This document shows, in pieces, positions 1 through 31,962 of a stretch of 31,962 nt of DNA. The first letter of the stretch is position 1. Every line of letters starts with the position of its first letter. The stretch spans positions 1 to 31,962 of IMG/VR virus record IMGVR_UViG_3300037847_001791; one strand, 5' to 3'. The notes below the pieces were generated by a model. It saw only the letters and a program-made list of their open reading frames with translations, did no database searches and was not told where the DNA came from. Source of the DNA: a virus. The translations under genes were made by a program, and so were the position numbers.

Positions 1-90
1 AAAATTACCTACTCACAAGACAGTAGTATTAATAGTAACTTTGCACCTGTTAATGAAACGGCAACAAACAAAACAACTTATACAATATAA
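1..90 (+). CDS. C-terminal fragment, probably of the tail fibre
   Basis: The first 30 codons are open from the left edge and end in TAA at 88-90. They encode a polar, Ser/Thr/Asn-rich tail ending in TTYTI, with no recognisable domain. The composition matches the distal part of the tail fibre that is open at the right edge. The right edge stops exactly on a codon boundary and this fragment starts on one, so the two ends can be joined in frame. If the molecule is circular or circularly permuted, this is the last 29 residues of the fibre gene beginning at 29434. The joining is inference; the open frame and phase are seen directly. Confidence 0.55.
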   Translation, partial: KITYSQDSSINSNFAPVNETATNKTTYTI

Positions 91-102
91 AGGGTTTAGT
101 TT

Positions 103-300
103 ATGGATAAGCGCACACGTACACTTAACCAAGCTCATGCTCGGATAGATGATGTTGAAAAGGACGTTATCGAAATGAAAACCGAAATGAAAATACAGCA
201 TAAAGATCTTTACAATCGCGTTAAGCGTATGGAAGCGATAATGATTTGTATTACTGGTGCAAGCTTGTTGCTACTATTACGCATGACATTTCTGAGCTAG
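103..300 (+). CDS. small coiled-coil protein with C-terminal membrane anchor
   Basis: This 65-residue protein has a charged, heptad-like helix (about residues 5-45, rich in K, E, D, R) followed by one hydrophobic segment (about 46-62, with IMICITGASLLLLL). An N-terminal coiled coil plus C-terminal TM helix is the architecture of XhlA-type holin accessory proteins. A purine-rich AAGGG lies about 10 bases before the ATG. It opens a co-directional run that leads to the holin and endolysin, which supports a lysis-associated or membrane role. No motif proves the function. Confidence 0.7.
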   Translation: MDKRTRTLNQAHARIDDVEKDVIEMKTEMKIQHKDLYNRVKRMEAIMICITGASLLLLLRMTFLS

Positions 301-304
301 GCAA

Positions 305-781
305 ATGGACCCGGTTAGTGCGGTAGCTATGGCAACTGGCGCGTACAAAACACTTCGCGCTGCCATTAGTGCCGGAGACGATCTCATGTCGATGGGAAAT
401 TCTTTAGCTACTTGGGGAAAGGCCGTTTCAGATTTTACGCGCATAGAAGAACGGCAAAAAAATCCACCTTTTTGGGAAAAAACATTTAAAGGATCGGATG
501 AAGAAAACGCTATTTTGATATGGAACAACAGGCGCAAGCTCGACGAAATGAGAGAGTCGCTCCGGGCTGAGATCAGTTTTTTGTACGGACCAGCCGCGTG
601 GAAAGAAATTTTAAGAATTGAGGCAGAACAACGGCGTATAAGAAAAGAAGCAGCTTATAAAAAACAGGAACAGATTGATGCGATTATTAACTTTGTTATT
701 GGGTTCGTCATTTTTCTGCTTAGTGGCGGTATTTTGTTTTGCATTTTCTATTTCATTGGCAAATATCAAGGTCGGTGGTGA
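305..781 (+). CDS. conserved marine-podophage membrane protein
   Basis: This is a 158-residue protein. The N-terminus (MDPVSAVAMATGAYKTLRAAI, about 1-30) is a mildly hydrophobic helix. The middle contains NPPFWEKTFKGSDEENAILIW and LYGPAAWKEILRIEA, which I recognise from a family of uncharacterised proteins common in marine podoviruses. A strong TM helix (about 130-152, FVIGFVIFLLSGGILFCIF) lies near the C-terminus. The stop overlaps the next start (TGATG at 779-783), so the two are probably translated together. Function is unknown; a structural or membrane role near lysis genes is inferred from position. Confidence 0.75.
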   Translation: MDPVSAVAMATGAYKTLRAAISAGDDLMSMGNSLATWGKAVSDFTRIEERQKNPPFWEKTFKGSDEENAILIWNNRRKLDEMRESLRAEISFLYGPAAWKEILRIEAEQRRIRKEAAYKKQEQIDAIINFVIGFVIFLLSGGILFCIFYFIGKYQGRW

Positions 782-942
782 TGTGGGTATTGCTATGGAT
801 ACAGCTGGTAAGTGGCACATTCGACCATTACCATATAAACAGTTACGCGAGTGAAGAGGCTTGTAAGCAAGGCAAAGCAGAAGCAAAGGTGCTAGTCACT
901 AGCCAAAACTCTAAAGTAGTGTGTATTAAAATTGAACGGTGA
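781..942 (+). CDS. small exported protein
   Basis: I chose the ATG at 781, which overlaps the upstream stop, rather than a longer TTG-started frame from 739. The 53-residue product begins with a short hydrophobic segment (WVLLWIQLVSG) that looks like a signal peptide or anchor. A small polar domain follows, with two cysteines (in EEACKQG and KVVCIKI) that could form a disulfide in the periplasm. The pattern of a hydrophobic start, an aromatic stretch, a central Cys and a C-terminal Cys recurs in small marine phage proteins of unknown function. It lies inside the tightly packed lysis operon. Confidence 0.65.
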   Translation: MWVLLWIQLVSGTFDHYHINSYASEEACKQGKAEAKVLVTSQNSKVVCIKIER

Positions 943-1052
943 TATTAAAAGAGTGGCGTAATAAATATATTATCTATGATAAAAACGGAAAAGTTGTTAT
1001 AATAACACGCGCTAAAAACGTAGCTATTAAATACGCAAGGTCTTTGAAATGA
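939..1052 (+). CDS. 37-residue basic micro-protein, GTG start
   Basis: A GTG codon at 939 overlaps the previous stop as GTGA, and the frame stays open to TGA at 1050-1052, which in turn overlaps the next ATG. The product contains EWRNKYIIYDKNGKVVIITR and a basic C-terminus. It looks like a small beta-hairpin protein, and I have a faint memory of similar short marine phage proteins. The gene exactly fills the 106-base space between two genes, with 4-base overlaps at both ends. That is strong contextual evidence for a real, translationally coupled gene. Function is unknown. Confidence 0.6.
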   Translation: MILKEWRNKYIIYDKNGKVVIITRAKNVAIKYARSLK

Positions 1053-1396
1053 CTGAATTTGAAAAAGCCGATCTAAACAATAACGGCGTTATAGAAAAAG
1101 CTGAGTGGAACAAACTGGCTTTGGAAGATCGCAGATTAGAAATGATTGACCGAGATCTAAAGCGCAATGCGGAGCGTAGGTTTACCGGGTTCGCTCTTGC
1201 CGGGATGCTCATATATCCGTTTATTATTTTGTTAGCTTCTGTTCTTGGCTTTGACAAAGCAGCTAGTCTTATCACAGATATAGCAAGTGTATACGTGATT
1301 GCTGCATCAGGTGTGGTTGCTGCCTTTATGGGATTTAATGCGTATGCTGCAAAAGCGGAGCCGAAAAAAGCAAGCATACAAATGGAGGGAGATTGA
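1049..1396 (+). CDS. EF-hand-bearing two-TM membrane protein
   Basis: The 115-residue protein starts with a canonical EF-hand loop at about residues 8-19: D8, N10, N12, G13, I15, E16 and E19 (DLNNNGVIEKAE) fit the Ca2+ ligand pattern. A charged helix follows (about 20-47), then two hydrophobic segments (about 48-67, FALAGMLIYPFIILLASVLG, and 75-97), and a charged tail. A single N-terminal EF-hand tied to a small membrane protein next to a 3-TM holin suggests a holin-like or holin-regulating role, possibly Ca2+ responsive. The EF-hand and TM segments are seen; the role is inferred. Its stop overlaps the holin start (TGATG). Confidence 0.75.
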   Translation: MTEFEKADLNNNGVIEKAEWNKLALEDRRLEMIDRDLKRNAERRFTGFALAGMLIYPFIILLASVLGFDKAASLITDIASVYVIAASGVVAAFMGFNAYAAKAEPKKASIQMEGD

Positions 1397-1782
1397 TGTT
1401 TGATTTATTAGGAAAGCTGGTAGATCCAGTAAGCAATATTCTTGATAAAGTTATTGAAGATAAAGATCAGAAAGCAAAGCTAGCCCACGAAATTGCAACA
1501 ATGGCAGAGAAAAATTCTCAAGCTTTGATGATGCAACAGTTAGAAATTTTAAAAGCTGATGCACAAGGTAACTGGTTTCAAGCTTCTTGGCGTCCACTTA
1601 TCGGTTGGATTTGTGGTATATCATTAGGAATAAATTACATGGTTGCGCCCATTGCATTAGGTTTTGGTTTTGCAATACCGCAAGCTGATATGTCAGTAAT
1701 GATGCCATTGTTACTTGGTATGCTTGGTATTGGTGGTATGCGTTCATTTGACAAGTTACAAAAAACGGATAGCAAAAAATGA
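1396..1782 (+). CDS. 3-TM holin (GTA holin family type)
   Basis: The 128-residue protein has an amphipathic charged N-terminal half (about 1-45). Then comes the motif NWFQASWRPLIGWICG (about 54-69), which is characteristic of the 3-TM holins of phages and gene transfer agents. Two hydrophobic segments follow (about 63-90 and 98-118), and a short charged tail. I used the ATG at 1396, which overlaps the preceding stop, rather than the TTG one codon earlier. Holins permeabilise the inner membrane so that endolysin reaches the wall. Its place two genes upstream of the M15 endolysin fits this role. Confidence 0.85.
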   Translation: MFDLLGKLVDPVSNILDKVIEDKDQKAKLAHEIATMAEKNSQALMMQQLEILKADAQGNWFQASWRPLIGWICGISLGINYMVAPIALGFGFAIPQADMSVMMPLLLGMLGIGGMRSFDKLQKTDSKK

Positions 1783-2039
1783 AAGTTAATGTTGGTTTAG
1801 CGTTTGCAATGGTTGTGCAGCTGGTGGCATTAGTGTGGTATATTTCCGGGCTTGTGCATGATTTAGAACACTTGCAACAAACTGTGTCGGCGCAAGACGA
1901 ATTGATTAGACTGATAGATCAAGACGTAAATGACCTGTGGGCGTTCTGTACATTTACAGAAAACAAATGGGCAGAAGCTTATAGCAGTGACATGGTGTAT
2001 GAAAGATTGTGTGGAACAAAGGAGTTTGTTGAGCAATGA
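1779..2039 (+). CDS. membrane-anchored coiled-coil lysis accessory, spanin-like
   Basis: This 86-residue protein has one N-terminal TM helix (about 4-26, VGLAFAMVVQLVALVWYISGL). A predicted coiled-coil region follows (about 28-52, with hydrophobic heptads), then a C-terminal part with two Cys. An N-in signal anchor plus periplasmic coiled coil lying between a holin and an endolysin is typical of an inner-membrane spanin (Rz-like) or a holin partner. I see no matching outer-membrane lipoprotein gene nested in it, so the spanin assignment is tentative. It starts in an ATGA overlap with the holin and ends in an ATGA overlap with the endolysin. Confidence 0.65.
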   Translation: MKVNVGLAFAMVVQLVALVWYISGLVHDLEHLQQTVSAQDELIRLIDQDVNDLWAFCTFTENKWAEAYSSDMVYERLCGTKEFVEQ

Positions 2040-2491
2040 GTTTTAAACTAGGAAAGCGTAGCCTTGAAAGATTAGAAGGTGTAGACGAGCGCATGGTTGC
2101 TGTTGTTAAACACGCAATCGGTGCAACTAAAATAGACTTTGGTGTTATCTGTGGCTTGCGAACTATCGAAGAGCAGAAAGCTCTTGTGGCAAAAGGCGCA
2201 AGTCAAACAATGAAATCTAAGCACATTGATGGTATCGCTGTAGATCTTATGGCGTACATTGGTAGCCGGGCAAGCTGGGAACTAAACTTGTATGACGATA
2301 TAGCTGATGCAATGGCAGAAGGTGCAAGGGCTTGTGATGTTCCTGTACGCTGGGGCGCAGCATGGACTGTTCCAAACATAGCGCATTGGGATGGCACAAT
2401 GGAAGCTGCAATGAACGATTATATTGATACCCGGCGTGGTCAGGGTCGCAGACCATTTATTGATGGTCCACATTTTGAACTAATGGTATAG
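2036..2491 (+). CDS. endolysin, peptidase M15 (L-Ala-D-Glu/D-Ala-D-Ala type)
   Basis: The 151-residue single-domain enzyme carries the M15 zinc-site pattern: SKHIDGIAVDL gives ligands H63 and D70, and the C-terminal GPHFEL gives the third ligand H146. CGLRTIEEQKALVAKG (about 40-54) matches the region preceding the active site in phage T5-like and VanY-like peptidases. Such enzymes cut peptide cross-links in murein and release virions. There is no signal peptide, so it needs the holin. The length is normal for a one-domain phage peptidase. The sequence match is strong; the exact bond cleaved is not determinable here. Confidence 0.9.
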   Translation: MSFKLGKRSLERLEGVDERMVAVVKHAIGATKIDFGVICGLRTIEEQKALVAKGASQTMKSKHIDGIAVDLMAYIGSRASWELNLYDDIADAMAEGARACDVPVRWGAAWTVPNIAHWDGTMEAAMNDYIDTRRGQGRRPFIDGPHFELMV

Positions 2492-2500
2492 GAGAAAGCA

Positions 2501-2683
2501 ATGCCACATGGAAAGAAACACGGTCTTTATGAAAATATCAGGTTAAAAAAGGCTAGAATTGCTGCCGGAAGTGGAGAAAAAATGAGGAAGCCCGGCACAC
2601 CCGGCGCGCCTACTGCACAGAATTTTAAAGATGCAGCAAAGACCGCAAAGAAACCTAAGAAAAAATCTATGATGAATAGGTAG
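2501..2683 (+). CDS. small Lys-rich protein ending in SMM motif (array member 1)
   Basis: A 60-residue, strongly basic protein with the segment RIAAGSGEKMRKPGTPGAPTA, a pattern I recognise from marine phage hypotheticals. It has a lysine-rich C-terminus ending KKSMMNR. GGAGAAAGCA precedes the ATG and serves as ribosome-binding site. It is the first of five consecutive tiny basic genes (2501-3347), four of which carry a lysine-rich stretch followed by SMM-(N/D)-K/R near the C-terminus. A nucleic-acid-binding or virion-packaged role is possible from charge alone; no function is known. Confidence 0.75.
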   Translation: MPHGKKHGLYENIRLKKARIAAGSGEKMRKPGTPGAPTAQNFKDAAKTAKKPKKKSMMNR

Positions 2684-2687
2684 CGTC

Positions 2688-3005
2688 ATGGCAAAGTCAC
2701 CAGCATGGCAGCGTAAAGAGGGTAAAGCAAAAAGCGGCGGTCTAAATGAAAAAGGTCGTAGATCTTACGAGCGCGCTAATCCCGGTTCTAATTTAAAAGC
2801 GCCTGTAAAATCTGGTAACAACCCAAGACGCGCATCTTTTTTGTCTCGCATGGGCAACATGAAAGGTCCAGAGCGTGATGAAAAGGGTAGACCAACGAGG
2901 CTTTTAAAATCTTTACAAGCATGGGGTGCTTCTAGCAAAGCTGATGCTAGAAAAAAAGGTAAGCGTATTTCTATGATGAACAAAAGGAAAAAACAAAATG
3001 CCTGA
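2688..3005 (+). CDS. basic DUF6321-like phage protein with SMM tail (array member 2)
   Basis: The 105-residue protein begins SPAWQRKEGKAKSGGLNEKG and contains RRASFLSRMGNMKGPERDE and KGRPTRLL. I recognise this pattern from a widespread cyanophage and marine phage protein family (DUF6321 by memory). The C-terminus has KRISMMNKRKKQNA, which shares the SMM-N-K motif with its neighbours. It is predicted to be soluble and very basic, with no membrane segment. Its stop lies 8 bases inside the next gene. Function is unknown; several such proteins in a row next to lysis genes suggest late expression. Confidence 0.75.
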   Translation: MAKSPAWQRKEGKAKSGGLNEKGRRSYERANPGSNLKAPVKSGNNPRRASFLSRMGNMKGPERDEKGRPTRLLKSLQAWGASSKADARKKGKRISMMNKRKKQNA

Positions 3006-3159
3006 GAAGTTAGAACGAAGTTTAATGGATCGCGCTACAAAGAAAGGTCTTAAAGGTAAGAAAAAAGACGCTTACGTTTATGGCACAATGCAAAAAGTTG
3101 GCGGTCCAAAACTAGCAAAGAAAGCAGCGGAGACAGGAAATGTACGGAAAAAAACGTAA
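2998..3159 (+). CDS. 53-residue basic protein (array member 3)
   Basis: ATG at 2998 lies inside the end of the previous gene and the frame runs to TAA at 3157-3159. The product begins MPEKLERSLMDRATKKGLKG and contains DAYVYGTMQKVG, a signature I associate with very short basic proteins of marine phages. It lacks the SMM tail and ends VRKKT. It overlaps the next gene by 20 bases. Recognition of the family pattern plus exact fit in the overlapping gene chain supports it being real. No function is known. Confidence 0.65.
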   Translation: MPEKLERSLMDRATKKGLKGKKKDAYVYGTMQKVGGPKLAKKAAETGNVRKKT

Positions 3160-3199
3160 GCCTAAAAAGTCTATGATGGACAAAGGTTATGGCAAGTAA
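3140..3199 (+). CDS. 19-residue micro-protein consisting almost only of the SMM motif (array member 4)
   Basis: ATG at 3140 is preceded by GGAG at a normal distance and is followed by 19 codons and TAA. The product reads MYGKKRKPKKSMMDKGYGK. It is the motif shared by the C-termini of the neighbouring genes without any other domain. It overlaps array member 3 by 20 bases and the next gene by 11 bases. So short a frame could be chance, but the repeat of the motif, the upstream purine-rich site and the gene chain argue that it is translated. The function is unknown. Confidence 0.5.
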   Translation: MYGKKRKPKKSMMDKGYGK

Positions 3200-3347
3200 G
3201 CGCAAGCATTTTTTGCCAAACGGCAAAGAGTATAAAGGACCGACACATAAAATGTCAGACGGTTCGTTACATACTGGCGCTACGCACACAAAAAACAGTC
3301 AGGTTTTGTCAGATAAAAAACCAAAGTCTATGATGGATAAAAAATAG
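3189..3347 (+). CDS. 52-residue basic protein with SMM tail (array member 5)
   Basis: The frame from ATG 3189 to TAG 3345-3347 encodes a protein with FLPNGKEYKGPTHKMSDGSLHTGATHTKNSQ. I recognise this His/Gly/Lys-rich pattern from small proteins in many marine phages. The C-terminus is KKPKSMMDKK, again the shared motif. It ends the rightward gene block; the next base pair but one starts the converging leftward gene. The 3' end of the coding sequence forms one arm of a hairpin that may terminate transcription from both sides. Confidence 0.65.
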   Translation: MASKRKHFLPNGKEYKGPTHKMSDGSLHTGATHTKNSQVLSDKKPKSMMDKK

Positions 3348-3358
3348 ACTACGGTTTT
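3317..3358. terminator. possible bidirectional terminator between converging operons
   Basis: Arms AAAACC-aa-AGTCTA (3317-3330) and TAGACT-ac-GGTTTT (3345-3358) pair as 12 of 14 positions around a 14-base loop. Read rightward it ends in GGTTTT; read leftward it ends in GGTTTTTT. It lies exactly where the operons converge, overlapping the ends of both coding regions. The stem is AT-rich, so it would be a weak to moderate terminator. Confidence 0.5.
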
Positions 3359-3564
3359 GGCATTGGTTTGACATAGTCCTTTGACACAACGTTAGTGCCT
3401 TGGCAGTACACAGCTGCATCTTTTCCATACGGCTCTAGTATGTCTGACATATGCTGTATGCTGTACGAACAATCGTCAAAGCTAGGTAGCAGTATGCTTG
3501 TCTTTAGCTCCTCACCTTGCACAAAATAACTAATCATAAGAAATGTAAAATAAGTTTTTATCAT
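3349..3564 (-). CDS. small secreted or periplasmic protein
   Basis: The 71-residue product opens with a signal-peptide-like segment (MIKTYFTFLMISYFVQG, then charged EELKTS). A short mature part follows with two cysteines (DDCSYSI and AVYCQGT) that could pair in the periplasm. I have seen the mature pattern (KTSILLP..D.CSYSI...IL.PYGK...C) in small marine phage proteins of unknown function. It is the last gene of the leftward recombination operon and begins in an ATGA overlap with the gene before it. An exported early product could act at the cell envelope, for example in superinfection control, but that is speculation. Confidence 0.65.
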   Translation of the reverse strand: MIKTYFTFLMISYFVQGEELKTSILLPSFDDCSYSIQHMSDILEPYGKDAAVYCQGTNVVSKDYVKPMPKP

Positions 3565-3782
3565 TTTTGGTTCTCTAACAAGTGTGAATTTTTTAACCTT
3601 AATTCTGCATCTTTTATTTTTGTAGCAGCTGTTGTAACAAAACTTTTAATTTTATTTACATCTTCTTGAGCAAAATTTTCTACATAGTCACCAATCTTTA
3701 TGCCTAAAAATAACGGCGTTTCTTCATCATATATTAAAGTAATATGTTCTCGCAATTCTAACCTACGTACTTCTTTTATCAT
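3561..3782 (-). CDS. small acidic protein of unknown function
   Basis: I use the ATG at 3782 because GAGGT lies 7 bases before it; a GTG three codons upstream is the alternative. The 73-residue product is predicted to be mixed alpha/beta: a strand-rich N-terminal part (RLELREHITLIYDEETPLFLGIKIGDYV) is followed by a helix. No motif is recognised. It sits downstream of the recombination genes after a 54-base leader containing a stable hairpin, and its stop overlaps the next start (ATGA). Confidence 0.6.
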   Translation of the reverse strand: MIKEVRRLELREHITLIYDEETPLFLGIKIGDYVENFAQEDVNKIKSFVTTAATKIKDAELRLKNSHLLENQK

Positions 3783-3816
3783 TGTAATCACCTCATAGTT
3801 TTATTATTGTAAGTAA

Positions 3817-3839
3817 GGGGCAGTACCTCCGTCTGCCCC
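3817..3839 (-). promoter_or_regulatory. stable hairpin in leftward leader
   Basis: GGGGCAG (3817-3823) pairs perfectly with CTGCCCC (3833-3839) around a 9-base loop. In the leftward transcript the loop carries ACGGAGGTA, a ribosome-binding-site-like sequence displayed in a loop. The stem is followed by a mixed TTACTTAC rather than a T run, so it is a poor intrinsic terminator. An RNA processing, attenuation or protein-binding element is more likely. It sits between the HTH gene stop and the next start. Confidence 0.5.
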
Positions 3840-3844
3840 ACGAT

Positions 3845-4135
3845 TTACTTCCACGGTTCCATTGGTAAAGTTATGTGACGCTTGCGCGTAACTTTATCTA
3901 TTTGTGTTTTACCATTACCGTTACTACGAACAAATTCTACACCCATACGATACGCTAACGTGCGTAAATTAGTAGGGTCTATACCAAGCTCTTTAGCTGC
4001 TACGCCTATTGTTTGATTATTGTATTGCAGTAACAAGCTTTTCATTTCCTCATAGTATTTTGCTTTTAATGCCGGGTACGGCTTTACTTCTGCCACGGTG
4101 CTTTCTGCGCTGGTGGCTGTTGCTGTTGTTGCCAT
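3845..4135 (-). CDS. small DNA-binding-like (HTH) protein, start uncertain
   Basis: The solid part of this protein is its C-terminal half. MKSLLLQYNNQTIGVAAKELGIDPTNLRTLAYRMGVEF reads as a helix-turn-helix with a basic tail ending in MEPWK. Three starts are possible: 4207 (a purine-rich site 13 bases away, long overlap with the upstream gene), 4135 (used here, moderate overlap) and 4045 (GAGGA nearly touching the ATG). Residues before the HTH are Thr/Ala/Ser-rich and overlap the Gln-rich end of the upstream gene in another frame. It is probably a DNA-binding partner of the recombination genes; the function is inferred. Confidence 0.55.
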   Translation of the reverse strand: MATTATATSAESTVAEVKPYPALKAKYYEEMKSLLLQYNNQTIGVAAKELGIDPTNLRTLAYRMGVEFVRSNGNGKTQIDKVTRKRHITLPMEPWK

Positions 4136-4428
4136 TGGTTTGCCTGTGGTTGTTCTTGTTGTGCTTTCGGATTTGGAAACAGTGTTATGCTGCCGATCTT
4201 GGGCCATTGTTTTGCATCATCTCCTTGTTTAGCGCTTACAGCTAAACTTACGACAAGCCTATGCTGTAACATAATATCATGTATTTGTTGTATCGCAGCC
4301 ATAGCTGCCGGGTCACCTTTATTTTCTTTAGGTTCGTTTATCCATGCAGATATAGCCATATTAACAGCCTGTCCGTTATTCATAAAGCCTTGTATTTGGC
4401 AGTTAGTATTTCCTAATTGTGGTTTCAT
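4084..4428 (-). CDS. possible ssDNA-binding or recombination accessory protein
   Basis: The 114-residue protein has an ordered N-terminal part (QIQGFMNNGQAVNMAISAWINEPK, then a helix, then RLVVSLAVSAK and WPKIGSITLFPNPK). A low-complexity Gln/Pro/Trp-rich tail follows from about residue 88 and ends APWQK. A compact beta-rich core plus disordered Q/P tail resembles small phage ssDNA-binding proteins, but the acidic tip typical of SSB is absent. It starts in an ATGA overlap with the annealing-protein gene, which places it in the exonuclease-annealase operon. Confidence in coding is high, in function low. Confidence 0.6.
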   Translation of the reverse strand: MKPQLGNTNCQIQGFMNNGQAVNMAISAWINEPKENKGDPAAMAAIQQIHDIMLQHRLVVSLAVSAKQGDDAKQWPKIGSITLFPNPKAQQEQPQANQWQQQQQPPAQKAPWQK

Positions 4429-5009
4429 AAGAAAGCCTTTCTTTTGTTAACTTCATTTTGGATTTGTTCATAAATTTTAGGATACTCTAAATTGAGTTTA
4501 TCCAGCTGGTCAGAAAAATATTCATCCCATTGCTCTAATTCATCTAAATCTTTTATACCTTTTACCTCTGCAATACGTTCATCCGCAAAATTTTGCCAAA
4601 ACGCTTTTTCATCTATTGTAACTTCTTTTTGCTGTGCCTGTTCGACTTCATTGATAGAAGCATACTGACCACCATGTAAACCAATACTTGCCAACGCTCT
4701 ACCAACAGCGCTTGTCTCGCAGTTTTCTACCGCAGATGTTTTGTTAACGTTTGACGATCCGCGTATTTCTTCAGCGTATCCAGATCCAATTATCATACCG
4801 TCTTTGTTTTTTATTACAGCTTTAGCTATAACGTTGTCACCATTGTATGATATAATTTCAGTTTCTATACCATAGTCCATACCGAAAGCTCTTCTAAAAG
4901 CTTCTACTCTAACGGAAACCATTGTATATTTTTTACCGCCACGCTGTTCTACACCTTCTGTTTGATTAAGGTTGTTAACGTCTTGCATGGCTTGTTCTAA
5001 GTTACTCAC
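4425..5009 (-). CDS. single-strand annealing (Rad52/Erf-like) recombination protein
   Basis: This 194-residue protein contains KTSAVENCETSAVGRALASIGL (about 90-111), followed by GGQYASINEVEQAQQ. That is the hallmark segment of a phage family assigned to ssDNA annealing or DNA repair proteins (Rad52/Erf-like). The N-terminal half is beta-rich (YTMVSVRVEAFRRAFG...). The start is GTG at 5009, overlapping the exonuclease stop as GTGA. Next to a PD-(D/E)XK exonuclease this would form a Red-like pair: the nuclease makes 3' tails and this protein anneals them. Family membership is from memory of the motif, so the subtype is uncertain. Confidence 0.7.
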   Translation of the reverse strand: MSNLEQAMQDVNNLNQTEGVEQRGGKKYTMVSVRVEAFRRAFGMDYGIETEIISYNGDNVIAKAVIKNKDGMIIGSGYAEEIRGSSNVNKTSAVENCETSAVGRALASIGLHGGQYASINEVEQAQQKEVTIDEKAFWQNFADERIAEVKGIKDLDELEQWDEYFSDQLDKLNLEYPKIYEQIQNEVNKRKAFL

Positions 5010-5989
5010 TTTGTAACACCTCCTAATTCTTTAGCCTGTTTTAATATTTCCGGGTTCATATCACGCCACACAAAACTATCGGCAAAGTGTGGATCGCACA
5101 GCTTTAACAGTTGTTGTACGTTTTCCGTCACCATCATTAGTTTTTCCCGGCGCTGACACGCTGCAATTACATCAGCAAGCGCGTATTCTAATTCATCTAT
5201 TGTTGGTTCAAACACAACGTAACCTAATCTGTTTGCGTACACGATACGCGGTATTTTGCCAGTAAGATGCCAATACCCGGCAATCTGTTTAAGATGCGGA
5301 TCTTTTATTTTCTTTGGTAAAGAGTTTGCGCGTGGCTTATCAGTATCAACGCTCGTATCCCATTGTGTTTTTAATTCTACTGCACCTTCCTGATAATCAC
5401 CAAAGCCTAGATAATCTAGTTCGCAACCGGGCAGTTTACCGCGCAGCATTGTTTGCCCTACGATTTCATTAGCACCGTGCATTGCTTCACGTAAACCAAG
5501 CTCCGCGTTTTTACATACAAGCTCAAATTCGTTTGTGCCTATCTCGTCTTTCTTTGCTGGCTTGCCTTGCTCGTTGTAACGTGGCAGCTGCCTTCCTTCC
5601 AGTTGACGTTGTACTTTATCTTGATCTATCCAAGAACCTGTTTGCAGTGACGTTAGCACGTTCAATGCTTCCCGGTATGCTTCACCTTGCATTGCACCAT
5701 CAACTAATATTTGATCGCAAAAATATTCTACAGCCCTACCGCTGCACATATTTACGTTGTCGTTAAACTGTGCTTTGTTGCGGTAATCTATGTAATATCC
5801 AAACTTTGCTAGTATCTCTTCAGCTTGTGCAATGTCACCTTCTGTCTTGCCATTGATAATATCAAGAGCAATGTTTCTTTCTGTCCGAAGTATTCCCTTG
5901 TCGAAAAACGTATAAAAATCAGGGGTACTTGGGTTACTATGGTGATAGTAGCCTTTGCTGTATGCCCATGAAAAGTTATTTCGTATCAT
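5006..5989 (-). CDS. PD-(D/E)XK exonuclease (Red-exo/RecE/Cas4-like)
   Basis: The 327-residue protein has the fold markers of PD-(D/E)XK phage exonucleases. There is an N-proximal helix with CSGRAVEYFCDQIL (about 82-95), then LPGCELDYLGFGDYQEGAVELKTQWD (about 189-214, with the Asp and E-x-K active-site set), then the QIAGYWHLTGK helix and a strand with IVYANRLGYVVFEP. These match lambda exonuclease or RecE-type enzymes that resect double-strand ends. It is the first gene of the leftward operon, with GAAAGAG as a weak ribosome site. It likely works with the annealing protein in recombination-dependent replication and end repair. Confidence 0.75.
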   Translation of the reverse strand: MIRNNFSWAYSKGYYHHSNPSTPDFYTFFDKGILRTERNIALDIINGKTEGDIAQAEEILAKFGYYIDYRNKAQFNDNVNMCSGRAVEYFCDQILVDGAMQGEAYREALNVLTSLQTGSWIDQDKVQRQLEGRQLPRYNEQGKPAKKDEIGTNEFELVCKNAELGLREAMHGANEIVGQTMLRGKLPGCELDYLGFGDYQEGAVELKTQWDTSVDTDKPRANSLPKKIKDPHLKQIAGYWHLTGKIPRIVYANRLGYVVFEPTIDELEYALADVIAACQRREKLMMVTENVQQLLKLCDPHFADSFVWRDMNPEILKQAKELGGVTK

Positions 5990-6003
5990 TTTTTCTCTTT
6001 CGA

Positions 6004-6032
6004 TTGACAGATTGTGTCTAACTTAGTATCAA
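6004..6032 (+). promoter_or_regulatory. early rightward promoter with embedded operator
   Basis: TTGACA (6004-6009) is a perfect -35, followed after 17 bases by TATCAA (6027-6032), a weak -10. The -35 lies in an imperfect dyad TGACAGATTGTGTCT (6005-6019), whose counterparts occur at two other early promoters. It is placed about 30 bases before the Cro-like gene and inside the divergent region shared with the leftward exonuclease operon, so a repressor bound here could affect both directions. AAGGAG plus an 8-T spacer sits before the ATG at 6061. Confidence 0.6.
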
Positions 6033-6060
6033 GGAAAATAAATTACAAGGAGTTTTTTTT

Positions 6061-6264
6061 ATGACGCTAGATGAATGGCGAAAATCGCAAGGCATGAGCT
6101 ACCCGGTTTTAGCAAAGAAACTAGGTGCAGCTGGTGCTACGGTTGCCCGGCGCTGGTGTTTGCCGAGTGACCACAAGGACAGAATGATACCGTCACCTAA
6201 ATTTATGCGTATTATACAAGATAGCACACACGGCGCAGTACAGCCAAACGATTTCTACAGGTAA
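6061..6264 (+). CDS. Cro-like HTH regulator
   Basis: The 67-residue protein is a compact helical domain: MTLDEWRKSQGMSYPVLAKKLG (about 1-22), then GAAGATVARRWCLP as the putative recognition helix region, and SPKFMRIIQDSTHGAVQPNDFY at the end. This layout is typical of Cro/CI-type single-domain repressors. It is the first gene to the right of the divergent promoter region, preceded by AAGGAG, and the dyad at 6005-6019 overlaps its own promoter's -35. Autoregulation and control of the two other dyad-containing promoters are inferred. No CI-like second domain or integrase is present, so lysogeny is not supported. Confidence 0.75.
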   Translation: MTLDEWRKSQGMSYPVLAKKLGAAGATVARRWCLPSDHKDRMIPSPKFMRIIQDSTHGAVQPNDFYR

Positions 6265-6268
6265 TGGC

Positions 6269-6601
6269 ATGGGTGGTAAGGCGGCGAGAGTTAAAGGTGC
6301 ATCGTTTGAACGCGAAATAGTGAATTGGCATAAAGAGCGTGGTGTAGATGCAGAGCGCATACCTTTATCGGGTGCAATGAAGGGAAACTATGCGAGTGAC
6401 ATAAAGCTAGGACCGCAACTTGCGTTAACAGCTGAGTGCAAGCGCAGAGCTAGAGCGTGGCAAGATTTATATGATGCGTTCGATCAGGATAACAGCGATA
6501 TGTTGTTTATCCGCAAAGATAGAAAGCCAACATTAGTTGTGCTTACAATGGAAACTTACGAAACTTATTTACAATGGTTTGATTGGATAAAGGAGAAATA
6601 A
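6269..6601 (+). CDS. Hjc-like Holliday junction resolvase / PD-(D/E)XK nuclease
   Basis: The 110-residue protein matches the archaeal-Hjc-like resolvase pattern. A basic N-terminus leads to KGASFEREIVNWHKERG (E14 first acidic residue), then PLSGAMKGNYASDIKLG (D44), and LTAECKRRA (E57-x-K59) as the catalytic E-x-K strand. A C-terminal helix follows. Such enzymes cut four-way junctions or branched DNA before packaging. It lies four bases after the regulator gene and is co-transcribed with winged-helix and zinc proteins. The motif order is clear; substrate preference is inferred from the family. Confidence 0.75.
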   Translation: MGGKAARVKGASFEREIVNWHKERGVDAERIPLSGAMKGNYASDIKLGPQLALTAECKRRARAWQDLYDAFDQDNSDMLFIRKDRKPTLVVLTMETYETYLQWFDWIKEK

Positions 6602-6602
6602 A

Positions 6603-6890
6603 ATGGGATACACTGAAACAGGCATAGGGTATCAGTCAACAGACACAAGCAAAGCAGCTGCAAACAGCAATTACAAAGGTAAACTTACAATACGTGACCG
6701 GGTGTATCAGCTGCTACAGAAAACATCTCAGGCGTTATCTACTGAGGACATTGCCGGGTTGTTAAACGTACCATACGGTTCTGTACAGCCGAGGTTGTCA
6801 GAACTACAGAATGAAGATAAAGTTGAGGACAGCGGAGAACGCGGTAAAACTCGCTGGGGTAAGGCTTGCATCAAATGGAGAGCAAAGTGA
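6603..6890 (+). CDS. winged-helix DNA-binding protein
   Basis: The 95-residue protein has a disordered N-terminus (about 1-28), then a winged helix: RDRVYQLLQKTSQALSTEDIAGLLNVPYGSVQPRLSELQNEDKV, with the recognition helix at SVQPRLSELQ. A wing follows with EDSGERGKTRWGK, ending in basic residues. AAGGAG lies 9 bases before the ATG. Similar small winged-helix proteins are common in phage early operons as transcription or replication helpers. No specific target can be named. The next gene starts inside its 3' end. Confidence 0.7.
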   Translation: MGYTETGIGYQSTDTSKAAANSNYKGKLTIRDRVYQLLQKTSQALSTEDIAGLLNVPYGSVQPRLSELQNEDKVEDSGERGKTRWGKACIKWRAK

Positions 6891-7114
6891 CTTACATAGT
6901 TGAAAAAGGCGATAGCGCTGTAGAAGTTACAGTGATTGACGGTTCTCGCAAGATTGAAATGCCAATGAAAAAATGCCCTTACTGTGATGGTGAGGGCGAT
7001 TACTTAGTTGAAGAGCCTGTAGTTGATTACGTGCATGGTGGTTACTTGCAAGAGAAACGCATTACTTGTGAAGAGTGTCACGGCAATCGCTTTGTGGTTA
7101 TTGACGATGAATAA
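6875..7114 (+). CDS. small zinc-binding protein (DnaJ-type CxxCxG halves)
   Basis: I use ATG 6875, inside the end of the previous gene; a TTG three codons earlier and a GTG at 6887 are alternatives. The product is 79 residues. It has a short strand-rich N-terminal part, then CPYCDGEG and, about 30 residues on, CEECHGNRF. The two CxxC pairs with following Gly fit one zinc site of a DnaJ-like cysteine-rich domain. The rest of DnaJ is absent. Such mini zinc proteins in phage early operons are of unknown function; protein-protein or nucleic-acid binding is plausible. Confidence 0.65.
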   Translation: MESKVTYIVEKGDSAVEVTVIDGSRKIEMPMKKCPYCDGEGDYLVEEPVVDYVHGGYLQEKRITCEECHGNRFVVIDDE

Positions 7115-7316
7115 ATGTAAATCGTGTGGTCGTGAGCATGACGTTAATCGTGGTGGCTGGATTATATTGGCTACCGGGGATTTGATTTGTGATCCAGCTG
7201 ATAAGCCAGAGTGTTGGGAAAAGCTTAGTGATTGGTACATCCAGAAGCGCGCACAGATGCAAGCTTTGCATGATAGAAATAGTGGGTTGACAAATGCGAA
7301 AACCGCTGTACGCTAA
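7107..7316 (+). CDS. small zinc-ribbon-like protein
   Basis: The ATG at 7107 overlaps the end of the previous gene by 8 bases; an in-frame upstream extension exists but lies wholly inside that gene. The 69-residue product has CKSCGREH near the start and two further cysteines (DLICDPAD and PECWEKL), which could bind one zinc ion. A helical, charged C-terminus follows. No specific family is recognised. Being next to another zinc-binding protein in an early operon suggests a paired regulatory or host-takeover function, but nothing proves it. Confidence 0.6.
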   Translation: MNKCKSCGREHDVNRGGWIILATGDLICDPADKPECWEKLSDWYIQKRAQMQALHDRNSGLTNAKTAVR

Positions 7317-7662
7317 CGCGAGCCGACCGAGGCGAGATAATAACTATAAAGTTAATAACAATATAGCAGTAACTATAAATAACTATAATAACAATATAGT
7401 TAATAACTATAAGCAAGACGTACTTAAACGAACACTTGTCAAGATGAACCCGGCATACAAGAAAGCTGGTGAGGAAGCGCGACAAGATCCGTTAGCATTT
7501 CGATTAAAAAAAGTTATGAAGTTATTGCGAACCCGGTTAGGAACGCAGAATTTTATTGAAGCAGTAAATCATGTAGCTACATTGTCACCAATGGAGCAAG
7601 CAAAGTTTTGTCAAAGCGTTGAGGATTACTATGCCGCTAGATGTATCGAACATGACAGTTGA
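7294..7662 (+). CDS. Asn-rich protein carrying an AT-rich repeat cluster; possible replication protein
   Basis: The 122-residue protein has a short basic start, then an Asn/Tyr/Ile/Val-rich low-complexity segment (about residues 15-40, NNY and NNNI repeated). A helical basic C-terminal domain follows (KQDVLKRTLVKMNPAYKK through FCQSVEDYYAARC). The low-complexity segment is encoded by iteron-like DNA repeats, as in lambda O, where the origin lies inside the initiator gene. The C-terminal domain matches no initiator family that I know, so the replication role is inference from DNA structure and position. It overlaps the genes on both sides. Confidence 0.6.
   Translation: MRKPLYANASRPRRDNNYKVNNNIAVTINNYNNNIVNNYKQDVLKRTLVKMNPAYKKAGEEARQDPLAFRLKKVMKLLRTRLGTQNFIEAVNHVATLSPMEQAKFCQSVEDYYAARCIEHDS
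7341..7412. repeat. AT-rich iteron-like repeats, candidate replication origin
   Basis: Four copies of AACTATAA start at 7342, 7371, 7381 and 7405. The 14-base TAATAACAATATAG occurs exactly twice (7353-7366 and 7386-7399), 33 bases apart. TATAGTTA-A-TAACTATA (7395-7411) is a perfect 17-base dyad. The region is almost free of G and C, unlike its neighbours. Short repeats plus a dyad plus AT-richness inside an early gene is the organisation of lambdoid origins. It may alternatively just encode the Asn-rich segment. Confidence 0.5.
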
Positions 7663-8041
7663 GGATTTTAACGAGTTGTTCATGGAAGCAGCGCAGACAG
7701 AGCGATCTTTGCCGGGAGTGTTTCGTAAACAGAAACTAGCCAGCTGGCCTGATTACGTGCAATCTTGGGCAAGCTATGGATGGTCTGATGTAGAACAGGT
7801 AAGGATACAGCCCACAGCTGCACAAGTTGATCGGCTAGATTTTGCGTTAGATTTGGGTTTACGTATGGATAAGGACGATAGGAAGCTGGTCTGGGCAGCT
7901 GCACATAGCGCTGTAGGAAGGGAACGCGGTCCACAATGGACTAAGCTGGGTAAAATGCTAGGACGCTCACGGAGAAACGTCAAGAATGAGTATATTGCTG
8001 CGCTGGTACGTTTAACTTGGATAATAAAAAAGCCGCACTGA
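7631..8041 (+). CDS. DUF6362-like HTH protein, possible late regulator
   Basis: I use ATG 7631; a TTG four codons upstream is in frame. The 136-residue product has an N-terminal helix pair, then SYGWSDVEQVRIQPTAAQVDRLDFALDLGLRMDKDDRKLVWAAAHSA. It ends in a helix-turn-helix-like part, WTKLGKMLGRSRRNVKNEYIAALVRLTW. This arrangement (aromatic-acidic start, RMD, D-R-LVWA, then a sigma-like HTH) is what I know as DUF6362, found in alphaproteobacterial phages and gene transfer agents. As the last gene of the rightward early operon it sits where lambdoid phages keep their late regulator. That function is inferred. Confidence 0.6.
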   Translation: MPLDVSNMTVEDFNELFMEAAQTERSLPGVFRKQKLASWPDYVQSWASYGWSDVEQVRIQPTAAQVDRLDFALDLGLRMDKDDRKLVWAAAHSAVGRERGPQWTKLGKMLGRSRRNVKNEYIAALVRLTWIIKKPH

Positions 8042-8056
8042 GAAGCTCAATGCGGC
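8032..8056 (-). terminator. intrinsic terminator of the leftward early operon, distal copy
   Basis: GCCGCA-C-TGAG, loop AAG, CTCA-A-TGCGGC forms a 10-pair stem with one mismatch. Leftward it is followed by a run of T (A run at 8025-8031 on the given strand). It overlaps the last codons of the rightward gene that ends at 8041, so its A tract also encodes that protein's Lys-Lys end. Confidence 0.75.
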
Positions 8057-8112
8057 AAATTGCAGTCCCACCCTCGCTTATCACACCAAACACTGCAATA
8101 AAACATTATGAA

Positions 8113-8233
8113 ATTATTGCAAAACACACAAGAAAAAAAGCCGCACTGAATGAACAGTACGGCTCTCGGTAGCACAAGCCCCTCACAAGTAAAACTACGT
8201 TACAGCATTATTGCAAAGCCCACAAGATAAAAA
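8113..8233. repeat. direct repeat: duplicated tail of the micro-protein gene
   Basis: Two near-identical copies, 8113-8139 and 8207-8233, start ATTATTGCAAA and continue as CACAAGA plus an A run. The right copy is the end of the micro-protein gene 8208-8303. The left copy is a decayed duplicate without an open frame. Each copy is followed leftward by a hairpin beginning GCCGCACTGA, so gene tail and terminator appear to have been duplicated together. Confidence 0.55.
8140..8163 (-). terminator. intrinsic terminator of the leftward early operon, proximal copy
   Basis: GCCG-C-ACTG pairs with CAGT-A-CGGC around AATGAA, with one internal mismatch. Leftward it is followed by seven T (A run at 8133-8139). 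The right-hand arm starts with the same GCCGCACTGA as the distal terminator. Two tandem terminators would insulate this operon from the converging rightward one. Confidence 0.7.
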
Positions 8234-8303
8234 ATAACATACACGGAGCAGCAAACACTGCTACTGCTCCGATAAAGTCACCGATAAGGTCAAGCCATTT
8301 CAT
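8208..8303 (-). CDS. 31-residue single-TM micro-protein
   Basis: ATG at 8303 is preceded by AGGAG with a 7-base spacer, a strong ribosome-binding site. The product starts MKWLDLIGDFIGAVAVFAAP and continues with a hydrophobic CMLFFILWALQ before TAA. Nearly the whole chain is one membrane-spanning helix. It lies 10 bases after the preceding gene of the leftward early operon and before the terminators. Small phage membrane peptides often modulate host membrane proteins; which one, if any, is unknown here. Its 3' end is duplicated at 8113-8139. Confidence 0.55.
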   Translation of the reverse strand: MKWLDLIGDFIGAVAVFAAPCMLFFILWALQ

Positions 8304-8313
8304 GTTGTTGCTC

Positions 8314-8664
8314 CTATCGTAAATATTCTGGGCCAGTCCATCTAACCCATGAAAAATCGCCATCAAGAACATTGCCACGCGCTTGATTTTTTGCCGGAGC
8401 AGACCAGCTTGCCGCTTTTAAGATGTCACCTTTTCTAAATTTTGGATCATCGTCAGAGTTAACAACAAAGCCCCATGCAGAGCCGCCGTTCATTTCTGTT
8501 ATCTTGATATACTTTTTACCAACTTTGTAACCAAGCTCTTCACCGTGTTTTACGATGCTAGCTTCAAGCCTTTCTGCGTCACCGCCAGCTTTAATCCAGC
8601 GTCTTTGCATTTTTGCATAATCATCTTTGATAGCTGTTAATAAATTCTCTAATTGCTGTTGCAT
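8314..8664 (-). CDS. conserved early phage protein, function unknown
   Basis: The 116-residue protein has an N-terminal helix (about 1-40, with KMQRRWIKAGGDAERLEASI). A beta-rich part follows: KKYIKITEMNGGSAWGFVV, then FRKGDILKAASWSAPAKNQARGNVLDG and a C-terminal WVRWTGPEYL. I recognise the second half (GG-S-x-WGFV, KGDILKAASW-APA-N-ARGN) from a conserved phage and plasmid protein family with no assigned function. GGAGGT lies 7 bases before the ATG. It is part of the small-gene early operon, whose members are often host-takeover proteins. Confidence 0.7.
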   Translation of the reverse strand: MQQQLENLLTAIKDDYAKMQRRWIKAGGDAERLEASIVKHGEELGYKVGKKYIKITEMNGGSAWGFVVNSDDDPKFRKGDILKAASWSAPAKNQARGNVLDGDFSWVRWTGPEYLR

Positions 8665-8667
8665 TTG

Positions 8668-8859
8668 TTACACCTCCGATTGATTTCTATCCCACATCAA
8701 CAACACATTGTTAACAGCTTTGGTTGCTTTGTTAGCCATTGCCGGGTTGCCGATAAGGTTGTTACTGATAAAGCTTTCTAAGTTAGCAGTGTTCTCGAAC
8801 TCGAACCTGTAAACGTCAAAGCCGTGTTGATTAACTATTTTAGTAATTTTGTAGTCCAT
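8668..8859 (-). CDS. small early protein, probably from a near-leaderless mRNA
   Basis: The 63-residue product (starting MDYKITKIVNQHGFDVYRFEF) has a beta-hairpin-like N-terminus and a helical second half (SNNLIGNPAMANKATKAVNNVLLMW). No family is recognised. A sigma70-like promoter lies so close upstream (-10 at 8868-8873) that its transcript would begin within about one to three bases of the ATG. Read-through from the upstream operon would supply only a weak AGG before the start. It lies 3 bases before the next gene. Confidence 0.6.
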   Translation of the reverse strand: MDYKITKIVNQHGFDVYRFEFENTANLESFISNNLIGNPAMANKATKAVNNVLLMWDRNQSEV

Positions 8860-8867
8860 CTACTACC

Positions 8868-8896
8868 TATATAAGAACTATGACAGTATATGTCAA
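8868..8896 (-). promoter_or_regulatory. leftward early promoter with embedded operator
   Basis: On the minus strand TTGACA (8896-8891) is separated by exactly 17 bases from TATATA (8873-8868), a near-consensus sigma70 promoter. The -35 lies inside the perfect dyad TGACA-GTATA-TGTCA (8881-8895), matching the dyads at 6005 and 10090. It would drive the genes from 8859 leftward independently of the main operon promoter near 10090. Confidence 0.7.
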
Positions 8897-9468
8897 GCAT
8901 ACCATGATTTATATTGTGGCTTGCCATCCCACAATGACGCGCTGCTAAAGCTAGTCATGCTTACGCAGTTAGAACTGTTAGCTTTTTTCTTAAACGGTTC
9001 GCCGTATTCGTGATCGGGCAATGGTATAACTTTGCAAGCCATGCCATGCGCTTCGTAGCTATCGTCAATGTTGGCGCTGCGTATGCCGATTAACTCGACC
9101 ATAGATTTACCGACTAATCTTTTAACTTTGTAGAAGTCAACGTTAGTCTGGTCGTAGCCCCAAGAGCAAACCATGATGTCACCAACTTTTAAGCTGTGCG
9201 GTTTTAATCGCTCTGCTTTCTCTTTTGCTTTTCGCTCCTGTGATAACCTGACGCTTTCGATCTGTTTGTCTATAAGCTTTTGTAACGCATCGTGACTTTT
9301 GAAACCATAATGCCAGATCGGTTTGCTTTGCTTGCCGATAAAACACATAGCAGCAACTTCGTGGGCTGGATTTTTGCCTTCGTAGTACGCATAGAACACT
9401 ACAGGCAAATCTTTTGCTGCAATCTTAGTTGCGCCTTTTGGAATGTAGAACTCTCTTGATAATGCCAT
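8893..9468 (-). CDS. conserved phage/plasmid protein of unknown function
   Basis: The 191-residue protein starts MALSREFYIPKGATKI and contains AYYEGK, then a helical linker rich in K/E/R (about 70-95). The strongly conserved block HSLKVGDIMVCSWGYDQTNV-DFY (about 96-118) follows, and it ends SASLWDGKPQYKSWYA. I recognise this whole pattern from a widespread family in phages and plasmids of Proteobacteria with no known function. AGGAGG precedes the ATG. In the early leftward operon it may be a host-interaction or anti-defence protein, but that is only positional inference. Confidence 0.75.
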   Translation of the reverse strand: MALSREFYIPKGATKIAAKDLPVVFYAYYEGKNPAHEVAAMCFIGKQSKPIWHYGFKSHDALQKLIDKQIESVRLSQERKAKEKAERLKPHSLKVGDIMVCSWGYDQTNVDFYKVKRLVGKSMVELIGIRSANIDDSYEAHGMACKVIPLPDHEYGEPFKKKANSSNCVSMTSFSSASLWDGKPQYKSWYA

Positions 9469-9484
9469 ATTATTTACCTCCTAA

Positions 9485-9748
9485 TTAATCGTCAATTTGT
9501 TCGTTTGTTACGTCTACCCAATAATCAAGCTGTTCGTAGACCGCATCTCGCTCAACAACTGTCGGTACAAATGGAACGTTTGCAAAAGTTCTACACGTAA
9601 GAACTTTGCCCCAAGCATCGCTTTCCTCTGAGCTAGCGGTTCTTTTTTTGAACACTCGACCGCACTCAGTAATTGCAAACACAGCTGTTTGAGTACCTTC
9701 GAAATTGTTACTTATATTTAAGTATTGGATTTCTTTGATGTGATACAC
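9485..9748 (-). CDS. small early protein, GTG start
   Basis: The frame starts with GTG at 9748, with AGGAGG 9 bases upstream, and ends just before the next gene's ribosome site. The 87-residue product is mixed: a strand-rich part (TAVFAITECGRVFKKR), a central SSEESDAWGKVLTCRTF, and an acidic C-terminus ending NEQIDD. Net charge is negative. No family is recognised. It is second in the six-gene leftward early operon. Confidence 0.6.
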   Translation of the reverse strand: MYHIKEIQYLNISNNFEGTQTAVFAITECGRVFKKRTASSEESDAWGKVLTCRTFANVPFVPTVVERDAVYEQLDYWVDVTNEQIDD

Positions 9749-9764
9749 AGTTACTTACCTCCTT

Positions 9765-10022
9765 TTAAGCCTCACAGATCCACAACAAACCGGGATTTTG
9801 CCACTCACACATCAATCCGTTGTCATTCAATATTTTGTTGATTTTACCATTTACTCCACAATCCCAACCATCGTGGTTCCAATGGTAACAATCATAGTAA
9901 TCAGCCCATATCTCATCATCAGTGTTGTCCTCACCGCTGATCCACATGCCATCCTCGTTGACATGAACAGGCGCGCCAATCTTTTGTAAAGCAGTAAAAG
10001 CTTTTCTGTAATTCCTTTTCAT
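9765..10022 (-). CDS. conserved small early phage protein
   Basis: The 85-residue acidic protein begins MKRNYRKAFTALQKIGAPV. It contains WISGEDNTDDEIWADYYDCYHWNHDGWDCG and ends with LMCEWQNPGLLWICEA, and is unusually rich in Trp, Asp and Asn. The pattern K-IG-PV-----G-W-ISGE----EIWADYYD resembles a short phage protein family of unknown function. GAGGT lies 6 bases before the ATG. It is the first gene of the leftward early operon, about 55 bases from the operator-bearing promoter. Acidic early phage proteins often mimic DNA, but there is no direct evidence for that here. Confidence 0.65.
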   Translation of the reverse strand: MKRNYRKAFTALQKIGAPVHVNEDGMWISGEDNTDDEIWADYYDCYHWNHDGWDCGVNGKINKILNDNGLMCEWQNPGLLWICEA

Positions 10023-10076
10023 TGTTACCTCATTATTGTTTGGAATTGCGTGGGAGAAATCTCAACCACATCTATA

Positions 10077-10105
10077 CATCTAAACTATGTGACAGATACT
10101 GTCAA
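10077..10105 (-). promoter_or_regulatory. main leftward early promoter with embedded operator
   Basis: On the minus strand TTGACA (10105-10100) is followed after 17 bases by TAGATG (10082-10077), a weak -10. The -35 lies in a perfect 15-base dyad TGACAG-ATA-CTGTCA (10090-10104). The start point would lie about 50 bases before the ATG at 10022. The dyad shares its half-sites with those at 6005 and 8881. Confidence 0.65.
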
Positions 10106-10133
10106 GGGGTATACAGAAAAAAAATATATTTAT

Positions 10134-10258
10134 TGCCGAATGTACTGAAATACGCTATATGTATGCTACAATCGCAAGATGTTGTGTTTAGCCTCAAGCC
10201 ACAACAATGCCTGTTACTTGCTGTTGTTAACTAGCCCGGTTATGCCGGGCATTTTTTT
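10134..10258 (+). ncRNA. short terminated leader RNA before the late operon
   Basis: Two overlapping promoter-like sequences lie here: TTGCCG-N17-TATATG (10133-10161) and an extended TGC-TACAAT -10 (10164-10172). A transcript from about 10168 or 10180 would contain a 7-pair hairpin, TGTTGTG / CACAACA (10180-10186 and 10200-10206, 13-base loop). It would stop at the strong terminator ending at 10258, giving a product of roughly 80-90 bases. No frame of useful length fits. This layout resembles the 6S leader of lambda PR', the target of Q antitermination. Confidence 0.5.
10234..10258 (+). terminator. intrinsic terminator just before terminase genes
   Basis: GCCCGG (10234-10239) pairs with CCGGGC (10245-10250) around a 5-base loop and is followed by A and seven T. 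It is the strongest rightward terminator seen in the window. It lies 12 bases before the TerS start, so late transcription from upstream must pass it. Confidence 0.85.
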
Positions 10259-10269
10259 AGGAAGCTGTA

Positions 10270-10716
10270 ATGCCAAGTAGAACTGTTACGATTAAAGTAA
10301 TGCAGAAGATATGCGATAGGTTAGCCGAAGGTGAGACGCTTGTAGATATTACTAAAGACAAAGCTATGCCTAACTATCGTAGCGTTACACGCGCTGTACA
10401 GGCCGATGAAGAGATATGGGAAATGTATCGCAAAGCAAGGATACTTCAAAGCGAATGGTACTCGGACCATATCAACAGGTTAGCTATGGAAGAACTGCCG
10501 GACGTTGCAGATCCACGTATGATTAACGCAGAAGTACAACGGCGTAGGTTAGAGATTGATACGCTAAAATGGACAGCTGCACGTAACCAGCCATTTGGCA
10601 TCAGAGACAAGAAAGAAGATCAACCAAGTAGTTCAGCAATCACGATCAGTTGGGCTGGCGGTGACGTTGCTGTTAGCGCAAAGGAAGAGGACGAGGAGGT
10701 TGTTGTTAGGCACTGA
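10270..10716 (+). CDS. terminase small subunit (Sf6 gp1-like family)
   Basis: The 148-residue protein starts with a DNA-binding helical part: KVMQKICDRLAEGETLVDITKDKAMPNYRSVTRAV (about 9-43), a HTH pattern typical of TerS. A helical oligomerisation region follows (YRKARILQSEWYSDHINRLAMEE). The family-typical segment MINAEVQRRRLEIDTLKWTAAR (about 84-105) comes next, then a disordered acidic tail. TerS recognises the packaging site and feeds DNA to TerL. It is preceded by AGGAAGCTGTA and sits one small gene upstream of TerL, separated by a 284-base non-coding interval. Confidence 0.85.
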   Translation: MPSRTVTIKVMQKICDRLAEGETLVDITKDKAMPNYRSVTRAVQADEEIWEMYRKARILQSEWYSDHINRLAMEELPDVADPRMINAEVQRRRLEIDTLKWTAARNQPFGIRDKKEDQPSSSAITISWAGGDVAVSAKEEDEEVVVRH

Positions 10717-11000
10717 GATACGTAAGACATTACATCCTGTGTGACCCAGCTACGCGCGCGAAGCAGTCAGATTGCAGAACGCAAACAGAACATCGTAGCT
10801 CGACATTGCAAAAAAAGAACAAAGCTGCACGTATGTAGAACAAAACGTTAACCGTTGTTAACATAATATATGTTATGCGAATTAGGTGGGCATTTTTGGC
10901 AATCCGACCGACCCAACCCTCCAAAATTTGCCGCGCGTCTGCTTACTACATAATATACCTAAACAATAGTGTCTGCCCCTCACACAGCCTGAGAAAGCCC
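10717..11000. other. non-coding interval inside the terminase region with dyads
   Basis: No convincing gene lies here. It contains GTTAAC twice ten bases apart (10847-10852 and 10857-10862), and a perfect dyad TAACATA-ATA-TATGTTA (10859-10875). An imperfect stem, GGCA-TTTTTGG with CCAAAATTTGCC (10889-10932), encloses a C-run loop whose complement has five G runs (10904-10922). TTAACC-N17-TGTTAT (10848-10876) could be a rightward promoter. Position between terminase genes fits a packaging-recognition site or a late promoter. Confidence 0.45.
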
Positions 11001-11177
11001 ATGAAAGAGGAAAACGTTGTACTGCTAGGTCACATTAACGAATTGCGTAGGCTAACTGTAGAGGCCTCTTCAGCGACTGTGCAGTACGAGAGCGCTGTGT
11101 TATTGTTAGACATATACGAGCGAATGTTGCAGAATATGGGTATTATGGATTTTGGCAAAGAAGAGACTAAGCACTGA
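11001..11177 (+). CDS. small protein upstream of terminase large subunit
   Basis: I use ATG 11001 with GAGAAAG just before it; a longer frame from an upstream ATG would run through the structured non-coding interval. The 58-residue product is entirely helical and acidic (NVVLLGHINELRRLTVEASSATVQYESAVLLLDIYERMLQNMG). Its stop overlaps the TerL start (TGATG), so translation is coupled. Its function is unknown; a TerL partner or packaging accessory is a guess from position. Confidence 0.65.
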   Translation: MKEENVVLLGHINELRRLTVEASSATVQYESAVLLLDIYERMLQNMGIMDFGKEETKH

Positions 11178-12451
11178 TGCACATTGAAATACCTTACGAG
11201 CCGCGAGAGTTGCAACGTAAGTTGCATAATCAGATGGCATTGAAAAGGTGGGGCGTTGTTGTGTGTCACCGAAGGTTTGGTAAAACTGTTTGGGCAATTA
11301 ATCATATATTACGTGCTGCGTTAATGTGTGAGAAGAACAACCCTAGACTAGCGTATATGGCCCCTACGTATAGGCAAGCTAAGAATGTAGCGTGGGATTA
11401 TATAAAAGAATACGCTGGTAAGATACCGGGTGTACGTTTCCATGAAACGGAACTGCGGTGTGATTTACCTACTGGTGCTAGGATTTCTTTGCTGGGTGCG
11501 GAGAACCCGGATAGTTTACGTGGAATATATTTAGATGGCTGCGTGATGGATGAAGTCGCGGATATGCCGGAGAATGTATTTCCAGAAGTGTTACGTCCGG
11601 CGTTATCGGATCGAAAAGGGTTTTGTATTTTTCTAGGCACCCCGAAGGGGCATAATGCTTTTTATGAAAAGTATGAAGAAGCTGTAGCGAATGATGATTG
11701 GTTAGCTGCGGTATATAAGGCTAGCGAAACTGGTATATTAGATCAGGAAGAGCTTGACGCGGCGAAGGTTATGATGTCGAGCGATCAGTATGCACAAGAG
11801 TTCGAATGTAGCTGGAACGCGAATGTACCCGGTGCGGTATATGGAAAAGAGTTAGAAGAGGCGCAAGCTGATGGTAGGATTACGAATGTACCCTACAACC
11901 CGGCTAGCAAGGTGGATACTTGGTGGGATTTAGGTGTAGGCGATAGCACTGCAATATTTTTTACGCAGAATATAGGGCGCGCTGTTCACGTTATTGATTA
12001 TTATGAGGCGCGTGGGGAAGGGTTGCCGCACTATTGTAAGGTACTTTCTTCTAAGAATTATCTATATGGTGAGCATAATGCACCACATGATATAGAAGTT
12101 AGAGAGTTAGGTACTGGTAAGAGTAGGCGAGAAATAGCTTGGGATCTCGGATTAAACTTCCGGGTAGTTCCTAAGTTACCAATAGAGGATGGTATTCACG
12201 CGGCGCAAATGCTGATACCGCGTTTATATTTTGATAGAGAGAAGTGTAAGTATGGCTTGGAATGTCTTAGGCAATATCACCGGGCGTATAACGAGCGCAC
12301 TAGGAGTTTTAGGGCTACGCCTGTACATGATTACTCTAGCCACGCGGCAGATGCTTTTAGATATTTGGCGGTGGGTCTTAGAGAAGAAGGACGCGGTGTT
12401 ACAGCGCCGCAAAGACAAGCGGTAATGGATTATGATCCATTCGCAGCATAG
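11177..12451 (+). CDS. terminase large subunit
   Basis: The 424-residue packaging motor has all expected parts. The ATPase domain has Walker A at C30-HRRFGKT (31-37), Walker B with D125-E126 in LDGCVMDEVADM, and the coupling motif LGTPKG (153-158). The nuclease domain has WWDLGVGDST (D251), a central Asp-containing stretch near HDIEVRE, and the C-terminal HAADAFRYLAVG (D392), an RNase H-like metal site. It pumps DNA into the prohead and cuts concatemers. Length is normal for the short-form podovirus TerL. It starts inside the TGATG overlap with the small gene upstream. Confidence 0.93.
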   Translation: MHIEIPYEPRELQRKLHNQMALKRWGVVVCHRRFGKTVWAINHILRAALMCEKNNPRLAYMAPTYRQAKNVAWDYIKEYAGKIPGVRFHETELRCDLPTGARISLLGAENPDSLRGIYLDGCVMDEVADMPENVFPEVLRPALSDRKGFCIFLGTPKGHNAFYEKYEEAVANDDWLAAVYKASETGILDQEELDAAKVMMSSDQYAQEFECSWNANVPGAVYGKELEEAQADGRITNVPYNPASKVDTWWDLGVGDSTAIFFTQNIGRAVHVIDYYEARGEGLPHYCKVLSSKNYLYGEHNAPHDIEVRELGTGKSRREIAWDLGLNFRVVPKLPIEDGIHAAQMLIPRLYFDREKCKYGLECLRQYHRAYNERTRSFRATPVHDYSSHAADAFRYLAVGLREEGRGVTAPQRQAVMDYDPFAA

Positions 12452-12461
12452 GAGATATTAG

Positions 12462-12950
12462 ATGGCAGCAGCAGTTCCAGTTATATTAGGTGCAGTAGGT
12501 GGTGGCGCAGTAGGCTACGGTGTGGCTACAACGCTAGCGTTAGGTACGGTAGGTACGGCAGTTGCAACGGCTACTGGTGCAGTTGTGGGTGCGGCTTTAA
12601 TGGCTCCGCGACCTCAAGCTATGGCTTTGGAAACAGATGAAGTCACAGAAGTAACTACTGTTGACACAGATGATACAGTAGTAAATACAAGTAGCCCGAC
12701 AGGTGGCTCAGATACAACTATTAACGATGTAGTAGATCTACAAACAGGTTTAATAGATACTGCCGATACGTCAGTTGCTGGCGAACAAAGCACAGGCGTA
12801 GGTGAAGATAGCGCAATAGATTTTTACGACAGAGGGCGGCAAGCTACAATACTTACAACATCACAAGGTTTATTAACGGATGCAGTTAGTGGTGTTGGTA
12901 CGCTTCTCAAACCTACACCCGGATTAGCTGGTGCTGGGCTTATATCATGA
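12462..12950 (+). CDS. Gly/Ala-rich membrane-segment protein between terminase and portal
   Basis: The 162-residue protein has a Gly/Ala/Val-rich hydrophobic N-terminal segment (about 4-48, VPVILGAVGGGAVGYGVA onward), long enough for one or two membrane helices. An acidic Thr/Asp/Ser-rich linker follows. It ends with RGRQATILTTSQGLLTD-AVSG and GTLLKP. The ATILT-x-x-GLL signature occurs in small proteins found between terminase and portal in other podoviruses, so I infer a conserved morphogenesis or virion role. No enzymatic motif is visible. AGGAGATATTAG precedes the ATG. Confidence 0.7.
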   Translation: MAAAVPVILGAVGGGAVGYGVATTLALGTVGTAVATATGAVVGAALMAPRPQAMALETDEVTEVTTVDTDDTVVNTSSPTGGSDTTINDVVDLQTGLIDTADTSVAGEQSTGVGEDSAIDFYDRGRQATILTTSQGLLTDAVSGVGTLLKPTPGLAGAGLIS

Positions 12951-13138
12951 TGGGTAAACGACCAAAAAATATAGCTGGCGCTATGGGCAAACGGTCTGCA
13001 CAACCAGCAAAAAGAATGAAAAACGCTACAGTAGACCCTATTGAACGTTTAAATCAGCGTATGGCTGGTCGTACACAAGGCGGCGCTAAAAGTAAAAAGC
13101 GTAAAACATTAATGTCTGGGTATGGAGGTATGTACTAA
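12947..13138 (+). CDS. small Lys/Arg-rich protein before the portal
   Basis: The 63-residue product (adjacent ATGs at 12947 and 12950) is strongly basic. It has KRPKNIAGAMGKR, a central PIERLNQRMAGRTQ and a C-terminus KSKKRKTLMSGYGGMY. The tail resembles the lysine-plus-SMM-plus-GYGK tails of the micro-gene array at 2501-3347, suggesting common origin or shared function. It overlaps the previous gene by 4 bases and its stop overlaps the portal start (TAATG). No known domain; nucleic-acid binding is plausible from charge. Confidence 0.65.
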   Translation: MMGKRPKNIAGAMGKRSAQPAKRMKNATVDPIERLNQRMAGRTQGGAKSKKRKTLMSGYGGMY

Positions 13139-14751
13139 TGGCTGAAGTTTTACCTATGATAGCGCAGCTTGATAGACGCTATAAGACATTGCAAACGCAA
13201 AGATCGAATTGGGAAAGTCACTGGCAGCAGCTAGCAGATTATATGTTGCCGCGAAAAGCAGACATTACAAAGAAACGACAGCAAGGCGATAAGCGTACAG
13301 AATTGTTATTTGATGGTACTGCTATCCATGCTGTAGAACTATTATCTAGTAGTTTACACGGTATGCTTACTTCCCCAAGTACGCCGTGGTTTTCTATGCG
13401 CTATCGTAACCCAGCACTACAACAGGACGATGCGGCTAACGAATGGTTAGAAGTTTGCATAGATCAAATGTATCAAGCGTTTCATAGGTCAAACTTTCAA
13501 CAAGAGATACATGAACTTTATTATGATTTAGTTGTATTCGGTACAGCTGCTTTCTATGTGGAAAGTGCGCCGGAAGGTTTACGGTTTTCTTCCCGGCATA
13601 TTGCGGAGATTTGCATAAGTGAAGATGCAGAAGGTCGCGTCGATACGGTGTATCGTAAGTTTAAACTAACAGCGCGCAGCATTGCGATGCAGTTTGGTGA
13701 AGAAAACTTACCGCAAGAAATCAAAAAAAGTTTAGATAGTGAGCCGTATAAAGAACATTCTATTGTTCATGTGGTTCATCCGCGTAAGGATAGCAAAGGC
13801 AGAGCAAAGAAAAGCAAGCCTGTAGCGTCTATTTACTACACAGCTGATACACGACAGCTGCTATCTGAAAGCGGTTTTGACGAATTTCCGTTTATGGTTC
13901 CGCGTTTTGTTAAAGATAGTGTTAGTACCTACGGACGTAGCCCGGCAATGAACGCGCTGCCAGATACTAAAATGCTAAACAAAATGGCAGAAACAACAAT
14001 TAGGGCTGCACAAAAACAGATCGACCCTCCGCTAATGGTTCCTGATGATGGGTTTATGTTGCCTGTTAGAACAACGCCGGGAGCATTAAACTTTTACCGT
14101 ACAGGTACAAGAGATAGACTAGAGCCGTTGCAGATAGGAGCAAACAACCCTCTAGGTTTAAATATGGAAGAGCAAAGACGTAACGCTATTAGGCAAGCTT
14201 TCTTTGTAGATCAGCTGCTAATGGCTAATGGACCGTCTATGACTGCTACCGAAGTGTTGCAAAGGAACGAAGAGAAAATGCGTCTACTTGGTCCAGTGTT
14301 AGGTAGGCTTCAAGCGGAGTTGCTCCAACCCTTGATTTCGAGATCTTTTGCATTGCTGCTCCGTAACGGCCTCCTCCCAGCCGCGCCGGAGCAGCTTCAA
14401 GGTCAAGACATAGATATTGAATATGTATCACCATTAGCAAAAGCGCAGAAAATGACAGATCTACAGTCAATGTTGCGCGGTTTTGAAGTGTTGTTGCAGA
14501 TGCAGCAAGTAGCGCCAGTGATGGATTATCTAGATGATGATAAGCTTGTACAGTATTTAGTTGAAACAACAGGTATTCCGGCGCGTGTCGTGCGTAGTAG
14601 AAGTGAAGTAGACCAGTTACGCAGACAAAGGGCAGAAGCGCAAGCAGCGCAAGCACAAGCGCAACAGGAAGCGTCTATAGCAGACCAAGCGCAGAAGCTA
14701 GCACCAGCGTTAAAAGTCGCGTCTGATGCAAGACAACGTGGACAAATATGA
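13138..14751 (+). CDS. portal (head-tail connector) protein
   Basis: The 537-residue protein, almost the same length as T7 gp8 (536), is a podovirus head-tail connector. It has the N-terminal RRYKTLQTQRSNWESHWQQLADYMLPRK, then LLFDGTAIHAVELLSSSLHGMLTSPSTPWFSM, the central YGRSPAMNALPDTKMLNKM, and AFFVDQLLM..MTATEVLQRNEEKMRLLGPVLGRLQ. The C-terminus is Ala/Gln-rich (AEAQAAQAQAQ...). Twelve copies form the ring through which DNA enters and leaves. GGAGGT precedes the start. A GC-rich patch at about 14310-14400 uses unlike codons. Its stop overlaps the next ATG. Confidence 0.93.
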   Translation: MAEVLPMIAQLDRRYKTLQTQRSNWESHWQQLADYMLPRKADITKKRQQGDKRTELLFDGTAIHAVELLSSSLHGMLTSPSTPWFSMRYRNPALQQDDAANEWLEVCIDQMYQAFHRSNFQQEIHELYYDLVVFGTAAFYVESAPEGLRFSSRHIAEICISEDAEGRVDTVYRKFKLTARSIAMQFGEENLPQEIKKSLDSEPYKEHSIVHVVHPRKDSKGRAKKSKPVASIYYTADTRQLLSESGFDEFPFMVPRFVKDSVSTYGRSPAMNALPDTKMLNKMAETTIRAAQKQIDPPLMVPDDGFMLPVRTTPGALNFYRTGTRDRLEPLQIGANNPLGLNMEEQRRNAIRQAFFVDQLLMANGPSMTATEVLQRNEEKMRLLGPVLGRLQAELLQPLISRSFALLLRNGLLPAAPEQLQGQDIDIEYVSPLAKAQKMTDLQSMLRGFEVLLQMQQVAPVMDYLDDDKLVQYLVETTGIPARVVRSRSEVDQLRRQRAEAQAAQAQAQQEASIADQAQKLAPALKVASDARQRGQI

Positions 14752-14960
14752 AGGAATTAGAAGAATTAAAACTCGCCTATCGCCGTACATTTAATACGGA
14801 GGATGGGGAGCAAGTGCTTAGTGATCTTAAAAAGCGTTTTGCTTTTGAGACAACCACTTTTGTTTCTGGCGATCCCCATCAATCAGCTTTCCAAGAAGGT
14901 CAACGCGCAGCAATACTATTGATCGTCAGTATGTTGACTGAAGGAAAAAAACAAGGATAG
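14748..14960 (+). CDS. Bbp19-like small phage protein
   Basis: The 70-residue protein matches the pattern of the Bbp19 family, named from Bordetella phage BPP-1. It has LAYRRTFNTEDGEQVLSDLKKRFAFETTTFV, then SGDPHQSAFQEGQRAAILLIVSML. It starts in an ATGA overlap with the portal and lies just before the scaffold, as in BPP-1-like genomes. It is thought to be a virion or assembly protein; the biochemical role is not established. The match rests on my memory of the consensus and is quite specific (TTFV-GDPH--AF-EG-R). Confidence 0.75.
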   Translation: MKELEELKLAYRRTFNTEDGEQVLSDLKKRFAFETTTFVSGDPHQSAFQEGQRAAILLIVSMLTEGKKQG

Positions 14961-14968
14961 GAAATTAA

Positions 14969-15835
14969 ATGAGCGAAGAGACAACCCAAGATGCTGGACC
15001 TCAAGAAGTCGCTGAAACAGTTGCAGCGGAGCCTGTAGCACAGGAGCCAGTTGCACAACAAGAAGTTGCACAACCTGTAAGCGAAGGTAATTGGCTTGAT
15101 GCGTTAGATGAAACGTATCAGCAAGATCCTTTGATAAACAAGTTTACAAGTGCAAACGAACTAGCAAAAAGCCATATTAGCGCGCAGAGAATGATCGGCG
15201 CTGATAAGGTAGTTATACCCGGTCAATCTGCTACGCCAGATGAATGGCGCGCAGTTTATCAAAAACTAGGCGCTCCACAAGATCCGGGTGGTTATGAGCT
15301 AGAACAAACGGAAGTCTTTGACGAAGCGTCTTTTGATGCCTTTCGCAACAAAGCTTACGAGCTAGGCTTGTCAAACAAACAAGCGGCAGAGATTGCTGGC
15401 TTGTATCAAGAGCAAGTTAACAATGGTCGGCAAGTTTTAGAGCAACGCGCAGAAGAAATACGTTTTTCCGGGGAGCAAGAGTTACGACAACAGTTTGGCG
15501 ATCATTTTGACCAACGGTTAGAAATGGCAAGGTCAGCGTCACAGACTGTTATGAGTGAAGATGATTTAAAGATTTTTTCTGAAGTACAGCTAGCAGACGG
15601 TAGATTGTTAGGGGATCACCCGGCAATCGTTAGGGCGTTTCATAAGATGGCTGAACTTCTAGGGGAAGATAATTTAGTCGGTGAAACGACTGAAGTAGTT
15701 ATGAGTTCGCAAGACGCAAGACAGCGATATAATGAGATAGTCGCGCAAGGATCTCCTTATTGGGATAAATTCCATGCCGAACATCAAAACTATATTGATG
15801 AAGCTTTGCATTTGCGTACTTATTTTGCTGGATAA
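14969..15835 (+). CDS. scaffolding protein
   Basis: The 288-residue protein has an acidic, low-complexity N-terminus (VAEP/VAQEP/VAQQ repeats, about 12-38). A conserved part follows: NWLDALDETYQQDPLINKFTSANELAKSHISAQRMIG, then PDEWRAVYQKLGAPQDPGGYEL. A long helical charged region comes next, and the C-terminal AQGSPYWDKFHAEHQNYIDEALHL. This organisation is that of podovirus scaffolds, which guide coat assembly and leave the prohead. It lies directly before the capsid gene. AGGAAATTAA precedes the ATG. Confidence 0.88.
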   Translation: MSEETTQDAGPQEVAETVAAEPVAQEPVAQQEVAQPVSEGNWLDALDETYQQDPLINKFTSANELAKSHISAQRMIGADKVVIPGQSATPDEWRAVYQKLGAPQDPGGYELEQTEVFDEASFDAFRNKAYELGLSNKQAAEIAGLYQEQVNNGRQVLEQRAEEIRFSGEQELRQQFGDHFDQRLEMARSASQTVMSEDDLKIFSEVQLADGRLLGDHPAIVRAFHKMAELLGEDNLVGETTEVVMSSQDARQRYNEIVAQGSPYWDKFHAEHQNYIDEALHLRTYFAG

Positions 15836-15960
15836 CCGAAAGGCCCAGAACGTCAAGCTTGTGCGTCAAGCGGAGTAGCTAACCTAATTAGTAGCATTGG
15901 CCCTTATGGGATAACCGAAGCGCAGCAAACTTTAACTGAAACTGTAATAAGGAGAGACTT
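15830..15960 (+). promoter_or_regulatory. structured leader between scaffold and capsid genes
   Basis: GGATAACCGAA occurs exactly twice (15830-15840, covering the scaffold stop, and 15909-15919). Between them CGTCAAGC is repeated (15851 and 15864). GCTAA...TTAG and two GGCC blocks could pair. No gene fits. In related podoviruses I recall repeated short boxes in this same place, suggesting a conserved capsid mRNA element, perhaps for RNA stability or high translation. AAGGAG then precedes the capsid ATG. Confidence 0.45.
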
Positions 15961-16821
15961 ATGTCTACTCAAATAACTACAGCTTTTGTTCAACAGTTCT
16001 CCGCGAACATCCAGATGCTATCACAGCAAAAGGGTTCGTTGCTGCGTAATGCAGTTGACAGTGAGAGTGTGAACGGTGAAAAAGCTTTTTTCGATCAAGT
16101 AGGTGCAGCGGCAGCTGTTCTACGAACCTCACGCCATGCGGATACGCCATTGGTGGAAACACCACATAGTAGACGTATGGTAACTATGGCTGATTATGAA
16201 TATGCAGATTTGATTGACGATCAAGACAAAGTGCGCTTGCTTGCCGATCCAACATCTACTTATTCTCAAGCAGCGGCGGCGGCTATGGGCAGAGCAATGG
16301 ATGATGTAATCATTACTGCGGCTCTTGGCACAGCAACTACTGGTAAAGATGGTAGCACTTCTACAACGCTTCCATCAACGCAGAAAATTGCACATGGTAG
16401 CGCCGGGTTAACTATTGCAAAACTTCTAAGTGCTAAAGAAATCTTAGATAGCAACAGTGTTGACCCATCCATCACGCGGCATATTATTGTATCGCCAAAG
16501 CAGATCTCTGATTTGCTTAACAATACAACCGTAACGTCAAGTGATTTTAATACTGTAAAAGCTTTGGCAACAGGTGATCTAAACTCATTTGTTGGTTTTA
16601 ACTTTATCGTATCTAATCGTTTGAACACTGACAGCAACAGTGACCGTCAGGTTATTGCTTTTGCCAGTGACGGTATCAAGCTGGCAATCGGTAAAGAACC
16701 GTCTGCTCGGATTGATGAACGTGCCGATAAGTCATACTCAACGCAAGTCTATTACTGTCAGTCCATCGGGGCAACTCGCATGGAAGAAGAAAAAGTAGTA
16801 GAAATTGCGTGTAACGAATAA
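15961..16821 (+). CDS. major capsid protein
   Basis: The 286-residue protein matches the short coat proteins of BPP-1-like and marine podoviruses. It begins MSTQITTAFVQQFSANIQMLSQQKGSLL, with the conserved QVG, then RTSRHADTPLVETPHSRRMVTMADYEYADLIDDQDKVRLLADP. The middle (MGRAMDDVIITAALG) and the end (KSYSTQVYYCQSIGATRMEEEKVVEIAC) complete an HK97-like coat fold. It is preceded by a special leader and a strong AAGGAG site and followed by a decoration protein gene, as expected for the most abundant virion protein. Confidence 0.93.
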   Translation: MSTQITTAFVQQFSANIQMLSQQKGSLLRNAVDSESVNGEKAFFDQVGAAAAVLRTSRHADTPLVETPHSRRMVTMADYEYADLIDDQDKVRLLADPTSTYSQAAAAAMGRAMDDVIITAALGTATTGKDGSTSTTLPSTQKIAHGSAGLTIAKLLSAKEILDSNSVDPSITRHIIVSPKQISDLLNNTTVTSSDFNTVKALATGDLNSFVGFNFIVSNRLNTDSNSDRQVIAFASDGIKLAIGKEPSARIDERADKSYSTQVYYCQSIGATRMEEEKVVEIACNE

Positions 16822-16833
16822 GGAGACTGACTA

Positions 16834-17295
16834 ATGGCTACTGTTTATTCAACCCAACGCACTAATTCACGCGCTACTCCAGCCGTGATGAACAAAGCAA
16901 ATGAGCTAGGTGGACGTATCCGCGTTGCTCATGGCACATACGAAGCATCTTCATTAGCGTCTGGTGACGTTATTGAAATGTTTATTCTTCCAGATGGCGC
17001 TAGATTGCTAGAAGGATCACTTGCACACGATGCAATGGGTTCATCTACAACCTTGTCTGTTGGCTACGCTGCACATACTAACGCAGCTGGTACAGCGGTA
17101 AGCGCGGCAGCGGCAGCTTATAAAGCAGCTGCGGCTTCTACATCAGCGCAAAAGGTAGACATTATCGCTACGCTGGCTCTAGGCTCTGGCACAGAGTTAG
17201 ATGCTAATGAAGATGGCGTTCCTATCACGGTTACTATGGGCGGCGCTGCTGGCACTGGTACTGTTGAACTAACCATCAAGTATGTGGTTGACTAA
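16834..17295 (+). CDS. capsid decoration (cement) protein
   Basis: The 153-residue protein begins MATVYSTQRTNSRATPAVMNKANELGGRIRVAHGTYEASSLASGDVIEMFILPDG. It has an Ala-rich central part and beta-strands to the end, finishing VELTIKYVVD. The order of coat then a beta-rich protein with RIRVA-G-YEA-SLA-GD-I fits the cement protein partner of BPP-1-like capsids, which lies next to the coat gene. It is expected to stabilise the shell. AAGGAG precedes the ATG. A terminator hairpin follows immediately. Confidence 0.7.
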   Translation: MATVYSTQRTNSRATPAVMNKANELGGRIRVAHGTYEASSLASGDVIEMFILPDGARLLEGSLAHDAMGSSTTLSVGYAAHTNAAGTAVSAAAAAYKAAAASTSAQKVDIIATLALGSGTELDANEDGVPITVTMGGAAGTGTVELTIKYVVD

Positions 17296-17301
17296 TAGAG
17301 T

Positions 17302-17328
17302 GGGGCGCGTTTGCGCCCCCTCTTTTTT
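17302..17328 (+). terminator. intrinsic terminator after capsid and decoration genes
   Basis: GGGGCGC (17302-17308) pairs perfectly with GCGCCCC (17313-17319) around GTTT, followed by CTCTTTTTT. It lies 6 bases after the decoration gene stop. In the middle of the late operon it would lower expression of the tail genes relative to coat and decoration proteins, or protect the capsid mRNA 3' end. Confidence 0.85.
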
Positions 17329-17342
17329 ATTGGAGATAGAGA

Positions 17343-17948
17343 ATGACAAGTACCGTTGATATTGCTAACTATGCGCTAAACAGTTTAGGTGCATCTAATA
17401 TTACTGCGCTAGATGAAAACAGCAAACCAGCGCGCATTGTTAACCAGCGATACGAAGCGGTAAGGGATAGTGTGTTTAGATCGCATCCGTGGAATTGTTT
17501 AATTCGTAGGGCAGAGCTAGCACAAGAAAGCACAGCGCCGACATATGGCTACGGTAAGCAGTATGCGTTACCTACAGATCCATTTTGTTTGCGCGTTTTA
17601 GAGTTTAGCAACGGCACATTAACGTTTCCGTTTGATAATATGCGAAGTAATAGCGATACTCCGGCGTTTATTATTGAAGGTCGGAAGCTATTAACGGACG
17701 AAGGTACTGCAAAAATCAAGTATGTTGCGCGAATTACAGACCCACAACAGTACGATGCTGGGCTAATAGAAACGTTAGCAGCTAGATTGGCGTATGAAAT
17801 ATCGTATGCAATTACAGGATCTACTACGGTACGGCAGTTAGCGGCAGCTGATTACGATAGAAAACTTAAAGAGAGTACGTTTCAAGACGCAACAGAAGGT
17901 GCGCCAGAGCGTATTGAAGCTAATGATTTTATTGAGGCAAGATTGTAA
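17343..17948 (+). CDS. tail tubular protein A (T7 gp11-like, gatekeeper)
   Basis: The 201-residue protein (T7 gp11 has 196) shows the family pattern. It has STVDIANYALNSLGASNITALDENSKPARIVNQRYEAVRDSVFRSHPWNC, then YALPTDPFCLRVLEF, IIEGRKLLTDEGTAKIKYVAR and a helical C-terminus (ETLAARLAYEISYAITGST). It forms the ring between portal and nozzle. GGAGATAGAGA precedes the ATG and the stop overlaps the start of protein B (TAATG), so the two tail tube genes are coupled. Confidence 0.9.
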   Translation: MTSTVDIANYALNSLGASNITALDENSKPARIVNQRYEAVRDSVFRSHPWNCLIRRAELAQESTAPTYGYGKQYALPTDPFCLRVLEFSNGTLTFPFDNMRSNSDTPAFIIEGRKLLTDEGTAKIKYVARITDPQQYDAGLIETLAARLAYEISYAITGSTTVRQLAAADYDRKLKESTFQDATEGAPERIEANDFIEARL

Positions 17949-19951
17949 TGGCGAGATCCGCACCCTCATTAAGTACATTTACAGCTGGTGAAATATCGCC
18001 ACGCTTAGAAGGGCGTATTACGCTAGAGAAGTACAAGGCTGGCTTATCAGATTTAACTAACATGGTGGTGCAACCACACGGCGGCGTTACACGTAGACCG
18101 GGTACGCAGTATCTCGGTACTGTAAAAGATAGCAGTGTAAAGAGTAGGCTTATACCATTTCAATTTAAAACAACAGATACATACATACTTGTGTTTGGGG
18201 ATCAAGTTATGCGTGTGTATCGCAACGGTTCTCAAGTTTTAAAAGGATCGGCACAAAACATTACAGCTGTAACAAAAGCAAACCCCGGCGTAGTAACAAT
18301 ATCTTCTCATGGCTATAGCAATGGTGATGAAATATTTTTAGATAATGTTGGTGGCATGACAGAACTTAATGGTCGTAACTACAAGGTAGCTAACGTCACA
18401 ACAAATACATTTACGTTGCAAGATTTGTTTGGCAACAACATTAACACAACAAACTTTACAACATATACCTCTGGCGGTGCAGTAGATGAAATATTTGAAG
18501 TAGCAACGCCATACGCAGCGGCTGATATATTTGATTTACGTTTCGCGCAAAGTGCAGATATTATGTATTTTGTACATCCAAGCTATGCAATTCGTACTTT
18601 ATCGCGTACAAACCACAACGCTTGGACATTTGCCACAGCAACAATTACAGGATCGCCCAACCCATCATTGTCAGGTACTGATAATTACCCAAGTGTTGTT
18701 ACGTTTTTTGAGCAAAGGTTAGTTTTTGCAGCAACAAACAACAATCCTCAAACACTTTGGTTTAGTAAAAGTGCAGATTATCTTAACTTTACTACAGGAA
18801 CAAACGCTGATGATGCACTTATTTACACGATTGCATCAAACCAAGTAAACAATATAAGGTATTTATCAGCAACGCGAGTGTTAACTATAGGTACTTCTGG
18901 CGGCGAATACGTGCTGACAACCACAAACAATGGTCCTATTACGCCGACTACAACGCAAATTCGTAAGTATTCTAACTACGGATCGGCTAATACAGAGCCT
19001 GTACAGGTTGCAGATGTTACGTTGTTTCTGCAACGCGGCAATAGAAAAGTGCGAGAGTTTAAGTACATTGGTGAAGTAAACACTGCCGGGTATCAAGCGC
19101 CAGATCTAACAGTCTTAGCAGAACATATTACTGAAGGTGGCTTAGAAAGTTTTGCATACCAACAAGAGCCAGAAAACATAGTATGGGCTATACGTGCAGA
19201 TGGTGCGTTAGTAGGTTTAACGTATCGGCGTGAAGAGGAAGTTGTTGCGTGGCACAAACATACTATAGGTGGCACGTTTAGCGGCGGTTCGGCAGTAGTC
19301 GAAAGCATTGCAACATTACCTACGGACACAGGCAATGACGAGCTTTACATGATTGTCAAACGCACTATCAATAGTGTAACCCGGCGATATGTAGAACGTA
19401 TGAAGAATTTTGATTTTGGTAGTAATACAACGTCTGCATTTTTTGTAGATAGCGGTCTTTCGTATTCGGGCAGTGCGGTAAGCAGTTTTAGTACGCTGTA
19501 TCATTTAGAAGGTGAAACGGTTTCTGTGCTTGCTAACGGCGCAAGTCATGCAAATAAAGCAGTATCAAGCGCGTCTATAGCACTGGATTTCTCTGCAACT
19601 ACCGCTGCTATTGGGTATGGGTATACATCAAATATGCAAACGTTGCGGATTGAAAGTGGATCTTCTGACGGAACAAGTCAGGGTAAACCGAAAAGAATAC
19701 ACGGTATTACAGTACGATTATTTGAAACAGTGGGCGTAGAAGTAGGTAACGATAGTTCCGAAACGGATCGTATATTTTTCCGAGACAGTTCTATGGATAT
19801 GGATACAGCGGTTCCTCTTTTCTCCGGCGATAAAGATGTCGAGTTTCCGGGTGGCTTTGATGATGATGATAGAATATACTTACAACAAACACAGCCACTA
19901 CCTTTGACAGTATTAGCACTGTATCCGAGGATGAATACTTTTGATAAATGA
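17948..19951 (+). CDS. tail tubular protein B (T7 gp12-like nozzle)
   Basis: The 667-residue protein begins ARSAPSLSTFTAGEISPRLEGRITLEKY, with the conserved GGVTRRPGTQYLG and RLIPFQFKTTDTYILVFGD of podovirus nozzle proteins. Beta-rich repeats follow, including KANPGVVTISSHGYSNGDEIFL, which resembles an inserted Ig-like or tail-spike domain (about 105-165). Then come ATRVLTIGTSGGEYVLT and YVERMKNFDF. It is somewhat shorter than T7 gp12 (794). It forms the distal tail nozzle; the start overlaps protein A and the stop overlaps the next gene. Confidence 0.92.
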   Translation: MARSAPSLSTFTAGEISPRLEGRITLEKYKAGLSDLTNMVVQPHGGVTRRPGTQYLGTVKDSSVKSRLIPFQFKTTDTYILVFGDQVMRVYRNGSQVLKGSAQNITAVTKANPGVVTISSHGYSNGDEIFLDNVGGMTELNGRNYKVANVTTNTFTLQDLFGNNINTTNFTTYTSGGAVDEIFEVATPYAAADIFDLRFAQSADIMYFVHPSYAIRTLSRTNHNAWTFATATITGSPNPSLSGTDNYPSVVTFFEQRLVFAATNNNPQTLWFSKSADYLNFTTGTNADDALIYTIASNQVNNIRYLSATRVLTIGTSGGEYVLTTTNNGPITPTTTQIRKYSNYGSANTEPVQVADVTLFLQRGNRKVREFKYIGEVNTAGYQAPDLTVLAEHITEGGLESFAYQQEPENIVWAIRADGALVGLTYRREEEVVAWHKHTIGGTFSGGSAVVESIATLPTDTGNDELYMIVKRTINSVTRRYVERMKNFDFGSNTTSAFFVDSGLSYSGSAVSSFSTLYHLEGETVSVLANGASHANKAVSSASIALDFSATTAAIGYGYTSNMQTLRIESGSSDGTSQGKPKRIHGITVRLFETVGVEVGNDSSETDRIFFRDSSMDMDTAVPLFSGDKDVEFPGGFDDDDRIYLQQTQPLPLTVLALYPRMNTFDK

Positions 19952-20394
19952 TAGCAAGACCACTTAGTAAAGTTCACGTTTTAGATGTAGCGGATCGTGT
20001 TCCGTTGCAAAACAATTCGCAGTTAGGTTTAGTTCTTTCTGCCATGCCTGTTTATTTGCAACCGGGCAGAGGCTTGGCACTTATAGACAATGGCAAAGTT
20101 TACGCCGTAACAGGTCTAGCGCCTGTATGGGAAGGTGTAGCAGAAGCTTGGTTTTTGCCTACGCGAGAAATGCAAGATAAGCGGATACAAACAATACGTT
20201 TAGTTAAACGTGAGTTAGATGCCGCAATAACTAGACTGAAACTGACAAGAGTACAAGCTGTTGTTAGATCAGATTTTACAAATGCACATAAGCTTGCAAA
20301 GTTTTTAGGTTTTACAAGCGAAGGTGTAATGCACAAATATGGACCAGATGGTTTAGATTACGAAAGGTACGCAAAATGGAAGCACTGCCATTAA
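19948..20394 (+). CDS. gp13-like protein with GNAT acetyltransferase fold
   Basis: The 148-residue protein resembles T7 gp13 and DUF2833 proteins (T7 gp13 has 138). It has a strand-rich N-terminus (LGLVLSAMPVYLQPGRGLALIDNGKVYAVTGLAPVWEGVAEAWFLP). A helical stretch follows, then VQAVVRSDFTNAHKLAKFLGFTSEGVMHKYGPDGLDYERYAKW, the GNAT-type C-terminal half (N-A, A-k-L-GF, E-x-x-M). In T7 the homologue is needed for virion maturation. Acetyl-transfer activity is not established. It overlaps both neighbours. Confidence 0.8.
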   Translation: MIARPLSKVHVLDVADRVPLQNNSQLGLVLSAMPVYLQPGRGLALIDNGKVYAVTGLAPVWEGVAEAWFLPTREMQDKRIQTIRLVKRELDAAITRLKLTRVQAVVRSDFTNAHKLAKFLGFTSEGVMHKYGPDGLDYERYAKWKHCH

Positions 20395-20903
20395 TAATGA
20401 TGGGTACGCAAGTTGCTGGCGGTATAGCAGAAAAAAACGCTGCTAACAAAGCGGCAGAAGCTGCGCGGCGTGTTGGTGAATTTAACGCACAAATTATTGA
20501 GCGTGACGTAAATTTATTAGAAAATCAGCGTACTATCATTAACAATAATGTGCTTATTTCTAACAAGCGTAAACGTATGGCGTTTCGTGAAGCGCAAGGT
20601 CAAGCTGTAGCTGGGTTCGCTTATGCTGGTGTTGATATTGCAGTTGGCACACCTATGGAAGTTTTGCGTAGAAATGGTCGAGAAAGTGATTTTGAAATCG
20701 CTGTAGATAAGTTTAATAACTACGTAACTAATATGCAAATAAACGATGCCCAAGAAGATGCGCGATTGACAGCGCAGTTATCGCGTATGGAAGCTGGCGC
20801 GTCTGCGGCGGCGCTTAGATCGCAAGGTACGGCAAGCTTGATAGCTGGTTTTGGTTCCGCTGCGCGTATTGGTTTTGATACTGGCTATTTAAGAATTGCT
20901 TAA
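20376..20903 (+). CDS. internal virion protein (T7 gp14-like)
   Basis: The 175-residue protein, of gp14 size, has a hydrophobic N-terminal helix (LPLIMMGTQVAGGIAEKNAA) and a charged helix. The conserved RMAFREAQGQAVAGFAYAGVDIAVGTPMEVLRRNGRESDFEIAVDKFN follows, with an Ala-rich C-terminal helix and a Gly-rich end (AGFGSAARIGF). In T7, gp14 is ejected first and forms a pore in the outer membrane. It starts 19 bases inside the gp13-like gene and is followed by two gp15/gp16-like giants. Confidence 0.85.
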   Translation: MEALPLIMMGTQVAGGIAEKNAANKAAEAARRVGEFNAQIIERDVNLLENQRTIINNNVLISNKRKRMAFREAQGQAVAGFAYAGVDIAVGTPMEVLRRNGRESDFEIAVDKFNNYVTNMQINDAQEDARLTAQLSRMEAGASAAALRSQGTASLIAGFGSAARIGFDTGYLRIA

Positions 20904-20919
20904 TAAAGGGTAAATATAA

Positions 20920-23619
20920 ATGCGTATACCTATCTATCGTGCTGGTAGCACACCTACAGGCGAAGCGCCGGGGCGTAGTTTTAGAGCAAGAGCAAGTGCA
21001 GCGCCGTTTATTAGAGAGGCACAAGCTAAAGCAAGTGTGTTTACAGCTGCTACTAAAGAGATTGGTGAGTTTGCTGCTACACGATATAAAGCGGCAAGAG
21101 AAGCGCAGATTAACCAAAAGCTATTAGCTGGTGAAACAGCCTTACGGGAAGATGCGCGCAGATTGTCTAGAGTTGATCCAAGTGAACTTGGTTCAGTTTT
21201 CAACGAAGGTGGTAATCCAGAAGAAGGCCAGTGGGCGTTAGCTACTAAAACAGCGCGAGAAAGTTTGCTTGACGGTGTTACCGATCCGCGTAGTCAACAA
21301 GTATTAACTGACCGTTTTAATCAAATGGAGCTAACCTATCGGTATAGCTTACGCGGTGCAATAGATACAAAGCTTGATGCAGCTACGCAAAAAACAAGAG
21401 CCGATGCAGCAACGCAGTTTTCGCAAAACATTGCAAATTCTAAAGAACTTAACGAAGCAAAACTTCACGCAAATAACTTTGGCATTAACTCTGTTAGGCT
21501 TGCACAGTTAGGATTAGGCAATCCCGGTGCATTAAAAAAACAAGAGTACAATGCTTTGTACAATGGTATTCTTGGCAATATACGTGCAGCATTGAATAGT
21601 AGCGGTACTCCTGTACAAGACTTAGAAGAGTTACGACTTACTCTGAAAGAGCTACAACAACTGCAAAGTAGACCAGAACCTGAAAGGGCAGCTGGTAGGG
21701 AAACTGTGTTAGCTAACAGTGGAGCCGGGCGTATGCAGATCGGTTTACTGGAAATGTTGCCGATGAATGATGCGGCAAAACTATTGCAAAGTCTTGGCGC
21801 TGGTGCAGCGTTTTTTGATGCTCCGTCAGCTGAACAACAAAAACTCGAAAGAGTTAATAAGCAAATTCTTGAAGAAACAAAAAAAGGAATTACTGATGGC
21901 GTTTCAATGTTGCAAAAAGGTCTATCGCTTCCTGATGGATATATAGAAACGTTAGAAGCACAAGCGCAGCAATCTATGCCTTTTGGAGATAACGCAGACC
22001 AAACCTTAACTACTGAGGGTCTTGCTGATTTACGTTTTTTAAACAATCTTTCTCAAGCAGTAAAAGGTGTTAGTAACGCAAAAGGTATTAATGATTTAAT
22101 ACAAAGCTTAGAAGCGCCGGGTATTACTGAAGGTCGCGCAACTTTAGGTCTTGAGTTTTTGCGCGGTTTTAAAGCTGACATGGAGAAACAGCTTAAATCT
22201 GATCCTATAGGATATGCGTCTACGGTAGGGTCGGTAGATATAACTCCAATAGATTTATCTCCACAGGCAATACAAAGCTCAATGGAAGCTGGGCGTTTAG
22301 ACAGACCGGGCGCAACATTAGAAAACACTGGTATTCCAAAAAGAATTACTGATGCAATTGCAATACATGGTCATTACGAACTTGAAGGTCCAATAAAATT
22401 TTTAACGCCGGACGATGTTGTTAAGTATTCAAGTATGTTAGAAGGTGGTACTGCCGCTGAAAAAATAAGTGGCGTTCTTTCTATTCAAAAATTATTCGGT
22501 AGATATAACAATGATGTATTGCAACAATTATCAGGCGATGCCCCGATAACAATGCACGTTGCTGGATTAATATCAGATGGCTTAGTTCCCGAAGCAGAAA
22601 TTATTTTTAAAGGATTAGAAGAGATAGCAGCTAACGGCGCGCCGATTGAGGGCGCGTTTATGACAGATGCAGAAGAAGAAATGTTTAATATTATCGGAAG
22701 CGCCTATGAATTGTTGCCGGGCAGACTTAACGCTGAACTGAAAAAAAATGTAAAGCAAGTTGCTTTAGGATATTATGCAGAAGTTATTTCAAGAACAGGA
22801 GACAGGTCATACCAAGCTGATTTATGGAAAAAAGCAGTTACTATTGCCGTTGGCGGTAATGTAAGAAGCAATGAAAATCTTGATAGTATTGGAATTGTAA
22901 ACTTGCGTGGTCCGGCTGGTGATGTTGGCACAACAATTTTACCAGTTAACCAAACAAAAGAAACAGTCTTAAACGCACTAGAAAATATAACGTTAGAAAA
23001 TTTTAGCGCAATTACACAAAATTCACGTTTTAACAACGAAGTACGTATGGTTGACGCTGAATTGTTTGAAGCAATACAGACTGATAGTAATTATACATTA
23101 GCAACTGTAGGGCGTGAAAACGGCAAAATTCTTTATACAATAACGCATAATAAATTCGGTGCTACTGATTATGGAATAATGACTGACACTGACAATGTGG
23201 ACATAAGATTTACTATAGAAGATTTAGTAAAAGCTGAAAGATCGCAAACGGTATCTTCTCGTAATCAAGAGGTTAGTGCGGCTGGTCTTACGGCAGAAGC
23301 TGTAGAACAAGAAGTAGAAAAAATTGTACCTAATAATCAAGCTAAAAATACAAAAAAATTAAACGGCGATTTTTTAATTACAGAATATGAGTTTGCTCAA
23401 TTACCCTCTTACGATAAAAAGAGTTATGAGAAAAAAGAAGCCAAGTATTCTGTTCGCGTCTTTGACGAATTAAAAAATGATTATTCTGTAAAAAATATAG
23501 TAGAGATATTGGAAGATTATGACATACAAGAATGGGCAAAACAAAATAATATATCAGTAAATAATATGGTTATTGGTAATATTAAACGAATGGCAAAAAT
23601 TGAATTGGAAAGAGAATAA
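20920..23619 (+). CDS. large internal virion protein (gp15-like)
   Basis: The 899-residue protein has a basic start (IPIYRAGSTPTGEAPGRSFRARASA). Long helical, Ala/Gln/Glu-rich regions follow (about 30-300, with AQAKASVFTAATKEIGEFAATRYKAAREAQIN, the pattern of gp15-like ejection proteins). Further helical segments make up most of the rest. The C-terminal third is more charged (VEKIVPNNQAKNTKKLNGDF...). No TM or catalytic motif is obvious. From its place after gp14-like and before another giant protein it should be part of the internal core ejected into the cell. Its stop overlaps the next start (TAATG). Confidence 0.8.
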   Translation: MRIPIYRAGSTPTGEAPGRSFRARASAAPFIREAQAKASVFTAATKEIGEFAATRYKAAREAQINQKLLAGETALREDARRLSRVDPSELGSVFNEGGNPEEGQWALATKTARESLLDGVTDPRSQQVLTDRFNQMELTYRYSLRGAIDTKLDAATQKTRADAATQFSQNIANSKELNEAKLHANNFGINSVRLAQLGLGNPGALKKQEYNALYNGILGNIRAALNSSGTPVQDLEELRLTLKELQQLQSRPEPERAAGRETVLANSGAGRMQIGLLEMLPMNDAAKLLQSLGAGAAFFDAPSAEQQKLERVNKQILEETKKGITDGVSMLQKGLSLPDGYIETLEAQAQQSMPFGDNADQTLTTEGLADLRFLNNLSQAVKGVSNAKGINDLIQSLEAPGITEGRATLGLEFLRGFKADMEKQLKSDPIGYASTVGSVDITPIDLSPQAIQSSMEAGRLDRPGATLENTGIPKRITDAIAIHGHYELEGPIKFLTPDDVVKYSSMLEGGTAAEKISGVLSIQKLFGRYNNDVLQQLSGDAPITMHVAGLISDGLVPEAEIIFKGLEEIAANGAPIEGAFMTDAEEEMFNIIGSAYELLPGRLNAELKKNVKQVALGYYAEVISRTGDRSYQADLWKKAVTIAVGGNVRSNENLDSIGIVNLRGPAGDVGTTILPVNQTKETVLNALENITLENFSAITQNSRFNNEVRMVDAELFEAIQTDSNYTLATVGRENGKILYTITHNKFGATDYGIMTDTDNVDIRFTIEDLVKAERSQTVSSRNQEVSAAGLTAEAVEQEVEKIVPNNQAKNTKKLNGDFLITEYEFAQLPSYDKKSYEKKEAKYSVRVFDELKNDYSVKNIVEILEDYDIQEWAKQNNISVNNMVIGNIKRMAKIELERE

Positions 23620-26600
23620 TGTCCAGTTATTTACCAGATGGCGTTAATGCTTCAGCTTTTGCTTTTGTAAAAAGAACAAACAAACCGCAAGGAACGTTGT
23701 TAGAAAACTTTACTAAATCGTTTGACGCTGGTCTTATGCAAAGTGGTTCGTCTAAAGAACGTTTTATTAAAGAAGCGTGGGAGCCTATTGTTGAAGAAAT
23801 TAAAGATATTACTGGTAAATCTTTTGATAATCCCGGTTCGTATTTGCGTCCTAATATTTTAGAAATAGGTCAAGGCTATCCATTAATAAATCAAAAGTCT
23901 TTTTATGATCGTTATGTAAAAGATGTAGAAAGCTATGTGCGTGATAATCGTGATAAGTTACCAGACGAGTTAGTTGTTTCTGTTTTAGATCCTGATAGAG
24001 ATAATTCATGGGCTGAAGCAGCAAGAGAAAAATTTAAAGAAGAAACCGCAGAACTTGCAGAAATAACAGAAAGATCCCCCGGTGTTGCGCCTACGGTATC
24101 ACGATTTTTAGGTGGTTTAGCAGCTGGTGCAGAAGATCCGATTAACCAATTAAGTATGGCTATTCCGGCATTGCGATTAAAAAATACTTTTTCTGGGATT
24201 GTAATTGGTGAAGCTTTTACAAACGCAACAGTAGAAGCTATCCAGCAACCAGCCGTAAAAGAATGGTATGACAGTCTTGGATTAGATTACGATTGGAAAG
24301 ATTTTATAACTAACGTTGGTAGTGCCGCTGTTATTGGTGGTGCTTTTCCAGTAGTTATAAAAGTTGGTGGTGAAACAGTAAAACTCACGATGAAGCAAGC
24401 GCAAAAAGGTGTTGAGGTTTTAACAAGAGCGTCACCAAAAAAAACGGACATTCAAGAAGCTGCGGAAATATTAGAGGAAGTTGCAACCTCTTCAGCGGAA
24501 AGTAATCCGTTTGTAAAAACACCATTAGGGCAAGCGGAACATCAAGCAAGATTAAACAAAGCTACTGTTGCTATAAGTGATGGTAAAATGCCAAATTTAT
24601 CAGACGCTACTCAATCGCAAATTGAAGTGCCGGATAATTTAAACGAAGCAACAAACCTACAAATATTTGAAGAGTTCGATCCATTCGAAATTGGAGTTGA
24701 TGCGAAAACGTTTCAATTTAAAGAGGGTGGTGATGAATTTGGCGTTCTTTCGGGCAAGGATAGTTTACAAGATGTAACCGAATGGAACCCTATGATGGCG
24801 CAAACTATTATGGTTTACGAGTACGCCGATGGGCGTCTGTTCATTGCAGATGGTCATCAAAGATTGGGTTTAGCAAAGCGTATAATGACAAACGACCCAT
24901 CACAAAAAATACGGATGTTAGGGTACAGAATACGTGAAGTAGATGGAATTACGCCAGATGATGCAGTTGTTGCTGGTGCGTTAGTTAACATTGCTATGAA
25001 ATCAGGTAATGTTGTAGATGCAGCAAAAATTTTGAGAATTGCGCCTGATAAAGTTGGTGCTTTGCCGCCTAGATCAACATTTGTAAAACAAGCAAAAGAG
25101 TTATCTGTGCTGTCTAATGATGCGTGGGGCATGGTTAAAAATGAAATAATTGCACCAAACTACGCAGCTATTGTTGGTCGTTTAATGCCAAATAATGAAA
25201 CTATGCAAAAAGCAGCGCTCGATGTTTTGGTCAAAACGGAACCGTCAAATGAGTTTCAAGCGGAAGCAATAGTGCGTCAAGTACGCGAAACAGACGTTGT
25301 TACTGAAACGCAAGAAAATTTATTTGGTGAGGAAGTATTAACGCAAAGCTTGTTTGCGGAACGCGCAAAAGTGTTGGACCGGGCGCAAAAACAATTACGC
25401 AAAGATAAAAACGCATTTCAAAATTTAATTAAAAATGCCGATAGATTAGAAGATGAAGGAAACCAATTAGCTAAATCAGCTAACGAAAGAAGGGCAACAA
25501 ACGATGGCAAAGCAATCTCGCTCCTCCAAAGCCAAGCGAACCGCAAAGGCACCCTCTCAGATGCGCTCACAGGCGCAGCGCGGCAAGCAAAAGAAACAGG
25601 AAACTACAACGCCGCTACAGCGCGCTTTGTCGAAGATGTCAGACGAGCGATTTCAGATGGTGAGTTTGATCGCGCAGAGGTTAGCGATGCTGGACGCTAT
25701 TTCGACACTCCAGAAGAAATCCCTACTGTACGATCAAATGCGGAAACAGAAGAGCTAGATGCTTTTGGTGAAATGTTTGGCACAGGTCAAGCTGAACAAT
25801 TAAGTGGTTTAGACAACGATGTAATGGGCGCAATAAATACTAAAGATAATTTGAAAGAAAAATCTAAAACGCCGATTGCAATTCCAGAGCAACAAATAAT
25901 TCGTTTAAATGATTTAGATTTTCCCGAAGCTAAAGCGTTAGAAATTCAATTAAAAAATGAACAAGCTTTTGTTAATATTGATGAAATTGTTTCTAGAGCA
26001 AACGTAAATCATGGTTTACTGACACAAGCAATTGCAGACGCAAGTACAAAATCTGGTGCAAAACAAAAAAAAGCAAAAGTAAAAACACGTCAACGTATTG
26101 AAGAAAAAATTAATGATAAATACAACGGCGATTTAGATAGTATTACAGATGCAGCGCGTGGCGGTATTACAGCTGATACAAATGAAATAGCAGAAGAGTT
26201 TATAGAAGAGCTATCAAAAAGATTTAAATTAGTTGATGAAGGATACAAGTTTACGAACGAAGGATATTTTGATCGCAAGCTGATGGTTATATTTGATGAT
26301 AACCAAATTGGTGAAGTGCAGATATGGGCACCCGGTATGCTTGAAGCAAAACAGGCAAAAGGCACTGCATTATACAACATTTCTAGAAGTAGAAAAACAA
26401 AACCAGAAGATAGGGATAAAGCTGTAAATGATATGCTTGAATTGTACGGTCAAGTAAAAAGTAAATTATCAAAAAGTTGGGTAACTATACTAGATAATCA
26501 AACGTCAGACGGCATATCTGCGCCAAGTCTAGCGGTTAGAGAAGATACCATTTCGCGTGTAACCTCTGGAGAACGCTCGTCCGACAGTATACGATCAGCT

Positions 26601-26891
26601 GATACTGGACCCCAAGATCCTTTAAAAAGTCCAATCATAGAACCGGGTGATGTTTCTATGGCTGGTATGGATCCGTCTATTAGAAAAAATCGCATGGATA
26701 CCTCTGATGAAAGTATATTGTTAGAAGAGCTAAAAGTCAACTTTGACGATGATTTTGAAGTTCCAACAGGAAGAACTATTGATGATGAAACCGATGAAGT
26801 TATAGCAGAAGCGCAAAGTATTCGTCAACTAAAAGATGAGTTTGTACAAGATCAACGTATGTTGGATAGATTAAGGGATTGTGCATTATGA
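23619..26891 (+). CDS. giant polyvalent virion protein with ParB/Srx-like and RelA/SpoT-like segments
   Basis: The 1090-residue protein has an N-terminal structural part (about 1-340) that includes hydrophobic helices near 165-260. A ParB/sulfiredoxin-like nuclease domain follows: WNPMMAQTIMVYEYADGRLFIADGHQRLGLAKRI, with the signature D411-G-H413-Q-R415. After a charged linker, residues about 820-925 read like a RelA/SpoT-type nucleotidyltransferase relative (DAARGGI, GY-D-KLMVIF, IGEVQIWAPGML-AK). Such multi-domain injected proteins are called polyvalent proteins. A GC-rich patch at 25500-25740 interrupts the normal codon style. The ParB call is fairly firm and the RelA-like one tentative. 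Confidence 0.7.
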   Translation: MSSYLPDGVNASAFAFVKRTNKPQGTLLENFTKSFDAGLMQSGSSKERFIKEAWEPIVEEIKDITGKSFDNPGSYLRPNILEIGQGYPLINQKSFYDRYVKDVESYVRDNRDKLPDELVVSVLDPDRDNSWAEAAREKFKEETAELAEITERSPGVAPTVSRFLGGLAAGAEDPINQLSMAIPALRLKNTFSGIVIGEAFTNATVEAIQQPAVKEWYDSLGLDYDWKDFITNVGSAAVIGGAFPVVIKVGGETVKLTMKQAQKGVEVLTRASPKKTDIQEAAEILEEVATSSAESNPFVKTPLGQAEHQARLNKATVAISDGKMPNLSDATQSQIEVPDNLNEATNLQIFEEFDPFEIGVDAKTFQFKEGGDEFGVLSGKDSLQDVTEWNPMMAQTIMVYEYADGRLFIADGHQRLGLAKRIMTNDPSQKIRMLGYRIREVDGITPDDAVVAGALVNIAMKSGNVVDAAKILRIAPDKVGALPPRSTFVKQAKELSVLSNDAWGMVKNEIIAPNYAAIVGRLMPNNETMQKAALDVLVKTEPSNEFQAEAIVRQVRETDVVTETQENLFGEEVLTQSLFAERAKVLDRAQKQLRKDKNAFQNLIKNADRLEDEGNQLAKSANERRATNDGKAISLLQSQANRKGTLSDALTGAARQAKETGNYNAATARFVEDVRRAISDGEFDRAEVSDAGRYFDTPEEIPTVRSNAETEELDAFGEMFGTGQAEQLSGLDNDVMGAINTKDNLKEKSKTPIAIPEQQIIRLNDLDFPEAKALEIQLKNEQAFVNIDEIVSRANVNHGLLTQAIADASTKSGAKQKKAKVKTRQRIEEKINDKYNGDLDSITDAARGGITADTNEIAEEFIEELSKRFKLVDEGYKFTNEGYFDRKLMVIFDDNQIGEVQIWAPGMLEAKQAKGTALYNISRSRKTKPEDRDKAVNDMLELYGQVKSKLSKSWVTILDNQTSDGISAPSLAVREDTISRVTSGERSSDSIRSADTGPQDPLKSPIIEPGDVSMAGMDPSIRKNRMDTSDESILLEELKVNFDDDFEVPTGRTIDDETDEVIAEAQSIRQLKDEFVQDQRMLDRLRDCAL

Positions 26892-29377
26892 GTTTACGAG
26901 AGTGTATAGTAAACGCAAAAGCTGAAGGTACGATTACTGACAAACAAGCTACTGATATGTTGAATATATATGATGGTTTGTTTGATAGTTATTCAAAGAC
27001 AATGGGTCCGGGTGCAGCATCTAAACAAGCTGGACGCGATACTTTTAAAGCAACAGAAAAAAATGTGTACGAAAAAAAACGCAAAAAATTGTTACAAGCA
27101 AAAGCATGGCAACAAATAAGTTTAAATCAAAATCAATACAGGGATAGATTAGGTAGAGAAAATATGTTTGCTGCTGCATTGGCGCATTTTGAACAAGATG
27201 GAATGTCAAAGTTTTCTAGTATTGTTCAAAGAGAAAACGCCATAAAAGGGTTAGCATATAGTGAATTTTCGCAAGTGTTAAGTACGTTTCGCCGTAATGT
27301 AATAGGACAAGTACGAGAAAAAGCAACGTTTGAAGATTTAACAAAAGAAATATTTGGCACATCTACAAACAATAGAAGTGCTGCGGAAATGGCAAAAGCT
27401 TGGAAAACAGTTGCAGAATATTTGCGTAAAAAATTTAACCGCGCTGGTGGCAACATACCTTTGCGTCCTGATTGGGGGTTGCCGCAAAGACACAACGCAG
27501 CAAAGATAATTAAAGCTGGTTACAATAAATGGCGCGATGATATTATTGATAAACTTGATTTAGAAAAAATGGTAGATGAACAGACAGGTTTACCGTTTAT
27601 AAGGGATGCTGGTCGTTTAGAACTCGCGTTACGAGAAGTTTATGAAACTATAAAAACCGAAGGTGCAAATAAAGCAAAACCCGGTCGATCTACAGTTGGA
27701 AAATCTTTAAGTAACAGGATGCAAGACCATAGATTTTTAGCTTTTAAAAATGGTGAACAATGGTTTGAATACCAAAAACAATACGGTGATGCAAACGTAT
27801 TTGATACTATGATAAGCCATATTGAAAATATGTCGCGTGATATTGCGTTACTTGAAATACTTGGTCCTAATCCGGGTGCAACAGTATCGTTTATGAAAGA
27901 CACTTTAACAAACAAAGCAAACTTAACAGCTAACGAAACTTTAAAAAACAAAGCACGAAAAACTAATTTAAGAATAGATGAATTGTATTCAGCTGTTACA
28001 GGCAGAAATAACGCGCCTATAGATGGTCGTGTTGCATCAACTTTAGCTGGGCTGCGACAAACATTACAATCCGCTATGCTTGGTTCTACTTCTATAGCCG
28101 CACTAACAGATATAAATTTTAATCGCATGGCAAGGCAATTCACAGGATTGCGACAAACAAATGTAATGCAACAGTATTTACAACAATTAAATCCGTTAAA
28201 TGCAAAAGAACGTGGCGAGTTAGCAATAAGTAGTGGGCTTATTGCAGAAGGATGGACAACTTTAGCTGCCGGGCAAATGCGTTTTGTAGGAGATATGTCA
28301 GGTCCAGAAATAACTAGACGTATATCTGATTTTGTCATGCGCGCTTCTTTATTGTCGCCTCTAACAACAGCTGGTCGCTGGGCTTTTGGTATGGAATTTA
28401 TGGGTACTGTAGGTCGCAATGCAACTAAAAGATTTGATGATTTAGACCCAGCATTTAAAAACACAATGGAACGATACGGTCTAAACGAAAGCGAGTGGGA
28501 TATTATAAGATCAACAACGCCGTATGATGAGGAGGGTGCTAAATTTATAAGACCGTCAGATGTTGCTGGACGTACAGATCTTGATGAAGGGTTGCGCGAA
28601 AGAATATCACAACGTTTTTTAGAAATGATAAACACAGAAACAGAGTTTGCAGTTCCATCTAATTCATTACGTGGCAGAACATTTTTAACAGGTGATGCAA
28701 GACCCGGTACTTTAAGGGGTGAACTGTCAAGATCTTTTGCAATGTATAAAAATTTTGGTGTTACACTTTTTAACACTCATATTATGCGTGGATTTAACTT
28801 GCCTACAGCTGGCACTAAAGGAGCGTATTTTGCAAACTTAATAATTTCTACAACTCTAATGGGAGCGTTAGCTTTACAATTACGAGAAATTGCAAAAGGT
28901 CGTGATCCGCGTCCAATGACAGGTGACACAGAAGAAACTTTAAAATTTTGGGCAGCTGCTATGTTGCAAGGTGGCGGTTTAGGTATATTTGGTGATTTCC
29001 TAGCGTCTGGTACAAATAGAGTTGGCGGTGGATTTGCAGAAACATTAGCTGGTCCAGTAGTTAGTTTTGGGCAAGATCTGTATAATTTAACTGGAAAAAA
29101 TTTAGTTGATGCAGCAACAGGAACAGACCCTAAAGTAGCAAGCGATCTTGTTAAGTTTACGCAAAGATATTTACCGGGATCTTCTTTGTGGTATGCAAGG
29201 TTAGCATTAGAACGCAAAGTATGGGATCAATTACAGCTTATGACTGATCCAAAAGCACAACAAAAGTTTCGTAGAGTTGAAAGAAAATATTTGCGCGACT
29301 ACGGTCAAACGTACTGGTGGGGTCAAGGTGATACCGCGCCAACAAGAGCGCCACGTTTTTCAAAAGCGTTTCAATGA
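26888..29377 (+). CDS. large internal virion protein (gp16-like C-terminal partner)
   Basis: I use ATG 26888, in an ATGA overlap with the upstream stop; a TTG three codons earlier is in frame. The 829-residue protein is largely helical. It has the conserved block LRPDWGLPQRHNAAKIIKAG (about 195-214), then FLAFKNGEQWFEYQKQYGD and FDTMISHIENMSRDIALLEILGPNP (about 285-330). The C-terminal third has hydrophobic segments (ANLIISTTLMGALALQLREIAKG) followed by Gly-rich loops. I recognise this as a common podovirus virion protein linked to ejection. It and the upstream giant may together replace T7 gp16 (1318 residues). No transglycosylase motif is seen. Confidence 0.8.
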   Translation: MSLRECIVNAKAEGTITDKQATDMLNIYDGLFDSYSKTMGPGAASKQAGRDTFKATEKNVYEKKRKKLLQAKAWQQISLNQNQYRDRLGRENMFAAALAHFEQDGMSKFSSIVQRENAIKGLAYSEFSQVLSTFRRNVIGQVREKATFEDLTKEIFGTSTNNRSAAEMAKAWKTVAEYLRKKFNRAGGNIPLRPDWGLPQRHNAAKIIKAGYNKWRDDIIDKLDLEKMVDEQTGLPFIRDAGRLELALREVYETIKTEGANKAKPGRSTVGKSLSNRMQDHRFLAFKNGEQWFEYQKQYGDANVFDTMISHIENMSRDIALLEILGPNPGATVSFMKDTLTNKANLTANETLKNKARKTNLRIDELYSAVTGRNNAPIDGRVASTLAGLRQTLQSAMLGSTSIAALTDINFNRMARQFTGLRQTNVMQQYLQQLNPLNAKERGELAISSGLIAEGWTTLAAGQMRFVGDMSGPEITRRISDFVMRASLLSPLTTAGRWAFGMEFMGTVGRNATKRFDDLDPAFKNTMERYGLNESEWDIIRSTTPYDEEGAKFIRPSDVAGRTDLDEGLRERISQRFLEMINTETEFAVPSNSLRGRTFLTGDARPGTLRGELSRSFAMYKNFGVTLFNTHIMRGFNLPTAGTKGAYFANLIISTTLMGALALQLREIAKGRDPRPMTGDTEETLKFWAAAMLQGGGLGIFGDFLASGTNRVGGGFAETLAGPVVSFGQDLYNLTGKNLVDAATGTDPKVASDLVKFTQRYLPGSSLWYARLALERKVWDQLQLMTDPKAQQKFRRVERKYLRDYGQTYWWGQGDTAPTRAPRFSKAFQ

Positions 29378-29433
29378 AACACTACACAATTAGGTTAAAT
29401 TATGGTATTAGGGCAGCAAGGTAAGGAATTGCT

Positions 29434-31962
29434 ATGACAGTAAGTAGTAGTACAAGTAAAGTTAGTTTTAGTGGTAACGGTTCGCTTACTACCTTTGCTT
29501 ATAGTTTTAAGATATTTGACCAAGATGATCTTACAGTTATCTTGCGCGCAGCTGATGGAACAGAAACTGTCCAGACTATAACAACACACTATACAGTTAC
29601 AGGCGTAGGGTCGGCTAGTGGCGGTAATGTTGTATTTGGTACGGCTCCGGCAAGCGGTGTTACTGTAGTGATTTTGCGCGAGCAACCACTTACACAAGGT
29701 TTAGACTTAGTTGCTAACGATCCGTTTCCAGCTGAAAGCTTAGAAGAGGCGTTAGATAAGTTAGTGTTTATGACGCAAAAGCATGAAGAGGAACTTAGTC
29801 GTGCTATTAAAGGATCGCGTACAAACGTAATATCTAACTCAGAATTTACGGTATCTGCTACAGACCGAGCTAACAAACTATTTAGTTTTGATAGTTCTGG
29901 TAACTTATCCATAGCACAAGAATTAGGAACCTTTCGCGGTAATTGGGCAACTAGCACTTCTTACAATGCTAGAGATTTAGTAAAAGACACAAGCACCAAT
30001 AACATATTTTTAGTTAACACAGCGCATACTAGTTCTGGTTCTCAACCTCTTACAACAAATGCTAACAGTGCAAAATACGATCTTATCGTAGATGCTGCAT
30101 CGGCAACTACTGCACAAACCGCAGCGGCTGCAAGTGCTACTGCGGCGGCGGCTTCAGAAACTGCATCAGCCGCTTCAGAGACTGCATCGGCTGCTTCTCA
30201 GGCAGCAGCGGCTACAAGCGCTACTAATAGCGCGAATTCGGCTACTGCATCGGCTGCATCAGCTACATCAGCGGCAGCAAGTTTTGACGATTTTGATGAT
30301 AGGTACTTAGGCGCAAAGTCAACGTCAGGTGGCAACCCAACGACCGACAACGACGGAAACGCGCTTATTGATGGCGCATTATTTTTTGACACGACTAATA
30401 ATGTGTTAATGGTGTACAACTTAGGTACGACTACGTGGCTACGTACAACGCCTACGTCCTCAGACCAAACAGCTATAAATGCAGTTAACGCAGATGCAAC
30501 AGACATAGGGCTTGTTGCTGGGTCGATCACTAATGTTAATAATGTTGGTGGCGATATAACAAACGTAAATACAGTGGCTGGTCAAATAAGCCCTACAAAT
30601 AACATTTCTACGGTCGCTGGAATTTCATCCGCAGTAAGCACAGTTGCTGGTGATACGACTGCTATCAATGCTCTGTCAGCCGTCACAACAGAAATTGGAT
30701 TGCTTGGTGTATCAAGTGTAATTACAGACATGGGCATCTTAGGTACAGCAGATGCAGTTGCAGATATGGCAATACTTGGCACTTCTGATGTTGTTGCGGA
30801 TATGGCAATTCTTGGTACGTCTGCAAATGTTACGGCAATGAGCAATGTTAGTGGCTCAATATCTAACGTTAATACTGTTGCTAATAATCTTACTTCTGTA
30901 AACTCATTTGGTAATCAGTATGTAGTTAGTGCTAGTGCGCCTAGCTCTCCTACCGAGGGTTTGCTATGGTTTGATACATCTACCGATACAATGAAAGTTT
31001 ACAATGGTTCTAGTTTTCAAAACGCTGGGTCAAGTGTAAACGGCACAACTGACAGATCTAATTATGTAGTTGGCACAAGCTCTGGAAGTTACACTGGATC
31101 TACTACAGTTTTTCCGGCAACATATGATGCTGGTTTTTTAGACGTATATTTAAACGGTGTTCGTCTTGATCCAGCCGATTTTACTGCAACAAATGGTACA
31201 TCAGTTACATTAGGTAGTGCAGCAACAAGTGGTGATATAGTTGGTATTGTGGGCTATGGCACTTTTGAGTTAGCAGATCACTACAATAAAACTAATTCAG
31301 ATGCTCGATATGCTCAGTTATCAGGAGCAACATTTACTGGTGATATAAGCGGTACAAATGCTACCTTATCTGGCTACTTACGTGGCCCATCAACATTTAC
31401 AATAGATCCAGCAACGCATGGCGATAATACTGGTACGCTTGTTGTTGCTGGGAATTTGCAAGTAGACGGTACTACCTCGACTATAAATAGTACGACATTA
31501 ACAGTAGATGATTTAAATGTTGTTGTGGCCTCTGGTGCGGCTAATGCTGCGGCTGCAAACGGTGCTGGACTTACAGTAGATGGAGCAAGTGCCACATTTA
31601 ACTATGCTTCTACTGGTGACAAATGGACAATGAACAAACCATTAGATGTAACAGGTGCTGTTACTGCAACGTCATTTAGCGGTGATGGTTCTGCATTAAC
31701 AGGAATTGGTTTTACAACTAATGTAGTAACAAGCAATACTACAGCATCAAAAAATAATCATTACTATCTTAATGGCTCAAGTATTACTCTTACTTTACCT
31801 TCCTCTCCAAGTGTAGGTGATGAAGTTAGAATAAGTGAGGTAGCTGGTAATACAAATAATACGATTGGTCGTAATAGTAGTAACATAATGGGTGCTGCTG
31901 AAGATTTAACAATAGACACAGCATATCTTGTATTAAGTTTAAGGTATGTAGATAGCACTATT
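29434..31962 (+). CDS. tail fibre protein, T7 gp17-type N-terminus, open at the right edge
   Basis: The frame from ATG 29434 (AAGGAATTGCT before it) stays open for 843 codons to the edge. The first 130 residues are the T7-type tail-fibre attachment domain (SSTSKVSFSGNGSLTTFAYSFKIF, ILREQPLTQGLDLVANDPFPAESLEEALDKLV). Next come an Ala/Ser/Thr triple-helix-like stretch (about 225-285), then NV-NVGG/IT-VNTVAG and VADMAILGTS repeats, then beta-rich shaft parts including DARYAQLSGATFTGDIS and LDVTGAVTATSFSGDGSALTGIG. The C-terminal receptor-binding end is missing here; the first 90 bases of the window may supply it. Confidence 0.88.
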   Translation, partial: MTVSSSTSKVSFSGNGSLTTFAYSFKIFDQDDLTVILRAADGTETVQTITTHYTVTGVGSASGGNVVFGTAPASGVTVVILREQPLTQGLDLVANDPFPAESLEEALDKLVFMTQKHEEELSRAIKGSRTNVISNSEFTVSATDRANKLFSFDSSGNLSIAQELGTFRGNWATSTSYNARDLVKDTSTNNIFLVNTAHTSSGSQPLTTNANSAKYDLIVDAASATTAQTAAAASATAAAASETASAASETASAASQAAAATSATNSANSATASAASATSAAASFDDFDDRYLGAKSTSGGNPTTDNDGNALIDGALFFDTTNNVLMVYNLGTTTWLRTTPTSSDQTAINAVNADATDIGLVAGSITNVNNVGGDITNVNTVAGQISPTNNISTVAGISSAVSTVAGDTTAINALSAVTTEIGLLGVSSVITDMGILGTADAVADMAILGTSDVVADMAILGTSANVTAMSNVSGSISNVNTVANNLTSVNSFGNQYVVSASAPSSPTEGLLWFDTSTDTMKVYNGSSFQNAGSSVNGTTDRSNYVVGTSSGSYTGSTTVFPATYDAGFLDVYLNGVRLDPADFTATNGTSVTLGSAATSGDIVGIVGYGTFELADHYNKTNSDARYAQLSGATFTGDISGTNATLSGYLRGPSTFTIDPATHGDNTGTLVVAGNLQVDGTTSTINSTTLTVDDLNVVVASGAANAAAANGAGLTVDGASATFNYASTGDKWTMNKPLDVTGAVTATSFSGDGSALTGIGFTTNVVTSNTTASKNNHYYLNGSSITLTLPSSPSVGDEVRISEVAGNTNNTIGRNSSNIMGAAEDLTIDTAYLVLSLRYVDSTI

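Follow-up and report, generated by a model that had tools for sequence, protein, structure and literature searches.

Cro repressors and their operators are textbook elements of phage regulation. Phage lambda provides the reference case, with Cro and its OR and OL operators, and the contribution of Cro to lytic growth has been difficult to disentangle from its contribution to the choice of lysogeny. Other small regulators come closer in structure to the protein considered here. YdaS of prophage CP-933P (PDB 8co2) and P22 c2 (3jxb) display a full-length five-helix XRE fold like that predicted for our protein but have different operator letters, and both act beside partner repressor or toxin-antitoxin genes (for YdaS, PMC8630535). 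By sequence, homologues with 35-39% identity (tblastn) occur in cultured pelagiphages, namely HTVC010P gp53 and its relatives, where the gene likewise diverges from a nuclease gene; they carry another recognition helix, and the operator described below was sought and found absent from these phages, whose cro homologues are preceded by other sequences. Alphaproteobacterial CI/cro pairs (for example L122, L123 and L125) encode homologues with 30-45% identity and a common PNDFY tail opposite a CI-type HTH gene; they differ from our locus by the presence of CI and by other upstream repeats, such as CACCA/TGGTG in L134 and L135.

The early region presented here shares with lambda the divergent layout, a predicted small single-domain HTH repressor as first gene of the rightward early operon, an operator in the promoter of that gene and further operators at leftward early promoters. 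Unlike lambda, it has neither CI nor integrase (PF00589 is absent), and it carries one dyad per promoter, fused to the -35 box, where lambda has three. The all-helical fold predicted for the protein is nearer to P22 Cro and c2 than to the mixed fold of lambda Cro. Its terminase DNA, 67-71% identical over 160-240 bp, relates it to HTVC010P-type pelagiphages, and nuclease, cro and the leftward block are arranged much as in these phages as far as the early region was compared. Our literature search, which covered part of the journals, returned no description of this operator or of a Cro-only regulon in these phages.

Three operator-like sites in one early region

The window, meaning the whole stretch of 31,962 nucleotides analysed, makes up almost the whole of a virus record of 33,996 bases. 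Its early region contains the following features.

5006..5989, minus strand: nuclease-like gene read away from cro, with 15 bp between it and operator 1
6004..6020, plus strand: putative operator 1, TTGACAGATTGTGTCTA, left half forming the -35 of the rightward early promoter
6027..6032, plus strand: -10-like hexamer TATCAA, 17 bp spacer from TTGACA
6061..6264, plus strand: gene of the predicted Cro-type repressor, 67 aa, first gene of the rightward early operon
8314..8859, minus strand: leftward genes behind operator 2, two genes (8668-8859 and 8314-8664)
8868..8873, minus strand: -10-like hexamer TATATA, 17 bp spacer from TTGACA
8880..8896, minus strand: putative operator 2, leftward reading TTGACATATACTGTCAT, supplying the -35 for a leftward operon
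8893..10022, minus strand: leftward genes behind operator 3 (9765-10022, 9485-9748 and 8893-9468)
10077..10082, minus strand: -10-like hexamer TAGATG, 17 bp spacer; TATATG in close relatives
10089..10105, minus strand: putative operator 3, leftward reading TTGACAGTATCTGTCAC, supplying the -35 for a leftward operon, before terS

A preceding sequence-only reading had proposed that three early promoters share one dyad, and inspection bears out both the positions of the sites, which begin with TTGACAGATTGTGTCT at 6004 (plus), TTGACATATACTGTCA at 8896 (minus) and TTGACAGTATCTGTCA at 10105 (minus), and the -10-like hexamer 17 bp further on. The 5-base arms are perfectly palindromic at sites 2 and 3, and site 1 has one mismatched end (TGTCT). 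Sites 1 and 3 are intergenic, and site 2 runs into the stop codon of the gene before it (8893-9468). The nuclease gene, named from its position and from annotated homologues in cultured pelagiphages, opens an additional leftward operon (5989 downwards) 15 bp from site 1, which that reading had left unmentioned.

A scan of the whole window found the exact core TGACA-N5-TGTC only at 6005, 8881 and 10090, as had been claimed. Counting both readings of palindromes, this amounts to 5 occurrences against 0.17 expected, a number reached by none of 300 order-1 Markov sequences. The restriction to the three sites holds for this exact core; once one mismatch is allowed, the 10 occurrences against 5.84 expected are not special. 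Related dyads do occur in coding regions: the shorter TGAC-N7-GTCA has one further copy at about 19665, and a 9/10 match to TTGAC-N7-GTCAA lies at 26437. A free count of near-palindromes in the window was uninformative, being dominated by A-runs and GCAGC. A scan of the window for consensus sigma-70 promoters showed no excess and did not list the three sites, because it requires a T in the final position of the -10 hexamer. Taken by itself, the window makes a moderate case for operators.

Two features of the surrounding transcripts may be mentioned here. Only 35-37 nt separate the start of operator 2 from the ATG (8859-8896), without a clear ribosome site, and the same holds for cro in many CI-bearing relatives (L036, L039, L058, L066, L073 and L076); these mRNAs may therefore be leaderless. 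The CI-less relatives mostly have 54-58 nt between operator start and ATG, with a ribosome site. Three hairpins listed as leftward terminators, two of them followed by clear T runs, lie at 8032-8271, where the early operons of the two strands run into each other.

Conservation of operator and promoter

Among pattern-matched IMG/VR stretches, 218 relatives of the 67-residue protein were found, of which 80 were kept; these form 27 clusters at 85% identity, the window included. In all 27 clusters, a match of at least 8/10 to TTGAC-N7-GTCAA lies within 150 bp upstream of cro (9 or 10 in 24 of them), against a background in random stretches of the same contigs of 7.4% for at least 8 and 2.0% for at least 9. 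An alignment of the cro leaders from 11 loci shows no variation in the TTGAC and TGTC columns. With one locus taken per cluster, TGAC-N7-GTCA occurs 31 times outside the cro leader, compared to at most 13 times for 23 other half-sites of the same composition, and TTGAC-N7-GTCAA occurs 11 times compared to at most 3. In 46% of 48 operators from the window and its relatives (28 before cro, 20 leftward), the dinucleotide TA follows the first hexamer at a distance of exactly 17 bp, against 0-25% at the other spacings tried, so that the overlap of operator and -35 box, proposed from the window, holds for the family. In many relatives, mostly CI-bearing, the first operator is preceded at 39-41 bp by another one.

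Site 3 is the most conserved of the three copies. Its 18-mer matched 22 viral-contig stretches, 21 of which are relatives with the site just before terS. The neighbourhood was examined at 20 loci, where window-type terminase genes were found in 19 and no match to a window protein in one (L108); the remaining two matches come from contigs already included among the relatives, in which the site lies at -181 and -191. The content of the leftward genes behind this site varies among relatives. An operator near terS is also present in the CI-bearing L038, L042, L049-L051, L059, L067, L070 and L072 and is missing from L012, L018, L020, L022, L024, L025, L027, L034, L079-L081 and some others. Several sister clades, L012, L020, L025 and L079-L081 among them, lack sites 2 and 3. 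This patchy presence near terS indicates that the size of the regulon varies. The idea of one repressor for all early operons thus stands for the three sites of the window and has to be narrowed elsewhere, given these sister clades and the tentative promoter of the nuclease operon. Overall, the comparison of upstream sequences in the relatives turns a plausible motif into what appears to be a well-supported regulon.

The Cro-like protein

An AlphaFold2 model built from 43 aligned sequences predicts five helices with a mean pLDDT of 96.9. The solved structures closest over the full length are XRE proteins, namely YdaS (Z 8.5, 26% identity), P22 c2 (Z 8.1) and CylR2, and P22 Cro and N15 Cro are also among the Foldseek matches; all fold matches have weak E-values, as is usual for a helical protein of 67 residues. 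The protein is accordingly predicted to be a five-helix repressor of the Cro/P22 type. Pfam and PHROGs gave no significant match for the window protein, Pfam HTH_3 appears in its relatives below threshold only, and an Rfam scan of the window gave no match.

A dyad of at least 9/10 precedes 25 of 28 genes whose product carries a helix of the ATVARRWC type and none of 22 without it (p about 5e-11, kinship uncorrected); the homologues lacking both helix and dyad are those of cultured pelagiphages and bacterial loci. The operator letters are thus tied to the helix letters, which argues for direct binding. From this covariation we infer that the 67-residue protein binds the dyad, and the earlier proposal of a shared operator read by the Cro-like protein gains support from the upstream sequences, the dyad following the gene in 27 clusters and disappearing where the recognition helix differs.

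What is usually called a Cro combines several traits. The window protein appears as a small, near-bare HTH of XRE fold with a symmetric operator in its own promoter, and the same operator stands at other early promoters (8896 and 10105, and in relatives, though not all). A divergent CI gene sharing these operators is missing from the window, where the nuclease gene occupies the place of CI. We therefore speak of an orphan Cro, a protein that would work like a Cro, rather than of a full switch.

CI, nuclease and integrase

In bacterial genomes, the homologue of the 67-residue protein generally faces a CI-type gene. By eye, 15 of the 16 divergent genes extracted from bacterial loci look like HTH proteins, and those that were scanned contain a significant HTH_3 (6/6) and a peptidase S24 domain (5/6). 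Many marine relatives similarly carry a CI-like gene of roughly 210-260 aa between nuclease and cro; the CI-like protein of L066 contains HTH_26 and HTH_3 above cut-off. In these marine CI-bearing relatives, an extra operator is often found before the nuclease. The window has no CI-like gene left of cro, and a search for CI remnants there in the window, L035, L044, L047, L079 and L121 revealed none that was convincing.

CI and integrase occur together. Among loci whose left flank exceeds 5.9 kb (13 CI clusters, 6 CI-less clusters), integrase was found in 15 of 15 with CI and in 0 of 15 without (Fisher test on clusters, 4e-5). PF00589 is present in nine CI-bearing records, absent from eight CI-less viral records, and gave no match in the possibly incomplete 33,996-base record of the window. 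The phage of the window thus lacks the pair, integrase and CI, that would mark it as temperate. An operator-like site of at least 8/10 lies near the integrase start in 15 of 19 cases, scoring at least 9 in 10 of these.

The absence of CI and integrase is taken to reflect loss. To account for a tree of the nuclease, CI must have changed state four times or more on branches with good support, but parsimony on this tree, with a pelagiphage outgroup devoid of CI, cannot tell gain from loss. What looks like the clearest loss concerns L079-L081, which are nested among CI-bearing phages: their nuclease begins at -90, where the CI of their sisters begins at -89, and both operators are kept. For the clade of the window, loss of CI appears the likelier event than gain. 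L079, L080 and L081 on one side and L054, L064 and L067 on the other would be a good pairing for the study of lysogeny loss. L121 (PAOW01000004.1), binned as a Euryarchaeota MAG, contains this cro, a 10/10 operator, the nuclease and the terminase and is probably a mis-binned phage.

A model for early shut-off

The arrangement is probably that of a Cro-type repressor acting on three dyads, the Cro half of a CI/Cro switch of which CI and integrase are missing. With these two gone, only the shut-off of early genes in lytic growth would remain. Sites, positions, conservation, gene order and joint absence are read directly from the DNA; dimer binding, repression and timing are deduced from them as follows. 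Early in infection, host polymerase would use the three promoters. A Cro dimer would then bind the dyad TTGAC-N7-GTCAA and, since the dyad is built into the -35 box, would bar RNA polymerase. At site 1, cro would be autoregulated and the rightward early operon turned down; at sites 2 and 3, the two leftward accessory operons would be turned down once enough Cro has accumulated. Site 1 may also obstruct the divergent nuclease operon. The promoter of this operon is uncertain in the window; a -10-like TACTAA would put its start at site 1, in which case one operator might close both operons.

Alternative explanations

That the -35 boxes merely happen to precede TGTC is barely credible. Half of the motif is indeed the consensus -35, and the one-mismatch pattern is not over-represented in the window alone; the second half-site is nevertheless kept across relatives, at separate promoters and within a promoter spacer on which no consensus makes demands, and chance was rejected on this conservation. 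It is also quite improbable that another protein, be it a host regulator, the winged-helix-like product of 6603-6890 or the DUF6362 protein, reads the dyads with the Cro-like protein as a bystander. Further HTH-like proteins are encoded in the same operon, but the dyad stands directly before cro in 27 clusters and is lost where the recognition helix differs, and both the bacterial loci and many marine relatives place the gene as cro opposite CI.

Two other explanations accept the operators and dispute their history. Cro and its sites could be a decaying relic, free of selection in a phage that is losing the whole switch: CI and integrase have disappeared, some CI-less relatives are without sites 2 and 3, and site 1 is imperfect. 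We consider this improbable as well, because all CI-less clusters possess an intact cro with a good operator before it, and site 3 shows no change over 18 bases in relatives that have exchanged the genes next to it. Alternatively, the marine CI-less form would be ancestral, the temperate lineages having gained CI and integrase, and a Cro-only shut-off would be primitive. The cultured pelagiphages, which form the outgroup and have nuclease and cro without CI, speak for this history; the distant bacterial homologues paired with CI, and the apparently clean loss of CI in L079-L081, speak against it and make it unlikely, if still worth some weight. The best reading remains that of an orphan Cro retained with its operators for the shut-off of early transcription in a virulent phage.

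The region before the late genes

Between operator 3 and terS (10118-10270), a conserved rightward promoter-like block (TTGC-CGAATGTACTGAAATA ... TACAATCG) is followed by a leader ending in an intrinsic terminator (10234-10250) and a T run, directly before the ribosome site of terS. By eye, several relatives have different stems in this leader. By analogy with lambda PR'-tR', the arrangement suggests antitermination of the late genes. The last gene of the rightward early operon (7631-8041; DUF6362, phrog_6836) sits in the place of Q in lambda. The model of its product has a pLDDT of 81, and its best fold matches are mostly sigma factors, though every E-value is weak; the protein is a candidate late-gene regulator. 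No paper mentioning DUF6362 was found in our literature search.

Implications for phage biology

Lineages that have neither CI nor integrase and still keep Cro and its operators constitute a natural experiment, in which the role of Cro in early shut-off becomes directly testable in a widespread marine phage type whose regulation is barely known. In genomes of this kind, the operator consensus can guide the annotation of early promoters. Shut-off as such seems to benefit a marine virus that purely kills its bacteria. We would give about even chances to a broader scenario, in which marine podoviruses repeatedly turned from temperate to virulent through the joint loss of CI and integrase, with Cro and the operators retained and the latter still marking swappable cassettes of early genes. 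If this is true, regulation would have settled in a stable end state, Cro-only shut-off, that serves lytic growth in its own right, independently of the choice between lysis and lysogeny. One ocean survey counted Cro among its prophage markers (PMC5705922). Our observations warn against this use of Cro and, should the scenario hold, its presence would not mark a phage as temperate.
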